Shown here in pieces: positions 1 to 64,000 of a stretch of DNA of 64,000 nucleotides. Under the pieces are notes generated by a model. That model saw only the letters and a list, made by a program, of their open reading frames with translations, searched no databases and was not told the DNA's origin. The stretch is from contig JAITLV010000087.1 in the NCBI GenBank assembly GCA_031277685.1, positions 113,996-177,995 on the forward strand, written 5' to 3'. The position numbers and the translations under genes were made by a program. How positions within the stretch are numbered: position 1 is the stretch's first letter; the number at the start of each line of letters is the position of its first letter. The DNA comes from Sphingobacterium sp. Lineage in GTDB: Bacteria; Bacteroidota; Bacteroidia; Sphingobacteriales; Sphingobacteriaceae.

Positions 1-1
1 G

Positions 2-1873
2 CTCGAAACTATTCTGAAAAAAAGAGAAGAAAAACCAGGAGTGGCACTAGTCGAACATAGTCTGGCAACTAAAATTGTCGAAGTAGCCAAACCTATTTTC
101 TTTGCTACAATTATTATTATTACAGCCTATCTTCCGCTATTTGCCTTTGAACGGGTGGAAAAGAAACTGTTTACACCAATGGCTTATACAGTAGGCTATG
201 CTTTATTAGGGGCTTTAGCAGTATCGTTGCTACTGATTCCTGGATTGGCTTACCTGATCTACCGCAAACCGCAACAAGTGTATCATAATAGATGGTTGGA
301 AAAATTAACAACATGGTACCATAAACTGATCAAAAAAATAATGCTACACCCCAAACAGGTCTTTGTCCCCCTCATTATTGTTCTCTTAGCGACGGGGTTG
401 TTGACAACATCTGTCGGCAAAGATTTTCTGCCTACACTCGACGAAGGGTCGATCTGGTTGCAGGTTTCACTTCCTCCAGGAATTACTGTCGAGAAATCCA
501 AAGAAATGAGCGATACCTTACGTGCACGCACCTTAAAATATGAAGAGATCTCCTATGTCATGGTGCAGGCTGGACGCAATGATGATGGCACTGACGCTTG
601 GACTCCCTCACACTTTGAAGTCAGTGTAGGCCTAAAACCCTACAAAACATGGAAATGGGGAAAGACAAAAGACGATCTCATCAACGAATTGGCTGCAGAA
701 TATGCCCAAATGCCAGGTTATAATGTAGCTTTTTCCCAACCCATGATCGATGGGGTCATGGATAAAATTGCCGGTGCACATAGTGAGCTTGTCGTCAAAC
801 TTTTTGGCGACGACCTGAAAGAAACCCGACGTGTCGCCCAAGACCTTATCACCACATTGAAAAACGTCGAAGGTGCAGTGGATCTGGCTATCGACCAAGA
901 ACCACCCCTTCCACAATTGCAAGTCATCGTTGACCGTGACAAAATCGCCCAATACGGATTAAACATCTCAGATGTGACCGATCTGATTCAAATTGCTATT
1001 GGGGGCAAAGCCGTATCACAGGTTTATCAGGGCATTAAAGTGTATGATATCACCTGTCAATATGCTGAAGAAGAACGTAACTCACCTGAAAAGATTGGCA
1101 ACCTCATGCTGTATACCGATAATGGCACGCGCATACCTTTAGCGCAGGTCGCCACAATTAAACTCAACACAGGAGAAAGCACTATTTCTCGCGAACGCAA
1201 TAGTCGTCAACTGACCGTCAGATTAAATGTGCGGGGTAGAGATCTAGGAACGTTTCTAACCGAAGCACAACAGACAATTGGCCAGAGGCTGAAGTACGAT
1301 CCAAAAAAAATCAAACTACAATGGGGGGGGCAATTTGAAAACCAACATCGTGCCTACAACCGACTAGCGGTCATCGTCCCAATGACACTGGCAATTATTT
1401 TTATCCTCCTGTACAGTACCTTTGGTTCCTTTGGACAAGCAGGATTGCTTATCGGTATCGTCCCGCTAGCACTTTTTGGCGGGATGCTCGCCCTCAATAT
1501 ACGAGACATGACCTTGAATGTATCATCAGCAGTGGGCTTCATCGCCCTTTTTGGTGTTGCCATACAAAATGGCGTATTAATGCTATCTCAATTCAATGTC
1601 CTACGAAAGAATGGAATGTCATTAGACGAAGCTGTCATCGAAGGAGCATTCAGCCGATTCCGTCCAGTATTGATGACGGCAACAGTGGCCATCCTCGGTC
1701 TGCTTCCAGCGTCGCTCGCCACCGGCATTGGATCAGACGTTCAACGACCGCTCGCTACAGTGATTGTCTACGGTTTACTATTTTCCACCCTACTGACGTT
1801 ATTTATGCTTCCACCGTTATATCTTCTCATGGAACGCAAACGTCTAGGCAACACTAACTCACAAGCCGTTTAA
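2..1873 (+). CDS. CzcA/CusA-type heavy-metal efflux RND pump, C-terminal part
   Basis: Inner-membrane proton-driven pump of the HME-RND family, which exports divalent or monovalent metal ions from the periplasm and inner membrane through an adaptor and a TolC-like channel. The window starts inside the gene: the frame is open from base 2 and the first ATG-like codons are internal, so only about 620 C-terminal residues are present. Visible are hydrophobic segments at the start (ITAYLPLFAF), a long periplasmic porter/docking loop, and a C-terminal bundle of membrane helices containing SSAVGFIALFGVAIQNG, typical of CzcA/CusA. The metal cannot be read from this part. A TolC-like gene follows after about 100 bp in the same direction, as usual for czc/cus operons. 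Confidence 0.92.
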   Translation, partial: LETILKKREEKPGVALVEHSLATKIVEVAKPIFFATIIIITAYLPLFAFERVEKKLFTPMAYTVGYALLGALAVSLLLIPGLAYLIYRKPQQVYHNRWLEKLTTWYHKLIKKIMLHPKQVFVPLIIVLLATGLLTTSVGKDFLPTLDEGSIWLQVSLPPGITVEKSKEMSDTLRARTLKYEEISYVMVQAGRNDDGTDAWTPSHFEVSVGLKPYKTWKWGKTKDDLINELAAEYAQMPGYNVAFSQPMIDGVMDKIAGAHSELVVKLFGDDLKETRRVAQDLITTLKNVEGAVDLAIDQEPPLPQLQVIVDRDKIAQYGLNISDVTDLIQIAIGGKAVSQVYQGIKVYDITCQYAEEERNSPEKIGNLMLYTDNGTRIPLAQVATIKLNTGESTISRERNSRQLTVRLNVRGRDLGTFLTEAQQTIGQRLKYDPKKIKLQWGGQFENQHRAYNRLAVIVPMTLAIIFILLYSTFGSFGQAGLLIGIVPLALFGGMLALNIRDMTLNVSSAVGFIALFGVAIQNGVLMLSQFNVLRKNGMSLDEAVIEGAFSRFRPVLMTATVAILGLLPASLATGIGSDVQRPLATVIVYGLLFSTLLTLFMLPPLYLLMERKRLGNTNSQAV

Positions 1874-1974
1874 CAATCAACTCAATACAGAGATCATGTA
1901 TGAAAAGCAAATACGGTATGCTGTTGAAAGCAGTACTTTTTTAAATATGATCGAAACCACAAAATAAAATTTCA

Positions 1975-3258
1975 ATGAAAACACAGCATCTACTTTTTTT
2001 TTGCTTTATACTGCTCGCGGGAAATGCCACAGCACAAGCTATAGATTCCACTTCTACACAAAATATTCTGGAGTACGACAACTTTATCACCAAAGTCAAT
2101 AAAAGCAATCTCAGTTATGCGGCCGAGAAATTCAATCTTTCAATTGCGGAGGCCAATATGATCAGTGCCCGTGTTTTCCCAGATCCTGAATTTACGCTGG
2201 GATTATTTGACAACAGTGAAAGAACGAAGCAACTTGGCCGGGGATATAATCTGGGGTTAGGTTGGACAGTTGAATTGGGGGCAAAACGGCAGGCACGCCG
2301 ACAGGTTGCCCATGATGAAGCCGAAATTACCCGTCTCCTGCTCGGAGATTACTTTCGTAATTTGCGCGCCGATGCTACGCTTGCTTTCTTGTTAGCAAGA
2401 CAAAACCAGTTGTTGACAGCAATCTACCTCGAGTCCTATCAACAGCTCTGTAAGCTTGCTACTTCAGACAGTATACGCTATCAACTGGGGATTATTCCCC
2501 AGATTGATTACAGGCAGTCGAAGCTGGAGGCCGCCCATATGCACAATACATTATTGGCTAGTGAAGCCACCACCAAGTCCAGCTTCGCTAGTCTATCACT
2601 ACTTATGGGAGATACGAGCAAAACGTTATGGGTACCACAGGAACCCGTTATTCAACTTGATCAAAACTTCCGACTCCAGTCATTACTTTCAAAGGCAGTC
2701 CAGGAACGTACCGACCTCAAAGCCGCGCTACAAAACCGACAGCTTTCCCATAGCTTACTCCAATTAACAAAGGCAAACCGCGTTATGGATTTGGGAGTTT
2801 CCATCGGTTTTACCTCCAATGGTGAGGCCAGAAATGAAACTGCACCAACACCACAATTCAATGCCATCAACGCCGGAATCGCCATCCCCTTAAAATTTTC
2901 CAATTTTAACAAAGGCGAACTCAAATCAGCCCAATTTAAAATTGAGCAGGATGAACTTGCCTATCAAGAAGCTGAACTACGTATACAGACCGAAGTAAAC
3001 CAAGCATATATCGTATACAAAGCCACACAAAAACAGATTGAACAATTTAACGATTCCATGCTGTTCGAAGCAAAAGCCATCTTAGAAGGAAAAATCTACA
3101 GTTACAATCGAGGTGAAACCGCCCTATTGGAAGTGATCAACGCGCAACGCAGCTACAATGATACCCAGCTAGCCTATCATGAAGCTCGTTACAACTGTAC
3201 GGTCGCTTTGATCGAATTACAACGTGCTGCGGCCATTTGGAACATGGATACGCATTGA
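1975..3258 (+). CDS. TolC/CzcC-like outer-membrane efflux protein
   Basis: Outer-membrane channel component of a tripartite efflux system, probably partner of the RND pump just upstream. The 427-residue protein starts with a signal peptide (MKTQHLLFFCFILLAGNATAQA) and has the two long helical repeats of the OEP family, rich in Gln, Glu and Leu; the C-terminal repeat includes EVINAQRSYNDTQLAYHEA, a typical coiled stretch of these channels. The ATG at 1975 puts the signal peptide directly at the N-terminus. It ends 13 bp from the stop of the convergent MFS gene. No adaptor protein is seen in the window; it is expected upstream of base 1. Confidence 0.9.
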   Translation: MKTQHLLFFCFILLAGNATAQAIDSTSTQNILEYDNFITKVNKSNLSYAAEKFNLSIAEANMISARVFPDPEFTLGLFDNSERTKQLGRGYNLGLGWTVELGAKRQARRQVAHDEAEITRLLLGDYFRNLRADATLAFLLARQNQLLTAIYLESYQQLCKLATSDSIRYQLGIIPQIDYRQSKLEAAHMHNTLLASEATTKSSFASLSLLMGDTSKTLWVPQEPVIQLDQNFRLQSLLSKAVQERTDLKAALQNRQLSHSLLQLTKANRVMDLGVSIGFTSNGEARNETAPTPQFNAINAGIAIPLKFSNFNKGELKSAQFKIEQDELAYQEAELRIQTEVNQAYIVYKATQKQIEQFNDSMLFEAKAILEGKIYSYNRGETALLEVINAQRSYNDTQLAYHEARYNCTVALIELQRAAAIWNMDTH

Positions 3259-3271
3259 AGCCAAAATCCCG

Positions 3272-4849
3272 TTACACAGGTGATATCCGATTGTTCTTGA
3301 GCTTTTTATACATACTTTTTAAGGAGGGTGAAATCAGTATCAGCAACAAAATGCTGATGCTGATAATCGACATCAGTTCATAATAATCCATACCATATCG
3401 AACAAAAGCCTGCTTATTGACCCGTTCCGCAATAAGTTTCAGTGCGGCGGCATGTTCCTTATACTGCAATCCATGATGCATTACTTGTTGTGCCCCTGCC
3501 TTTATATAGCTTTCAAATATCGGATTGTCTGACTGCAGTTGATCTCGAAAAACCTCCTGATGTCGGGCATGTTCAACCAATTGGAAGAAATTCTGAAGAC
3601 CAATACTACTGGTATACCCCAGATATCGTATCGCCAAACAGGCTGCCGCTGCTGATGCACCCAATTGCGGACGCACACTGGCAATAACAAATAAGATTGT
3701 CGGAACCATGATCAAGCCAACCCCAAAGCCATGTAATACCAAGGGTAGCCAAAAGTGCTCTTCATTGCCCTCGCTTTCAAACGAAAAAAACATATACTGA
3801 TGAAAAGCCAACAGACAACAATAACCGACGATCCAGATCCATTTTACCGCAAGCCGCTTTAATAACCAATAAAGAGATAACATAACACCACAGACAGTCC
3901 CCAAGATATTGAACCATTGAATATAGGAGAGATGAATTGGATCCAGCTGGATGATCTGAAGAAAATACTGATTGGAAATTGTTAGAGAAAAACGTTCAAT
4001 ATACATCATGTACACGATCAGGATTCCGAGCAGAAATCTCTTATTTCTAAAGATCGACAATTCAATATAAACACGCTTGACCACTTTTTGTCTTACCATA
4101 AACAAGCCAAAAAAAGCAACTCCTCCGATCATTACGATCAACATCGACGCATCCGAAAACCAATAACGCTCCTGACCATAGACCATCAAATAACCAAAGC
4201 TAACCACGGTGAAACTATAGCAGATGAAACTTGCCCAATCTAACGAAAATAGCGGATAAGGCTTGTGATGTCGAATTGGTTTCATTGTGACCATAATCAG
4301 CAAGAGACCTGGCACAAAAGACAAGGCCGCATAGAAGTAAAGTTCATCAAAGTTAAATGAATCAATAAATTCCGCTGTCACAAAGCTGTTGAAAGGCGAA
4401 CTGCAGAGTAACATACCAAAAAAGATCGCGTAGCTCCCCTCTTTAGCCCGTTCGGTTTTTAGCCTGGAAAATATCATAGATATGGATAGATTGACAGCCG
4501 ACGCGAACAACATCCCTTGAAAAAATCGCAACCCGTATACCCAGCTGATCTCTGTGGTACTATACATCAGATAACAGTTTAGCAATTGCAGCAGATTAAA
4601 AATGATATAGTACTGTTTCGTTGGGAAATATTGAAAAAAACGGCGTTCAAGGACATAGAATCCCACAAATCCAGCATAGAATAAAATAATGAGAAACTGT
4701 ACATCGCTAGGCTGTGCACCATAGAAACCCGCAGTGACATTGACATTGGCCCCTGGCAGAAAAAAAAGCACCATACTTGGCATCAATCCACTGAATAAAA
4801 TCAGCTTGATCAACCATTCGGGCACCCATTCTTTAAAAATCCCCTTCAT
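3272..4849 (-). CDS. MFS multidrug exporter (EmrB/DHA2-like)
   Basis: Inner-membrane major facilitator transporter, 525 residues, with about 14 predicted hydrophobic segments and short charged loops. Last gene of a three-gene operon (TolC-like, EmrA-like, MFS), with only 5 bp between the adaptor stop and this ATG. The gene order indicates an EmrAB-TolC type pump exporting drugs or other hydrophobic compounds across both membranes. The family assignment rests on overall hydrophobicity, length and context; I see no motif that names the substrate. Confidence 0.85.
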   Translation of the reverse strand: MKGIFKEWVPEWLIKLILFSGLMPSMVLFFLPGANVNVTAGFYGAQPSDVQFLIILFYAGFVGFYVLERRFFQYFPTKQYYIIFNLLQLLNCYLMYSTTEISWVYGLRFFQGMLFASAVNLSISMIFSRLKTERAKEGSYAIFFGMLLCSSPFNSFVTAEFIDSFNFDELYFYAALSFVPGLLLIMVTMKPIRHHKPYPLFSLDWASFICYSFTVVSFGYLMVYGQERYWFSDASMLIVMIGGVAFFGLFMVRQKVVKRVYIELSIFRNKRFLLGILIVYMMYIERFSLTISNQYFLQIIQLDPIHLSYIQWFNILGTVCGVMLSLYWLLKRLAVKWIWIVGYCCLLAFHQYMFFSFESEGNEEHFWLPLVLHGFGVGLIMVPTILFVIASVRPQLGASAAAACLAIRYLGYTSSIGLQNFFQLVEHARHQEVFRDQLQSDNPIFESYIKAGAQQVMHHGLQYKEHAAALKLIAERVNKQAFVRYGMDYYELMSIISISILLLILISPSLKSMYKKLKNNRISPV

Positions 4850-4854
4850 CGCTA

Positions 4855-5910
4855 TTATTTTTTTGCGACCGACACATTCACATTCATCCCTGAACGTAAT
4901 TTTGTTGCACCCTTTCCCTTATCCAGTTCAATCCGGACAGGCACACGTTGCACGATCTTCACAAAATTTCCCGTTGCATTGTCAGGAGGAAGCAGGGAGA
5001 AGGAAGATCCGGTAGCTGGAGAAATAGAAATTATCCTTCCATAAAATGTTTCATCTGGATAAGCATCCGCCACCACCTTTACACGCGCATCCAGGTTAAG
5101 ATAACGTAATTGTGTTTCCTTGAAATTGGCGGTTACCCATATTGGCGTTTCGGCATTTACGAGAAACCCAAGTACCTCCCCCGGATTGACCATCTGCCCT
5201 TTTTCTATGCTGCGTTTTCCTACTTGACCATCATAAGGCGCCCGAATCACGGTGTAGCCCACATCGAGGTGTTTTCGGTTTGCTGCGGCTGATAACCGTA
5301 CCTTCTCTGCATGAAGTACTCCTTTTTTTACATCAACATCATAGACACGATCTTGAGCAGCCTCCAACTTATACTGTAAGGAAGCCAGCTCACTTTTATA
5401 CACATCCAACGATGCTTTGATATCTTCCAATTGCTGGGCCGTCGCAGATTTTTCATCAAATAGAAACTTATAACGATCGTATTCCAACTGTTGTTTGGTT
5501 ACACGCGCCTGCGCAGCCACAATAGATTTTTCCAAAGATTCATGCTCAGCCTGCAATATTTCCTTTTGACTGCCCAACACACTGATCTCTGCATTTTCCT
5601 TGTGTATGGAAGCCGAAGCTTGATCTGCTTCATATTTGTATTCCCGGTTGTCGATCAGCAATAACGTGTCGCCACGTTTGACCGATTGATGATCTTTAAA
5701 ATGAACCGATACAATATAACCACCGACACGGGAAATAATAGGATTAATATATTGGGTCACCTGGGCATCATTGGTATAGGTGTACCCTATGCGCAGCCAA
5801 AGTATTCTTCCGCCCCACAACAAAAGTGCAAACAAAGCAATTCCTGCAAGCCAATTGGTGATCCTTGTCAATTGGACATCGGTCAGTGACCGGTCTGATT
5901 TAGGTTTCAT
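4855..5910 (-). CDS. HlyD/EmrA-type membrane fusion protein
   Basis: Periplasmic adaptor linking the MFS pump to the TolC-like channel. The 351-residue protein has one N-terminal membrane anchor (residues about 17-35), a split lipoyl/barrel-sandwich domain (IISRVGGYIVSVHFKDHQ near residue 60 and the second half near residue 215, VIRAPYDGQVGKRSIEKGQ), an intervening coiled-coil hairpin rich in Glu, Lys and Gln, and a C-terminal beta-barrel. Its ATG overlaps the TAA of the TolC-like gene (TAATG), showing translational coupling. Confidence 0.9.
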   Translation of the reverse strand: MKPKSDRSLTDVQLTRITNWLAGIALFALLLWGGRILWLRIGYTYTNDAQVTQYINPIISRVGGYIVSVHFKDHQSVKRGDTLLLIDNREYKYEADQASASIHKENAEISVLGSQKEILQAEHESLEKSIVAAQARVTKQQLEYDRYKFLFDEKSATAQQLEDIKASLDVYKSELASLQYKLEAAQDRVYDVDVKKGVLHAEKVRLSAAANRKHLDVGYTVIRAPYDGQVGKRSIEKGQMVNPGEVLGFLVNAETPIWVTANFKETQLRYLNLDARVKVVADAYPDETFYGRIISISPATGSSFSLLPPDNATGNFVKIVQRVPVRIELDKGKGATKLRSGMNVNVSVAKK

Positions 5911-7229
5911 TAGATAGTACCCTTCAAAAATTCGATAAAATAATAATGTTTCTGTAGTGCGATCCGGGCGGATTCCAGATCAAAATTTGTCTTGAGGTAT
6001 TGCATATCCGCATCCAGAAGATCTGTAATCAGTGCCGCAGACTTGAAATATCTATTTTTAACAATGCGTTCATTTTCCTTGGCGAGCGCAAGGTTTTTCA
6101 GGCACACTTCCTCCTGTTCCTGCGCAAGGTTGTAATCCAAATAAGCCCGCATGAGTTCATTTTCAATCGTTTCTTGTTCATGATGATGTTTGACCTCCGC
6201 CCGTTTTAAAGCCACTTGCGCTCCCCGGACAATATTTTTATTGAGATATAGTGCGGATATGGGAATATTCATTCTAAGTCCTACTATATTTAAATTATAC
6301 CAGCTGTCATTATAAGGATATAAGAATACCTGCGGATTGGCAAAGGTGAATGTATTGACCAATCCCAATTCGGGCAGATAATTTGACTTAGCCTGTTTGA
6401 TAGCAAGTTTTTTTAAGGCAACTTCCTGTTCCGATTTTAGCAATACAAAAGCCTGCTGCTTCGCGATGGCAGCAATCTCATCATAGTTCATCGGGCGACT
6501 CACCCTAGGGAAACTCAAGGGGATAATCTCCTGCGGTATATTCGCGATCAATTGTAATTTTTGGTTATTTATTTTGATATCATTTACGATCTGAACCAAG
6601 AGCAATTCACGTTTGGATAACTCGAGAGAAATACGCAACACATCACTATGCAACACAGTTCCGGCAGCATAGCGGTGTTCAATCTCTTTTAATTGGGTCT
6701 GTTGATCCTTGATATCCTTTTCAATTAGACATTTATTGCGATAGCCTAAATCCAGATCAAGAAACAAGGTGGAGATTTCTAGCTTAATCTGTGCAGTGGC
6801 ACTCTTCCAATCAATGTTTGCCAATTCCACTTCCAGCTTTTTCGATTCAATTTTCATAAGATCCCGGTGGCCATTGTAGAGATTCAAGTAAAAATCGAGT
6901 CCAGTATCATACAAATAATGGATAACATCATGCTGCGATGGTTTAGCGAATATTCCTTGATCGTAGACAGGCATGTTGCTCGCATAACTGCCTGAAGCCC
7001 GGATACCAACTTTGGGTAACAATTCCATCCGCTGCTGCTGTAAGGCTATCGCCTTTTCTTTTAACTGCAATTGTGACTGTTCAATGTACTTACTGTTTTG
7101 CAATGACTTACTGATCAGATCAACGAGCGATATACGTAACGAATCTTGGGCCTGTGTTTCTAAAACTGTGGATCCAAGTACCAATAGGATACCTATTGCC
7201 TTTGCCCAATGCGACGAAAAAAAGTTCAA
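5910..7229 (-). CDS. TolC-family outer-membrane efflux protein
   Basis: First gene of the EmrAB-like efflux operon. A 439-residue protein with signal peptide (MNFFSSHWAKAIGILLVLGSTVLETQAQ) and two OEP repeats made of long amphipathic helices. Stop codon overlaps the start of the adaptor gene. The promoter must lie in the intergenic stretch shared with the divergent blaI-like gene, but no clear TAnnTTTG element for this strand was found there. Confidence 0.9.
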   Translation of the reverse strand: MNFFSSHWAKAIGILLVLGSTVLETQAQDSLRISLVDLISKSLQNSKYIEQSQLQLKEKAIALQQQRMELLPKVGIRASGSYASNMPVYDQGIFAKPSQHDVIHYLYDTGLDFYLNLYNGHRDLMKIESKKLEVELANIDWKSATAQIKLEISTLFLDLDLGYRNKCLIEKDIKDQQTQLKEIEHRYAAGTVLHSDVLRISLELSKRELLLVQIVNDIKINNQKLQLIANIPQEIIPLSFPRVSRPMNYDEIAAIAKQQAFVLLKSEQEVALKKLAIKQAKSNYLPELGLVNTFTFANPQVFLYPYNDSWYNLNIVGLRMNIPISALYLNKNIVRGAQVALKRAEVKHHHEQETIENELMRAYLDYNLAQEQEEVCLKNLALAKENERIVKNRYFKSAALITDLLDADMQYLKTNFDLESARIALQKHYYFIEFLKGTI

Positions 7230-7531
7230 TGTCTTTCTATTATTTTTTGCGTTGCAAACTTAGATACTAATCGGAATATCCATTTCTTCACAAACGCCAA
7301 TATGTTATGAAAAAAAGACATTTTTCAATCAATTTTAAACAAAAGAACAAAATCTGCCAAAAACAAGGTAAAGAACAAAACAAATGAGCCAAGCACAAGA
7401 ATTTCCATCCAGCAGATTCAGACCCTGTAAAACTGGATCTATTGAAAAAACAAAATTAAAGCCGACAAAGCTTTCCCATCAAGAATCAGTTAGTTTTAAA
7501 AAAATAAAACAACTAACTATCAAACAGTTAT

Positions 7532-7595
7532 AGTTTATCAACTTATTTTTCAGTTTTAAAACTGAAAAATAAGTTGATAAACTGAAAAATAAGTT
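7532..7595. promoter_or_regulatory. Operator-like palindrome cluster upstream of blaI-like gene
   Basis: Two arms of 26 bp (7532-7557 and 7558-7583) form a perfect inverted repeat. Inside it, and just after it, the 16-bp element AACTTATTTTTCAGTT occurs three times at 20-bp spacing: once forward (7540-7555) and twice reversed (7560-7575, 7580-7595). Each element itself has AACT/AGTT ends. BlaI-family repressors bind short dyads in front of their own gene, so these are the likely operators; this is inference. The rest of the 7230-7608 intergenic stretch is AT-rich with nothing else I can name. Confidence 0.6.
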
Positions 7596-7608
7596 ATAGC
7601 TTTAAACT

Positions 7609-7980
7609 ATGGAAGAATTAACAAAAAAAGAAGAAGAGGTTATGCATGCCATCTGGAAATTGAAGCAGGCCTTTGTAAAAGATATGATTGAATATATGGA
7701 TCCGACACAATCGACTCCTTACAACACCATATCATCCATTGTACGGATCTTAGAAAAAAAAGGTTATGTGGGTTTTCATGCTTATGGCAAGACCTATCAG
7801 TATTATCCATTAATTTCCAAGATGCAATACCGGAAATTTTTCTTTTCTAGGATGATGAACAAATATTTTGATGATTCTGTGGAAAATCTAGTTTCTTTCA
7901 TTGTCAAGGAACAACACATCAGCGAAACGGATATTGAGAAGATCAAGGAAATTATCAATAAAAATAAAGAAGATGAATAA
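7609..7980 (+). CDS. BlaI/MecI/CopY-family transcriptional repressor
   Basis: Winged-helix repressor, 123 residues. The N-terminus (LTKKEEEVMHAIWKLKQAFV) and the recognition region (TPYNTISSIVRILEKKGYVG) are classical for the BlaI/MecI family; the C-terminal helices serve for dimerisation. In this family a membrane metalloprotease (BlaR1/MecR1) signals inactivation of the repressor, and that partner is encoded immediately downstream with an 8-nt overlap. The operator cluster just upstream suggests autoregulation. No beta-lactamase gene is nearby, so the target genes are unknown. Confidence 0.92.
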   Translation: MEELTKKEEEVMHAIWKLKQAFVKDMIEYMDPTQSTPYNTISSIVRILEKKGYVGFHAYGKTYQYYPLISKMQYRKFFFSRMMNKYFDDSVENLVSFIVKEQHISETDIEKIKEIINKNKEDE

Positions 7981-9442
7981 GCTATTTTCCTATACGATCG
8001 AAGCGAATATTAGTCTCCTCGTTCTGGCCTTACTTTTTGTTCTGGCTTTTCGGAAACTTTCATTTTTCCAATTGAACCGGTTTCTACTGATTACACTCGT
8101 TACCTTTTGCACCATAGTTCCTTTATTGAAATTCAAAATTGGGTTCCCGTCTTCATTAGGCCCCAAAGCGAAGGCTAAGCAGGAGATTCTCGTTCAACAG
8201 CAGCCATTTCAGTACGATTACACGATTCCATTGGAACCCGAGGAACAGTTGAGTCTATGGGAACGGATAGCATTTAAAAAAATACTTGGAAATGCTTATC
8301 TATTGATTGTGGTCTTTCTTCTTACACGATTAACTTATCGTAGCCTAAAGTTAGTATTCCGTTTAAAAAGAGCAACCTCGCATCAACACCATGGTATCAA
8401 AGTGGTCAGTCCCTTCAAACATTTCAATAACTGTTCAATCTTTCATTTCATCATCATGGATCCGGAGCTCCTTAAGAGCCGTGAGGGCCAGCTCATCTTT
8501 GCGCATGAATCACAGCATATTTTAAAAGGACATGCCTGGGACAAATTATACATCGAGCTGATGTACTGCTTCTTCTGGATAAATCCCGCCATCTACTGGA
8601 TTCGGAAGGAACTACATCGTCTCCATGAATTTCAGGTCGACCATGTAGTGGGTGAACGCTATGGAAAGACAGATTATGCGAATTTCCTGCTCAATATAAC
8701 ACAACAACATCAACAATTAGATTATATGCAAAGTAGAATTTTAAAAAACCAAAACGAATTGGTAGAACGCATTGACAGATTGATGCAACGTCTATCACCA
8801 AGCGCGAAGAGGTATCGTTATTTACTGTTTGTTCCTTGTATAATCGTGCTAATTGCTTCCTTTTCTTTTATTAATCCACAAAAAGAAAAAGCTGCCACCA
8901 TCGTCGCGCTAAAAAATAGTAAAAAGACTGTTATCCTTGATCCCGGACACGGCGGGAAAGATGCGGGAGCCATCAGTAACAAAGGTGTGAAAGAGAAAGA
9001 TCTCACGTTACAGGCCTGTAAGATGATCCAAAATGAACTTGAAAAAGATGGCTTCAAGGTCGTATTGACCCATTCGGAAGACGAGTTTATGATGCTCAAA
9101 GACCGTACAGCCTTTACTGGTGATGCATTAGTTTCTATTCATTTTGATATTGATCCTTCAAACGCCAAGCGGCCAATCGGCTTATTTTATCCAAAAGCTG
9201 TTGAACTCCCGAAGATACAAGATCAAAGTCGGGAATTCGCTTTCCGTCTCATACAAAATTTAAAAAATCAAGGATTGAGCACGCAGAAACCGGTTGAAAG
9301 CCATCGTCACGTTATCTTACGGGGAGCAAAAATACCAGCGCTCATCGTCAGTTTAGGGAATATCAATACATTTTCTGGCACTTTAGAACCTCGATTTATT
9401 ACTTCATTTGCCACAGCCATAAAAACATCCCTGTCGGAATAG
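7973..9442 (+). CDS. BlaR1-like M56 membrane protease fused to an N-acetylmuramoyl-L-alanine amidase domain
   Basis: I place the start at the ATG at 7973, inside the last codons of the repressor gene; an upstream in-frame ATG at 7901 adds 24 basic residues and is unlikely. The 489-residue protein has N-terminal membrane helices, a zinc-protease motif HESQH (residues 178-182) with a downstream HEFQVDHVV helix as in M56 peptidases, a last membrane helix near residues 282-302, and then an Amidase_3 domain. The amidase keeps its putative zinc ligands: H326 in DPGHGG, E341 in KEKDL and H390 in SIHFD. Canonical BlaR1 has a penicillin-binding sensor after the last helix; here that place is taken by a peptidoglycan-binding or cleaving domain. 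I infer a cell-wall sensor that signals to the repressor. Confidence 0.85.
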   Translation: MNKLFSYTIEANISLLVLALLFVLAFRKLSFFQLNRFLLITLVTFCTIVPLLKFKIGFPSSLGPKAKAKQEILVQQQPFQYDYTIPLEPEEQLSLWERIAFKKILGNAYLLIVVFLLTRLTYRSLKLVFRLKRATSHQHHGIKVVSPFKHFNNCSIFHFIIMDPELLKSREGQLIFAHESQHILKGHAWDKLYIELMYCFFWINPAIYWIRKELHRLHEFQVDHVVGERYGKTDYANFLLNITQQHQQLDYMQSRILKNQNELVERIDRLMQRLSPSAKRYRYLLFVPCIIVLIASFSFINPQKEKAATIVALKNSKKTVILDPGHGGKDAGAISNKGVKEKDLTLQACKMIQNELEKDGFKVVLTHSEDEFMMLKDRTAFTGDALVSIHFDIDPSNAKRPIGLFYPKAVELPKIQDQSREFAFRLIQNLKNQGLSTQKPVESHRHVILRGAKIPALIVSLGNINTFSGTLEPRFITSFATAIKTSLSE

Positions 9443-9490
9443 TTTCCATTGGATAAAGACAAAAATACCTGCACAACGGGTTGTAGTAAA

Positions 9491-9524
9491 CAATAGAAGA
9501 TTCCTTAAAGGGAATCTTCTATTG
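9491..9524. terminator. Bidirectional hairpin between convergent genes
   Basis: Perfect 14-bp stem (9491-9504 with 9511-9524) and a 6-nt loop. It overlaps the stop codon of the DUF3050 gene and lies 48 bp after the amidase-fusion gene. The flanking T-runs are weak, so this is a moderate call. Confidence 0.55.
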
Positions 9525-10269
9525 CGTTCCAGAGTTCAATACGCTTTTGCAGCGCCTCTTTACTCACGATTTTCATTTCTTCCCATTTCTCATCATCCTC
9601 TTTGGCTAAATCCGTAATCATCTGCATGGCCAAAGGTCCATGCTCATCACCGTCCAAATCAATATGACGTTGGAAATAGTAGATAAAATTATCCAAACCT
9701 GATGCTGGAAAATTAGCTTTTAATTCCTGTAAAATGGAAGTAAACATTCCCGGGATAAGATCTTCACGACCAAATGTAAAGGCGGCCGCGATTTTATGTA
9801 CCTGCCCCTCCTCGATCACTTCAAATGTAAAATTCAGAAAATCTTTAATCCGTTTATCCAGTGTTGTCAAGGCAATGGCATCAAAAATACTCTTCGATTT
9901 CTTGGCATGGGCAATAAATTTATTGATCAGGTGCGGATCTGCTCCCATTTCATTCATTGCATCCAGATACATCTCAAAATGACTCAAACGACGACCATCG
10001 ATATATTCGTCAGATTCCTCTGCTAATACAATTTCATTAATCAGATAGCGTGTTGATGGGTGATCACTTGCAAACCAAGGCAAAGTCGTACAGGTCAATT
10101 TAATCTGTAAAGCTTTTAGTAGAGACATAAAATCCCATACCGCATAGACATGCCCCTCTGTAAAAGAGCGTAGATTCTTGATCGTTTTGATTTTATGGTA
10201 CAAGGGATGTTGCAATAATACTTCGCGTTCGGCAGCAATGTATTCATTAATTTCCGCAATTCTATTCAT
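9505..10269 (-). CDS. DUF3050 family protein, heme-oxygenase-like fold
   Basis: Cytoplasmic helical protein, 254 residues, resembling the DUF3050 family, which belongs to the heme-oxygenase-like (TenA/diiron) fold. Conserved-looking acidic and His residues are visible: ESDE near residue 85, SHFEMYLDAM near residue 96, FEVIEEGQVHK near residue 150, and RHIDLDGDEHGP near residue 211, a set that could bind two metal ions. The reaction is not established for this protein. It stands alone between a terminator and a divergent small gene. Confidence 0.8.
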   Translation of the reverse strand: MNRIAEINEYIAAEREVLLQHPLYHKIKTIKNLRSFTEGHVYAVWDFMSLLKALQIKLTCTTLPWFASDHPSTRYLINEIVLAEESDEYIDGRRLSHFEMYLDAMNEMGADPHLINKFIAHAKKSKSIFDAIALTTLDKRIKDFLNFTFEVIEEGQVHKIAAAFTFGREDLIPGMFTSILQELKANFPASGLDNFIYYFQRHIDLDGDEHGPLAMQMITDLAKEDDEKWEEMKIVSKEALQKRIELWNAIEDSL

Positions 10270-10473
10270 GCCGCAAAAGTATTGTCTTATTGCTGTTTTT
10301 TAAAGTATTTTCAATGAGATTACAGTAACATGATAAATTAACTAGCCATCTATCCGCTTCATAACCAAATCACAGGCAGAAGACAGACCATACTTTTAAT
10401 CTCCCTAGCCTGTTTACCAATACTTTTTTACCATTAAAAACAAAAATATTTTTATTTATAAAAAATAATCTAC

Positions 10474-10640
10474 TATATTTGTAGAGTATTCAGAATTGCA
10501 TGATGCAATACCAACCGAGTGTAGACACCGCGGTGGTAAATTAATACGGGTTTCGACCAAAATAAACGTTACATAACGGTTATTTTCCCAACAAGATCTG
10601 GATACAGTTTATGGTTTAATCCTTTAAATTTTTAAATTGT
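10474..10640 (+). promoter_or_regulatory. Promoter element and structured 5' leader of the 87-residue gene
   Basis: A Bacteroidota -7 element TATATTTG lies at 10474-10481; no TTG is found at the matching -33 position, which is A/T-rich. The predicted leader is about 150 nt. It holds a near-palindrome ATTGCATGATGCAAT (10495-10509), a stem of TACC/CCG with CGGTGGTA (10509-10517 with 10531-10538), and inverted AACGTTA/TAACGTT-like segments near 10565. I recognise no riboswitch class. Upstream of it (10270-10473) I see only AT-rich sequence. Confidence 0.4.
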
Positions 10641-10904
10641 ATGGCTACAACAACAAATCTTTATCAACACTTACTGGAAAAATTCAATTACTATTCTACG
10701 GACGAACTGATACAGCTCAACAACGACACTATCTTAGGACAAGGCTGGGGTTCAGCTAAAGCAACCTTTAGAACCGCTTTGATCAGTACGTTCTCCAAAA
10801 GAGGGCTAGATCTTTCCAACATCATCTCCAAAGAAGACGGTTTCACCTCGGTAAAGCATGTCCCGGTACGTTTGGAACAAAATGTATTGATTCCGCTGCA
10901 GTAA
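10641..10904 (+). CDS. Small protein of unknown function (87 residues)
   Basis: I do not recognise this protein. It starts MATTTNLYQHLLEKFNYYS and has a helical N-terminus, a central QGWGSAKATFRTALISTF segment and no signal peptide or membrane helix. It has its own promoter element, a long structured leader and a following terminator, which together support it as a real monocistronic gene. Nothing around it indicates a role. Confidence 0.6.
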   Translation: MATTTNLYQHLLEKFNYYSTDELIQLNNDTILGQGWGSAKATFRTALISTFSKRGLDLSNIISKEDGFTSVKHVPVRLEQNVLIPLQ

Positions 10905-10943
10905 TCGTTATTATCAAACAAAACAGCGTGCAAGAAATAGACA

Positions 10944-10972
10944 AAAAAAGGTAGGCCTAGCCTACCCTTTTG
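10944..10972. terminator. Bidirectional terminator hairpin
   Basis: GGTAGGC and GCCTACC arms form a 7-bp GC-rich stem around a 3-nt loop, extended by A-run and T-run sides (AAAAAA...CCTTTT). It separates the 87-residue gene from the convergent small gene and can serve both. Confidence 0.7.
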
Positions 10973-11267
10973 TCAATGAGTGATGATATTTTAAGGTATG
11001 ATTGAGCGAATGTGCTGTCTGTCGGGCATCATCCTGATAGGAAGACAAGTCCTCACATGTTCGAATTTCCGCTACATCCACTTTCTTTCTTACTTTGCTG
11101 ATGACCTGATTTAATTCCGATTTCCAGTTGCCTGGATCGCCAAAATCGTCCATCCAATTTTTATTGATAAACTTTTTGTAGTTCAAAAGCAAAAGATACA
11201 ATTCCTCACCACTACCGGCGCGATTGATTGACGTGCGCCAGTTCTCTAATTTTTCTTTAAAACTCAT
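10962..11267 (-). CDS. Hypothetical small cytoplasmic protein (about 101 residues)
   Basis: Not recognised. I choose the ATG giving MSFKEKLENWRTSINRAG, because the longer form starting at 11315 adds a hydrophobic stretch that looks like translated leader. The product is charged and helical, with GDPGNWKSELNQVISKV in the middle and several His near the C-terminus (ARQTAHSLNHTLKYHHS). Its 3' end overlaps the terminator shared with the neighbour. Confidence 0.5.
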   Translation of the reverse strand: MSFKEKLENWRTSINRAGSGEELYLLLLNYKKFINKNWMDDFGDPGNWKSELNQVISKVRKKVDVAEIRTCEDLSSYQDDARQTAHSLNHTLKYHHSLTKG

Positions 11268-11504
11268 AACCAGCAATATACAAAAAATATACTGAAATAC
11301 CAAATATCCATTCATATCACCTCTACCCTTGACTCCCGCATGACTTATACAGGGCTATTCCAGACTTCATATTTTAAATAGTTCTTTTTCAACCGCATAC
11401 CGCAAATTGCCATCCACGCATTAAACTGTATTGAATTCAACGGGTCATATAAAGAACAGCACAATTATTTGGTCATAATAACAATTATTAACTGAACTAT
11501 TTAT

Positions 11505-12047
11505 ATGATGACAAAAGTATATTTGAAAGCTATGCTCACCAGTTTTTCGGTTACCCTATTTTCCACGGCTACTCCTGGATTCAGCACGGAAAAACTTATC
11601 GCCAACAAGCATTCCTTTTCCTATGCCCAAGTCCGCTTGGGTGATGGTTATGCCAAGCTTGGCAACAGAATTTTCTACCGAGGCAAGGAAGTAAAGGCTG
11701 CCCATGTCACTTCTTTTCAGTCCCTAGGTAATGGATATGCCAAAGACACCTGGAAAGTTTATTATCGTGGAGTGGATGTTGCAGAAGCCAATTCCTCTAC
11801 CTTCCAAAACCTAAGGGATGGTTATTCCAAAGATGTATGGAAAGTATATTACCGCGGTAAATTAATCCCCGGAGCCGCTACATCGTCCTTTATGGTACTG
11901 GGTAATGGCTATACCAAAGATGCCTGGAAAGCCTATTATTTTGGTGAAGCTATTGCAAATGCCAGCACATCAAGCTTTGAAAATCTGGGCAAAGGTTATG
12001 CGAAGGATAGCTGGAATGAATATTATAGAGGGAAAAAATTAGATTGA
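11505..12047 (+). CDS. DKNYY-repeat secreted protein
   Basis: A 180-residue protein with an N-terminal signal peptide (near residues 8-27) and five repeats of about 33 residues, each with a core like LGNGYAKDTWKVYYRG followed by a SSF-containing linker. This is the DKNYY family pattern, of unknown function and usually exported. It runs tail to tail with the Cas12f-like gene: the two stop codons are separated by a single base, so the two transcripts must overlap at their 3' ends. There is no other sign of a functional link with the CRISPR locus. Confidence 0.75.
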   Translation: MMTKVYLKAMLTSFSVTLFSTATPGFSTEKLIANKHSFSYAQVRLGDGYAKLGNRIFYRGKEVKAAHVTSFQSLGNGYAKDTWKVYYRGVDVAEANSSTFQNLRDGYSKDVWKVYYRGKLIPGAATSSFMVLGNGYTKDAWKAYYFGEAIANASTSSFENLGKGYAKDSWNEYYRGKKLD

Positions 12048-12048
12048 T

Positions 12049-13143
12049 TTATTCGATAATAATATTGATACCTACCATTTTAGCCTTGTATTTAATCTTT
12101 TCGATAAGGCCATAGTAGCTCCAGTTGCGCAACAAGAATTCATCACCTTTCGCAATTTCCTCCTTATTGGATTGGTTGACCAGTAAGAGCGTACCCGCTT
12201 GTGCTTTGACGCATAGTTCAATTAGCCTGCGGCTATACAGGTGGAGCTTGGTGTCTACATAATTTTTCTCCTTTTCATTGTAGTGTTCCAAGCTTTTCAT
12301 TTTCCGCTTACGTCCACGCCCACCTTTATCAAATGCAGCTGCCTTCTGCAAGCGATGTCGTGCCGCTTGGATAGCCATACGGCGGTAAGTAAACTCTTCC
12401 TTATTGCCGATCTGAAAGGACTCCTTACCAATAGTCACTGCTATCGGGTGTTCGATAGAAAGCGACGCTTCGGCGATAACGTTATCTTTCAATTCTTGGA
12501 TCTTTTTAGGAAGTTCCAGGGCCAAGAGCAGAAAGATTTTACCTTTAACAATCTTGAGTGCGCTGCTACAGATTTTGATCTGCCCAACGAGTGCACGTTG
12601 GAGCAACACCCTTTTATCCGATCGGTCTTTACCGAGATATGTCCGAAAAGGTATTTTGAATAGTGTGAATTTAAAATCTCTATTATTCTCATCTTTACTC
12701 AAGTTAATTTGTCTACCGGAAAAAGGAATAGGCATGTCCTTTTTATAATTGCGGAGTGATTTTTCACCTTTCCAGTACGAGAGACGATCCGCCTGAAAAT
12801 ATTTGATCAGAGCCGTGTTTATCTGTGATAGAATATCCGTAGGAATTCGTCCCTTAAAATAACTGGACAACAGGCGATAAGTTGTATTCATCCGTGAAGT
12901 ATTCAATACACCTTCGGGATCTTTCGCCTGATCCGCCAATTTTATCTTAACATCTTCTTGCAGATAAATCAGATCTTTCAGATTTTCCTGTACATATTGG
13001 TGGGTGATGACCATATTAGCACCACGGAAGACAAGATCCTGCCATTCAAAGAGCTGTTTAAAATACTCTGATCGTTTTTCTTTATCATCACAATCCACAA
13101 AAACCTGTATTTTGCGTGTCAATACCATTGTATCAGCTGCCAT
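12049..13143 (-). CDS. Nuclease-dead, truncated Cas12f-like protein
   Basis: 364-residue protein of the Cas12f/TnpB (type V) lineage. The N-terminal half has the small Cas12f layout, with SLRNYKKDMPIPFSG (129-143) and a FRTYLGKDRSDKR segment (166-178). The RuvC core is recognisable but inactive: the RuvC-I segment reads AVTIG (235-239), with Thr237 where active enzymes have Asp (GIDLG); the bridge region is basic (GGRGRKRKMK, 274-283); the RuvC-II strand reads LLLVNQ (319-324), with Asn323 in place of catalytic Glu. After NWSYYGLIEKIKYKAKMVGI the protein stops at residue 364, so the zinc finger and RuvC-III Asp are absent. It starts 15 bp after the sigma gene and is probably co-transcribed with it. 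I infer an RNA-guided DNA-binding protein without cleavage. Residue 6 is an alternative start Met. Confidence 0.85.
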   Translation of the reverse strand: MAADTMVLTRKIQVFVDCDDKEKRSEYFKQLFEWQDLVFRGANMVITHQYVQENLKDLIYLQEDVKIKLADQAKDPEGVLNTSRMNTTYRLLSSYFKGRIPTDILSQINTALIKYFQADRLSYWKGEKSLRNYKKDMPIPFSGRQINLSKDENNRDFKFTLFKIPFRTYLGKDRSDKRVLLQRALVGQIKICSSALKIVKGKIFLLLALELPKKIQELKDNVIAEASLSIEHPIAVTIGKESFQIGNKEEFTYRRMAIQAARHRLQKAAAFDKGGRGRKRKMKSLEHYNEKEKNYVDTKLHLYSRRLIELCVKAQAGTLLLVNQSNKEEIAKGDEFLLRNWSYYGLIEKIKYKAKMVGINIIIE

Positions 13144-13158
13144 ATCTTTTTATATTTT

Positions 13159-13971
13159 TTATGCCGTTTTCTTAGCAGATTTAATTTTTGCGTGCGCATT
13201 GATAAATAATGTCCGCACCTGTCCTCCATCCAATTGTAACGCTTCTGAAATCTTGTCAAAAGAATACTGTAATTCATAGCGCATGCGGAAGACTTCAGCC
13301 TCCTCTTCAGTCATTTCGCCATTCAATTTAAATTCGACAGGCTTAGCCATGAGCTGCATTTTCTCTTCACTGTGAATGATGGATCGCAGGTATTCGATTG
13401 TTTTCTCGATTTGAAGACCAACCTCATAATCAGAGATGTTACCCATATAATAAGCGATACGTTCATAGTTAAAACTATATTTGAGGCAAAGGCGAATAAA
13501 GAGCTGTTGATCGCTGTTGAGGTTAGGCATAATGGCATTGAGCTGATCCATTTTATTTTTCTTCTCCAATTCCAGTTGCTCGATATAGAGCACATCGTCT
13601 TCGCTTTCCTCTTCGAGTTCATAGCCCAGCATAAACTCCTGATAGTCTTCAATGCTGTCGAGGCGGAGTAAGCTTCGGTGAAATCTATTGCGCGATTTCT
13701 GATAAAAAGCCTGAATGGCAGACTTCACCTGGGTCTTCAAAAAGTCGAAAACCTCCGTTTCGGAGTGCACATTTTCACGGAACAACCAGAGCCTTAGAAA
13801 TGCTTCCTGCGCAATACTTTCTCCGGTACATTCATCATCGGTGGCACGGCGGGCGCGAAAAAGGAAATGTTCATAGAATTTTTGGTAGAAAAATTTAAGT
13901 CCCTTTTCATAACCATTGTGCAGGTATTCAATGGCTATTTTGATATCCTTGTTTAGTAAAATTGGTTTCAT
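13159..13971 (-). CDS. ECF-like RNA polymerase sigma factor with C-terminal extension, partner of the Cas12f-like protein
   Basis: 270 residues. Residues about 13-98 look like sigma region 2 (EKGLKFFYQKFYEHFLFRAR, then TGESIAQEAFLRLWLFREN, the core-RNA-polymerase-binding and -10-reading part). Residues about 142-200 look like sigma region 4 (LNSDQQLFIRLCL...YERIAYYMG). A second helix-turn-helix-like block follows (about 219-266, EEEAEVFRMRYELQYSFDKI). Ordinary ECF sigmas of about 180-200 residues have one region 4. No anti-sigma gene is adjacent, unlike most Bacteroidota ECF sigmas. The CRISPR array lies directly upstream and the Cas12f-like gene directly downstream, so I infer that the sigma is delivered to DNA by the guide complex. 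Confidence 0.82.
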   Translation of the reverse strand: MKPILLNKDIKIAIEYLHNGYEKGLKFFYQKFYEHFLFRARRATDDECTGESIAQEAFLRLWLFRENVHSETEVFDFLKTQVKSAIQAFYQKSRNRFHRSLLRLDSIEDYQEFMLGYELEEESEDDVLYIEQLELEKKNKMDQLNAIMPNLNSDQQLFIRLCLKYSFNYERIAYYMGNISDYEVGLQIEKTIEYLRSIIHSEEKMQLMAKPVEFKLNGEMTEEEAEVFRMRYELQYSFDKISEALQLDGGQVRTLFINAHAKIKSAKKTA

Positions 13972-14168
13972 AATTCGTTTTTATGGTTAGCAGTACATCA
14001 GCAACCTACCGCAGCTCCGGCGGAACTTGACGGATTTTATGGAAACCGAAGCTGGGTAAGTGTAAATCGTTATATGGTTATAAAAACTTATTGGTATTGA
14101 GAGCGGGTGGTATTGGTTTGTTTTGTGATGATAATTGCCTATCGAATGTCGACTTACTACTCGCGTCC
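13972..14168 (-). ncRNA. Non-coding segment between array and sigma gene: terminal spacer and structured leader, possible guide scaffold
   Basis: No gene is apparent in these 197 bp. On the minus strand the last degenerate repeat is followed by about 30 nt (14139-14168) that could be a terminal spacer. Nearer the sigma gene, arms 14012-14020 and 14046-14054 (CAGCTCCGG with CCGAAGCTG) form a 9-bp stem with one G-U pair. Cas12f enzymes normally need a tracrRNA; I find no convincing anti-repeat here (best is 7 nt), so a scaffold role is a guess. No TAnnTTTG promoter is visible for the sigma gene, suggesting transcription through the array. Confidence 0.3.
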
Positions 14169-15370
14169 GTTGCATACAACCTACATGTTGAAATCATCTA
14201 CATGGGAAAAGGTGTTTAGATTTATTTGGAAGAAGTTGTGGATACCCTATATTTTGAGATCATTAACATCGCATTTTAAAACGCCTGATATTCACTCGTG
14301 CTGTGTATACCCTGCATTTTGAGATCATCAACATCTCGTTTTTGGTTTATTTAAACGACGTTAATGTTGTGTATACCCTGCATTCTGAGATCATCAACAT
14401 CCCAGGCTATGTAGCCATGAATTTCAATCGCGTTGTGTATACCCTGCATTTTGAGATCATCAACATCTTATCAAGGCGGTTGTCGCTAAGCACACCAGGT
14501 TGTGTATACCCTGAATTTTGTATTTTCATAACACCGTTTTCTAAAAAGCTCTTTCTTGTGTATACTTTATGTTTAGATGTCATTAACATCTAAGTTTATT
14601 TGGGATGCCAGATCGCGTTGTTGAATATACCCTGCATTTTGAGAGTATCAACATCAAAAACAGATTTGTCTAAAGGCCAAATTAGGTTGTGTATACCCTG
14701 CATTTTGAGAGCATCAACATCCCTGAGAAATATAGGGAAAGTCACTTTTGAGTTGTGTATACCCTACATTCTGAGATCATCAACATCATAAGCGCAATTG
14801 TTTACAATGATGTGGGTATTGTGTACACCCTACTATTTGAGACCATCAACATCAAAATCGAAACAGAATATCCCGGTTTTAAGGTTGTGTATACCCTGCA
14901 TTCTGAGATCATCAACATCCATGGAATTGAAAGGAATCGAGGAATTCAAGTTGTGTATACCCAACATTCTGAGATCATCAACATCAGCATAGCCTCCCCT
15001 TTTTGCGAATTTTCGGTTGTGTATACCCTGCATTTTGAGATCATCAGCAACCGTGGTATCGCAAAACAAATATAATTGTCAATACCCTACTTTTTGAGAT
15101 CATCAACATCGAGCATCCAAATAAGCCTTATTCAGAGTATGTTGTGTATACCCTGCATTTTGAGATCATCAACATCTTTTGATCCAATTAATCGCCTTGC
15201 TCCATTGTTGTGTATACTCTATATTCTGAGATAATCAACTTCAAGAATTAACAAAATCCGAAAAGCGCCGTTGCATATATCCTATATTTTGAGAGCATCA
15301 ACATCCAAACAGATGAATGTGGAAAATATGATAGGTTGCGTATACCTTCATTTCAATATCATTAACACCC
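14169..15370 (-). CRISPR. CRISPR array: 19 divergent 36-bp repeats, 18 internal spacers
   Basis: Repeats start at 14169, 14235, 14300, 14366, 14432, 14499, 14555, 14620, 14686, 14752, 14818, 14884, 14950, 15016, 15075, 15141, 15207, 15270 and 15335. On the plus strand the consensus begins GTTGTGTATACCCTGCAT and ends TTTGAGATCATCAACATC. Spacers are mostly 29-31 bp; three are short (20, 23 and 27 bp). Repeats near both ends, and those at 14499, 14555, 15075 and 15207, are degenerate; 14366, 14432, 14884 and 15141 are close to consensus. Cas12 guides lie 3' of a repeat ending in CAAC, which is the minus-strand form here, so transcription is predicted on the minus strand, toward the sigma gene. 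No cas1, cas2 or cas4 is present in the window. Confidence 0.93.
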
Positions 15371-15603
15371 TACCTCCTAGTATCCCAATAATAATCAAGA
15401 ACATAGCGTAGAATGTAACTCAACACTTTTTAAAAAAAAGGGTATTTAGTGAGTCGCCATTGCGCTCACCCTACGGCATAACAAGATGCCTCCTATCATC
15501 ATCAAACCGATCAGCAAAACAGCCGATCAGCCTATATTTTTATATTCTCCTTTTTCAATACCAATAAGTCAAAGAACACCTCTCACGCAAAATAATTACT
15601 TTA

Positions 15604-15617
15604 TTTTTGCGCAAAAA
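15604..15617. promoter_or_regulatory. TGCGCA palindrome, site 1
   Basis: Perfect 14-bp palindrome TTTTTGCGCAAAAA on the array side of the intergenic region. It has the same core as the two sites next to the XRE gene. Inferred operator of the XRE regulator, placed where it could affect array transcription. Confidence 0.4.
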
Positions 15618-15924
15618 CAATTTTTCAATAAACTCAATAAAGAGTCTATTTCAACGATTCAAATAATTTTATTTTTTATTAATCCTATGCTTTGAATGGC
15701 AGTTACAAGTCAATAATAGGGGTTATCAACATAGGATGCTAGATATAAGTCTATCAAATAGAAATCAATGCTATTCTGGAGACTTTGCGATATTTTTAAC
15801 ACTTAATTTTCTCATTCATTAGATTTTAGTCATACAACAACAGATTAATACTTCCTCCCCGAAGCTGTTGTCGCTTCTCATATTTAGTTATCGACTCTCG
15901 CTGAAACAAATATAAAAATAAATA

Positions 15925-15977
15925 TTTATTTGCGCAAATAAAATACAAATATTATTATTCTAAAAATGCGCAAATAA
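15925..15977. promoter_or_regulatory. TGCGCA palindromes, sites 2 and 3, before the XRE gene
   Basis: Site 2 is a perfect 18-bp palindrome (15925-15942, TTTATTTGCGCAAATAAA). Site 3 (15962-15977) shares the right half (TGCGCAAATAA) with a degenerate left arm, 36 bp away centre to centre. They sit just upstream of the regulator start, the usual position for autoregulatory operators of HTH proteins, and site 2 adjoins the minus-strand TATATTTG box. Confidence 0.55.
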
Positions 15978-15992
15978 GTTTTCCATTTGTAT

Positions 15993-16496
15993 ATGGGATA
16001 TACCAATGAGCATATACTGGAGGAAATTGGGGAGCAATTGCGCATTCAACGTGAAAAATTATACTACACACTGAAAGATGTAGCCAATATGACGGGATTA
16101 ACCACCAACACAATAGCAGCTGTTGAAAAAGGAAAAGGTGCCTCACTGAACAACTTTATCCTGGTCTGCCGCGCTTTAAAAATTCAACCGAACACCATAT
16201 TCAAAAAAGAAATAGATTTAACACCACTCTACAATATTCCCCCTGAATCAAAACGTCGTATCGAAATGACGAAAGAACTGGATGACCTTGTTTACAATTC
16301 CAATTTTTTCGAAATACCCCGTCGCGTTTCTGCTATAATCCAACAGCTGAATGCGAACAAAGAACAAAGCAATAAATTTTCTGTTTATCTCAGCAGCTAC
16401 TGTGAAGAAGGTACGCTGGAGTACGAAAAACATGGAAATTATAAAGAATACCGAAAAAAGCACGCTCCAAAACCTGTCAAAAAGTATAGTAACTGA
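15993..16496 (+). CDS. XRE-family helix-turn-helix regulator
   Basis: A 167-residue DNA-binding protein from the ATG at 15993; a TTG two codons upstream is the alternative start. The HTH_3 domain is at the N-terminus (IGEQLRIQREKLYYTLKDVA, then GLTTNTIAAVEKGKGASLNN), followed by a charged helical C-terminus (ESKRRIEMTKELDDLV) and a basic tail. It is divergent from the presumed array transcript and has palindromic sites on its promoter side, so it may control itself and possibly the array-sigma-Cas12f unit. That link is inference from position only. Confidence 0.85.
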   Translation: MGYTNEHILEEIGEQLRIQREKLYYTLKDVANMTGLTTNTIAAVEKGKGASLNNFILVCRALKIQPNTIFKKEIDLTPLYNIPPESKRRIEMTKELDDLVYNSNFFEIPRRVSAIIQQLNANKEQSNKFSVYLSSYCEEGTLEYEKHGNYKEYRKKHAPKPVKKYSN

Positions 16497-16592
16497 TTGG
16501 TTTCTCACAGTAGAATTGCGATTCAGTCTCATGGAATATTTACTAAGTCCTATGACTGCCACAAACAAAACATTGGAACTTTGATTTTCCGA

Positions 16593-16636
16593 CCTAAAAA
16601 AATGAGACAAACAGGTGTTTGTCTCATTTTTTTAGG
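16593..16636. terminator. Long perfect hairpin after the XRE gene (first of two)
   Basis: 20-bp perfect stem (16593-16612 with 16617-16636), loop AGGT, with A-run and T-run at the stem base as in bidirectional intrinsic terminators. Confidence 0.7.
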
Positions 16637-16643
16637 TAACTAC

Positions 16644-16690
16644 ACGAAAAACTCTCCTGACTGCTTGATGCAGTCAGGAGAGTTTTTCGT
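16644..16690. terminator. Second long perfect hairpin
   Basis: 21-bp perfect stem (16644-16664 with 16670-16690) with a 5-nt loop, beginning 7 nt after the first hairpin and different in sequence. Together they separate the CRISPR/XRE region from the PUL. In the remaining 16691-16863 I see nothing identifiable. Confidence 0.6.
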
Positions 16691-16863
16691 CCAGTCGATT
16701 GACTGTTAGATTTCCTCCTGTAGAAAAACAGAACAGTCACCGGTTTGTTTCATACTTTTAAGTGAGGAAAATGCAACGATACAGCGCGACTTGACAAATC
16801 CATCCCGCATAATCCATTCGAAGCAACTATTTATTCCTCGCTTAAAATAATATTTAAGGTCTT

Positions 16864-18363
16864 TTAAGGATTAATGACCAAACTATTCCCCAGACCAGTC
16901 ATAAAGCCCGGACCGATATTTTGGGCTTTCAGAAGATCACGGTGTTTTGTATCCAATTTAGGTGCTCCTGCATCTGCCGCAGCCGCGAATGGGTAATTTC
17001 CTACAAATGCCCCCAATACCGGGCTGCTGCTTGTGGGTTCATAGATCCCATCATTTGTCAATGTATATTTTGGGTTCTGCCGTGTAAATCCTGCCGGAAG
17101 CTGCTGGCTTGTCGGCACGTCATAGACGATATTACCCTGATAAGTAAAATTAACCGGTTGATCAGTAAAAGTCAGCATAGTGGATTGGGAAGCTTGCGAG
17201 ACAACATTATTGGCAATATGGCCATCTGTTGGTGGCAAAGTACGACTGTTCCCCCCTTTTCCCGAACCGATATCAAATGACTGTTTACATTTGATCATGG
17301 TATTGGCCACCACCTTCACACGTTTTACTTGATAGTAACCGCTTAATGGCGAATTAGGTACACCATCCATTATTGCCAAAGCCGCTTTCTGCCCTGTTCC
17401 AGCCATATTCTGGAAATAATTATTGTAAACGATATGATCCTCTCCGATAATACGGATGCCACCCGCCGCACTGATGCCATTACCGACAAAATAATTCCCA
17501 TACACAACAGAACCATTTCCATGCCGCAAACAAAGCGTTCCCTCGCTCTCATGGAAGAAGTTATTACGGATCGTATCAGCCCCCATTTTGTTGGAGATAA
17601 TTTCCGTTTCACCATTACAACGTTGAAAGATATTATCTTCAATGGTTGTAAATGCACTTGTCATAGACCAATCACTTGTACCGATACGAATGGTCTCGCC
17701 CCCATTATTTGGTAAAGCCGCCCGTTCACCAAAAAAGTTATGATCGATCCGGTGTTTCATGGTTTTGCTTGTCCCCCAGACCACCATTGTAGGACCCTGA
17801 TGCAATTTCCCTTTGAGATAACAATGATCAATACGGTGATTTGATCCGTTGATGGAAACCCAGCGGTAGTCGGTCGTAGCTGTTGGCGGATTATAATCCA
17901 CAATCGAACTATTTGTCAGCCGGCAATTTGATGAAGAGGAGGTGAAATCAACCACATTCTTACCTGAGGTATAACCATTCTGAAAAACAAGACCACTGAC
18001 GACGAGCCATTTTCCCGTAATGCTGATGGAAGAAGTACCTTTCATAATCACGGCTCCAGGTTGTTCCGCCATCAGCACAATAGGCTGTTGGCTGGTTCCC
18101 TGCGCGCTAAATGTCAATTCCTGATCTGTCCATTGACCCGACTTCATAATGACTGTATCGCCAGGCTGCAGGCTTAATGCCTGCAAATCCGCAGCAGATT
18201 GAATGGTATGACATTGTACACAGGCAATACCGTTTAATTGCAATTTTACCGCCGCTGGTTTTTCACAGCTGCTCCCAATCACCAGTAACAGTGATAAAGC
18301 GGATAATACTGAAAAGTTTCTCATCATATTTACTTTGTTTATAAGGTTCATTTTGCCATACAT
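16864..18363 (-). CDS. Polysaccharide lyase family 6 lipoprotein (alginate lyase / chondroitinase B-like)
   Basis: Right-handed beta-helix lyase of PL6, which cleaves uronic-acid polymers (alginate or dermatan sulfate) by beta-elimination. A lipoprotein signal is visible (MMRNFSVLSALSLLLVIGSSC), so the enzyme is probably surface or periplasmic. Motifs fit the PL6 Lys/Arg catalytic pair: NGETEIISNKM with the Lys, and GTLCLRHGNGSVVYGN with the Arg; repeated N-rich turns (RNNFF, YGNYF, YNNYF) mark the helix coils. Last gene of the susC-susD-FAS1-PL6 operon, 2 bp after the previous stop. The exact start is uncertain: MNLIN or MMRNF, four or more codons in, also fit. The substrate is not determined from sequence. 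Confidence 0.85.
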   Translation of the reverse strand: MYGKMNLINKVNMMRNFSVLSALSLLLVIGSSCEKPAAVKLQLNGIACVQCHTIQSAADLQALSLQPGDTVIMKSGQWTDQELTFSAQGTSQQPIVLMAEQPGAVIMKGTSSISITGKWLVVSGLVFQNGYTSGKNVVDFTSSSSNCRLTNSSIVDYNPPTATTDYRWVSINGSNHRIDHCYLKGKLHQGPTMVVWGTSKTMKHRIDHNFFGERAALPNNGGETIRIGTSDWSMTSAFTTIEDNIFQRCNGETEIISNKMGADTIRNNFFHESEGTLCLRHGNGSVVYGNYFVGNGISAAGGIRIIGEDHIVYNNYFQNMAGTGQKAALAIMDGVPNSPLSGYYQVKRVKVVANTMIKCKQSFDIGSGKGGNSRTLPPTDGHIANNVVSQASQSTMLTFTDQPVNFTYQGNIVYDVPTSQQLPAGFTRQNPKYTLTNDGIYEPTSSSPVLGAFVGNYPFAAAADAGAPKLDTKHRDLLKAQNIGPGFMTGLGNSLVINP

Positions 18364-18365
18364 CC

Positions 18366-19124
18366 CTAAAAAGGATACACCGTTGTATTTCCCTTGGATC
18401 CAAAAACATGGACCACGCCATTGGTTGTTATATAACCTCCTGACCTATTCGTCGTCTTATCATTGATCTGAATTGGTGCCAGGTCGTTGTTATTGACCAG
18501 CCTTAAATACATCACACCTTCCTGATTGAAACCTTTGTTATCGTTCAGATAACCAAGCAGCGAACTTTTACTAGCTACTGTATTTGCAGGCAACAAGGTT
18601 TTGGCTTTTAGATTGGAGATGGTTAATTTATCGAAGTTGTAATTACCCTCCAAAATCAGGTAAAGAAAATAATTCCGGACATCTTCTTTGTTATAGTCTT
18701 CCCATTTAGTCGCTGGTCTGGTAATTGGTTTGCCCGTACCGTCCACGCCGGTCACAATCGGAAAATCGAAGAAAAGTCCGGAAGTCACCTTTTTCATTTT
18801 GGCATCCCAGGTTTTTATTGCCTCATTGTGCAAAAAGATAAATGTACGATCGGTTTTATCCAGCTCTTCCAAACCGATCCCCGCATATTCCAGTCCCATC
18901 CGCATCCATTTAAAAACCGTATCCGATGGATTTTCTGTCGTTTCATAGGAGCGGTTTTCCAAAAATTTACGCGCGCTGATGCCGATATTGGGATCCAGTG
19001 TTTTATGTTTATAATCGTAGTTCTCCTGTAATTCCAAATCGAATAATGAGCAACTTGCCATTAGCAGCAGGTTTACCACAATAACACCATATTGTGCCCA
19101 TTTTATGTTAGACATTCTTTTCAT
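18366..19124 (-). CDS. Fasciclin (FAS1)-like PUL lipoprotein
   Basis: 252 residues with a lipoprotein signal (VIVVNLLLMASC). The segment from about residue 50 to 230 has the FAS1 layout: a first helix motif (SDTVFKWMRMGLEYAGIGLEEL), then RTFIFLHNEAI in place of the usual TVFAPTDEAF, and a C-terminal GGYITTNGVVHVFGS. FAS1-like lipoproteins of this type occur in susCD operons and may act as surface glycan-binding or adhesion proteins; no function is shown here. Lies between susD and the PL6 gene. Confidence 0.65.
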   Translation of the reverse strand: MKRMSNIKWAQYGVIVVNLLLMASCSLFDLELQENYDYKHKTLDPNIGISARKFLENRSYETTENPSDTVFKWMRMGLEYAGIGLEELDKTDRTFIFLHNEAIKTWDAKMKKVTSGLFFDFPIVTGVDGTGKPITRPATKWEDYNKEDVRNYFLYLILEGNYNFDKLTISNLKAKTLLPANTVASKSSLLGYLNDNKGFNQEGVMYLRLVNNNDLAPIQINDKTTNRSGGYITTNGVVHVFGSKGNTTVYPF

Positions 19125-19147
19125 GACTCTTTGTTTATATGCATCTA

Positions 19148-20710
19148 TTAATCTGTATATCCCGGATTTTGCACCAATAAGTTATTCGCATTCATCACGC
19201 TACGATTGAGGGGCCAGTATACCCGGTTTTGGGGATCCAGAAATCCAGGTTTGTCCAGGCTGCCGGCATCTTCCTGTCTACGCTTCAAAATTGGATCCAT
19301 GACCTCCTTCACCCTTCCTGTCCGCACCAGATCAAACCAGCGTTTCCCCTCGCCAAAAAGCTCCACCCTGCGTTCGTTTAATATCGCTGTTTCTAACTGG
19401 TAAGCTGTGGCTAGTTGCGCGTCATTCACATCGTATTCGGCTAAACGGGCACGCTTTCGTATAAAATTGAGGTATTTGACCGCATTCGCCTTATCTCCTA
19501 ATCCGTTCAATGCCTCTGCATACAGCAGATACATGTCGCTCAATCTATACATGGTTAAATACACCGGAAGTTCTTGGTTGGCTGCCAGCCAGGGATCTGC
19601 TTTGGTTGGATTTGCTTCAGTCGGATACCATTTTATAAATCGGTCCCGCTTATTGCTTGGTAAACCAAAATAGATATCCAAGGTCTGTTGCGGACGAATG
19701 TCCGGACTACGGCCATCTGTTGTTTGGGGCAAAAACAAGTTGGCAAAAACATCTTCATCCACAACAATCTGTTTATTGTTGGGAGCCCAGGAAGTCTGCA
19801 TACAGGCACAGCCGTTTTTCGTATAATCCCAGTTGACACTCCAAATGGTTTCTTTACTGAGCAGTGGGCTCGTGAAAATCGCTTTCCATGAAGCCGTTTC
19901 CTGCAAATTTGTTTCATTAATACCACCGTAGTTCACCCCTGTCGGAGATTTGGCCAAAAATAGCTTTTCGATCCATATTTTCGCGTTCGAATAATCCTTC
20001 TTCCACATATAGGCATCGGCCATGATAGCACATACTCCACCGGCGCCAAGTGTCCATAGGGGACTTTTGGCATCCTTGTTTATGAGAGAATAGGCTTTTT
20101 CCAGATCCGGAATGATCACCTCGTTCAAAATTTTATCTTTGGATTCACGGGCTTTCTCCGCTGGCTGGTTGATGTCTTCATAGGGCTCCAACCAGATCGG
20201 CGCATCACCCCAGACACGGACAAGATAGAAATAGCACATGGCACGCAATGCATAACATTGTGCCAGATAATCATTCAACATTTCAGGTGTGATCCGGCTG
20301 TCCAGTTCAGCCGCACGGGGAATGTATTTGATATTTAAATTCGTCCGGCTGATTACCGTATATAGGCCGCTCCAATCGGAGAATTGATTCGTCGGCGTCA
20401 AGCTGTTCAACACAATCTCGTCAATAAAATCTTTTGTATAACTGATTGCCCGATCAAAATTATCTGCACGGTATTCGCCCCAATACAGGTATTTTTCCAG
20501 GAAATTGTCCTTATTGTTATCCAAATTACCCTTTCCGACCATTTCGATCTGAAAACCGCTATACATACCAGCTATCGCAGCTTGGACATCGTATAAATTT
20601 TTATAATGCTGATCTAAGGCAACTTCCGCCAATGGTTTTTCTTCCAGAAATTTGCTGCAGCTGCTGAAACCCGCTGACAGAAGTAGTAATGCTAAAATCT
20701 TTGTTTTCAT
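19148..20710 (-). CDS. SusD/RagB-family glycan-binding lipoprotein
   Basis: 520-residue outer-membrane lipoprotein that caps the SusC channel and binds the oligosaccharide. Signal peptide and lipobox (LLLLSAGFSSC), SusD-like N-terminal start (KFLEEKPLAEVALDQHYKN), TPR-like middle (CYALRAMCYFYLVRVWGDAP) and the C-terminal hallmark ILNERRVELFGEGKRWFDLV. It follows susC by 12 bp and is clearly in one operon with it. Confidence 0.95.
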   Translation of the reverse strand: MKTKILALLLLSAGFSSCSKFLEEKPLAEVALDQHYKNLYDVQAAIAGMYSGFQIEMVGKGNLDNNKDNFLEKYLYWGEYRADNFDRAISYTKDFIDEIVLNSLTPTNQFSDWSGLYTVISRTNLNIKYIPRAAELDSRITPEMLNDYLAQCYALRAMCYFYLVRVWGDAPIWLEPYEDINQPAEKARESKDKILNEVIIPDLEKAYSLINKDAKSPLWTLGAGGVCAIMADAYMWKKDYSNAKIWIEKLFLAKSPTGVNYGGINETNLQETASWKAIFTSPLLSKETIWSVNWDYTKNGCACMQTSWAPNNKQIVVDEDVFANLFLPQTTDGRSPDIRPQQTLDIYFGLPSNKRDRFIKWYPTEANPTKADPWLAANQELPVYLTMYRLSDMYLLYAEALNGLGDKANAVKYLNFIRKRARLAEYDVNDAQLATAYQLETAILNERRVELFGEGKRWFDLVRTGRVKEVMDPILKRRQEDAGSLDKPGFLDPQNRVYWPLNRSVMNANNLLVQNPGYTD

Positions 20711-20722
20711 AATTTAAATCCC

Positions 20723-23700
20723 CTAAAAATTGATATTTACCCCAAATCCAAACTCTCTTCTCCTCGGATAACGACCATCATCTTCACCCGGAGTCAATGG
20801 ATTCGATGAACTAAACTCCGGATCATAGCCCCGGTAATTGGTCCAGGTCAATAAATTTGTACCGTATACATAGGTTGTCAATCCTTTCATTTTCAACTTG
20901 CTGATAAGTTGCGGATCAAAAGTATACGACAAACGTGCGCTAGCAAGCCGTACAAATGATCCGTTCTCGATGTATAAGCTGTTCTGATTTGTTTTCATAT
21001 TACCGCGGTTATTTCGCTCAGGGTAATTCGGGTATTTAGCCACATCACCGGGTTTTCTCCAGACATTATAGACCATATCCGGCGAACCAGCTCCGGTATC
21101 CGATGGGTAATTCTGACGTTGTAGTAAGGCATTATATACCTCGCGACCAAATGATCCATTGAAAAGAACATTCAATGAAAAACGCTTATACATAAAGTTC
21201 TGCATAAACCCGAAATAGAAATCAGGTGTTGCATTCCCAAGGACCATACGATCTTCATCGTTGATCAAGCTATCTTTTTTATGATTAAGCCATTCCGCAT
21301 CGCCACCTTTCAATTTACCGTCAGGGGCATACAATTGATGCACTGTCCCTGTGTAATCACGGCCATCGAACGTATAGACAGGCTTGCCATCGCGATACAT
21401 GGGTTTACCTTGATCATCCAATACAAGTGTCAGCTTATCCCAGTTATCGTTATAGGCGTTGGATTCATCCCAGGCGTAGACCCCAAGATTACGCCAGCCG
21501 TAAAAGTTACCAATACGTCCACCCTCTTCGACATACCATTTATTACCGGCAAACATCGGTACACCACCCGCCAGTTTAACAATCTTACCACGTTCGAAGG
21601 AAATATTGCCACCAACCTCCCAGGTGAAATCGCGAGTGACGATAGGTTTCGCATTAACAATGAGTTCAACACCTCTTGTACGGATTGTTCCAAAATTGAC
21701 TACAACATTGGAAAAACCTGTTTCTTTCGGCATTTCCTTTTTATACAACAAATCCGAAGTTGTTTTCACATAATAGTCCGCTGTTACTCCTAATCGACCA
21801 TTTAAAAAGGTGAGATCCAATCCCAGGTTATTCTGTGTCGTCATTTCCCATTGGATCTGATTATTCCCGAACGTGCTCGTTAGGGCCGCACCACCTACGC
21901 CGTTATAATTACCGCTAAATTTCACTTTGGTATAAGATTCGTAATCACCGATCTGATCGTTGCCCAACTGCCCGAAACTATACCTTATCTTCGCATCCTG
22001 TAATGCCGGTTTTGCCCATTTCATAAAGTTTTCGTCCGAGAAACGCCATGCAGTAGATGCCGAAAAATAGTCCCCCAATCTTCGGCCCGGCCCGAAACGC
22101 GACGAACCGTCCCTTCTGTACGAACCTTGCACGAGGTATCGGCCTTTGTAATTATAACCGATCCGGCTGAATATTGACCGTGTTGTATTAGCCGTTGCCG
22201 AGGTATAGGTCTTGGCAGCTGTCAGGTAATCGGGAAGCGTGACCCGGATCTCTTCGTTTACGCTGTTTAAATATTCCGAATGGAACAGGTCAAGGCGTTT
22301 GCGGTCCGCGCTAAATCCCAATAAAGCATACACCACATGATCCTGTGCAAACGTTTTATTGTAGTTCAGAAATGATTGAAACTCCCAGAAGAAAGTTTTG
22401 CTCATTTCATTGGTTCCACTGTTCTGGTCCAGTTTCGCTGAGAGGAAACGTGGCGAAAATCCCGTAAATTGTAAATTGTCCAAACGGCCATTGACCAAAG
22501 TCGTAAATTTCAGATCATCCCGAATCTGGTAGTCCAACTGATTGTTCAACTGCCCCGAATAGGTTTCTGACAAATTTTCTTCAAACAAAGCATTGGCGAC
22601 CGGATTTCGCTTTGAGCCGATATAGCTTGTCAGGGAACCATCCGGATAATAAATCAAGGAATAGGCCGGTCGATCCATTACCACACGTATGGTATTCCCT
22701 ATCGGTGTGGAATTACCCCGCTGCCAAGAAAAAGATATATTATTTGAATAGCGCAATTTGGGCGATATCTGATACTCCACGTTAATACGCGATTGCAATC
22801 TTTTGGCATAACTATTCAAAATAATGGATTTGTCATCCAGGTAGTTTAAACTACTGTAGTAACGCAGGTTTTTCTGTCCACCACCGACACTTAGTTTGAG
22901 TTCTTTCTTTTGTGCCAAATTACCCAACAACAAACGTTGAAGATCATTGTCCGCATTAAAACTCGGGTTTAAAGAATCTACGTTTGTTGATCTGTTCTGA
23001 ATATTTCTGAATTCTCTTACCTCGGCAGAGTTACTGACCGGAATATAATGTGCCAGACGACCAAAGAGATGGTTATAATTTACATTGATCAGGGGTCTGC
23101 CTTCTGAGCCACGTTTGGTCGTAATCAAGATAACGCCATTTGCAGAACGGGTTCCGTAGATTGACGCCGAGCCGGCATCTTTTAAAACTTCAATACTTTC
23201 GATATCGGCGGGATTGATATTTGCACCTTCGGGGTTAATCACACCATCCACAACATACAAAGGACCATTTCCTCCGTTTAAGGTTGAGGTACCACGTACC
23301 TGGATGCTACCTGTCGCGCCAGGGGCACCACCACCATCGTTGGTTACAAGTACCCCCGCTGCCTGCCCCTGTAAGGCATCAAAAATATTGATCGGCTGGC
23401 GCTCTTCGATCTTTTTTGCACTGACAGATGAAATTGCCCCTGTTACATCGCGCTTTTTGACTGTTCCACCGTACCCTGTTACGACGATCTCATCCAGCGC
23501 ATTGTCATTTTCACCCAGTTGGACATCTATCTGACGCTGACTACCAACTGTTCTCTCTTCCATCTTCATACCCACCTGGCTAAAAATCAGAACCGCTGCC
23601 GGCGCAGCATCGATCTGATACTTTCCAGCCGCATCTGTGCTCGTCCCTTGGCTCTTTCCTTTAATCCGGACACTCACCCCCTGCAGTGCGTCACCTTTAC

Positions 23701-23821
23701 TGTTACTCACTTTGCCTGAAACCCGCACATTCTGTTGGGCAAAGAGCGGCAAGCCCATACTTCCCATTATTAAAAATAGGCCGAGTACAAAGCACCCCAT
23801 TTTTGTGATACTTTTCATCAT
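20723..23821 (-). CDS. SusC/RagA-family TonB-dependent glycan transporter
   Basis: 1032 residues: signal peptide ending near residue 29, carboxypeptidase-regulatory-like domain (VSGKVSNSKGDALQGVSVRI), plug domain (DALQGQAAGVLVTNDGGGAP, VYGT-like IYGTRSANGVILITTKRG) and a 22-strand barrel ending in a Phe (VNINF). No STN signalling domain precedes the plug, so it is not expected to signal to an anti-sigma factor. First gene of the susC-susD-FAS1-PL6 operon. It imports the oligosaccharide released at the surface. Confidence 0.96.
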   Translation of the reverse strand: MMKSITKMGCFVLGLFLIMGSMGLPLFAQQNVRVSGKVSNSKGDALQGVSVRIKGKSQGTSTDAAGKYQIDAAPAAVLIFSQVGMKMEERTVGSQRQIDVQLGENDNALDEIVVTGYGGTVKKRDVTGAISSVSAKKIEERQPINIFDALQGQAAGVLVTNDGGGAPGATGSIQVRGTSTLNGGNGPLYVVDGVINPEGANINPADIESIEVLKDAGSASIYGTRSANGVILITTKRGSEGRPLINVNYNHLFGRLAHYIPVSNSAEVREFRNIQNRSTNVDSLNPSFNADNDLQRLLLGNLAQKKELKLSVGGGQKNLRYYSSLNYLDDKSIILNSYAKRLQSRINVEYQISPKLRYSNNISFSWQRGNSTPIGNTIRVVMDRPAYSLIYYPDGSLTSYIGSKRNPVANALFEENLSETYSGQLNNQLDYQIRDDLKFTTLVNGRLDNLQFTGFSPRFLSAKLDQNSGTNEMSKTFFWEFQSFLNYNKTFAQDHVVYALLGFSADRKRLDLFHSEYLNSVNEEIRVTLPDYLTAAKTYTSATANTTRSIFSRIGYNYKGRYLVQGSYRRDGSSRFGPGRRLGDYFSASTAWRFSDENFMKWAKPALQDAKIRYSFGQLGNDQIGDYESYTKVKFSGNYNGVGGAALTSTFGNNQIQWEMTTQNNLGLDLTFLNGRLGVTADYYVKTTSDLLYKKEMPKETGFSNVVVNFGTIRTRGVELIVNAKPIVTRDFTWEVGGNISFERGKIVKLAGGVPMFAGNKWYVEEGGRIGNFYGWRNLGVYAWDESNAYNDNWDKLTLVLDDQGKPMYRDGKPVYTFDGRDYTGTVHQLYAPDGKLKGGDAEWLNHKKDSLINDEDRMVLGNATPDFYFGFMQNFMYKRFSLNVLFNGSFGREVYNALLQRQNYPSDTGAGSPDMVYNVWRKPGDVAKYPNYPERNNRGNMKTNQNSLYIENGSFVRLASARLSYTFDPQLISKLKMKGLTTYVYGTNLLTWTNYRGYDPEFSSSNPLTPGEDDGRYPRRREFGFGVNINF

Positions 23822-23853
23822 AAGTTAGATATTATTAATTGGTTACTATTATT

Positions 23854-23861
23854 CAAAGATA
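23854..23861 (-). promoter_or_regulatory. Possible -7 element of the susC operon
   Basis: Minus strand reads TATCTTTG (TAnnTTTG), 33 bp before the susC start. No TTG is found at the proper distance for a -33 box, which may mean that an activator or alternative sigma is needed. The remainder of the 23822-24092 gap shows no repeat or HTCS-like site I can name. Confidence 0.35.
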
Positions 23862-24092
23862 TCCTGTGTCATCACAGCGCTGCTTCGTCTCGGTCACGAT
23901 ACCGATCAAAGCCTGAGACTGCTTCCACCCGAATTCTCCTATTGGTTATTATTTACTATCCTTTACTACCCAAATATCGAGCACTTCACGATATTGTAGG
24001 GTGTAAATTTTGTTCTTTTTAGCAGTAAAAACTGGTCAATTCACCCAAAGAGCACATATTAACCTATTCCTGTTGCGAAATTCTATTTTTTC

Positions 24093-26228
24093 TTATTTTG
24101 TCATAAATTCAAATCGAACTGTTCCAAATGTATTTGGTTTTCCCGCTTGTGGCTTGGAAATTTCTCCTGTCAATTGCCCTTGGGCATTTTTTTTGACCAG
24201 GATCCGACGCCAGGCATACTGTCCTTTTTCATAGTCAAAGCTTACACCGTCATCATCATACAGTTGATAATTCCCCGCTTTCTCCCCGTAATGGCGAACG
24301 GTCAGATTGACCTGCTCACCAGCAAGCGGCGCATGCAAGCGGCTAGTCATCATCGGAATAATACCACCATCTTTAACGTAGACTGGCATACGGTCCATTT
24401 CCGGATTGGCAACGATCTCCGCTCCATTTCCCACATATTTCCCTGTATAGAAATCATACCAATTACCTTTTGGCAACAACACTTTTCGGGAGGACTCACC
24501 AGCGAATAAAGGTGCTACCAAAATATATTCGCCACACATATATTGATCCTTTACTTCTCTGTTGACAGCTTCCAAATAAGGATTTGTTTCTAGATCCTGA
24601 TTTCCCAACAGGGCATTGGACTGCCCTTGAAACCCATCTTCCAATACCATGGCCCGGAAAGGAGGCGTACCGTCAAAATGATACCTCGCAAATTCTGTAT
24701 ATAAATAAGGCATGAGCTCCATCCGTAATTGCGCATAATACTTCACCTGATCGGCAACTTCAGGAAAAGACCAAGGTTTTGTGCCACTGGACCAGGCATT
24801 GATCATTGCCATGGGCGAGAAAACAACAGACTGGAAGCGGCGCAACCATTCTTGACCAGTCTTCGATCCCCGTACCTCCGGCGTCCATAGTACACCGCAA
24901 AATCCACTATTGACCAGTGCTGTGATAAAATCTTGATGACTGTAATAATCATTGTAGATCACATAGGGCATATTATTGGCTCCAGCATTAGAAGCGCGAA
25001 CCAGTCCATAGGTGCGTTGATTCTGACTTCTATACAAACTATCGGTTAGCTTTTGCGCAAGTACGCCATACGTCTGCCGCATCTGGATACCACTGATACC
25101 CGATGGAAATTTAGCCATATCGGGCCAAAGATAATAATCGTAACCATCTACCTCATCTATTTTATACCCGCTGATTCCGATATTAAGCTGAGCATCCGTT
25201 AACTGCCTGGCGAGGATTCTTTTTGCTTCCGGATGATTTAAATCAGGAACAGTACCATTCCACACTGTATGAGATCCAGTAAAAGGGGCAATAGCTTTAC
25301 TGATACCTGCTTCTGGAGAGATATATGGATTTGTCCACAGATTTAACCGGATTCCTTTCTCGGCCAGTTTCTTTGTCAGGGCTGCTGGATCGGGAAAACG
25401 ACCCTTGTCCCATTCAAACGTACATGGATAAGCACGGGATTGCCATCCCGGTTCCAGACCGATAAAATCAAGCGGAAAACCATGCGCTTCAAACTCGTCC
25501 GCTTCACGAAGGACATCCGCTGCTGTATAAAGTTTTTGTACCCGCTGAGTAAATCCCAGTCCCCATCTCGGTGGCAGCGTCCCCCCACCGCAGAATAAAT
25601 TATAGCGTTTAATTGCATCCAACGGATTTATACCCGCAAAAACATAAATCTCCACACCCCCTGCCGGAACATAAATCTCCAGGGCATCCGAATATGGACG
25701 CGAGTTCCAGGTTTTATCAGTATTACGGTCCTTGGCTTCTGCAGGTTCTTTGGCATCCTTACGAACGCCTGTGCCAACATAGTAGGTCAGGTACTGTGCA
25801 GAGTTGACAAGCACACCATAGCCTTTTGAGGAGACATAGAAAGGAACCGGCGCATGTGTACGGCCATTGTCCTTACCGCCATAATGATCCACATGCAGAT
25901 TCAGTATCTTTCCACGTTGGTGCACCGTTTGAAAATTCAGCCCCAAACCATAAATCTGCTCATTTTTTGTTAGCGGTAGCCGCACATAAGTTTTTCCATC
26001 AATCAATTCCGCATAGGTTTCCATTTTAGGAAAGGGAAAATCGGTTGATTGCAACTGTTCAAGGGTAGCAGCCCGCGGTTTACTTTCTGCAGCTCCCAAC
26101 AGGGTATATTTTTCAGGTTGACCAAAGGTTCCTTTCCATACCCCCGGGTACTGTTCTTTCCATTCGATAGGCTGCGCTTTTACCTGACTACAAAGCAACA
26201 GCATGAGGATAATCCAGATTCTCTCCAT
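24093..26228 (-). CDS. Glycoside hydrolase family 31
   Basis: 711-residue exported enzyme (signal MERIWIILMLLLCSQVKAQP) with an N-terminal beta-sandwich, a (beta/alpha)8 barrel and C-terminal beta domains, as in GH31 alpha-glucosidases, alpha-xylosidases and alpha-galactosidases. The putative nucleophile is Asp358 in SGYKIDEVDGYD; the acid/base region is near residue 427. GH31 substrate cannot be read reliably from sequence. 7 bp downstream of the GH105 gene, so co-transcribed with it and probably part of the same glycan pathway as the susC operon. Confidence 0.85.
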   Translation of the reverse strand: MERIWIILMLLLCSQVKAQPIEWKEQYPGVWKGTFGQPEKYTLLGAAESKPRAATLEQLQSTDFPFPKMETYAELIDGKTYVRLPLTKNEQIYGLGLNFQTVHQRGKILNLHVDHYGGKDNGRTHAPVPFYVSSKGYGVLVNSAQYLTYYVGTGVRKDAKEPAEAKDRNTDKTWNSRPYSDALEIYVPAGGVEIYVFAGINPLDAIKRYNLFCGGGTLPPRWGLGFTQRVQKLYTAADVLREADEFEAHGFPLDFIGLEPGWQSRAYPCTFEWDKGRFPDPAALTKKLAEKGIRLNLWTNPYISPEAGISKAIAPFTGSHTVWNGTVPDLNHPEAKRILARQLTDAQLNIGISGYKIDEVDGYDYYLWPDMAKFPSGISGIQMRQTYGVLAQKLTDSLYRSQNQRTYGLVRASNAGANNMPYVIYNDYYSHQDFITALVNSGFCGVLWTPEVRGSKTGQEWLRRFQSVVFSPMAMINAWSSGTKPWSFPEVADQVKYYAQLRMELMPYLYTEFARYHFDGTPPFRAMVLEDGFQGQSNALLGNQDLETNPYLEAVNREVKDQYMCGEYILVAPLFAGESSRKVLLPKGNWYDFYTGKYVGNGAEIVANPEMDRMPVYVKDGGIIPMMTSRLHAPLAGEQVNLTVRHYGEKAGNYQLYDDDGVSFDYEKGQYAWRRILVKKNAQGQLTGEISKPQAGKPNTFGTVRFEFMTK

Positions 26229-26235
26229 AAAGCGA

Positions 26236-27372
26236 TTATTTTTTCAACAGGGCATATACGCACCAGAGTATTGGTGCCTGTCCATGCAGATCACCCGTTT
26301 TTTGTTTTCTATCCAGATAATACTGATAGTCATTTTTTCGGTTGGTCCCTTCGCAGACATTGGCGATATCTCCATCCTTGTTAATATACTCTACGAGCGC
26401 CAACCAGGCCTTACGTGCTACTGGCGCATACTCCTGGGCATCAAGCCAGCCGTTTCTGACTCCCGTAATCAACGCATAAGTAAACATGGCTGAACCCGAA
26501 GTTTCTACCCAGGATGCAGGTTTATCAATCAGCTGTCCCCACAGACCGTCCGGGCGCTGATAGTTTTTAAGGCTAGCCATCATTTTGCGGTAAGAAGCCA
26601 ATATTGCTGGTCTATTTGGGTTATCGGTCTGTAGGGAAGAAAGTAATTCACTCATCCCGGCAGCCATCCAGCCATTGCCCCGTCCCCAAAAGAAAGGCGC
26701 ATCTGGTGCATGATAAAACAAGCCGTTATCCATCTGGATCGTATCGAGATAGACAACCATTTCATGCGCTGCACGCTCAATGTACTTACGCTCGCCAGTC
26801 ACCTGAAACGCCTTGGACTGTACCATGGTAATCATGTACATATCATCTATCCAATAACGCGTCTGCCAAGTCAATCCCTTATCCAGAAACTTTTGATAGG
26901 CATCTTTCACCACCTGTGGCGAATCAATAGGAATACTCCATTGCGCATCGGCAAAACGCATTCCCATCTTCCGGAAAGTTTTGTTTTTCGTTTGCTGATA
27001 AAGTTCAAGTGGCACTGTTCCGAATACACAAAAATCCACATGCCAAGGCCGTGGGACCAAGTGCTTTTCCGTATCAAAAAAAGGCATAAAACGTTGTGTC
27101 AGTTTCCCGAGAAGTGCTTTATCCTGACTGATTTCGGCAAACTTCAATGCCCCATACCAAGTACATACTTCGGGATAGGTAATTGATTTGGGAGGCGCCG
27201 GCGGTTTAAAACTGTTGTGTGGGCTTTCAACAAATCGTTGCGCTACGAGACGACCGATGGCCGTTGGATTGGCCTTTTCAGGCCAATTTTTTAAATCTAT
27301 GCTCTGTGCCTGGCCATATAGTACCAAAGACACAGCAATACCCAAGAGTATTGATCTCAAAAAATTTATCAT
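26236..27372 (-). CDS. Glycoside hydrolase family 105 (unsaturated glycuronyl hydrolase)
   Basis: 378-residue (alpha/alpha)6-barrel enzyme with signal peptide (LRSILLGIAVSLVLYGQAQS). GH105 removes the unsaturated uronic acid left at the end of oligosaccharides by lyases. Typical motifs are visible: WIDDMYMIT near residue 170, a HAPDAPFFWGRGNGWMAAG stretch near residue 225 and ETSGSAMFTYAL near residue 300. The partnership with the PL6 lyase is logical: the lyase creates the unsaturated end and this enzyme removes it. Confidence 0.85.
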   Translation of the reverse strand: MINFLRSILLGIAVSLVLYGQAQSIDLKNWPEKANPTAIGRLVAQRFVESPHNSFKPPAPPKSITYPEVCTWYGALKFAEISQDKALLGKLTQRFMPFFDTEKHLVPRPWHVDFCVFGTVPLELYQQTKNKTFRKMGMRFADAQWSIPIDSPQVVKDAYQKFLDKGLTWQTRYWIDDMYMITMVQSKAFQVTGERKYIERAAHEMVVYLDTIQMDNGLFYHAPDAPFFWGRGNGWMAAGMSELLSSLQTDNPNRPAILASYRKMMASLKNYQRPDGLWGQLIDKPASWVETSGSAMFTYALITGVRNGWLDAQEYAPVARKAWLALVEYINKDGDIANVCEGTNRKNDYQYYLDRKQKTGDLHGQAPILWCVYALLKK

Positions 27373-27548
27373 CAGCTGGGTTTATATTCAGTTATTACAC
27401 CAAATATCGCTGAAACAGCTATTTTAATAGGGGTAATTTTTGACCTTTTAGGTGGAAATATTGACAGAATTCAACAATAAAGTCATCCGATAAATAGTGG
27501 TAGTAAAATTCCAATCCTGAAAAAGTAACACCGGAATACAAGCGTAGT

Positions 27549-28265
27549 TTAATTGTTTCTTTTTAAGATATACCGTTCTATCCGTTGTAATAGCGATTCC
27601 CGATAATTTCTACCAATGGGAATCTGCCTATCTTTCACCCAAATGATATTGTTTTCGATGCTGTCGATTTTTGAAAGCGCAACAAGAAAGGATTGATGTG
27701 TCCGGACAAATTCTGTTGCGGGTAATTGTTCAGCTATACTTTTCAATGTCAAATAAGGCATTATTTTCTTCTCAGACAGATGGATGTAAACATAATTCCC
27801 CGCAGATTCTATATAGCGTATATCGTCAAAATCTATCTTTTCGATCTTCTTTTCACAGCGAACAAACAGAAATGAGGGAGCCATTCCTTCCGTCCTTCCC
27901 ATTTCCAAATATTCTTTGGCTTTCAGTACCGCTTTTAAAAATCGTTTAAAGGAGATCGGTTTAAGCAGATAATCAAGTACATCCAGATCATATCCCTCCA
28001 GTGCATATTCAGGATAAGCAGTGGTCAATATAACCAGTGGTTTAATTTCGTTTTGCCTTAAATATTGAATACCTGTTTTTTGCGGCATTTCAATATCGAG
28101 GAATAATATATCTGCTTTATTTTCCTTCAGCCACTGATCAAGTTTCTGCGTATTTTCGAATTCCGCCAGCAATTGCAGAAAATGAATATCAGCTATAAAT
28201 TCACGCAATATTTTTCTTGCAATGGGTTCATCATCCGCAATTATACAGCTCAATTTATTCATCAT
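27549..28265 (-). CDS. LytR/AlgR-family response regulator (receiver + LytTR)
   Basis: 238 residues. Receiver domain with the acidic pair near the start (IIADDEP) and phosphoacceptor Asp in DILFLDIEMPQKTG; C-terminal LytTR DNA-binding domain (IRYIESAGNYVYIHLSEKK, FVRTHQSFLV). Its ATG overlaps the kinase TGA (ATGA), so the pair is translationally coupled. It lies just before the GH105-GH31 genes on the same strand and is the only regulator adjacent to the PUL; whether it controls the PUL is inference. Confidence 0.92.
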   Translation of the reverse strand: MMNKLSCIIADDEPIARKILREFIADIHFLQLLAEFENTQKLDQWLKENKADILFLDIEMPQKTGIQYLRQNEIKPLVILTTAYPEYALEGYDLDVLDYLLKPISFKRFLKAVLKAKEYLEMGRTEGMAPSFLFVRCEKKIEKIDFDDIRYIESAGNYVYIHLSEKKIMPYLTLKSIAEQLPATEFVRTHQSFLVALSKIDSIENNIIWVKDRQIPIGRNYRESLLQRIERYILKRNN

Positions 28266-29305
28266 ATCAGATTTAGTTTAACAGTCCAGATGGCACCATC
28301 ATCTGCAATCAGCAATGTATGGGAATCTGGATACAACAGTTGCAAACGTCTTTTGACATTTTCCAACCCTATCCCCCCAGTTTCTCCTGGGCATTGTTCA
28401 TACGAGTTTCTGCATTCAAATAACAGCGTACTTCCTGCTTGTCGGAGGGTAATCTTAACAAAGCTTTCCTTTTCATTATCGGATCCACTAAACTTAAATG
28501 CATTTTCCACAAAAGGTAAAAATAACAGCGGTACAATTCGTTGTCCTCCATCCCTTATATCGAGCGTGAACTCCACCGTCAACAGTTCATTTTTTCGGAT
28601 CTGTTGAATTTCAATATAACTTTTCAGATAGGAAATCTCTTTCGTAAGATCAACGGTATCAGCGTTAGCCTCATATAATCCATAACGCAAAAGGTCCGCA
28701 AATTGCACCAACGCATCCCGGGCGGAATTGTTATGTCTATCGATAAGTCCATAGACCGTATTCAGTCCGTTGAACAGAAAATGGGGATTAATCTGTGAAC
28801 GCAGATAATCCAGTTCCGAATTCAGTTGGGCAATCTGAAAATTCTTCAATTGCTGATCTTTTTCATAGCGTGTCTGTGTAATAGAAATCATACAGGAGAC
28901 CACGACGAACCATAGTGCATCCAAAAAGGAGCTCCAGGCCAATTGTTTATAATCCGTATTTGCGAAATGAGGAAGTTTTTCGATTAACTGGTAATACTCT
29001 GTTAGAACAATGATCAGCACGTAAATAACAATGGAAAAGAGCACCGAAGACAGGTAAACAAACCATTTTTTTGTCCGTTCAAACCAAGGAAACAATAAAA
29101 AGCCATTGACGAATGTAATACTGATCATCAGACAAAAATGCACGAAAAAGATAGGTAGGAACGGTACCCAGTCGTCATCCGCTGCATACAATTTTCTATT
29201 GAGCATCATAAAACCGATATGAATCACAATAAACAGAAAATAGAACGTATATTTTTTGTTTACAAAACGGTTCAGGTAGGTCTTAAGATGTATGGTCTGC
29301 TCCAT
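28262..29305 (-). CDS. LytS-like membrane histidine kinase
   Basis: 347 residues: four membrane helices in the first half, then a His_kinase domain with the phosphoacceptor His in SQINPHFLFNGLNTVYGLI and a C-terminal ATP-binding part ending GGIGLENVKRRLQLLYP. No extracellular sensor domain is visible, so the signal is probably sensed through the membrane part. Overlaps the response regulator by 4 bp. Confidence 0.92.
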   Translation of the reverse strand: MEQTIHLKTYLNRFVNKKYTFYFLFIVIHIGFMMLNRKLYAADDDWVPFLPIFFVHFCLMISITFVNGFLLFPWFERTKKWFVYLSSVLFSIVIYVLIIVLTEYYQLIEKLPHFANTDYKQLAWSSFLDALWFVVVSCMISITQTRYEKDQQLKNFQIAQLNSELDYLRSQINPHFLFNGLNTVYGLIDRHNNSARDALVQFADLLRYGLYEANADTVDLTKEISYLKSYIEIQQIRKNELLTVEFTLDIRDGGQRIVPLLFLPFVENAFKFSGSDNEKESFVKITLRQAGSTLLFECRNSYEQCPGETGGIGLENVKRRLQLLYPDSHTLLIADDGAIWTVKLNLI

Positions 29306-29373
29306 TGATAGCGTATTGCGTCTCGTTTGTTTTCGTATAGCTCTAATTTAGGGGAATAAAATGAGATTTTGTT

Positions 29374-30513
29374 TTAATCTCTTGAAGGCACAAAAGTAAA
29401 GCGCTTTTTCAGCTTTAAAAATGGTTTTTCAAAAAAGTGGTACGACAACATGGACAACAGTACAGTTGCCATAAAGGCGATTACAAAACCGAGCGTATTT
29501 CGCCATTCTTGCAGTCCCAGAAACTGACTTAATGCCGTTAATTCCGTTGCAAAGGTTTTATAGATCAACCAGTAAAAAGAAATATGAAATACATATAGAC
29601 CATAGGAAATTCGCCCCAGATAAATCATTGGTTTAGGCAGATAGCGTTCAGATATTCCCAGCAGGCTGAGAAACAAAAGTACAGCTCCAAGCAAAACCAG
29701 CATCCAGCCACTGATTGTTTCCAGGACATTGGACAGATGTGGAGCATCGGCATGTATCCCACAGACAAGAGAGGCCACCAGCCAACAGGCCAATGTTCCA
29801 ACGACCAGGAAAAGGCGTATGATCAAGGACCATTTGGGCATCCAGCCCTTGAAATACAGCGATAGTAATATCCCGACTGCGAAAAACTGGAATTGTACAA
29901 AACTATTGGTCCAGGCACTATTAAATTCTTTGGTCGGATGCAGTCCATAATAGACAAGAAAAATATAAGCTAACACGATGAACAGATAGGCGGCTACTTT
30001 CAATCCACGGCGTCCACCATAGGCAGCAAGCAAGGGAATTAGGATATAAAACTGCTCTTCTACAGATATACTCCATAACGGATTGAGCGGATAGGCAGGC
30101 AACCATCCATGTGTACTGATGTATATATTACCTGCAAATAGACTAAAAGCACTCCATGCGATCGGTGGTAGTGTAAATTCCGGAAAAAGAAATGGAGTTA
30201 CCAATACCCAGCCGAAAAACACAAAAAAATAGAGTGGCCAGATACGCAATATACGCCGCAGGTAAAAAGCTTTTGGATGAACCCGCCCGGTCTGTTCCTG
30301 TTCCCGGGTCAGCAATTCCGTAATCAAAAAGGCGCTCAGCAAAAAAAAGACAGGAACACCAAAATTTCCCACCAGATTGATGTTGTATAACCAGTATTGC
30401 TTGACAGGATCAAAGGGAGCAAGATCCATGCGGTGTACAAAGAAGACACAAAGAAAAGCGATAAAGCGCAATACATCTAATTCAGGACGATAATAACGTT
30501 GGGCGGTCATCAT
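29374..30513 (-). CDS. Acyltransferase 3 family (OafA/YrhL-like) membrane protein
   Basis: 379 residues with about ten membrane helices. The N-terminus (RPELDVLRFIAFLCVFFVHR) carries the family Arg-Asp and His pattern, and SVEEQFYILIPLLAAYG is the second hallmark. These enzymes O-acylate sugars of surface polysaccharides or lipids. 68 bp before the histidine kinase start on the same strand; a functional link is not shown. Confidence 0.9.
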   Translation of the reverse strand: MMTAQRYYRPELDVLRFIAFLCVFFVHRMDLAPFDPVKQYWLYNINLVGNFGVPVFFLLSAFLITELLTREQEQTGRVHPKAFYLRRILRIWPLYFFVFFGWVLVTPFLFPEFTLPPIAWSAFSLFAGNIYISTHGWLPAYPLNPLWSISVEEQFYILIPLLAAYGGRRGLKVAAYLFIVLAYIFLVYYGLHPTKEFNSAWTNSFVQFQFFAVGILLSLYFKGWMPKWSLIIRLFLVVGTLACWLVASLVCGIHADAPHLSNVLETISGWMLVLLGAVLLFLSLLGISERYLPKPMIYLGRISYGLYVFHISFYWLIYKTFATELTALSQFLGLQEWRNTLGFVIAFMATVLLSMLSYHFFEKPFLKLKKRFTFVPSRD

Positions 30514-30753
30514 TTCAAAATTGTTATTTATTAACCGTAAAATACTTTATACTAAAAAGTTATAAAAATATTTTACATATATAGCATTTCTACCATGTCA
30601 AACGACTATTTCATCTTGATTTCGGATTCTCCCATTAATCGGTTTCTATTGACACCACCAAATAACTTAAGGATGAAATTGCAGGCAGTAGTATATGTAC
30701 ATATTTATTCCCAACCAATCGTCTGGATACATGCAATCCGCTGTGCGAAAAAA

Positions 30754-31923
30754 TTACAGATCAATCATCACACGCAGGCTCATAAAAGCCATCAAGATAA
30801 CGATCGTCACGCCGATCAGTGTGAGGATAAACGGTTGTTTATAAACACCAACAATTGCAGGTCTATAAGCCGCTACCAACATCACCGTCAGGGAAATAGG
30901 CAATATAATGCCATTAACCGCCCCAGCGATAATCAATAGATGGACAGGTTTGCCCACCGAAACAAAGATGATGGTTGAAATCAATATAAAGGCAATGATA
31001 ATCCAATTTTCATTTTTGGCGATCCTGGTACTAAAAGTCTTAATAAAAGAGACCGATGTATACGCTGAACCGATAATGGAAGTAATGGCCGCAGCGAACA
31101 TCACCAATCCAAACAGTTTATAGCCAAAATTGCCCGCCGCAAGTTGAAAAACCGAAGCTGTGGGATTACTCTCGTCGATCGATAAACCTTGGCTCAGAAT
31201 ACCCAATGATGCCAGAAACAAACAAATCCGAACCAGCGAAGCAACAGATATTCCCATGACAGCACTTCTATTGACAGTAGGTAAAGCATCAAATCCCTTT
31301 ACACCAGCATCAATCAAGCGATGACCACCGGCGAAGGTAATATATCCACCGACAGTCCCCCCAACCAGTGTAATGATCGAGACAAAATCAATCTTTACCG
31401 GAGCAACAGTCCTCAGGGCAGCTTCGCCCAAGGGTGGTGAAGATATCACTGTGATGTAGATAAAAGCTACTATCATAATTGCCCCCATCAACTGTGTAAA
31501 GCGATCCATGGCTTTACCTATCTGCCTGTTTAAGAATACAGCAATAGCGATCAATGCCGATATACAGGCTCCAGTCATGACATTGATACCGAAAAGCGCT
31601 TCCAGCCCCAGTCCGGCCCCAGCGACATTACCAATATTGAATGCCAGCCCACCAAGGATAATAAGCAGGGAGATGAACCCACCCAGGCCAGGCAATAATT
31701 TATTGGCAATATCCTGCGCTCTCATTTCCGAGACCGCTATGACACGCCAGATGTTCAACTGGACACCAATATCAATCAGGATGGATACCAGAATAACGAA
31801 TCCAAAACTAGCGCCCAGTGTATTCGTAAAAACTGTCGTTTGGGTCAGGAATCCCGGCCCTATAGCCGATGTCGCCATCAACAATGCCGCCCCGATAAGC
31901 GCTGAGGTATTTTTTTGTTTCAT
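30754..31923 (-). CDS. NRAMP-related transporter of the pxp (5-oxoproline) operon
   Basis: 389 residues with about 11 membrane helices, of the NRAMP superfamily. The helix-1 DPGN metal motif of true Mn/Fe carriers is replaced by GPGF (IGPGFLTQT) and the helix-6 MPHN motif is replaced (TFAGGHRLID), so metal transport is doubtful. Bacillus ycsG, a similar protein, is found with pxpA/B/C genes. Its ATG overlaps the pxpA stop by 4 bp. I infer transport of 5-oxoproline or a related compound, without proof. Confidence 0.8.
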   Translation of the reverse strand: MKQKNTSALIGAALLMATSAIGPGFLTQTTVFTNTLGASFGFVILVSILIDIGVQLNIWRVIAVSEMRAQDIANKLLPGLGGFISLLIILGGLAFNIGNVAGAGLGLEALFGINVMTGACISALIAIAVFLNRQIGKAMDRFTQLMGAIMIVAFIYITVISSPPLGEAALRTVAPVKIDFVSIITLVGGTVGGYITFAGGHRLIDAGVKGFDALPTVNRSAVMGISVASLVRICLFLASLGILSQGLSIDESNPTASVFQLAAGNFGYKLFGLVMFAAAITSIIGSAYTSVSFIKTFSTRIAKNENWIIIAFILISTIIFVSVGKPVHLLIIAGAVNGIILPISLTVMLVAAYRPAIVGVYKQPFILTLIGVTIVILMAFMSLRVMIDL

Positions 31924-32678
31924 CGGACAAGTATATCTTGATCTTTTAATGTTTGGTTGATTGTCCGGGCAAATTGAACCGCCTCGACACCATCGCCATG
32001 AAGGCAGATGGTATCGGCCTGAATATCGACTTCAATACCTTGAAGGGAAGTCACCTTTCCCCTTTTAATCATGGCCAGCACCTGCTCTATCGCCTGTCCT
32101 TCGTCATGGATGAGCGCATTTTTATCTGATCTGGGTGTCAAAGTTCCATCCTCTTGGTAGGTACGGTCAGCGAAAACCTCCTGATATACCTGCAGTCCCT
32201 TCTGTCTACCAGCGTTGATCAGTTCGCTCCCGGAAAGACCATACAAGACAAGTGTAGGGTCTACATCGTAGATTGCCTGTGCAACCGCATCCGCTAGTTC
32301 AGCCTTTCGTGCAGCCATATTGTAAAGTGCACCATGAGGTTTGACATGATACAGTGCCGTTGCGTGTACCTTAGCGCAAGCCGCAAGTGCGCCAATCTGG
32401 TAGACCATCAGTTCGTATACCTCCCTTGCCGTAACCTGCATCTCCCGTCTTCCAAAACCGGCCAGATCCTGAAAACCAGGGTGAGCACCAATTTTAACAT
32501 TATATTTTAGAGCCAGCTGAATGGTTTTCATCATTGTCGCGGGATCTCCGGCATGAAAACCACAGGCAATATTCACCGAAGACACATAAGGCAAGACAGC
32601 AGCATCATCACCCATTGTCCACGCGCCAAAGCTCTCGCCCATATCACAATTTAAATCTACAGTAAGTTGGTTATTCAT
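31920..32678 (-). CDS. pxpA: 5-oxoprolinase subunit PxpA (LamB/YcsF family)
   Basis: 252 residues. Family signature at the N-terminus: VDLNCDMGESFGAW, then NIACGFHAGDP, with further VKPHGALYN and LHGDGVEAV motifs. With PxpB and PxpC it hydrolyses 5-oxo-L-proline to glutamate using ATP. Overlaps pxpC by 8 bp and the transporter by 4 bp. Confidence 0.95.
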   Translation of the reverse strand: MNNQLTVDLNCDMGESFGAWTMGDDAAVLPYVSSVNIACGFHAGDPATMMKTIQLALKYNVKIGAHPGFQDLAGFGRREMQVTAREVYELMVYQIGALAACAKVHATALYHVKPHGALYNMAARKAELADAVAQAIYDVDPTLVLYGLSGSELINAGRQKGLQVYQEVFADRTYQEDGTLTPRSDKNALIHDEGQAIEQVLAMIKRGKVTSLQGIEVDIQADTICLHGDGVEAVQFARTINQTLKDQDILVR

Positions 32679-33627
32679 ATTTAAATGCTATCGCTTTTTT
32701 CAGTTTGTTTATTTGTGCCTGCCGCTTTCTTAATAGTTCTTGAGCTTCATCCAGGCCAATCCGCGCAAAGCGAATGCTGTTGTTCGGCCCTTTCTGCGCT
32801 AGAAGTGGCAGGTCTATTGTTGCTACCTGTGCAATGACCGGATAGCCCCCAGTTGTCGGGTGATCAGCCATTAAGATAATCGGGTTGCCATCAGGCGGCA
32901 CCTGTATACTGCCGAAGGTAACAGCTGTAGACAATAGCTCCTTTTGTTCTATTCGTTGTAATGGTCTGGATTGTAAGCGGTATCCCATCCGATCCGAATT
33001 GTTACTAATGGTAAATACATCCGCAAAGAAGCGCTGTACCGCTGTGGGCTCAAACTGCCCAATCTGCGGTCCGTCCATCACCCGGATGACTCCATTGGAT
33101 AAGTCTGGATATAATGCAGTATCCATGCTCCAGCTGAACCGCCGCTCAGGCTCATCATAACTCCTTCGGAAAGCAATTCGATCCTGCTCCTGAAGTGCAC
33201 GTCCCTGCCAGCCCCCCAATCCCCCTTTACCATAGGTCGATTTGCTGCCAAACAATTCGGGAATATCAAGTCCACCGCGAAAGCAAATGTAAGTCCGGCA
33301 GCCCGAACTTAGTCTTCCGAAGGAAAGCAATGAACCAGTGGCAATGAAGACCGGTCTCCACATGGGTATTGGCTCGCCATCAACAGCGGGAGATAGATCC
33401 GCGCCTGTCAGACAGATAAGCTGTCCCTGTTCAAAATAAATTGTTGGCCCCATGACCGTACATTCTATTACTGCTTCATTATCTGGATTTTCCAATAAGG
33501 CATTCCCTAGACGGAGTGCATAGCTATCCATGGCGCCACTAACAGCCATTCCATAACGTTGCAGGCCATAGCGTCCCAAGTCCTGTATCGTGGTCAGCAT
33601 TCCCGCTTTGACAATCTTAATTCCCAT
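32671..33627 (-). CDS. pxpC: 5-oxoprolinase subunit PxpC (KipA-like, biotin-dependent carboxyltransferase family)
   Basis: 318 residues. Hallmarks: KAGMLTTIQDLGRYGLQRYG at the N-terminus, CLTGAD, and PTTGGYPVIAQVATIDL near the C-terminus. Forms the PxpBC part of the 5-oxoprolinase, which phosphorylates the substrate. Overlaps pxpB by 11 bp. Confidence 0.95.
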   Translation of the reverse strand: MGIKIVKAGMLTTIQDLGRYGLQRYGMAVSGAMDSYALRLGNALLENPDNEAVIECTVMGPTIYFEQGQLICLTGADLSPAVDGEPIPMWRPVFIATGSLLSFGRLSSGCRTYICFRGGLDIPELFGSKSTYGKGGLGGWQGRALQEQDRIAFRRSYDEPERRFSWSMDTALYPDLSNGVIRVMDGPQIGQFEPTAVQRFFADVFTISNNSDRMGYRLQSRPLQRIEQKELLSTAVTFGSIQVPPDGNPIILMADHPTTGGYPVIAQVATIDLPLLAQKGPNNSIRFARIGLDEAQELLRKRQAQINKLKKAIAFKYE

Positions 33628-34342
33628 GGTTTTCAGATTTTAGCTGTATAAACACATCGTAGGTTATCGGTACAAAGCGGACACGATCCCCTACTTCAAG
33701 CAATGAGGGGTTTGGTTTTGTCAGGTCAAATAATTTCAGTGCTGTATGTCCGATGATCTGCCAGCCCCCTGGAGTTGCTATCGGATACACCCCAGTCTGT
33801 TCGCCCGCAATCCCCACCGCACCGGCCTCTATTTTCAAACGGGGAACCTCTTTTCTTGGGGTAGCTATCCGACTGTCCAGACCACCGAGGTAAGGAAATC
33901 CCGGTACGAAACCAATCATATGGACCAAGTATTCTGTTTCACTATGGATACGGATCACCTCTTCCTCACTCATGTCATTATACTGGGCCACATAAGCCAG
34001 ATCGGGGCCGTTATAGCAGACAGGAATTTCCTTTCTCACAGCTTTATATTCCAACTGTTCGGGTGACTCTTCTGCGATCATCTTTAGCGCAGCTAACATT
34101 TCTTGGTAGCCGATTATTAACGGATCGTAATAAATTGTGATTGTTGTATAGGCCGGCACATATTCAATAATACCAGGCATTGGGCATTGGTCTATGCGGG
34201 CAGTAAACTGACGGATCTGTCTATTGACCTTTTCGGAAATCGTATCAGCAAAAGAGAGAACAATAGCCTGATCGCCCATAGGATAGTACTTCAAGGTATT
34301 GAATAAGGCCATCGTTAATGATTGCTCGTGGGAACCGCCCAT
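33617..34342 (-). CDS. pxpB: 5-oxoprolinase subunit PxpB (KipI-like)
   Basis: 241 residues. Family signatures: YPMGDQAIVLSF, GFVPGFPYLGGLDSRIATPRK, GSV-like AGAVGIAGEQTGVYPIATPG and GWQIIGHTALKLF. First gene of pxpB-pxpC-pxpA-transporter. An internal ATG (MALFNTL, ten codons in) is an alternative start. Confidence 0.94.
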   Translation of the reverse strand: MGGSHEQSLTMALFNTLKYYPMGDQAIVLSFADTISEKVNRQIRQFTARIDQCPMPGIIEYVPAYTTITIYYDPLIIGYQEMLAALKMIAEESPEQLEYKAVRKEIPVCYNGPDLAYVAQYNDMSEEEVIRIHSETEYLVHMIGFVPGFPYLGGLDSRIATPRKEVPRLKIEAGAVGIAGEQTGVYPIATPGGWQIIGHTALKLFDLTKPNPSLLEVGDRVRFVPITYDVFIQLKSENHGN

Positions 34343-34419
34343 AATTTGTTTGTTATAATCTATACAAAGATTATAAATACCGAACGATAATCAAATAATA
34401 GCATTAAAAAATAGGATTT

Positions 34420-35016
34420 CTAAGGTGTAATTTTATAGGAACGAAAGATGTCAGCGGAGCACATTTCTTTTGTTGTGGTTTTGGTCAGCACAAATTCAAA
34501 AGTAGGTTCCAATCCAGAGGTATGGATGATTTCACCATTTTGATTTTCGAAAGAACTTTCCTGTTGCGACAGCCCGGCAAGTATACAGAGCTTATACCAG
34601 CCATTTTCCAGTTCTAGCTGGGGTTTATCATATTTACGTTGATGTTCGATGCGTTCCCTAACTTTTTCAGTAGTAAAGTCATTCAATATCCACCAGGTAA
34701 ATAACATAATCTTGCCATTTTCAACATGTAAAATATATCCATCTTCTTTGATCTGAAGGTCATTTCCTTCTTTCAATAATTCTGGTGCTTCATCCGAAGT
34801 AATAAAAATAATAGTATAGGGTAAATTATCAACCTGTGCCAAAGGGATTAAAATACCCTCTTCGACCACTTGGTCGCCTGTTTCTTTTGTTGTAAATTCC
34901 GTCGAAAGATCACTTGACAAATTATTCTTTACCTGATAATCGAGTAGCAATTCTATATCACCGAGTAAGAAATAGGATAATGTGTCGTTTAAAACCTCTG
35001 TAAATTTTGCTTTCAT
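34420..35016 (-). CDS. Hypothetical cytoplasmic protein (198 residues)
   Basis: Not recognised. No signal peptide or membrane helix; mixed alpha/beta with many acidic residues. N-terminus MKAKFTEVLNDTLSYFLLGD; middle YTIIFITSDEAPELLKEG; ends SYKITP. It stands alone between the pxp operon and the Oar-like receptor, with no clues to its role. Confidence 0.7.
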   Translation of the reverse strand: MKAKFTEVLNDTLSYFLLGDIELLLDYQVKNNLSSDLSTEFTTKETGDQVVEEGILIPLAQVDNLPYTIIFITSDEAPELLKEGNDLQIKEDGYILHVENGKIMLFTWWILNDFTTEKVRERIEHQRKYDKPQLELENGWYKLCILAGLSQQESSFENQNGEIIHTSGLEPTFEFVLTKTTTKEMCSADIFRSYKITP

Positions 35017-35103
35017 CGTTGTGTTTTGATTGGATTGAATTTGGATTGAATTTAGATAATAAAATTTTCAGATATTACAAGGCGGAATTATCTTTCAACA
35101 AAA

Positions 35104-35131
35104 AAGGTCTCTGTCTTATAACAGAGACCTT
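35104..35131 (-). terminator. Terminator of the Oar-like receptor gene
   Basis: 11-bp perfect stem (35104-35114 with 35121-35131), loop CTTATA, followed on the minus strand by a T-run. Lies 33 bp after the receptor stop. Confidence 0.8.
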
Positions 35132-35163
35132 GATACCATAAAAAATCCAACTAAGTGAAAACG

Positions 35164-38100
35164 TTAAAATATATATCTCACACCCACTTGCATTTTCCAT
35201 GTAGTAGATAAAGCACTTACATTTCTGAATGGAGTCTTTGATAGATAAGGTCCAGTTTCTTCCGTTGAGCTATCATTCGTTGCATGCATACGGAAAGTAG
35301 GAACACCATCGGCCCCTACTGCACTAGCTGTACTCAAAAATTGTCTCGCTGGTGTTAAAGTACTCTGGATACCCCAGCTTTTGTTCAATAGGTTACCAAA
35401 ATTGATCACATCCACACTTAATTGCAATTTATGCTTACGCGAGCCAATATTAGTAAATAAATCTTGAAGAACACGTACATCAAAACGATTTAACCAAGGC
35501 ATAGAAAAAGCATTACGAGGGAGGTACTTCCCACGATACGATTCGAGTCCATTTTCCTTAATGTAAGCTTCAAGACCAGCCCGCTGTTCTGCTTCTGTAA
35601 ACGTTTTGGTATGCTCAACTTTCTTATCATCCATGTATTTCACTGAGTATTCTTGAAATTTCAATGAAGATATCTCTTTTGGCAAATAGATAAGATCAGC
35701 GTTCTGTCCATCATTATTAATGTCGTTTCCATAGGTATAAGAGAATCTACCTTGAGAAGAACCATTATAATAAATACCTACAGTAGTCGATAAATGATTA
35801 GCATATTCAAAACGATAACTCAAGTTTGCAACCAGACGATGCGGAACTGCAAATGCTGACTGATATAAGTATTGATCATTCGGCCCGTGGATATTCGCTG
35901 AACCGCCCCATGCTGAACTAGCATTTGAGCCAGTGTTACCAGTTACTTCTTTCGAATCCGAATAGGTATAAAATAAACTTCCACTAAAGCCTCTGTAATT
36001 CGGAACAGATACCCCCAATGTCGCACTCATTGAGTGGCCTTTTACATTGGTATTAGTCAATACGACAGCATTATTAGCTCCTAATGCAGAATTATATGCC
36101 TGTACTCCCTTTGGATAGAATACTCTATTATCGCCATAATCACCCACTTCACCCGATGATCCATAATTTAGAAATGTATTAGGTGTTACTCGATTTGCAC
36201 CGAATTGGAATACAGCATTGATATCTTTAGTGTATAGGAAGTCTCCTGTCAAGACTAATGGAGTATTAGGAATTTGATAATCTGCTCCAAAGCTAGTCCG
36301 CCATATCATTGGCATCTTGAAATCTCTATCTACTAGAGCAAATGAACTAGGAGCCCCATCTTTCGGTGTCTTGATAAATACATTCTCGGCTCCTTTAGGA
36401 ACATTATTTAAATGATAATACGGATCAGTATTAAATCTAACGTTTCCAATCCATCCTTGGACGTCGTTGTAAGATCCCGGTTCAACAACATTTTGCAATA
36501 CCCCTGCATTGGTAGGCATATTAGTTAACCATACAAATGGAACACGACCTGAGAAAAACCCAGTTCCGCCTCGTAAAACTAAAGAACGATCTTTAAATAC
36601 ATCATAGTTAAAACCTAATCGTGGAGATACCATTAATTGGGATTTCGGCCATAAACCAGAATCATAATTTTTAGGCATACCGTTCACATCCAATAGACGT
36701 AATGCATCTATTGATGGATTAGCAGTTAACTTATTCATATATATAGGTAATTCCGCACGTAAACCATAAGTTAATGTGAAATTATCAGATACTGACCACC
36801 GATCTTGCGCATACAAGGAGGCTAATCCAAAATTCACACGAGAATATGTATCTTGTCCTTCATATGGATATGTTAGCCCAAACATAATTGGCGCTTTTTC
36901 ATTAGGACCTCCTGTGGAAAGAAAATCCTCAACCGAGTTATAGCGATAGTATGATGTACCCATCCGAGTATAGCTGTTTCCGTAATTTTGAATTTCGAAA
37001 GCAGCTCCAAATGTAAAGTTGTGTTTATCGGCTTGTAAAGTCAGGTTATTGATAAACGAATAATTATTATTAACTACATCATTATTATAAGAGAACAACT
37101 CAGTACCAAAACTCATATAGTTATTGTAGAAACCTGGTTGTTTCCCTGCATTTGCAGGATTATCCAAAAATTGTTGATGACTACCATCACCAATATCCAC
37201 AAAAGGAAATAATTGATCACTTGGTGTGCTTCTGGTATCTTGGATTCGAGTATAAGTTGCTAGAAATTGATTACTTAATCTTGAAGTAAAATTACTATTT
37301 AATTCTGCGGTAATAGATCTTACCACATTTTTAAATGCATAATTACCATTTTCAAAAGTAATGGAATTTTGACCTACACGGGCATAAGAATCAAAATCAG
37401 CCCTAGGTCTTGGTCCCGAGTTTGCATTGGCTACTTGCATAGAATTCCCAACTACCTGATTGTAACGTAGCGCAAATTTATGAACTTCGTTAATATTCCA
37501 ATCTAATCTTGCTAAGAACTTTGTACTACCTTCCTTTGCTTCATTCGCATATCCTTCATATCGACCTGGGTCATACCCCCATTGGTTAATCAAATGATTA
37601 CGTACAGCTTCCAATTCCGAACGTTTTGTTCTAGCGATATTATTAGCAGGATCCGCCACGCCGTCTTCAGAAGCTTTCCATAAATTCGCTCCAGAAGCAT
37701 TTCCTCCTGTTGCTTCCTCCCGTTCAGCATTAACAAAAAGGAATAATTTATCCTTAATTATCGGTCCACCTAAGCTAAAACCAAAATTCTTCTTTGCAGC
37801 ATCAACTTTATCTAATGTAATATCATCAATCTTCCTTCCCTGTAAGCTTTGATTTTGAAGAAAATAATAGGCAGTACCTGTTATTTTATTTGTACCACTT
37901 TTAGTAACGGCATTAATACCTGCTCCTGTAAAACCAGATTGTGTAACATCAAAAGGAGCTATGTTTACAGAAATAGCCTCAATTGCATCTAATGAGATAG
38001 GTTGTGAATTTCCTCCTGGGATAGGTCCGCCACTTAAACCAAATCCATTATTAAAGTTAGCCCCATCGATTTGTAAATTGTTATATCTCGCATCTCTTCC

Positions 38101-38601
38101 TGCAAATGAATTACCATTAGCTTGAGGCGTCAAACGCATGAATTCTGTTATACTACGTTCTACTTGAGGCAATTCTTGCAATTGCTTTTGGCCAATACTC
38201 GTAGATGCACCTGTCTTTTGAGTACGCCTTCCCTGTTGTGCAGTAACAATAACTTCTTGCAATGTAGTACTATTTTCTCCAAACACAGGATTCAACACAA
38301 ATGGTTGTCCTAGTTGCAGATATACATCCTCATAAGTTACTGGGCTTTGACCAACATAGGTTACTTCAATTTTGTAAGGACCGCCGACACGCATATTAGC
38401 AAGATTAAACCGTCCAGCAGCATTTGCCGATCCCGTATAAACTGTTCCCGATGGCACGTGCGTTGCTTTAATAGTAGCTCCCTGCGTGGTACCACCGCTA
38501 GTTTGCGTTACGATCCCTGTCATGCTACTTGTAGTTACCTGTGCTTGTACAGCACCATAACTAGCCATAACAAGTGCAAAAAAGAGTAAAGATCTTTTCA
38601 T
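35164..38601 (-). CDS. Oar-like TonB-dependent outer-membrane receptor
   Basis: 1145 residues: signal peptide (MKRSLLFFALVMASYGAVQAQ), carboxypeptidase-regulatory-like domain (MTGIVTQTSGGTTQGATIKA), plug domain with NNLQIDGANFNNGFGLSGG and GFTGAGINAVTKSGTNKITG, and a long barrel ending VGVRYIF. This is the Oar/adhesion-protein branch of TonB receptors, whose ligands are mostly unknown; Oar is named after Myxococcus. Not in an operon with a SusD-like gene. Confidence 0.92.
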   Translation of the reverse strand: MKRSLLFFALVMASYGAVQAQVTTSSMTGIVTQTSGGTTQGATIKATHVPSGTVYTGSANAAGRFNLANMRVGGPYKIEVTYVGQSPVTYEDVYLQLGQPFVLNPVFGENSTTLQEVIVTAQQGRRTQKTGASTSIGQKQLQELPQVERSITEFMRLTPQANGNSFAGRDARYNNLQIDGANFNNGFGLSGGPIPGGNSQPISLDAIEAISVNIAPFDVTQSGFTGAGINAVTKSGTNKITGTAYYFLQNQSLQGRKIDDITLDKVDAAKKNFGFSLGGPIIKDKLFLFVNAEREEATGGNASGANLWKASEDGVADPANNIARTKRSELEAVRNHLINQWGYDPGRYEGYANEAKEGSTKFLARLDWNINEVHKFALRYNQVVGNSMQVANANSGPRPRADFDSYARVGQNSITFENGNYAFKNVVRSITAELNSNFTSRLSNQFLATYTRIQDTRSTPSDQLFPFVDIGDGSHQQFLDNPANAGKQPGFYNNYMSFGTELFSYNNDVVNNNYSFINNLTLQADKHNFTFGAAFEIQNYGNSYTRMGTSYYRYNSVEDFLSTGGPNEKAPIMFGLTYPYEGQDTYSRVNFGLASLYAQDRWSVSDNFTLTYGLRAELPIYMNKLTANPSIDALRLLDVNGMPKNYDSGLWPKSQLMVSPRLGFNYDVFKDRSLVLRGGTGFFSGRVPFVWLTNMPTNAGVLQNVVEPGSYNDVQGWIGNVRFNTDPYYHLNNVPKGAENVFIKTPKDGAPSSFALVDRDFKMPMIWRTSFGADYQIPNTPLVLTGDFLYTKDINAVFQFGANRVTPNTFLNYGSSGEVGDYGDNRVFYPKGVQAYNSALGANNAVVLTNTNVKGHSMSATLGVSVPNYRGFSGSLFYTYSDSKEVTGNTGSNASSAWGGSANIHGPNDQYLYQSAFAVPHRLVANLSYRFEYANHLSTTVGIYYNGSSQGRFSYTYGNDINNDGQNADLIYLPKEISSLKFQEYSVKYMDDKKVEHTKTFTEAEQRAGLEAYIKENGLESYRGKYLPRNAFSMPWLNRFDVRVLQDLFTNIGSRKHKLQLSVDVINFGNLLNKSWGIQSTLTPARQFLSTASAVGADGVPTFRMHATNDSSTEETGPYLSKTPFRNVSALSTTWKMQVGVRYIF

Positions 38602-38629
38602 ATAATGTGATTTGTTAAAAAATGTTAAG

Positions 38630-38658
38630 CAAAATTACTAAGAGATTTCAAATTACAA
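38630..38658 (-). promoter_or_regulatory. Promoter of the Oar-like gene
   Basis: Minus strand: TTG at 38658-38656, 18-bp spacer, TAATTTTG (TAnnTTTG) at 38637-38630; start codon about 28 bp further. Fits the Bacteroidota -33/-7 pattern. In the rest of the gap up to 39069 I see only AT-rich sequence and no other clear signal. Confidence 0.5.
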
Positions 38659-39069
38659 AGGACTTAATATAAACTTAACATACTACAGCACATACACTTC
38701 ATATCAAATCAGAGAAATTCTTACCTTCCTATATAATTTCCCGAGAAAAAAAACGTTATAACACCTTTTAAACTGGCATTCCGAAAGGATCAGATGAACG
38801 AAAAATAGTTTTCCACACACAATCGCCTATTTATTTTTGTAACAACATTCTTCCATTCACTTCTCGACTTTTTGAAAAAAATTGACTAACTTTCTATCAG
38901 CCGAGCATTTTATTAATCAACTCGCTTTTTGTAGCAATCGCGCTACCGAACCCAGTATTTATTTCAAAACTATAAACTATTGTCCGTGCGAAGTGGTTTC
39001 TATAAAAAATCTGTTTTTAAAAACAGAAAAAAATCAGAAATTCGCACACCTTTATAATTCTCTTTTTTC

Positions 39070-39546
39070 ATGGAAGTCGGTATTCAAAATTCTTCTTTTC
39101 AGGAACCCGCAGACATCAGGTTGTCTCACGCAGGGCTTTCCTTTTTAGCTTCAGCAGCTAAATGGGCCAATTTCTTGGCTATTGTCTGTTTTATTTTTAT
39201 TGGGATCTCGGCCATAACCATGATTAGCATAATCTTTGGCGCTAGCGCCTTATCCCTTGGTCAAGGCGAATATGTCAACGCTGGCACAATATCGACATTT
39301 GGCGTGCTATACTTACTTTTACTCGCTTTCTCCTGCCTCCCAATCTATTATCTCTATAATTTTGGATCCAAAGCAAAAAAAGCGATTGAAAATCGCGATA
39401 GCATTCAGCTTGAACTGTGCCTCGACGCACTAAAAAAACACTATAAATTCATCGGGATCATCGTTATTATTACGATCGGATTTAATTTCCTCGGCCTTAT
39501 TCTCGGTATTGTCATGGGCATTTCTGATGCAATAGCTGCCGTATAA
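39070..39546 (+). CDS. DUF5362-like membrane protein
   Basis: 158 residues with about three to four membrane helices: ANFLAIVCFIFIGISAITMI, then TFGVLYLLLLAFSCLPIYYL, a charged middle (FGSKAKKAIENRDS) and a last helix pair (FIGIIVIITIGFNFLGLIL). Resembles DUF5362 proteins of Bacteroidota, of unknown function. It is monocistronic, followed by a terminator. Confidence 0.7.
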   Translation: MEVGIQNSSFQEPADIRLSHAGLSFLASAAKWANFLAIVCFIFIGISAITMISIIFGASALSLGQGEYVNAGTISTFGVLYLLLLAFSCLPIYYLYNFGSKAKKAIENRDSIQLELCLDALKKHYKFIGIIVIITIGFNFLGLILGIVMGISDAIAAV

Positions 39547-39573
39547 AATCGAAATAGCGTAAACTGAAACAAA

Positions 39574-39600
39574 AAAGGGAGCATGTCATATGCTCCCTTT
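39574..39600. terminator. Bidirectional terminator
   Basis: 11-bp stem AAAGGGAGCAT with ATGCTCCCTTT, 5-nt loop, A-run and T-run on the two sides. It separates the DUF5362-like gene from the convergent M48 protease gene. Confidence 0.8.
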
Positions 39601-39623
39601 CTATATATTATAAAATTACGTTC

Positions 39624-40442
39624 CTATTTTTTATAATACCGCATCGCGTTTGGTATCTGTTTCTCAATATCCGCAATCCGTCTGGCGTCACTCGGGTGGG
39701 TACTCAAGAATTCAGGTTGCCCTTTCTGACTGCCTGCTGCCATACGTTTCCAGAAACCAATTGCTTCATTCGGATCGTAACCAGCCAGAGCCATAATAAT
39801 TAACCCAGCCTGATCGGCAGAAGATTCATCACTCCGTGAGAATTTTAACTGTGCCAAGCTACCGCCCAAACCATATAGATTGTTAAAAATCCCAAGGGAG
39901 CTGCTACCTGTCATCCCTGCTGCTGAACCCAGGATCTGTCCCCCCATCTGCAAAGCCATCTGGTTGGATGCCTGTGCTACAGAATGCTCTTCAATAGCGT
40001 GCGCAATCTCGTGTCCCATCACCGTCGCCATACCGGCCTCCGTACGTGTCACCGGTAATATTCCTGTATAGACAGCAACTTTACCACCCGGCATACACCA
40101 AGCATTTACATCATCGCTCTTCACCAGGTTAAATTCCCAGTTGAAGTTGTATTTATTGGCAATACCTTTACTTTGCAGATATTGGTTGACCGCTGTTGCC
40201 AATCGGTTACCCACACGTTTTACCATTGCCGCATCTGCCGTACCGGTAATCACCTTACTATTATTTTTTGACAAGAAATCTTTGTAAGCTAATGCCGCCT
40301 GCTGATTCACCTGGTCAGCACTGACCAATTTCAAATATTTTTTCCCAGTAACAGCTGAAGTTGCACAACCTGACAACCCTGATGTTAGCGCAACACAGGC
40401 TAATACCATAGCCGAATACTTAAATATGCCTTTCATAATCAT
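39624..40442 (-). CDS. M48-family metalloprotease lipoprotein
   Basis: 272 residues with lipobox LSGC (Cys26) and zinc-protease motif HEIAH at residues 144-148, then a downstream Glu in SRSDESSADQAG. Related to LoiP/BepA-like periplasmic M48 proteases that degrade misfolded outer-membrane proteins. The third codon is also Met, an alternative start. 36 bp after plsY on the same strand, possibly in its operon. Confidence 0.9.
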   Translation of the reverse strand: MIMKGIFKYSAMVLACVALTSGLSGCATSAVTGKKYLKLVSADQVNQQAALAYKDFLSKNNSKVITGTADAAMVKRVGNRLATAVNQYLQSKGIANKYNFNWEFNLVKSDDVNAWCMPGGKVAVYTGILPVTRTEAGMATVMGHEIAHAIEEHSVAQASNQMALQMGGQILGSAAGMTGSSSLGIFNNLYGLGGSLAQLKFSRSDESSADQAGLIIMALAGYDPNEAIGFWKRMAAGSQKGQPEFLSTHPSDARRIADIEKQIPNAMRYYKK

Positions 40443-40478
40443 CTATTAAATATATTCTAGCAGGTGCAATTATTGTGC

Positions 40479-41129
40479 CTATTCTTTTTCCTTCGATTTT
40501 TTCTTGAACAGATAAATCTTAGATTCATGCCCTTTTAGCAGACGCTCGATATTTTTTTGATGGGTAATTAATAACAGCGCACAGATGGCAATTCCATATA
40601 ATAATACCGAAGGGATCGTGGTCTTGAATATAAATGCTAGGCTAAATGGAAAGGCAAATCCTGCAGAGATGGAACTCAGGGACACATAATGCGTGGTCAA
40701 TAGGATAATAATAAATACGGATACACAAACCAAAGCGGCAGGTGTATGTATCGCAAGGATCATCCCACACAAGGTTGCTACACCTTTCCCGCCCCGGAAG
40801 CCCGCAAATACCGGGAATAGGTGCCCAATTACAGCAATTACGCCCAATGCCAACTGAAAATTCACAAATTGAACATCACTTGTATTCTGTCCCAGTTCAA
40901 TCAGATAAGCCAGATTCGTTGCTGTCCAGCCCTTAAAAATATCTACAAACATCACGATAGATCCAGCACGTGGTCCTAATACGCGAAAAGTGTTAGTCGC
41001 TCCAGCATTACCACTCCCATACTCACGAACATCTACGCCATAAAATGCTTGACCCAACCAAACTGCTGTCGGTATGGAACCAAACAAATAAGCTAGTAAT
41101 ACTGCAATTACTAAATAAATTGATATCAT
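40479..41129 (-). CDS. plsY: Glycerol-3-phosphate acyltransferase PlsY
   Basis: 216 residues with five to six membrane helices. Hallmarks of PlsY: AYLFGSIPTAVWLG near the start, REYGSGNAGATNTFRVLG, and GHLFPVFAGFRGGKGVAT with the loop Gly and Lys. It transfers acyl from acyl-phosphate to glycerol 3-phosphate, the first step of phospholipid synthesis. 16 bp after nadC. Confidence 0.95.
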   Translation of the reverse strand: MISIYLVIAVLLAYLFGSIPTAVWLGQAFYGVDVREYGSGNAGATNTFRVLGPRAGSIVMFVDIFKGWTATNLAYLIELGQNTSDVQFVNFQLALGVIAVIGHLFPVFAGFRGGKGVATLCGMILAIHTPAALVCVSVFIIILLTTHYVSLSSISAGFAFPFSLAFIFKTTIPSVLLYGIAICALLLITHQKNIERLLKGHESKIYLFKKKSKEKE

Positions 41130-41145
41130 TAAATTAAATCAGTTC

Positions 41146-42003
41146 TTATATTAATTTGGCTTTCAGACTAAGGTCCAGGCTCTTGACGCTATGTGTCAAT
41201 GCACCGACCGAGATATAGTCTACTCCAGCCTCAGCATAGGCCCGAATGGTTTCAAATGTAATTCCCCCAGAAGCTTCTGTCTTAAATCTATGATCGATAA
41301 TTTCAACAGCTTTTGCCACGTCCGCAGGTGAAAAATTATCCAACATGATCCGGTCCACTTCGCCAAAGTTAAGAACTTCGTCAAGTTCCGCAAAATTTCG
41401 GACCTCAATTTCTATTTCTATTGGTTTATTTAATTTCTTTCGATAGTCATTTGCACGCGTTAATGCAGCTGTGATTCCACCACTATAATCCACATGGTTA
41501 TCCTTGATCAGAATCATATCGAACAGACCAAAACGGTGGTTGGTTCCCCCGCCAATTTTAACGGCTTCCTTTTCCAATACACGGAGTAATGGTGTCGTCT
41601 TACGGGTATCCAGTACTTGTGTCTGTGTGCCTTTCAGCAGCTCCACATATTTTCGGGTTGTCGTCGCAATACCGCTCATCCGCTGCATCACATTCAATAC
41701 CAACCGCTCTGCCAACAAAATACTTTGAATATTCCCACGGACATAGAAAGCAATATCCCCCACTTTTACGGCTTCACCATCCTGGATAAAGACCTCACAG
41801 GTCAAGGTTTCATCAATATAACTTATGATCGCTTGCGCCACCTCAACACCTGCCAGAATACCGTCATCCTTAACAATCAGTTTAGCCTCTCCTTGTGCGC
41901 CCTGCGCTATGGTGGACAGCGACGTATGATCACCATCACCAAGATCCTCTGCAACTGACTGTTTCACAAATTGCACCAAATAATCCTTGATTTCCTTCTC
42001 CAT
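41146..42003 (-). CDS. nadC: Nicotinate-nucleotide pyrophosphorylase (carboxylating) NadC
   Basis: 285 residues. Signatures: GDHTSLSTIAQ, ILDTRKTTP-like VLDTRKTTPLLRVLEKEAV, GGGTNHRFGLFDMILIKDNH, and a C-terminal ASGGITFETIRAYAEAGVDY. Makes nicotinate mononucleotide from quinolinate in NAD synthesis. Upstream of plsY, downstream of the DUF4783 gene on the same strand. Confidence 0.96.
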   Translation of the reverse strand: MEKEIKDYLVQFVKQSVAEDLGDGDHTSLSTIAQGAQGEAKLIVKDDGILAGVEVAQAIISYIDETLTCEVFIQDGEAVKVGDIAFYVRGNIQSILLAERLVLNVMQRMSGIATTTRKYVELLKGTQTQVLDTRKTTPLLRVLEKEAVKIGGGTNHRFGLFDMILIKDNHVDYSGGITAALTRANDYRKKLNKPIEIEIEVRNFAELDEVLNFGEVDRIMLDNFSPADVAKAVEIIDHRFKTEASGGITFETIRAYAEAGVDYISVGALTHSVKSLDLSLKAKLI

Positions 42004-42079
42004 AAATACAATTTATTCGGCTAAGATGTGGAATAATTTTTTAATCGAAAAATACTATGGCAAAAAAATAGCGTACAAT

Positions 42080-42538
42080 TTAACTTTTATCAATCCGAAG
42101 CTCTTCGATTGTCTGATTATTGGAACCCGCTCCGATCTTAATAAACACGCGATAGTTGGCCTGCTCCGTTGCCAGTGAAAAAGTAAAATATTGATAACCA
42201 TTGTTTGCATTGCTGGCCTGGGTCAGTTTGACTGTCTTGGGTTTATGCTGGTTAAAAAATGTACCCAACATTATCTCGGACTGGTATTTGGTATATACTC
42301 CATTTTCCCCTAGAATGGATAAGGTGAGGTTGGAACCAAAGTATTTGGCTATATTCTTTGCATTCCCTTCCCTTAAATAGGTTTTTAGTTCTTCGGAAAT
42401 ACTGCCCAAAGACATCGTCTCGACCTGCACAATAGGCTGTGATAAATCGCTTAAATCTTTCAAAAAATGCCCTGAGGCGTTAGTGTGTATAAAAAGACTA
42501 TAAACAAATACAAATACGCAATAGCTCAAAAGTTTCAT
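42080..42538 (-). CDS. DUF4783 exported protein
   Basis: I start it at the Met giving MKLLSYCVFVFVYSLFIHTNASG, a signal peptide; an ATG 15 codons upstream adds a second hydrophobic run. The mature part (SISEELKTYLREGNAKNIAKYF, IMLGTFFNQHKP, YRVFIKIG) matches the DUF4783 family of Bacteroidota, an NTF2-like fold of unknown function. Precedes nadC by 76 bp. Confidence 0.8.
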   Translation of the reverse strand: MKLLSYCVFVFVYSLFIHTNASGHFLKDLSDLSQPIVQVETMSLGSISEELKTYLREGNAKNIAKYFGSNLTLSILGENGVYTKYQSEIMLGTFFNQHKPKTVKLTQASNANNGYQYFTFSLATEQANYRVFIKIGAGSNNQTIEELRIDKS

Positions 42539-42593
42539 ATAGCTCAAAATAATATAGAACAGTTTCCATAATAGATGTATCAATCATTAGGTA

Positions 42594-42622
42594 GCATAGT
42601 TTATGCCACACATAAACTATGC
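42594..42622. promoter_or_regulatory. Perfect hairpin in the gpmI/DUF4783 divergent region
   Basis: 12-bp perfect stem GCATAGTTTATG (42594-42605) with CATAAACTATGC (42611-42622), loop CCACA, without a T-run on either side. As it lies between two divergent genes it is more likely an operator or leader structure than a terminator. Binding protein unknown. Confidence 0.3.
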
Positions 42623-42674
42623 CACAAACCTATAAAATTATTGCATATAAACAAGGGAACTTTTTAAAGATGCA

Positions 42675-42705
42675 TTGATAGAATCTAAAATTAAGGTTAT
42701 CTTTG
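42675..42705 (+). promoter_or_regulatory. Promoter of gpmI
   Basis: TTG at 42675-42677, 20-bp spacer, TATCTTTG at 42698-42705. The start codon is only 7 bp after the box, so transcription would begin at or next to the ATG, giving a nearly leaderless mRNA. Confidence 0.5.
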
Positions 42706-42712
42706 TTATACG

Positions 42713-44245
42713 ATGAATAAGAAAAAAGTTGCACTCATGATCCTAGACGGACTAGGATACGGAAAACATGATAAATCAAATGCAGTTGAAGCTGCAAATA
42801 CCCCATTTTTAGATCATTTATTGGACACTTACCCAAATTCAACGCTGGAAGCTTCGGGTGAAGCCGTTGGTCTTCCTGACGGACAGATGGGAAACTCTGA
42901 AGTTGGCCACATGAATCTTGGCGCCGGCAGAATTGTCTACCAAGAATTAGGTCGTATCCATAAAGCTGTAAATGACGGTGTTTTCAATACGGATATCGTT
43001 ATCCAGGACGCATTTAAATATGCTCTTGAAAATAATAAAAAAGTACACTTTATCGGTTTGCTTTCCGATGGTGGTGTACATGCACACACCAAGCACCTAA
43101 AAGGTCTTTGTGATGCTGCAAAACATGCTGGACTAACAAGTGACCAAGTTTTCATCCACGCTTTCCTCGATGGCCGTGATACTGATCCTAATTCGGGAAT
43201 TGGCTATGTTAAAGATTTACAGGAATACTTGAAAACAACTTCAGGTACCTTTGCTTCGGCCATTGGTCGGTATTATGCAATGGACCGTGACAACCGATGG
43301 GAACGCGTTAAATTAGCGTACGACCTTTTGGTGAAAGCCGATGGTGAAAAGTCCACTGACTTGGTTGCTTCCATCCAAAAATCGTATGACGCAGGGGTAA
43401 CAGATGAGTTTGTTAAACCGATCGCATTGGTCAATGCAGATGGTGCTGCCGTCGCAACAATCCAAGAAGGTGATGTGGTCTTCTGTTACAATTTCAGAAC
43501 AGACCGCGGTCGTGAAATCACTATTGCTTTAACGCAAAAAGCTTTCCCAGAATATGACCTGGCTCCGTTGAACCTGTACTATGTCACGATGACGGCCTAT
43601 GATGAAACTTTCCAAAATGTACGCGTTGTCTTCCAAAAAGACAATTTGTCAAACACCCTAGGTGAAGTTTTGGAAGCTAATCATAAAACGCAAACCCGTA
43701 TCGCCGAAACAGAAAAATATCCACACGTGACATTCTTCTTCTCCGGTGGCCGTGAACAGCAGTTTGAGGGTGAAAACCGCCTTTTGGTACCTTCACCAAA
43801 AGTAGCGACATATGATCTTCAACCTGAAATGTCTGCCAGCGGAATTACCGAAGCCATTGTCAATGATATGGAAACATTGCAACCCGACTTTATCTGTCTC
43901 AATTTTGCCAACCCGGATATGGTCGGTCATACCGGTGTATTTGAAGCCGTCGTTAAAGCGGTTGAAACAGTGGATCAATGCACAAAAACTGTGGTGGAAA
44001 CAGGATTAAAAAATGGCTATTCATTTATCATCCTGGCTGATCATGGTAACTCCGAATTTATGGTCAACGAAGATGGCTCACCAAATACAGCACACACAAC
44101 GAATTTGGTTCCCTGCATCTTGATTGATGAGCATTACAAAAAAATTGCAGATGGTAAATTGGGTGATATCGCACCAACTGTGCTCAAACTTTTGGGCGTA
44201 GATATCCCCGTTGAAATGACAGGAAATGTATTGGTATCAGAATAA
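42713..44245 (+). CDS. gpmI: 2,3-bisphosphoglycerate-independent phosphoglycerate mutase
   Basis: 510 residues, the usual length. N-terminal metal site motif LMILDGLGYG, catalytic-Ser region DGQMGNSEVGHMNLGAG, and C-terminal metal site ADHGNSEFM and PNTAHTTN. Converts 3- to 2-phosphoglycerate in glycolysis; cytosolic. Divergent from the DUF4783-nadC-plsY group; a small lipoprotein gene overlaps its 3' end. Confidence 0.97.
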   Translation: MNKKKVALMILDGLGYGKHDKSNAVEAANTPFLDHLLDTYPNSTLEASGEAVGLPDGQMGNSEVGHMNLGAGRIVYQELGRIHKAVNDGVFNTDIVIQDAFKYALENNKKVHFIGLLSDGGVHAHTKHLKGLCDAAKHAGLTSDQVFIHAFLDGRDTDPNSGIGYVKDLQEYLKTTSGTFASAIGRYYAMDRDNRWERVKLAYDLLVKADGEKSTDLVASIQKSYDAGVTDEFVKPIALVNADGAAVATIQEGDVVFCYNFRTDRGREITIALTQKAFPEYDLAPLNLYYVTMTAYDETFQNVRVVFQKDNLSNTLGEVLEANHKTQTRIAETEKYPHVTFFFSGGREQQFEGENRLLVPSPKVATYDLQPEMSASGITEAIVNDMETLQPDFICLNFANPDMVGHTGVFEAVVKAVETVDQCTKTVVETGLKNGYSFIILADHGNSEFMVNEDGSPNTAHTTNLVPCILIDEHYKKIADGKLGDIAPTVLKLLGVDIPVEMTGNVLVSE

Positions 44246-44816
44246 AAATTTACATAAAAAATTGAGCAGCGCACTTCCACTACTAATGGGCAGTGCGCTA
44301 CTTTTTTGGAGCTGCAGCTCCCCTTCGGGCCAAAAAGCAGCCAAGAAGACCACAGACATCTTTTCTGTTGACTCATTCTTTAGTGCCGAAGCACAGCGCC
44401 TGCAACAACTCAATCCCACTATTCTAAAATCGGTCAATAAAGACGGAGACAAAGAACAGCGTGAACTCAAAATCAGCAACTGGAAAAATGAACTTTCAGC
44501 ATTCCAGTCCGCAGATATTAGCAAAAACTTTGACCCCGCACTCTATGATGTCAAAGCCATTGATTGTGTCACAGAGTTTATCGCCAAAAAGAAAGAATTG
44601 CAGATCCAAAAACTCCGAATAGAGTTTGACCGTAACAATGAAAAGGTAAAACATATCCATATCGATAAAAAGATTGCAAATTCGCTGTATGACAGCAATG
44701 AAAAACTGGATTATTATACCGATTCACTGTACAACATCGTCAAACTTCAGGATGTACAAGGCCTCGATGCAAACCAGTACGAGATTACCGGAAAGTTTGT
44801 GCAGACTAAAAAATAA
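44226..44816 (+). CDS. Hypothetical lipoprotein overlapping gpmI
   Basis: 196 residues with a late lipobox (LLFWSCSS, Cys30). The ATG at 44226 lies 20 bp inside gpmI; a TTG at 44265 would give a shorter signal peptide. Mature part is charged and helical (KELQIQKLRIEFDRNNEKVKHIHIDKK). No family recognised; coupled to gpmI by overlap and followed by a terminator. Confidence 0.7.
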   Translation: MYWYQNKNLHKKLSSALPLLMGSALLFWSCSSPSGQKAAKKTTDIFSVDSFFSAEAQRLQQLNPTILKSVNKDGDKEQRELKISNWKNELSAFQSADISKNFDPALYDVKAIDCVTEFIAKKKELQIQKLRIEFDRNNEKVKHIHIDKKIANSLYDSNEKLDYYTDSLYNIVKLQDVQGLDANQYEITGKFVQTKK

Positions 44817-44825
44817 CACATGCGC

Positions 44826-44861
44826 AAAAATGTCTTTATACACAGCTATAAAGACATTTTT
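44826..44861 (+). terminator. Terminator after the gpmI operon
   Basis: 15-bp stem AAAAATGTCTTTATA with TATAAAGACATTTTT, 6-nt loop, ending in T-rich sequence 10 bp after the lipoprotein stop. Confidence 0.75.
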
Positions 44862-44895
44862 TACCTTCCGACGCAAATAATAAATGCAACATCAT

Positions 44896-44924
44896 TGCTT
44901 CATTTGTTTTTTTCCCTATATTTG
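44896..44924 (+). promoter_or_regulatory. Promoter of the His/Cys-rich protein and TonB receptor
   Basis: TTG at 44896-44898, 18-bp spacer, TATATTTG at 44917-44924, about 42 bp before the GTG start. Confidence 0.55.
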
Positions 44925-44966
44925 CCCATGGTATGTCTATAAAGACAACTGTTTAGAAAAAATAAG

Positions 44967-45281
44967 GTGCGCGGTATTTCATTGAACAAATTAGCAGCGT
45001 TTACGCTTTTAATGACCTTTTTAATCGGTCAGTTCATTGTCTATACCCATTCCCATAAGCCCGCAGCATTAAGCATCGTGGACTGCAGTCCTAAAAAACA
45101 CCATGCAGACCATCCTAAATGCTCCATTTGTGATCAAAATTCACATCCACAGCTACTCTTTCATTTTAACCAAAGCGAATTTTCACTTCCAGAACGGGAA
45201 ATCGTATTTGGTCTTTTTGTGCCTGGCGACCAAATGGTCAGGGCTTTACTATCCGGCAATCGCGGTCCCCCCATCTGTTAA
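44967..45281 (+). CDS. Small exported His/Cys-rich protein before a TonB receptor
   Basis: 104 residues from a GTG start, with an N-terminal hydrophobic helix (KLAAFTLLMTFLIGQFIVYT) and a His/Cys-rich middle: THSH, DCSPKKHHADHPKCSICDQNSHP. The pattern suggests metal binding, and I infer a role with the TonB receptor 267 bp downstream. Not assigned to a named family. No terminator was seen between the two genes; the gap (45282-45548) contains an open reading frame of 64 codons that I do not trust. Confidence 0.6.
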   Translation: MRGISLNKLAAFTLLMTFLIGQFIVYTHSHKPAALSIVDCSPKKHHADHPKCSICDQNSHPQLLFHFNQSEFSLPEREIVFGLFVPGDQMVRALLSGNRGPPIC

Positions 45282-45548
45282 ATTTCGTCCAATACACAGC
45301 AACAGTTCATTTTATCTAAACGGCTGTTCGCAATTATGATCACCAGGTATCACTAACCCATGTTTTGGCAAATGCGACCAACGTTTTCATCGCTATTGGA
45401 TTTTCTTCCTATTCAACAATCAAAGCGATTCATCTGATGGATCCTTCGAACCCAATGGCGATTTTCACAACAGATGAAGTTCAGCTTTTAAATTCGATGG
45501 AATCATCGGGATGGTTTCCATCTACTCATGGAATAAAAATATTTACAG

Positions 45549-47846
45549 ATGAAACTTAAAATTAAAGGCGGCATACTTATGCTTGTCTGTTACTTCCTTC
45601 TATTTTCGGCAACCGCCGCCAGCATTTCAGGTAAAGTGACGGACTCAAAAACAAATCAGCCCATCGCTGGCGCTACCATATCTTTGCTTCAACTTCGTTC
45701 GAGCACTTCTTCCGACCAACAGGGGCATTATACCTTTAAATCATTGCCGGCAAGTGGACGTTATCTTGTTGAGGTACGTTTTATTGGTTATCAATCCTTG
45801 ATCAAAACGATAGATCTGACATCCGAGAATGTATCTGTTGATTTTGCATTAACGGAAAGTATTATCGAAACCAATGAGGTCGTCGTCACAGGTACCCTCG
45901 TGACTGCTCAAAGCCGCCGAAACAGCACCTCCGTATCTGTTGTTTCCAAAGATGAATTACAGGGAAATGGTACAAACCTGATCGATGCCCTGGCACGCCA
46001 GGTTCCGGGCTTAAGCCAGATTACGACGGGTCAGGGTATTTCCAAGCCTGTCATTCGCGGCCTTGGCTATAACCGTGTTGTCACCGTAAACGATGGTGTG
46101 AAGCAAATGGGACAGCAATGGGGAGATGAACACGGGATAGAGATCGACCAAAATCAGCCTGACCGCGTAGAGGTTCTGCGCGGAGCTGCTTCGCTGATGT
46201 ATGGATCTGATGCCATCGGTGGGGTCATCAATATTCTTGAGCCGAATGTCCCTACTGCCGGCGAAATAAAAGGGGAACTCCTCTCAAGCTATTCCACCAA
46301 CAATGGCCTGACCAATAACTCCATTATGCTCACAGGAAACGAGAACGGTTTCGTATGGCGTGGACGTGGATCGTATCAAAATGCACATGCCTACAATACC
46401 CCTGCAGGACGCTATATCAATAGCGGATTTAATAACACCAACTTCAGCGGAATGCTGGGCTTAAATAAACAATGGGGATATTCTCACCTCAATTTTTCTT
46501 ACCTTAAGAATAACATTGGTTTTTACGATGCTGAGGTTGGGGATCCATTATATGGTGATTCCAAAAGCAGGAAATTGGATTTCCCCAAACAGGATATCCG
46601 CCACTACAAACTCGCGCTCAACAATAATTTTGTCATCGGTGGCGGGAATTTAAAACTGGATCTGGGGTATCAGAAAAATCAACGCCGGGAACTTGAATCA
46701 GCCGACCCATCGCTCTTTTTCGATTTAAATACATATTCTTTAGATGCTAAATATTACCTAGCTGAACGAAACGGCTGGCAACATGTCGTTGGTATCAGCG
46801 CCAGCCAGGAGCATAGTATCAACAAAGGAACTGAATTTCTGATACCGGCTTATGACCAGATCGAACTGGGGGCTTTTGCCTATACCAAGAAAAGCTGGGG
46901 CGAGAATACATTCAATATGGGGCTACGTTATGACTATGTCAATAGCAAGGGAAAGCAGCTCTTCGTCGAAGATGAGGAACAATTTCCTGGCTTTAAGAAT
47001 AAATTCAGTAATATCAGCGGTGCCTTAGGATATACGCATAGTTTCAGTGAAGATTTCAACTTTAAGGCGAATGCAGGTTCCGCCTTTCGGGCACCTAACC
47101 CGGCAGAACTTGGTTCCAATGGCGTGCACGAAGGTACTTCGCGCTATGAAATTGGCAATGAGAACCTAAAAGCAGAACGCAGTTTCCAAGCGGATGCTAC
47201 CCTTGAATTTGGGCATAGCATCGTCACCGGTAGCATTGGCATTTATGAAAATTATATTCATAATTTTATTTATGCGTCAGCGAAAAAAGGAGATACAAAA
47301 ACTGTCGTTGATGAGGACAATAATGAAAACACCTATGATGTATATCGCTATGGCCAAGTGAATGCCAACCTCTATGGCTTTGAAGGGAGTTTAAACTTCC
47401 ACCCGCTCAACTGGGTACACTTGGATAACACCTTTACGTATACACATGCGCAAAACAATACCTTTGATAGGCCATTGGCATTGATTCCAGCAGGGGTTTT
47501 ACATAATACGCTACGTCTCGAACCTAAAATAAATGGCCTGCATGCTTTTTACTTTTCAGTTGGTTTAGACAATTATTTTAAACAGAATCGCGTGGACGAA
47601 ACCTTTGAAACGGCCGCAGATGCCTATTCTCTTATCAATGCAGGGATAGGTACTACATTCCACTTGGGTAGACAACAGGTCAAAGTATATGCGGCAGCGT
47701 CTAATCTAACCAATAAACGCTATTACGATGCCTTGAGCAGATTACGCCCAGGAAGACTATCTCAGGAAGATCCTACCTATGGAGTATATAATATGGGCAG
47801 GAATGTTACTTTCGGAGTGTACCTGCCGCTCAGTATAAAAAAATAA
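45549..47846 (+). CDS. TonB-dependent receptor, possibly for a metal
   Basis: 765 residues: signal peptide (LKIKGGILMLVCYFLLFSATAAS), carboxypeptidase-regulatory-like domain (ISGKVTDSKTNQPIAGATIS), plug (NLIDALARQVPGLSQITTGQ, SKPVIRGLGYNRVVTVNDG, RVEVLRGAASLMYGSDAIGG) and a barrel ending FGVYLPLSIKK. The QQWGDEHGIEIDQNQPDRVEVLRG stretch is of the ZnuD-like type of receptors. With the His/Cys-rich protein upstream I favour zinc or copper uptake, at low confidence. Confidence 0.9.
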   Translation: MKLKIKGGILMLVCYFLLFSATAASISGKVTDSKTNQPIAGATISLLQLRSSTSSDQQGHYTFKSLPASGRYLVEVRFIGYQSLIKTIDLTSENVSVDFALTESIIETNEVVVTGTLVTAQSRRNSTSVSVVSKDELQGNGTNLIDALARQVPGLSQITTGQGISKPVIRGLGYNRVVTVNDGVKQMGQQWGDEHGIEIDQNQPDRVEVLRGAASLMYGSDAIGGVINILEPNVPTAGEIKGELLSSYSTNNGLTNNSIMLTGNENGFVWRGRGSYQNAHAYNTPAGRYINSGFNNTNFSGMLGLNKQWGYSHLNFSYLKNNIGFYDAEVGDPLYGDSKSRKLDFPKQDIRHYKLALNNNFVIGGGNLKLDLGYQKNQRRELESADPSLFFDLNTYSLDAKYYLAERNGWQHVVGISASQEHSINKGTEFLIPAYDQIELGAFAYTKKSWGENTFNMGLRYDYVNSKGKQLFVEDEEQFPGFKNKFSNISGALGYTHSFSEDFNFKANAGSAFRAPNPAELGSNGVHEGTSRYEIGNENLKAERSFQADATLEFGHSIVTGSIGIYENYIHNFIYASAKKGDTKTVVDEDNNENTYDVYRYGQVNANLYGFEGSLNFHPLNWVHLDNTFTYTHAQNNTFDRPLALIPAGVLHNTLRLEPKINGLHAFYFSVGLDNYFKQNRVDETFETAADAYSLINAGIGTTFHLGRQQVKVYAAASNLTNKRYYDALSRLRPGRLSQEDPTYGVYNMGRNVTFGVYLPLSIKK

Positions 47847-47858
47847 AACTAGATACAT

Positions 47859-47889
47859 AAAAAAGGGATCAACACATGATCCCTTTTTT
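47859..47889. terminator. Bidirectional terminator
   Basis: 13-bp stem AAAAAAGGGATCA with TGATCCCTTTTTT, loop ACACA, between the TonB receptor and the convergent ferritin gene. Confidence 0.85.
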
Positions 47890-47951
47890 ATGCTATTTCA
47901 ACCCTTTATAGGGCTATGTTACCTGAACTTTCTGTTTCTTGGATAGGCCTA

Positions 47952-48509
47952 CTATTTGGGATCATCTGCCGTCGCTTCCCGTGCCAAAGGTACATCGTCA
48001 GGCATGCTTTCCAAGGACGAATCCAATGCAAACAGCGACTCATCTGAAGCACGGTCTCCGCCGGCAATCTTCAATTTATCGATCAGCTCAAGCGCCAGCT
48101 TTTCTTCTTCGATCTGCTCCTTGACAAACCACTGTGAAAAGTTCCATGTTGCCCAATCTTTTTCCTCCATTGATAGGTTGACAATGCGATAAATAGCTTC
48201 TGTATTGTCTACCTCATGCTTAAATACGCGTTGAAAACATTCAGTTAGGGTTTTGGGATCTGATGGCGGTGCTGCAATGGCCTGAATTCGGGGACGACCG
48301 CCCCGCTCCAATATATAGCCCATAATTTTGGTCATATGATTACGTTCCTCCTGCGCATGCCGATATAAAAAGTTGGCAATTCCACCATAGCCCTGATCAT
48401 CTGCCCATATGCCCAATGCGAGGTAAATCTGTGCAGCTTCAGCTTCTTTTGTCATCTGACTGATTAAAATATCCTGCATTGCCGCTGACAATCGATTCGT
48501 TTCCATATA
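47952..48509 (-). CDS. Bacterial non-heme ferritin
   Basis: 185 residues from the Met giving METNRLSAAMQD; a longer in-frame ORF upstream is not supported. Four-helix ferritin with ferroxidase ligands in the usual places: TKEAEAAQIYLAL, HAQEERNHMTKIMGYI (the EExxH pattern), and VKEQIEEEKLALELI. Oxidises and stores iron in the cytosol. The C-terminal tail (DESLFALDSSLESMPDDVP) is longer and more acidic than in classical FtnA. Confidence 0.92.
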   Translation of the reverse strand, partial: YMETNRLSAAMQDILISQMTKEAEAAQIYLALGIWADDQGYGGIANFLYRHAQEERNHMTKIMGYILERGGRPRIQAIAAPPSDPKTLTECFQRVFKHEVDNTEAIYRIVNLSMEEKDWATWNFSQWFVKEQIEEEKLALELIDKLKIAGGDRASDESLFALDSSLESMPDDVPLAREATADDPK

Positions 48510-48650
48510 TAAATTCTTGTTGATTCGATAAAAGAACAGTGTTGCCAGGCATTTCGTTTGCAAATTTGTCAAAGATAGTGCATAGCCCTGCCGGGTGCAG
48601 GTTGTGACATTGGCATGGCATCAAAGATGGGAGCAGCATACAACAGAAGT

Positions 48651-48697
48651 CGCACAAAAAAAAGGGAAACCCGATTGAGTTTCCCTTTTTTTGTGCG
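48651..48697 (-). terminator. Terminator of the TPR gene
   Basis: Stem CGCAC-A(8)-GGGAAAC with GTTTCCC-T(7)-GTGCG, one bulge, 8-nt loop, just after the TPR gene stop on the minus strand. Confidence 0.75.
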
Positions 48698-48712
48698 ATA
48701 TAGTGCAGCTGA

Positions 48713-49363
48713 CTATTTCAAGTTGTCTCTATATACTTTTGCTTTTTTGACTTCTGTTTGAATATCTTTTTTGGAAGAGTCAAAGCTCAATACTTTTTCA
48801 TAATCCTTGATCGCATTATTATAAGCATCAGTCGCCATTGCTTTGTTGTAATTAGGTGTACCAGCTGTACCGATCAAAATACCCAAATCACGGTTTGCGA
48901 TTGCTCTATTTTGATAGAATTTTGAGTCAGTAGGTGTAATTTCGATTGCTTTTGAATAATCTTCAATCGCTACACGCAATAATTGCTCTTTGTTTGCCGC
49001 AGACGCTTTGTTTGCTTGAACAGCTAGTGTATTGTTCGCTTTTGCTTTGAAGTACAATGCATTTGCATTTTTAGGACTCAAGGCAACAACCTTTCCGAAG
49101 GTTTCAGCGGACTTTTTATAATCACCATTTTGAAATTGCGAGTAACCCAACATATACAAGACATCTGGATCTTTGCCTTCCTGTGGAAGCGCCTTTGTCA
49201 AGTATGACTCTGCATTTTTGAAGTCACCGTCCAAAAGAGCTTTTTGCCCCATTCTCACATTGGCATTGCTATGCTCAGCTTGTTTTTGTTGTGCATTGGC
49301 ACCAAGTGCAACCAATGCAAAAACTCCTGTGAACAAACCTAATTTAAGTGATTTTAAGTTCAT
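48713..49363 (-). CDS. TPR-repeat exported protein
   Basis: 216 residues with signal peptide (SLKLGLFTGVFALVALGANAQ) and at least three tetratricopeptide repeats (NAESYLTKALPQEGKDPDVL, KKSAETFGKVVALSPKNANA, AIEDYSKAIEITPTDSKFYQ). Periplasmic scaffold protein of unknown partner. Divergent from lon. Confidence 0.85.
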   Translation of the reverse strand: MNLKSLKLGLFTGVFALVALGANAQQKQAEHSNANVRMGQKALLDGDFKNAESYLTKALPQEGKDPDVLYMLGYSQFQNGDYKKSAETFGKVVALSPKNANALYFKAKANNTLAVQANKASAANKEQLLRVAIEDYSKAIEITPTDSKFYQNRAIANRDLGILIGTAGTPNYNKAMATDAYNNAIKDYEKVLSFDSSKKDIQTEVKKAKVYRDNLK

Positions 49364-49576
49364 ATCTAAATAGTTACGTTTTTTTCAATATACCTTACCA
49401 TGATCAATATCGATCGTTTATTACCCTACGAAAAAATAGCCGTATTGCTTCACCTCTCGCAAGAATCTGCCATCGTTTATTCTTTCACATTCCAATATTA
49501 CAATTATTATGCCTATTTATCCAACAAATGGCAGATAAATTTTATTTAACCTGCCTTTTTTTCATATTCTAGAAAA

Positions 49577-49584
49577 TAGATTTG
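49577..49584 (+). promoter_or_regulatory. -7 element upstream of lon
   Basis: TAGATTTG, a TAnnTTTG box; the -33 region is T-rich without a clear TTG. Predicted start near 49591 gives a leader of about 120 nt. The remainder of 49364-49576 is AT-rich without recognisable features. Confidence 0.35.
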
Positions 49585-49709
49585 TAATTTTGCTACCTTT
49601 TAGCAATTGGCACTACCCTTGCATTATAGGGGAAATACTATTTGAAGTTCAAAATTTGAACGTCTGCCGACAACTTGTCAGCGACTGCCAAATACACAAA
49701 ATAAACACT

Positions 49710-52187
49710 ATGAGCAAATTCGAAACTTTTGATTTCAGTCAGGCTATTCCAATCGTTACGGAAGATACAGAATTCTTCCCCTTATTGACACAGCAGGATG
49801 AAGACGATATGGCAAATGCTGAAATTCCAGAAGCACTATCTATTTTGCCTTTACGCAATACCGTATTATTTCCCGGTGTTGTCATTCCGATCACTGTAGG
49901 ACGGGATAAATCCATCAAATTGGTAAAAGAGGCCTATAAAGGCAGCAAAACAATTGGTGTGGTTTCCCAAAAGGATATGACCGTAGAGGATCCTGGATTT
50001 GAAGAACTGAATAAAGTGGGTACTGTTGCCCATATTATCAAAGTACTTCAAATGCCCGATGGAAACACCACGGTAATCATCCAAGGAAAACAGCGTTTCA
50101 ACTTGGTGGAAATCGTCGAAACCGAGCCTTATCTCAAGGCGCGCGTTGAAAAATTCAACGAGGCAAAACCCAAAATGACCAAACATTTCAAGGCGACAAT
50201 TTCTACCTTGAAAGAAATGGCATTACAGATTATCCAACTGTCACCAAATTTGCCAAGTGAAGCCGGTATAGCCATCAAAAATATTGAAAGCCCTTCTTTC
50301 CTGATCAACTTTATTTCGTCCAACATCAATGTCGAAATGGTCAGAAAACAGGAGTTACTTCAGATTCCAAAGGTCGAAAACCGTGCAAAACTTTTATTGG
50401 AATTGTTGACCACAGAGATCCAGATGCTGGAACTGAAACATCAGATCCAAAATAAGGTGCGTGTTGACCTGGATAAGCAGCAACGGGATTATTTCTTAAA
50501 TCAGCAACTGAAAACAATTCAGGAAGAACTTGGTGGAAATACACCTGACCTCGAACTGGAAGAGCTCAAAAAACGTGGTAAAACAAAAAAATGGGGCCTT
50601 GATGTTGAAAAACATTTTAATAAGGAACTCGAAAAACTATCGCGTATCAATCCCGCAGCAGCAGACTATTCTGTTCAGTTAAATTATTTGGAACTGCTGT
50701 TGGATCTTCCTTGGAACGAAACGACCAAAGATAACTTTGATTTAAATAAAGCACAAAAAGTACTGGACAAAGACCATTATGGATTAGAAAAGGTCAAAAA
50801 ACGTATCATTGAATACCTCGCGGTATTGAAATTAAAAAATGATATGAAAGCCCCTATTCTTTGTCTGGTAGGCCCTCCGGGGGTTGGTAAAACTTCATTG
50901 GGCAGGTCTATCGCCAAAGCTTTGGGTCGTAAATATACACGTATGGCCTTGGGCGGTGTGCGTGATGAAGCCGAAATCAGAGGTCACCGCAAAACATATA
51001 TCGGTGCCATGCCGGGACGTATCATCCAATCATTGAAAAAAGCGGGTGCTGCCAATCCGGTCTTTATCCTTGATGAGATCGATAAAATGAGCGCAGATTT
51101 TAAAGGAGACCCTTCTTCTGCCTTATTGGAGGTATTGGATCCAGAACAAAACACACATTTCTACGATCATTACGTGGAAATGGAGTTTGACCTTTCGAAG
51201 GTCATGTTTATTGCAACGGCCAATTCCTTAAGTTCCATTCAGCCGGCTTTATTGGATCGTATGGAAATCATCGAGGTCAATGGCTATACCATTGAGGAGA
51301 AGATTGAAATCGCAAAAAAACACTTACTTCCCAAACAACGTGAAATGCACGGTATGGCTGCCAAAGATGTTGCGTTAAAAGGTAAAATCATCGAGAAAAT
51401 TATCGAAGACTATACCCGCGAATCTGGTGTACGTGGACTGGAAAAGAAAATCGGTTCTATTGTCCGGGGTATTGCAACACGTATTGTCATGGAAAAAGAT
51501 TACAACCCAAGTATCAATGACCAGGATGTGGTGGATATCCTTGGCGCGCCGATCTTTGATAAAGATATTTATGAAAACAATAATGTCGCCGGGGTGGTGA
51601 CAGGCTTAGCCTGGACATCAGTAGGTGGCGATATATTATTTATTGAATCCTCTTTGAGTCCTGGTAAAGGCCGCTTGAGCTTGACAGGTAATCTTGGCGA
51701 TGTCATGAAGGAATCTGCTTCAATCGCCCTAGCTTATTTAAAAGCACATGCTGCCAATTTTGGCATTGATTATCGCGTGTTTGACCACTGGGACATCCAT
51801 ATCCACGTTCCTGCAGGTGCTATCCCTAAAGATGGCCCATCAGCCGGAGTGACGATGTTAACTGCACTCACATCGCTATTTACCCAGCATAAGGTGAAAG
51901 AGAAATTAGCGATGACAGGCGAAATTACACTGCGTGGAAAAGTACTTCCTGTAGGTGGTATCAAAGAAAAGATCCTTGCAGCCAAACGTGCAAACATCAA
52001 AGATATTATCCTTTGCAAATCCAATGAGAAAGATATCCTCGAAATCAAAGAAGACTATATTAAAGATATGCAGTTCCATTATGTGACCGAAATGTCGCAG
52101 GTAATCAAACTCGCACTCCTACAAGAAAAAGTCGATGGTGCCCTGGATCTATCTTTAGGAATAGAAAACACAAAGAAAGAGGCTTAA
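49710..52187 (+). CDS. lon: ATP-dependent Lon protease
   Basis: 825 residues from the ATG giving MSKFETFDFSQ; upstream in-frame codons lack a good start. Order: LON substrate-binding N-domain (LSILPLRNTVLFPGVVIPIT), helical middle, AAA+ module with Walker A GPPGVGKTS (near residue 388) and Walker B VFILDEIDKM, and a protease domain with catalytic Ser711 in KDGPSAGVTM and Lys in GGIKEKILAAKRAN. Degrades misfolded and regulatory proteins in the cytosol. The unusual spacer is the N-terminal acidic 30-residue leader before the LON domain. Confidence 0.97.
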   Translation: MSKFETFDFSQAIPIVTEDTEFFPLLTQQDEDDMANAEIPEALSILPLRNTVLFPGVVIPITVGRDKSIKLVKEAYKGSKTIGVVSQKDMTVEDPGFEELNKVGTVAHIIKVLQMPDGNTTVIIQGKQRFNLVEIVETEPYLKARVEKFNEAKPKMTKHFKATISTLKEMALQIIQLSPNLPSEAGIAIKNIESPSFLINFISSNINVEMVRKQELLQIPKVENRAKLLLELLTTEIQMLELKHQIQNKVRVDLDKQQRDYFLNQQLKTIQEELGGNTPDLELEELKKRGKTKKWGLDVEKHFNKELEKLSRINPAAADYSVQLNYLELLLDLPWNETTKDNFDLNKAQKVLDKDHYGLEKVKKRIIEYLAVLKLKNDMKAPILCLVGPPGVGKTSLGRSIAKALGRKYTRMALGGVRDEAEIRGHRKTYIGAMPGRIIQSLKKAGAANPVFILDEIDKMSADFKGDPSSALLEVLDPEQNTHFYDHYVEMEFDLSKVMFIATANSLSSIQPALLDRMEIIEVNGYTIEEKIEIAKKHLLPKQREMHGMAAKDVALKGKIIEKIIEDYTRESGVRGLEKKIGSIVRGIATRIVMEKDYNPSINDQDVVDILGAPIFDKDIYENNNVAGVVTGLAWTSVGGDILFIESSLSPGKGRLSLTGNLGDVMKESASIALAYLKAHAANFGIDYRVFDHWDIHIHVPAGAIPKDGPSAGVTMLTALTSLFTQHKVKEKLAMTGEITLRGKVLPVGGIKEKILAAKRANIKDIILCKSNEKDILEIKEDYIKDMQFHYVTEMSQVIKLALLQEKVDGALDLSLGIENTKKEA

Positions 52188-52220
52188 GTCACACCGAGGT
52201 ATAGCTAAAACTATCATAAA

Positions 52221-52255
52221 AACAGGGGCGTCCGCAATAAGTGGACGCCCCTGTT
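52221..52255. terminator. Bidirectional terminator
   Basis: 13-bp GC-rich stem (AACAGGGGCGTCC with GGACGCCCCTGTT), 9-nt loop, T-run after it; between lon and the convergent symporter gene. Confidence 0.88.
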
Positions 52256-52309
52256 TTATTTATATGATAGGACATACAGGCTCAGCCGTCGGCCTGCCCC
52301 CCTTCACTA

Positions 52310-53563
52310 TTAACCAAGCTTTTCATGCAGCACTTCCTCATCCAGGCTATTTTCATATTTTGAGATCACCAGCGTTGCAGCCGAATTACCGATCAGATTG
52401 GTGATAGCTCTCGCCTCACTCATAAAACGGTCGACACCAAAGACCAGAGCAACCGACTCAACTGGTACGTGCCCTACAACAGGGAGTGTTGCTGCCAAGG
52501 TCACAAAACCACTTCCGGTCACTCCCGCTGCTCCTTTTGAGGTCAGTAACAGGACTAATAGCAGTGTTATTTCCTGCTCCAGGCTCAAATGCATGTTCAG
52601 TGCCTGTGAAATAAATACCGCAGCCATCGTCAGATAAATACTCGTCCCATCCAGGTTAAAGGAGTAACCAGTCGGAATCACCAGACCGACCACAGATTTC
52701 GCACAGCCTGCATCTTCCATTTTCTGCATAATACTTGGCAGCGCAGATTCCGAAGAGGAGGTTCCCAATACGATTAAAATCTCGCCTTTGATATACTTCA
52801 GAAATTTAAAGATATTAACCTTGACATAAAAGTGCAATACCGCACCGATCACAATAACGATAAAGATAATGCAGGTCAGGTAAAAGCCCAGCATCAGCAT
52901 GCCCAGCTTGGTCAGTGCCTTAATCCCAAAAGCACCTATCGTAAAGCCCATCGCTCCCATGGCCCCTATAGGTGCCAGATACATCACCATCTTAATAATG
53001 GAAAAGAGGATTTTTAAAAAGGATTGTAGGACATTGAGCACAGGCTCCGAAGCTTTTTTGCCGATCTTGGTCATCCCGATCCCAAAGAGCACCGCAAAAA
53101 CCAGTACCTGTAGCATATTATCCGAAGCAACGGAAGCAATCACGTTCTCCGGAATAATATCCATAATAAAATCCATGAACGTATGGGGTTTCTTGGACTC
53201 CGCAATATAGTGCGATACCGAAGAGATATCCAGCGTCGCCGGATCAGCATTCATGCCGGTACCGGGCTGAAGCAGATTGACAAAGATCAGCCCAATGATC
53301 AGGGCAATTGTTGTCATGATCTCAAAATAGATAATCGACGTAAGCCCGATCTTTCCGACTTTCTTCACATCCTGCATCCCGGCAATACCGATCACGATTG
53401 AACTGAAGATCAATGGCGCAATTACCATCTTGATCAGCTTGATAAAGGCATCTCCCAGTGGCTTTAACTTGACCGCAAATTCCGGAAAAAAGGCACCGCA
53501 AAAAATACCGACCAATATACCGACGATCACCTGAAAATAGAGACTTTTAAAAATATGCTTCAT
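52310..53563 (-). CDS. Dicarboxylate/amino-acid:cation symporter (DAACS, GltP/DctA-like)
   Basis: 417 residues with eight membrane helices and two re-entrant loops. Family motifs: FIKLIKMVIAPLIFSSIV, the serine-rich hairpin (GTSSSESALPSIM) and SFNLDGTSIYLTMAAVFISQ, and a C-terminal GVDRFMSEARAITNLIGN. Takes up glutamate, aspartate or C4-dicarboxylates with Na+ or H+; which one cannot be told. Confidence 0.94.
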   Translation of the reverse strand: MKHIFKSLYFQVIVGILVGIFCGAFFPEFAVKLKPLGDAFIKLIKMVIAPLIFSSIVIGIAGMQDVKKVGKIGLTSIIYFEIMTTIALIIGLIFVNLLQPGTGMNADPATLDISSVSHYIAESKKPHTFMDFIMDIIPENVIASVASDNMLQVLVFAVLFGIGMTKIGKKASEPVLNVLQSFLKILFSIIKMVMYLAPIGAMGAMGFTIGAFGIKALTKLGMLMLGFYLTCIIFIVIVIGAVLHFYVKVNIFKFLKYIKGEILIVLGTSSSESALPSIMQKMEDAGCAKSVVGLVIPTGYSFNLDGTSIYLTMAAVFISQALNMHLSLEQEITLLLVLLLTSKGAAGVTGSGFVTLAATLPVVGHVPVESVALVFGVDRFMSEARAITNLIGNSAATLVISKYENSLDEEVLHEKLG

Positions 53564-53574
53564 TGTCTTAAGTC

Positions 53575-54630
53575 TTAACGATTAACGGCAATTCCCTCTG
53601 CCTTCAACATGGTCTTAAATTTGGGATTCCGGATGTATTTATTAAAATCGTGGCTCTTCATACCTGTAAAATCAGTATACTTCATCATCGGATAGTGTTT
53701 CACCAATTCATTGCAGACATCTGCTTTATATCCCAAATCGGTAGCTTTCAATTTGTTGGACAGAAAACCAACAAATTTCTTTAACATCACATCGGTATTG
53801 TTGATCGTGATATGGATCTTCTTAACCTGTTTGCTTAGGGTACAGAAAGAATCGGTACCGGTTGTTAAATCCTTGATCTTAAAGTCATCCAGGCCTATCG
53901 CTGGTGCCAGCATAATACAGGTTATGTCATTACCATTCTCCGCAAGCTTTTTTGCCGCATCCACATCCACATTATGATTCTCAAGTGTACCTTTGGCAAA
54001 ACTTTCGCTAAACGTAGCACTGCTTAAAGCACTCAATACAACCGAAGCTCCACGACTATGTGAAATCAGAATAATCTTTTTATTACTGATGCTGTTCAAG
54101 AGATTGCGCAAGCCAAATTCACCAGCCATCTGACTAAATGAGGTCGCCGAAAACCAGACTTTGGCCCCGCCAAATGGGTTGGTCGTATGGAGGCCATCCC
54201 AATAAAACTTAACGACCTCATCTTTATTGGGATTGAGCTTTAATAGTTTGCGCATATACTCGTAGCTCTCATTCACTTCGTCGGATGGTGCATTGAAACC
54301 ATGCACGAATATAAAAACACGATCTTTGGCTTTCACCTTACTGCCTACAGCCAACATACGTGTCTTTTCAAAACCTTTGAGCTGACTTTCCATGCCTTTC
54401 TCTGTTGCTATTTTCATCAGTGAATAGGCATTGACATCACCGCTTTTAGGTGGTTCACCATAGGTCTTGCGCCAATTGTCCGGATAAAAGTTGCCATTTT
54501 GATCCACAAATGAATTGACGATGTTCGGTTTATCAAATGAATTGGGATAAGGCCCCTTCGGAACATTGTGTGTTATCCCGCAGGAAACCATAAAAAAAAG
54601 AAGAAAAAGATAGAAAAATTGTCCTCTCAT
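53575..54630 (-). CDS. Alpha/beta-hydrolase-fold lipoprotein (DUF900-like)
   Basis: 351 residues with a lipoprotein signal (LFLLFFMVSC, Cys17). The hydrolase core has VFIFVHGFNAPSDEV (oxyanion region), a YEYMRKLL helix, and the nucleophile elbow ISHSRGA with the catalytic Ser; a His is expected near the C-terminus. Substrate unknown. The stop is 11 bp from the symporter start on the same strand. Confidence 0.8.
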   Translation of the reverse strand: MRGQFFYLFLLFFMVSCGITHNVPKGPYPNSFDKPNIVNSFVDQNGNFYPDNWRKTYGEPPKSGDVNAYSLMKIATEKGMESQLKGFEKTRMLAVGSKVKAKDRVFIFVHGFNAPSDEVNESYEYMRKLLKLNPNKDEVVKFYWDGLHTTNPFGGAKVWFSATSFSQMAGEFGLRNLLNSISNKKIILISHSRGASVVLSALSSATFSESFAKGTLENHNVDVDAAKKLAENGNDITCIMLAPAIGLDDFKIKDLTTGTDSFCTLSKQVKKIHITINNTDVMLKKFVGFLSNKLKATDLGYKADVCNELVKHYPMMKYTDFTGMKSHDFNKYIRNPKFKTMLKAEGIAVNR

Positions 54631-54779
54631 GGAGCTGTCTATTTACGCTGTTAAAACCAACATTTTATTCTGGCAAAGGTTGATCGAATCACAAAAGTAT
54701 ATATTGGCAAAATACAGCGTATGTTATTGGAGCTGTATACTTGTTATTTTAATCAATTCGCTTTACGAATATATAAAAA

Positions 54780-54803
54780 AAGGGATGCATAAATGCATCC
54801 CTT
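54780..54803 (-). terminator. Terminator of the purF-like gene
   Basis: 11-bp stem AAGGGATGCAT with ATGCATCCCTT around a very short loop, followed on the minus strand by seven T. Lies 20 bp after the purF-like stop. Confidence 0.75.
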
Positions 54804-54822
54804 CATCTGATATTTTTTATAC

Positions 54823-56733
54823 TTAGCTACTAAAGTATGCACGTACATTTTTACCTTCAATCCAGTTCATATAAGCCTTATTCACGACTTTATTACCACC
54901 TGGCGTTGGGTAATCACCCGAGAAGTACCAATCACCGGTATGTGCCGGACATGCCGCATGCAAGTTATCCAAAGTCTGATAGACCACCTGAAGTTCGGCT
55001 TTCAAATGGTGTGGTCTGACAATACGGCCGATTTCTTCCGAAATCTCCTCATCTGTAAATGGCGCATAGATGGCTTTTACATAGTTTTCGATTTCATTGA
55101 CATCTTGCGTCATTGACAACAGACATTTTTGATACACTTCATCAATAATATGTGCCATACCACGTTGTTTCAACAGGTTAATTGCCGCTTCGAATGCAAC
55201 AAATTCCCCCATACGGGACATATCAATACCATAACAATCCGGGTAACGAATTTGCGGTGCAGAGGAAACGATTACGATCTTCTTCGGATTCAGACGATCC
55301 AAGATGGTCAGTATACTCTGTTTTAAGGTCGTTCCACGCACAATAGAATCGTCGATTGCAACGATGGTATCTTCATGATCTTTTACAATACCATAAGTGG
55401 TATCATACACATGCTGTACCATATCTGTACGATCGGCATCCTGCGTAATGAAGGTACGCAATTTAGCATCCTTTACATTCAGCTTTTCAAAACGAGGTTT
55501 GATGCTTAGGATCTCATCCAATTCCTCATCCGAAATTTTCTCGGAACGATTCAATAAAGTCTCTTTCTGGAAATCCCTGACGTAGGTGTTGATACCATCC
55601 ATCAAACCGTAATAAGATACTTCAGCCGTGTTGGGAATAAAAGAGAATACTGTATTTTTAATATTGTTTTTGACAGATTCCAATACCTGAGGCACCAATA
55701 ATCTACCTAATTCCTTACGTTCTTTATAGATATCAGCATCTGACCCACGAGAAAAGTAAATACGCTCAAAAGAACAAGAACGTTGTTCTACAGGCTGTCT
55801 AAACATTTCCTGAGAAACAGTACCATCCTTTTTAGCGATCAAAGCATGTCCTGGCTTAATTTCTTTCACAGCGCCGATAGGCACATTGAATGCCGTTTGG
55901 ATAACTGGTCTTTCAGAAGCCACAACCAAAATTTCCTCATCCTGATAGTAGAATGCAGGACGGATACCCGCAGGATCACGCATCACAAAAGCATCCCCAT
56001 GACCAAAAATACCAGCAATGGTATAACCACCATCCCAAGTTTTGGCCGAGCGTTTCAAGATCTTGGAAACATCAATATTTTTGGCAATCAATGAACTGAT
56101 CTCGATATTGGAGTACCCTTCTTTTTTGAACTGATCAAAAAGATCCTGGTTTTCATCATCTAAGAAATGTCCAATTTTTTCCAAAACGGTTACGGTATCC
56201 GCTTTTTCTTTCGGATGCTGTCCCAGCTCATAGAGTTGTTGTAAGAGTTCATCCACATTGGTCATGTTGAAGTTACCCGCAACAACAAGATTGCGTGACA
56301 TCCAGTTGTTTTGTCTTAAAAATGGGTGACAGCTTTCGATACTGTTCTTTCCATGCGTACCATAACGCAAATGTCCTAAAAGTACTTCTCCAGTAAAACT
56401 GACATTATCTTTTAACCATTGGGTATCCTTTGACTGATCTGGAAATGCCTTCTGAACGGAAGCAAACTTTTTCTGTACATATTCGAATATGTCTGCCACA
56501 GCAGTTGAGCCCATAGCTCTGTAACGCGAAATGTAACGATTTCCAGGTTTAACATCAAATTTAATGGTTGCAATTCCAGCCCCGTCTTGTCCACGGTTAT
56601 GCTGTTTTTCCATTAATAGGTACAATTTGTTGATGCCATAGAATGGCGTACCATATTTTTCCTGATAATAAGATAAGGGTTTTAACAGGCGAATTAGTGC
56701 GATTCCGCACTCGTGTTTAATAGCGTCGCTCAT
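54823..56733 (-). CDS. Amidophosphoribosyltransferase-like protein (PurF family)
   Basis: 636 residues, longer than classical PurF (about 480-510). Glutamine amidotransferase class II domain with catalytic Cys9 exposed after an 8-residue propeptide (MSDAIKHE/CGIALIRL), NRGQDGAGI and HLRYGTHG motifs; then a phosphoribosyltransferase domain with the PRPP motif VAIDDSIVRGTT. Extra inserts lie between them (about residues 130-170 and 325-385). Purine synthesis, first step, is the likely role; a second, standard purF may exist elsewhere. Confidence 0.88.
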   Translation of the reverse strand: MSDAIKHECGIALIRLLKPLSYYQEKYGTPFYGINKLYLLMEKQHNRGQDGAGIATIKFDVKPGNRYISRYRAMGSTAVADIFEYVQKKFASVQKAFPDQSKDTQWLKDNVSFTGEVLLGHLRYGTHGKNSIESCHPFLRQNNWMSRNLVVAGNFNMTNVDELLQQLYELGQHPKEKADTVTVLEKIGHFLDDENQDLFDQFKKEGYSNIEISSLIAKNIDVSKILKRSAKTWDGGYTIAGIFGHGDAFVMRDPAGIRPAFYYQDEEILVVASERPVIQTAFNVPIGAVKEIKPGHALIAKKDGTVSQEMFRQPVEQRSCSFERIYFSRGSDADIYKERKELGRLLVPQVLESVKNNIKNTVFSFIPNTAEVSYYGLMDGINTYVRDFQKETLLNRSEKISDEELDEILSIKPRFEKLNVKDAKLRTFITQDADRTDMVQHVYDTTYGIVKDHEDTIVAIDDSIVRGTTLKQSILTILDRLNPKKIVIVSSAPQIRYPDCYGIDMSRMGEFVAFEAAINLLKQRGMAHIIDEVYQKCLLSMTQDVNEIENYVKAIYAPFTDEEISEEIGRIVRPHHLKAELQVVYQTLDNLHAACPAHTGDWYFSGDYPTPGGNKVVNKAYMNWIEGKNVRAYFSS

Positions 56734-56853
56734 ATCTTGATTTGATGACGCAAAAATAAGAATTATTTAGCACTTACAGACCCCTCCCCGCACTTTTTCC
56801 GCAATAAAATTACAGTGAATCGACAGAGGCTCTTTTGGATAGGCCTAAAGGCT

Positions 56854-58731
56854 TTATTGCGCGATAAAAACCGGAACTTTCACGGCATGGCGCAACTTAT
56901 TGACAGTTTCTCCAAATACAAAGTCTTTGACACCGGTATGACCATGACTACCCACAACCAATAAATCAGCCTGATATTTTTCGCAAACTTCGGCAATACT
57001 CCTGATCCGGTTATTATACCCCAGCTCGTATTCCGTTTGATGTCCTTTGGATAGTAAAAAATCCGCGTACAGCTTCAGGCGTTCCAGATCCTGCCGGGAC
57101 TCAAAGTCATCGGTAGATTCGCCCGTATATTTAACCGAAGCACTTTCAACAATATGGACAACGACAAAATTGGTATCAGCATGCGACAGCTGCAGGGCAT
57201 ACTGGATCACTTTCTGATCCGAACTTGAAAAATCCAATGCGATCACCACCTTCTTAAAAGACCCCTTGTCTTCAAAATGTAAAGCCTCAAATGGCGGATG
57301 CACTTCCAATTCGATCGGTTTTGATTTGCGCAAGATCGGGATTAATACCGTCATGATCAGCAAAAAAAGCAGCCCCAAAGCTCCCAGAATAAGTAATACG
57401 GTGACCAAACCATTGTTTGCCGCAGCAATCCAGCCCCTTACCTCATCATACACCAGCTTAAAATTCAGCACGGCAATGATAGCGGCAATCAACCAGGCAA
57501 ACGCTTTGGTTAGGGGTTTAATGGCAAAGATCCCCATCTTGGCTTTGTCGCTGACAAAGTGAATCAGTGGAATCACAGCAAAGGCCAACTGCATGCTCAG
57601 GATCACCTGACTAAAGATCAGCAACTGCCCCACCCGGCCCTCACCAGAAATTAAGATCACCAGAACGGCAGGTATAATCGCTAAAAGCCGTGTAATAATC
57701 CGACGCAGTGTCGGGCTGATCCGCAGACGCAGATAACCCTCCATCACGATCTGTCCCGCCAGGGTGCCTGTTACTGTCGAGCTCTGCCCAGCCAGGATCA
57801 AGGCAACGGCAAAAAGCTTTGAAGCCCATTCCGTACCCAGTAAATTACCCAATAAATGATAGGCATCTTCGAGTTCGGCAACATCGTGCATGCCATTTTT
57901 ATGGAACACCGACGCCGCAAGAATCAAAATAGCAGCATTGACCAAAAATGCGAGGTTCAGCGCAATGGCGCTGTCCCAAAAATTATATTTTAACGATTTC
58001 CGTATAGAAACTTCATTTCGATCGATCTTTCGGGTCTGCACCAGTGCGGAATGCAGATAGAGGTTGTGCGGCATGACCGTTGCACCGATAATACCGATGG
58101 CAATGTAAAGTGCGGCACTATTGGGAATACTGGGAATAAAACCTGTAGCCACCTCCGCAAAATCTGGTTTGGCCAAAAACATTTCGACCATAAAACACAT
58201 GCCGATCAGCGCTATCAAACCGATGATAAAGAGTTCCATTTTGCGCATGCCAAGCTTTTGCAGGTAAAGCAAGAGAAAAGTATCGGCAAAACTGATCAGC
58301 ACCCCCCAGAGCAGATCAATACCGAACAGCAGGTTCAAACCAATGGCCATTCCCAAAACTTCGGCCAGATCACAGGCCGCAATAGCAATTTCCGCCAGTA
58401 CATACAGCACAAAGTTCATGCGCTTGGGATAGGTCTCCCGGTTACATTGCGCAAGATCCTTGCCCCTTACAATCCCCAAACGTGCACAGAGATTCTGCAG
58501 CAATAGCGCCATGATGTTGCTCATCAACAGCACCCAGATCAAGGCGTAGCCAAACTGACTTCCTCCGGCCAGATCCGTCGCCCAGTTCCCCGGATCCATA
58601 TAACCTACACTGATCAGATAGGCCGGGCCAAAAAAACTGAGTACTTTTTTGAATTTGGATTTTCCTTGATTGACATCCACACTTTCATGGATATCGGATA
58701 ATGATTTATGATGGGAGTCGTCGTGATGCAT
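56854..58731 (-). CDS. NRAMP manganese transporter (MntH-like) fused to a universal-stress domain
   Basis: 625 residues. The first 450 form a proper NRAMP carrier with DPGN (YMDPGNWATDLAGGSQFG) in helix 1 and MPHN (GATVMPHNLYLHSALVQTRK) in helix 6. After about residue 470 comes a cytosolic UspA domain: KKVVIALDFSSSDQKVIQYA with the nucleotide-binding loop, and a C-terminal GSHGHTGVKDF. It imports Mn2+ or Fe2+ with H+; the Usp part may regulate the carrier. Translation starts MHHDDSHHKSL, a His-rich tail facing the cytosol. Confidence 0.92.
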   Translation of the reverse strand: MHHDDSHHKSLSDIHESVDVNQGKSKFKKVLSFFGPAYLISVGYMDPGNWATDLAGGSQFGYALIWVLLMSNIMALLLQNLCARLGIVRGKDLAQCNRETYPKRMNFVLYVLAEIAIAACDLAEVLGMAIGLNLLFGIDLLWGVLISFADTFLLLYLQKLGMRKMELFIIGLIALIGMCFMVEMFLAKPDFAEVATGFIPSIPNSAALYIAIGIIGATVMPHNLYLHSALVQTRKIDRNEVSIRKSLKYNFWDSAIALNLAFLVNAAILILAASVFHKNGMHDVAELEDAYHLLGNLLGTEWASKLFAVALILAGQSSTVTGTLAGQIVMEGYLRLRISPTLRRIITRLLAIIPAVLVILISGEGRVGQLLIFSQVILSMQLAFAVIPLIHFVSDKAKMGIFAIKPLTKAFAWLIAAIIAVLNFKLVYDEVRGWIAAANNGLVTVLLILGALGLLFLLIMTVLIPILRKSKPIELEVHPPFEALHFEDKGSFKKVVIALDFSSSDQKVIQYALQLSHADTNFVVVHIVESASVKYTGESTDDFESRQDLERLKLYADFLLSKGHQTEYELGYNNRIRSIAEVCEKYQADLLVVGSHGHTGVKDFVFGETVNKLRHAVKVPVFIAQ

Positions 58732-58814
58732 AGCTTACATTAGGACAATATCTTTTATTGCTAGGGCTAAAGATAAAAAGCTTTACAGTATTAGGCAATT
58801 AAACCGCCATTAAA

Positions 58815-59417
58815 TTAGAATTTTAATGAAAGTTGTCCCGAGTTTTCTTTCGAATGATTTCCAAATTTGACAAAATCAACCGCCTCATACTGCCCCATAT
58901 CGGGATTGAAGCGGCGAATATGGACGCCAGTACACATAAAACTCAGATCGACGGAGCGCAGCAATTTTTTCGCGACATCAAGCCGCTCAGGCTCCAATCG
59001 ACGCCCAATCGAGATATGTGGTTCATCACTGATCTCGATCAGGTCAAAGGGACTGAGCGCCTGCACAACTTTTCGGGCTCTATCCTTCAGGTAGCTGCGT
59101 GCATGTACCGTCGGGCCAATATAGAAGGCACCACCGGCAAAAGAAGAAAAATGGTCAAAATAAACATACTGACTACGCTCAAATTGCAAGGCTTGTTGCA
59201 AGGCTGTGACCGCCTGTGCCAGCGTGTCCTCATCTCCAGCAAACGCACAAATGGTGACATGTGCCCTCGCATTGCAGCTGTGGTACCAGCCCTTATCCTT
59301 ATCCGGAAATGCTTCGGCCAAAGCTGCCCGCAACCGTTGCTTTAAACCATCTACCAGTACCAAGCCAGCTTCATCAGGCTGAAAGACAAACGAATATTTA
59401 TTGACACTACCCTCCAT
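58815..59417 (-). CDS. 2'-5' RNA ligase-like (2H phosphoesterase) protein
   Basis: 200 residues with the two HxT/S motifs of the 2H superfamily: HVTI (near residue 53) and HISI (near residue 134), in the LigT-like order. Such proteins act on RNA 2',3' cyclic phosphates or 2'-5' links; the physiological role is usually unknown. Stands alone between MntH-Usp and the gamma-glutamyltransferase gene. Confidence 0.82.
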   Translation of the reverse strand: MEGSVNKYSFVFQPDEAGLVLVDGLKQRLRAALAEAFPDKDKGWYHSCNARAHVTICAFAGDEDTLAQAVTALQQALQFERSQYVYFDHFSSFAGGAFYIGPTVHARSYLKDRARKVVQALSPFDLIEISDEPHISIGRRLEPERLDVAKKLLRSVDLSFMCTGVHIRRFNPDMGQYEAVDFVKFGNHSKENSGQLSLKF

Positions 59418-59538
59418 AACAAAAAATCACCTTTTGATCAGTAGGTAAGATACCAAATCCGATGGAGATAACAAAACGATGCAGGGTCAGTGCCAGGCTT
59501 TGTGAAAGCTGACCGCCCGACCCGCGGTGTAGGAAATG

Positions 59539-61485
59539 TTACCAGCCGATCCCGTAATCCTCGCCATTGTTGCTGCTGCCACCCCAGAACGTACCATGTT
59601 TCTGATCGAAATAAATCGCATTGATCGGTCCACTGTTACGCTCACCAAACTGAATGCTATAACCCATTTTTTCCAGCTTTTCGACCACCTCTTTTGCTGT
59701 ACGCTTATCCAATAGCAGGCTTCCCGCCCGTGGTTTTCGATCCTCCAATTTGGTACCACCCAAAGACAACCACAACTGATTGCTATTGATATTGGCCGCC
59801 TCACTGGCCTGTTGTGGTGTCATGCCAAACTCCACCATATTCAAAAAGAACTGGAGCAGGTTCTGATCCTGCGTATCACCGCCTTGTACGGCAAAAGAAA
59901 GGTATGGCTTTCCCTCTTTTAAGGCTAAGGAAGGCGTTAGTGTTACCCGGGGTCTTTTACCCGGTGTCACCACATTGAATGGATTAATCAACGAATCAAG
60001 CACAAAACTTTGTAGACGTTGACTCATCCCCACCCCTGTATTTCCCGCAATACAGGCGGGTAGCCAGCCGCCACTGGGTGTGATAGAGACAACCCAGCCT
60101 TCGGCATCCGCGGCTTCAACACTTGTGGTGCCCCGCAGTAGCCGGTCCATGTATAAACTATCTGTTGCCAAAGATGCCCAAAGGCTCGTATCGGACAAGG
60201 ATACCAAAGCAGAGTGTGTATTCACATCATGTTTGGGGACAAAGTCCTTCTTGCTCTCGGTATCCGGGGTAAACTGTTTGCTCCGTTGCTGCAATAGGCT
60301 GACATAAGGGTTCTGCTTCCCTTCAAAGGGATAAGGGTCACCTGGGAGCACCTGTGGATTGTTCCGCTGTGGATCAATCGTAGCGGCTCTGGCTTTCGCA
60401 TAGGAGTCGCTCAACAGGCCTTTGATCGGTGCCTTAGGTTTGAAATAAGGATCGCCATAATAAAAATCCCGGTCAGCAAAAGCCAGGTTCATCACTTGAT
60501 ATAGCGTATGGATATAAGGAGCTGAGTTATAGCCCATCGCTTTGAGGTCAAAATTTTTCAGCAGCTGTAAGCTCTGTAGTAAGGCCGGTCCCTGTGTCCA
60601 TTCCTGTAATTTATAGACGTCTATGCCCTTATAGTTGACATGTAAAGGTTCCTCCTCAATAGGTTTCCAATTGGCGAGATCTTCTTTGGTAATCAAACCG
60701 CCCTGCTCTTTGCTTCCACGGACAAATTCATCCGCAATATCGCCTTTATAAAAGCGGTCATAGGCAGCCATGATCGCTGTTTTGCGATCCTTGCCTGCTG
60801 CAATAGCTTTCTTTTCTGCTTCAACCAATTTTGATAATGTCTGCAGCAGATCAAGCTGTACGAAAAGCTCCCCAGCTTCGGGAGCCTCCCGGTCTTTCCC
60901 CGCATGTACCAGAAAGACTTTTTTGCTGTAAGGCCATTCTTTGATGCGATCTTTACCGCGTTCGATACTGTTGGCCGTCTGTGCATCAATGGGGTAGCCT
61001 GCAGCCATTTCCATTGCTGGTGCTAATACCTCCGCCAGACTCTTGGTGCCATATTGCGCGAGCATATAACATAAACCACCGGGTGTACCAGGCGTGACAG
61101 CGGCAAGCGGGCCATATTCTGGAGGAAATTCATACCCCTTTGACCGAAAAAAATCTACTGTAGCCCCTGTTGGCGCAACCCCCAGGGCATTGATGGCAAT
61201 GACCTTTTTTAACTTAGGATGATAGATCAAAGCCTGCGTCTCTCCACCCCAGCTGAGTACATCCCACATGGTACAGGTTGCGGCTAGCATGGCACAGGCA
61301 GCATCTACCGCATTACCTCCCTGATGGAATAATTGCGCTCCAGCTGTCGCAGCCAAAGGTTTCCCAGTAATCGCCATCCAATGTTTACCATGTAACGGGG
61401 GTTTCTCTGTACGTTGCGCCTGAGCGGGCGTCAATGCAGCCATCATGCCAACAAAGACAGGTAATAGCAAGTATTTTCTTTTCAT
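59539..61485 (-). CDS. Gamma-glutamyltransferase family protein
   Basis: 648 residues from the Met giving the signal peptide MKRKYLLLPVFVGMMAALTPAQAQ; upstream in-frame codons are not supported. N-terminal large-subunit signatures are present (AGAQLFHQGGNAVDAACAML, GGLCYMLAQYG). The processing Thr of GGT is in RGTTSVEAADAEGW; the usual His-rich TTH context is altered, but the DxxG after it and the small-subunit GGDTQDQNLLQFFLNMVEFG remain. Periplasmic cleavage of glutathione or other gamma-glutamyl compounds is likely, with altered specificity possible. Confidence 0.85.
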   Translation of the reverse strand: MKRKYLLLPVFVGMMAALTPAQAQRTEKPPLHGKHWMAITGKPLAATAGAQLFHQGGNAVDAACAMLAATCTMWDVLSWGGETQALIYHPKLKKVIAINALGVAPTGATVDFFRSKGYEFPPEYGPLAAVTPGTPGGLCYMLAQYGTKSLAEVLAPAMEMAAGYPIDAQTANSIERGKDRIKEWPYSKKVFLVHAGKDREAPEAGELFVQLDLLQTLSKLVEAEKKAIAAGKDRKTAIMAAYDRFYKGDIADEFVRGSKEQGGLITKEDLANWKPIEEEPLHVNYKGIDVYKLQEWTQGPALLQSLQLLKNFDLKAMGYNSAPYIHTLYQVMNLAFADRDFYYGDPYFKPKAPIKGLLSDSYAKARAATIDPQRNNPQVLPGDPYPFEGKQNPYVSLLQQRSKQFTPDTESKKDFVPKHDVNTHSALVSLSDTSLWASLATDSLYMDRLLRGTTSVEAADAEGWVVSITPSGGWLPACIAGNTGVGMSQRLQSFVLDSLINPFNVVTPGKRPRVTLTPSLALKEGKPYLSFAVQGGDTQDQNLLQFFLNMVEFGMTPQQASEAANINSNQLWLSLGGTKLEDRKPRAGSLLLDKRTAKEVVEKLEKMGYSIQFGERNSGPINAIYFDQKHGTFWGGSSNNGEDYGIGW

Positions 61486-61702
61486 CCGTATAACTTTTTT
61501 AGGGTGTTGATTTTTTATGTAATCCTTTAATGCTTTGCAGTCGATTTGACCTGCATCCGTCCATATGGAAACAGAAATACCAAATTGGAGCATCGCGGAT
61601 ATCGTACATGTAATGAATGACAAGATAGGAATTTTTTAAAACTCCTGAAGCCCGTTCCCACATACGCTGCGTAAAGATGTTAGACTTGGATCCGTAAAAA
61701 CG

Positions 61703-61740
61703 AAAAAGCTCATACCAACTTAGGTTGGTATGAGCTTTTT
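61703..61740 (-). terminator. Terminator of the symporter gene
   Basis: 16-bp stem (61703-61718 with 61725-61740), loop CTTAGG, A-run and T-run flanks; follows the sugar symporter on the minus strand. Confidence 0.88.
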
Positions 61741-61762
61741 ATACAGACTTTTGGGTTATTGA

Positions 61763-63439
61763 TTACCAATAGATGGAATACAATGCTGTCACCAATAGGG
61801 CAACGATCAATGCTCCGATCAAAAATGCTTTATGTGGTTTAAACATCTTGGTGTCTACTTCCAGACCAGCTGGTACCACACCACGTTTGTTGTCAATCAA
61901 ACTGATAATGATCATACCGATAATACAGATCGCAAAGACAAAACCCATCCGGTCCAAAAATGGAATTTCATAAACACCAGTTGTTGGATTTGGAATAGAA
62001 AATCCTGTAGAAGACAAGAAAGAAAGATCTGTCCAATCTGGTAGTTTTTTGAAAATGATAGATAGGATAAATCCACCAATTGTCGCAAATAAAGCAGCGT
62101 TTGAAGTGGTCTTTTTCCAGAAGAATCCCAAGATGAACATGGCAAAGATACCTGGTGAGACAAACCCTGTATACTCTTGAATGTATTGAAATCCACCTTT
62201 TTTATCTATACCCAAATGTGGTGCAATGATCACAGCCAAGATCATGGCCACAACAACAGTCAGTTTACCAATATTGACCAGCTTCTTGTCTGAGGCTTCC
62301 GTATTAAAAACCTTTTTATAAATATCCAGTGAAAAGATTGTTGCGATACTATTTGCCTTACCTGCCAATGAAGCAACCACCGCTGCAGTCAACGCTGCAA
62401 ATGAAAGTCCTTTCAGACCGGCTGGCAACAAATTCAATAATACAGGGTAAGCATGATCTGGATTTACCTCACCATGCTGCATCATTTCATTCTGGAATAA
62501 GCCATCTTTCCACATCACGTAAGCAGCAATACCTGGCAATACCACAATAATCGGCATCAATAATTTCAGAAATGCGGCAAACAAAATTCCATTACGTGCT
62601 GTCTTGAGATCCGCTCCCAATGCCCGCTGTGTGATATACTGGTTACAGCCCCAATAGTTCAGATTCACAATCCACATACCACCGATCAAAACGGTCAATC
62701 CTGGAAGATCCAGATAGTTCTCATTTTTACGGTCCAGGATCATATGGAAGTGATCAGAAGCCTTCTCCGTCATCAGGTGATAGCCCTGTAATATACCTGA
62801 TCCACCATAATGTTCTGAAACCAGGTTCAAGGCCAAATAAGTTGTTGCCAAACCACCCAACACCAAAAAGAATACTTGAATAATATCCGTATATCCAATC
62901 ACTTTCATACCACCAAGGGTAATAATGACGGCAAAAATAGCAATAGCATACATACAAGCTTCCAAACTGATCCCCGAGATACTGCTCACCGCAATCGCTC
63001 CAAGATAAAGAATAGAAGTCAGGTTGACCACCACATATAACAATAACCAGAATACCGCCATAATCATGGCAACAGTTCCATTATATCGTTTATGGAGGAA
63101 TTGCGGCATCGTAAAGATCTTATTCTTGAGGTAAACCGGTATAAAAAATACCGCAACCACAATCAGGGTAATCGCTGCCATCCATTCGTAGGTCGCAATG
63201 GCCAGTCCCATCTTGAAACCCGATCCGCTCATCCCAATAAATTGCTCCGCAGAAATATTGGAGGCAATGAGAGACGCTCCGATCGCCCACCAAGTCAGGG
63301 ATCCCTCGGCAAGGAAATAATCCTTGGAACCTACAGATTCAGACTTTTTGCGATAGTACACCCATAATCCATAACCTGCGACAATGACAAAGTATATCAG
63401 GAAAACGATGTAATCTTTTGTACTTAGATAATTATTCAT
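61763..63439 (-). CDS. Sodium/sugar symporter (SSS family, vSGLT-like), probably xylose
   Basis: 558 residues, about 14 membrane helices. vSGLT-like features: KDYFLAEGSLTWWAIGASLIASNISAEQFIGMSGSG near the start (with ASNIS Na+-site region), NLNYWGCNQYITQRALGA, and LAGKANSIATIFSLDIYK. Located 52 bp after xylA on the same strand, which points to D-xylose uptake with Na+; galactose or glucose is possible. Confidence 0.9.
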   Translation of the reverse strand: MNNYLSTKDYIVFLIYFVIVAGYGLWVYYRKKSESVGSKDYFLAEGSLTWWAIGASLIASNISAEQFIGMSGSGFKMGLAIATYEWMAAITLIVVAVFFIPVYLKNKIFTMPQFLHKRYNGTVAMIMAVFWLLLYVVVNLTSILYLGAIAVSSISGISLEACMYAIAIFAVIITLGGMKVIGYTDIIQVFFLVLGGLATTYLALNLVSEHYGGSGILQGYHLMTEKASDHFHMILDRKNENYLDLPGLTVLIGGMWIVNLNYWGCNQYITQRALGADLKTARNGILFAAFLKLLMPIIVVLPGIAAYVMWKDGLFQNEMMQHGEVNPDHAYPVLLNLLPAGLKGLSFAALTAAVVASLAGKANSIATIFSLDIYKKVFNTEASDKKLVNIGKLTVVVAMILAVIIAPHLGIDKKGGFQYIQEYTGFVSPGIFAMFILGFFWKKTTSNAALFATIGGFILSIIFKKLPDWTDLSFLSSTGFSIPNPTTGVYEIPFLDRMGFVFAICIIGMIIISLIDNKRGVVPAGLEVDTKMFKPHKAFLIGALIVALLVTALYSIYW

Positions 63440-63491
63440 GTATTGGTAATTGGTTTAATTTGATCGTCTAATATAGAAATATTTTGAATAA

Positions 63492-64000
63492 CTATATATA
63501 TCTGTTGATCAAATTTTCTAAATACTCCTGCCTTCCACTGATCGTCTGTGGCTCACCAAATTCTACCGCTAAATCTCTTAAAGACTCCAAAGTGAGAGCG
63601 CCTTGCTCAAAAGATGCACCGTTACCACCGTCGAAGGATGCATAACGGTCTGTCCGTATTTTACGGTATTCACCGTCTTCCAAGATACGTTCAGCAGTAA
63701 GCAAAGCCCGTGCGAAAAGATCCATCCCACCGATATGTGCGTAGAATAAATCTTGAGGATCAGTCGAGTTGCGACGGATTTTGGCATCAAAATTAACACC
63801 ACCACCCTGGAAGCCGCCCCCCTCTAAAATGATCAACATAGACTCGGTCAGTTCATTGATATCATTGGGAAATTGGTCGGTATCCCAGCCATTTTGATAA
63901 TCACCACGATTGGCATCAATGGATCCCAGTTTTCCGGCATCAATAGCAACCTGCAATTCGTGCTGGAAAGTATGCCCGGCCAAGGTGGCATGGTTTACCT
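63492..64000 (-). CDS. xylA: Xylose isomerase, C-terminal part
   Basis: The 3' end of xylA; the gene continues beyond the window. Visible part ends the (beta/alpha)8 barrel: [36 protein letters not shown] with the metal-binding Asp residues, and [17 protein letters not shown]. Converts xylose to xylulose. Co-directional with the symporter. Confidence 0.96.

Follow-up and report, generated by a model that had tools for sequence, protein, structure and literature searches.

RNA-guided transcription systems that pair a nuclease-dead Cas12f (dCas12f) with a sigma factor (RpoE) were reportedly described in papers of 2025, and we take the structures 9n9c, 9n9m, 9n9o and 9n9q to belong to them; a tested homologue is said to have a minimal 5′-G motif. 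Cas12f PAMs, as in type V-F CRISPR-Cas12f, are 5′ T-rich/purine. TldR proteins are described as TnpB-like, nuclease-dead and RNA-guided repressors of genes (PMC13418256), and resemble the protein described below as nuclease-dead, RNA-guided DNA-binding proteins in gene control.

The present locus lies in a 64,000-nucleotide stretch of Sphingobacterium sp. DNA (the window) and comprises the following features.

12049..13143, minus strand: dCas12f, a Cas12f-like protein of 364 aa whose acidic RuvC positions are replaced or missing
13159..13971, minus strand: ECF-like sigma factor of 270 aa, the likely dCas12f partner
14169..15369, minus strand: guide array with spacers S1–S19 between 19 degenerate repeats of 36 nt (minus-strand consensus GATGTTGATGATCTCAAAATGCAGGGTATACACAAC)
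15052..15074, minus strand: S5, a promoter-like 23-nt interval (TATATTTG)
15334..15495, minus strand: possible natural single-guide unit, the tracr-like element reading through into repeat 1 and S1
15433..15495, minus strand: tracrRNA-like element made up of two hairpins plus an anti-repeat, with a T run after it
15555..15576, minus strand: block CTTTGA..TATTGGTAT, conserved on the upstream side of the tracr-like element
15987..16496, plus strand: divergent XRE-family regulator (HTH_3, E 1.1e-07)

The 364-aa protein is closely related to 9n9c, solved as ‘Nuclease-deactivated Cas12f’ (E 2.8e-124); the published dCas12f, of about 365 aa, is 48% identical to it. As a reference for the RuvC acids we used 9nzo_B, a Cas12f chain that retains them (506 aa, aligned to 414). 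In this alignment, acids 1 and 2 are replaced by S227 and V322, and the region of the third acid is absent because the protein stops short of it. The catalytic positions are lost in all 27 full-length dCas12f relatives (27/27), and the protein is predicted to be nuclease-dead.

The sigma factor scores 44.9 bits against TIGR02937 (sigma70-ECF; cut-off 42.9), and its residues 15–265 match 9n9q_C, ‘RpoE’, the partner of the solved dCas12f (E 2.1e-38). A sigma homologue precedes dCas12f upstream in 28 of 29 related loci, a count in which the match in L071 is limited to the first 152 residues of sigma. The 270-aa protein is therefore the likely partner of dCas12f. Since sigma recurs in 28/29 loci and arrays occur in all nine close loci, a chance arrangement is excluded.

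The first-pass annotation had placed a 19-repeat array, the sigma gene and a Cas12f-like gene with missing catalytic residues in a row, with the array directed toward sigma and 15 bp between the two genes; the coordinates (array from 15369 to 14169 on the minus strand) and the RuvC alignment bear this out. It had also suspected, proposing a comparison with the reported families, that the principle may be known, and rightly so, since dCas12f and sigma are both relatives of the solved pair. The extended sigma, by contrast, which it took for a locus-specific trait, is a usual feature of this family, the solved RpoE being 261 aa long. The locus shares with the published dCas12f–sigma systems the kinship in sequence and fold with the solved dCas12f, the loss of the RuvC acids and a linked extended RpoE-type sigma, which in those systems is part of the same structure; a further likeness, seen here at the sequence level only, is a guide RNA whose host targets precede genes. 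The present locus would draw its guides from a 19-repeat degenerate array with a repeated tracr-like element and would address many loci.

Within the array, S1 adjoins 15334 and S19 adjoins 14169. The spacers are 20–31 nt long, mostly 30. The repeat copies match the consensus at 21 to 36 of 36 positions, copies 1, 13, 14 and 19 being strongly degenerate (21, 26, 24 and 27 of 36, respectively). All nine close loci, window included, have an array of 8–23 repeats at the same place. A search of the array region against Rfam gave nothing. The S5 interval is kept as a 23–25-nt unit in five of the nine arrays, similar stretches also occur outside arrays, and TATATTTG resembles a promoter consensus; S5 is probably not a guide but an internal promoter.

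The tracr-like element lies just beyond the end of the region delimited in the first-pass annotation, where it had been missed. Its anti-repeat ATACCCT is complementary to AGGGTAT of the repeat. Copies of the element are conserved in 24 of 28 loci, and an alignment of 35 copies shows double-sided compensatory change in 5 of 12 pairs. In 22 of 25 loci, the real anti-repeat forms a longer stem than its shuffled versions do, a modest gain (6.88 vs 5.84); five of the 30 loci, which have no element or no repeats, were skipped. Since the fold of the element by itself surpasses that of shuffled sequences only mildly (z −1.2 to −2.4), the case for it rests on conservation and covariation. Together with repeat 1 and S1, the element possibly forms a natural single-guide unit: the predicted fold contains pairing in cis (z only −1.78), and in L065 a repeat directly follows five of six element copies.

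The CTTTGA..TATTGGTAT block is present in 17 of 18 loci examined, 31–84 nt upstream of the element in 16 loci and 778 nt upstream in L071, and is a putative guide-RNA promoter; in a sigma-70 promoter/terminator scan, no signal exceeded the chance level. Of the 29 related loci, 18 have an XRE homologue upstream, on the divergent strand; the one in L049 shares only 51% identity and lies at a distance of about 4 kb. Palindromes of the TTTGCGCAAA type occur between the XRE gene and the tracr-like element in seven of eight close loci, window included, against a background of 16% of random 450-nt stretches that hold any palindrome of that length. The XRE protein may control the guide-RNA promoter.

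Targets were sought in nine genomes, that of the window (a 342-contig assembly with 9% contamination) and eight relatives, with 124 spacers from nine arrays; intervals of >45 nt or <18 nt and TATATTTG units were dropped from this set. In these genomes, spacers match host sequence ahead of operons that are marked by a rare 5′ coding signature (65 copies) and encode SusC-like and thioredoxin-like proteins, with TonB plug/CarbopepD_reg_2 and thioredoxin-like domains in representative target genes. These operons are predicted to serve nutrient uptake. Whole-genome searches were made with the window array and those of L043, L044 and L047, four of the nine close ones, and with L069; arrays L045, L046, L048, L067 and L068 were compared with the signature upstream regions only.

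In the BLAST searches with the four close arrays, 30 of 38 non-array matches of called spacers (E ≤ 0.05) lie on the same strand and at most 4 kb upstream of the signature, a count that is partly circular, since the signature was found via the first matches, and in which some matches are not independent, being one target matched by related spacers. At E ≤ 0.001 the figure is 18 of 22, and the chance expectation for this position is about 0.0022 per match. Ten further non-array rows (E ≤ 0.05), none of them near the signature, are excluded from the 38, and with them the count is 30/48: three rows in G003:C188 that are matches of the tracr-like element, one promoter-like row from S5 (G005:C14), four rows on repeats (G005:C6, G008:C38, G001:C12 and G007:C214) and two in long uncalled intervals (G000:C248 and G005:C2). 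The G000:C248 row resembles a spacer left unsplit by spacer calling.

This circularity does not extend to the controls by strand, reversal, shuffling and motif. When spacers were compared with the signature upstream regions of their own genome (score ≥18), 24/124 matched in sense and 1/124 in antisense orientation, with 0/124 for reversed and 0/1240 for shuffled spacers. For nine arrays against nine genomes (local score ≥20), the numbers are 124/1116 sense and 0/1116 antisense. The matching spacers form 42 families, which cover 50 of the 65 signature loci. Exact 30–31-nt spacer/target pairs also occur. The first-pass annotation had named spacers matching only phages as an outcome that would speak against its reading; instead, host DNA upstream of operons is matched, on the coding strand.

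Most spacers have no identified target. In the own-genome comparison, 100 of the 124 score below 18, and none of the seven spacers of G008 reaches 18. The window array has host matches for only six of its 19 spacers: S2, S6 (partial), S8 and S11 match the own genome, and S4 and S16 match relatives. Only S8 matches the own genome exactly, and its target is antisense within an S41 peptidase ORF, away from the signature and without the motif described below. Many of the targets fall inside other ORFs or run antisense to them. Elsewhere in the window, the SusD/chondroitinase-like cluster included, we found no convincing match of a window spacer. In the more distant isolate S. pedocola, the matches of three spacers precede SusC/SusD or thioredoxin/SusC genes, and one of these matches is 31/31.

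On the 5′ side of the protospacer, the motif YYR is found in 28 of the 42 spacer families (14 are without it), position −2 being Y in 38 (p 7e-8) and position −1 being R in 36 (p 6e-7); the 3′ flank of the 42 families has no motif. The isolates S. athyrii, S. puteale and GVS05A also show the 5′ motif, which supports the reading direction of the array and differs from the minimal 5′-G reported for the tested homologue. There is no clear seed, since identity is similar over spacer positions 1–10, 11–20 and 21–30 (0.905, 0.893 and 0.851), and conservation of a seed alone was rejected. Targets lie 76 to 3715 bp from the ATG of the signature, with an enrichment 100–150 bp before the ORF start (19 of 95 vs 4% at random positions), so that the fixed distance upstream of transcription starts anticipated earlier does not hold.

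Taken together, the locus probably encodes an RNA-guided transcription activator in which the array would guide dCas12f and sigma, several spacers matching host DNA on the coding strand upstream of predicted SusC/thioredoxin-type operons; the interpretation as RNA-guided transcription activation put forward in the first-pass annotation is supported. A repressor, with dCas12f blocking transcription upstream of operons like TldR or CRISPR interference and sigma serving otherwise, appears unlikely. TldR proteins, nuclease-dead relatives of TnpB, are RNA-guided repressors (PMC13418256), and some of the targets here lie in possibly transcribed sequence. Blocking need not be confined to the coding strand, however, yet the matches are 124 sense vs 0 antisense, and the sigma homologue adjoins dCas12f in 28/29 loci and matches the solved partner. 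TldR is not known to have a sigma partner in its operon, whereas here sigma adjoins dCas12f and a multi-guide array is present.

Even less probable is that the similarity of spacers to the chromosome is incidental and stems from duplicated promoter DNA of paralogous operons, captured by chance and with no present targets. The target upstream regions are indeed partly paralogous (e.g., the GGCGCTTTTCGG block), and the many spacers without an identified target would fit; nevertheless, 50/65 signature loci are matched by 42 families, exact pairs exist, and the 5′ motif would be unexpected from chance capture. We give the least credence to a relic of a type V-F immune system, with a decaying array, leftover spacers and a dead effector. 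Fold, repeat/tracr organization and a 5′ motif resembling Cas12f PAMs are shared with type V-F, the repeats are degenerate, and Cas1 is absent from all nine genomes, that of the window included (search control positive in 9 of 14); the first-pass annotation had seen no cas1 at the locus. On the other hand, the acidic positions of an active RuvC nuclease appear lost, the C-terminal part is missing, a sigma partner is present, and the spacers match the host's own operons, on one strand only. The window array has no match among 72,556 plasmids and only two, at E 0.4, among 50,697 phage records, and none of four window spacers (of 19) was found in viral contigs, the phages of the genus perhaps being poorly sampled; no phage match supports immunity. 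Finally, dCas12f is 98–99% identical among eight close relatives while the spacers turn over.

For the activator, we propose the following sequence of events. The array and the tracr-like element would be transcribed toward the sigma gene, as orientation and the conserved block suggest, possibly under control of the XRE protein. The tracr-like anti-repeat would pair with each repeat to give guides, in keeping with the conserved complementarity. Guide-loaded dCas12f would then bind host sites with 5′-YYR beside the protospacer; the motif is observed, the binding is our interpretation. The dCas12f-bound sigma would bring RNA polymerase, a step that we infer because of the homologous solved pair and the all-sense targets, and transcription would run downstream into the operon. 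In this way a single array could adjust several outer-membrane uptake operons together, and exchange of spacers would rewire the operon set between species.

What the locus would add to the known principle is the role of the array, i.e., a readable multi-guide regulon. A further, tentative idea, which we regard as doubtful, is that the Cas1-free, CRISPR-like array of this clade goes on capturing 30-nt pieces of the cell's own DNA, picked by the Cas12f-type motif and retained solely in activating orientation, and so serves as a heritable, rewritable regulatory memory that chooses among a shuffled family of uptake operons via dCas12f–sigma. If so, species with 98–99% identical dCas12f would run different regulons. 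The array would have to acquire its self-directed guides without Cas1, next to an effector that hardly changes. Bacteroidota have many sigma factors and SusC-type uptake operons, the wiring of which is mostly unknown; here it can be read from guide, motif, strand and operon, and if our interpretation holds, a whole regulon would be predictable from its array and comparable between species.

The locus is transcribed from the minus strand in the order tracrRNA-like element, array, sigma gene and Cas12f-like gene, the last encoding a predicted nuclease-dead protein (dCas12f). The first-pass annotation had placed array, sigma factor and Cas12f-like gene in a row, and we find exactly this, with 19 repeats and 15 bp between the two genes.

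Features of the locus (window coordinates, strand)
15495–15433, minus: tracrRNA-like element
15369–14169, minus: array of 19 degenerate 36-nt repeats, with spacers mostly of 30 nt
13971–13159, minus: ECF-like sigma gene
13143–12049, minus: Cas12f-like gene, 15 bp after the sigma gene
15987–16496, plus: XRE-type regulator, divergent

Chondroitinase-B-like and SusD-like genes adjoin the locus (16864–20710, minus), and the spacers show no convincing match to them. A SAM-I/IV riboswitch (50.5 bits) with a small ORF downstream is found at 10481–10574 (plus). The window's genome (G000) is a 342-contig assembly with 9% contamination. It contains a second dCas12f (L002, contig C83), which is 74% identical, begins at residue 24 and has no sigma gene seen beside it, and a C-terminal dCas12f fragment (L003, 99% identical) at the end of contig C211.

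Scanning GTDB genome contigs yielded 29 related loci, of which 26 carry the title Sphingobacterium. All but one have a sigma homologue upstream of dCas12f (28 of 29), the exception being a short remnant (L070); in L071 the homologue is matched over its first 152 residues only. The catalytic positions are gone in all 27 full-length dCas12f relatives, a set that leaves out L070 and L065, which has an early stop as read. An XRE homologue is present in 18 of the 29 loci, far off in one (L049). Eight loci encode a dCas12f 98–99% identical to that of the window, yet their arrays are unlike; 129 spacer-length intervals from nine arrays fall into 102 groups at 93% identity, 24 with more than one member. 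A 44% identical dCas12f relative occurs on an IMG/VR contig classed as viral (L201).

Several window spacers match their own genome: S8 exactly over 31 nt (contig C301), S11 at 28/30 (C207), S2 at 24/27 (C2) and S6 partially (E 0.39, local score 20). Many more matches were obtained when the arrays of the window and of three related loci (L043, L044, L047) were compared with nine genomes, the window's own and eight relatives. Genes downstream of the matches have in common a rare 5′ coding signature, ATGTTTAGTTTATCNGCYCAGACGCCCCGC (MFSLSAQTPRKDSG), which occurs 65 times in the nine genomes (reversed pattern, 0) and whose peptide motif is absent from 558 kb around array loci. Representative target genes encode thioredoxin-like or TonB-plug/CarbopepD_reg_2 (SusC-like) domains. 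At E ≤ 0.05, 30 of 38 non-array matches of called spacers have a signature no more than 4 kb downstream on the same strand, against a chance expectation of about 0.0022 per match, a count that is partly circular because the signature was derived from these matches, and non-independent because some rows repeat one target. The proportion is 25/30 at E ≤ 0.01 and 18/22 at E ≤ 0.001; ten further rows outside called spacers, none near a signature, bring the full count to 30/48.

The signature is kept at the DNA level, including synonymous positions (65 sites in the nine genomes, e.g., L119 near 6100), and its coding start contains a hairpin-like GCCCCGC..GCGGGGC, perhaps an attenuator or recombination point common to these operons. 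Several target operons begin with a 124-aa ORF without a Pfam match (L113:5468–5842 and similar), found by a crude pattern near 10 of the 65 signatures, one of these spurious. S9 has a weak, uncounted match (E 0.5–0.7) in four genomes (L020 on G000:C174, G004, G006 and G008), in G000 about 170 bp upstream of a putative msrB-like gene.

Own spacers reached a score of at least 18 in their own signature upstream regions in 24/124 sense cases, compared with 1/124 antisense, 0/124 reversed and 0/1240 shuffled. For nine arrays against nine genomes at a score of at least 20, the figures are 124/1116 sense and 0/1116 antisense; the 124 cases are non-independent, and as ungapped pairs collapse to 42 spacer families, 95 sites and 50 of the 65 signature loci. 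Protospacer flanks played no part in the match search. Position −1 is R in 36 of the 42 families (p = 6e-7), position −2 is Y in 38 (p = 7e-8) and YYR precedes the protospacer in 28; the 3′ flanks of the 42 families lack a motif. The strand, reversed, shuffled and motif controls are free of the signature circularity. The 5′ motif is similar to the T-rich/purine PAM of Cas12f and speaks for the direction in which the array is read; because the repeat mostly ends in CAAC, the array itself is mostly without the motif.

The fixed target distance upstream of starts that the first-pass annotation proposed as a check was not found; distances instead range from 76 to 3715 bp, with 19 of the 95 sites 100–150 bp before an ORF start (4% at random). 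Some loci carry several targets: at G007:C205, near 134977, the region upstream of one operon is tiled by six sites, which match spacers from several arrays. For most spacers no target was identified in the genomes compared, none of the seven spacers of G008 has one in its own genome, and the S8 target lies antisense inside an S41 peptidase ORF, without YYR.

Same-genome spacer–target pairs also occur in isolates: S. athyrii (28/30), S. puteale (two at 28/30) and GVS05A (30/30). In S. pedocola, whose dCas12f is 78% identical, one spacer has a 31/31 match some 800 bp before a SusC-like/SusD-like pair. Another matches about 490 bp upstream of a different pair of this type, and the target of a third is 20 bp ahead of a thioredoxin-domain gene with a SusC-like gene after it (domains from Pfam); two of the five match regions read lack such operon context. 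The first genes of the three targets (L232, L233, L235) all begin MRKLRK in place of MFSLSAQT; operon starts thus carry different signatures in different clades.

The 57–63-nt tracrRNA-like element that flanks the window array on its 5′ side has copies in 24 of 28 loci tested (1–6 per locus, some within arrays); one copy lies away from the main array (L200 1719–1778, G003:C188). A 35-copy alignment shows two hairpins, with two-sided, pair-keeping changes in 5 of 12 pairs. The element ends 3′ in ATACCCT, the complement of AGGGTAT in the repeat, and both are altered in other clades (ATACTTT with AAAGGTAT, ATACCTT with AAGGTAT). Own anti-repeats pair longer than shuffled ones in 22 of 25 loci, with a small mean gain (6.88 versus 5.84). 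L065 has few repeats (7 by pattern) and, at 6900–8850, six tracr-like copies; in five cases a repeat comes immediately after the copy, a layout that, judged from sequence, would be expected of natural single guides. In 17 of 18 loci a conserved block, CTTTGA..TATTGGTAT, is found upstream of the element. Of 8 close loci, 7 have palindromes around TTTGCGCAAA in the stretch from XRE to the element; a palindrome as long is present in 16% of 450-nt stretches taken at random. We infer that XRE may control the guide-RNA parts.

No phage match supports an immune role: the whole window array has no match in plasmids and only two in phages, both at E 0.4, and the four window spacers searched have no exact match in viral contigs. 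The absence of cas1 noted for the locus extends to all nine genomes searched. The first-pass observation is right, and its proposal that guides would bring the sigma factor to chosen sites and activate genes is the best supported reading of these sequences. The machinery belongs to the known dCas12f–sigma kind; what is new is a readable regulon, a 5′ motif and a tracr-like element, together with a puzzle, the acquisition of self-directed guides.
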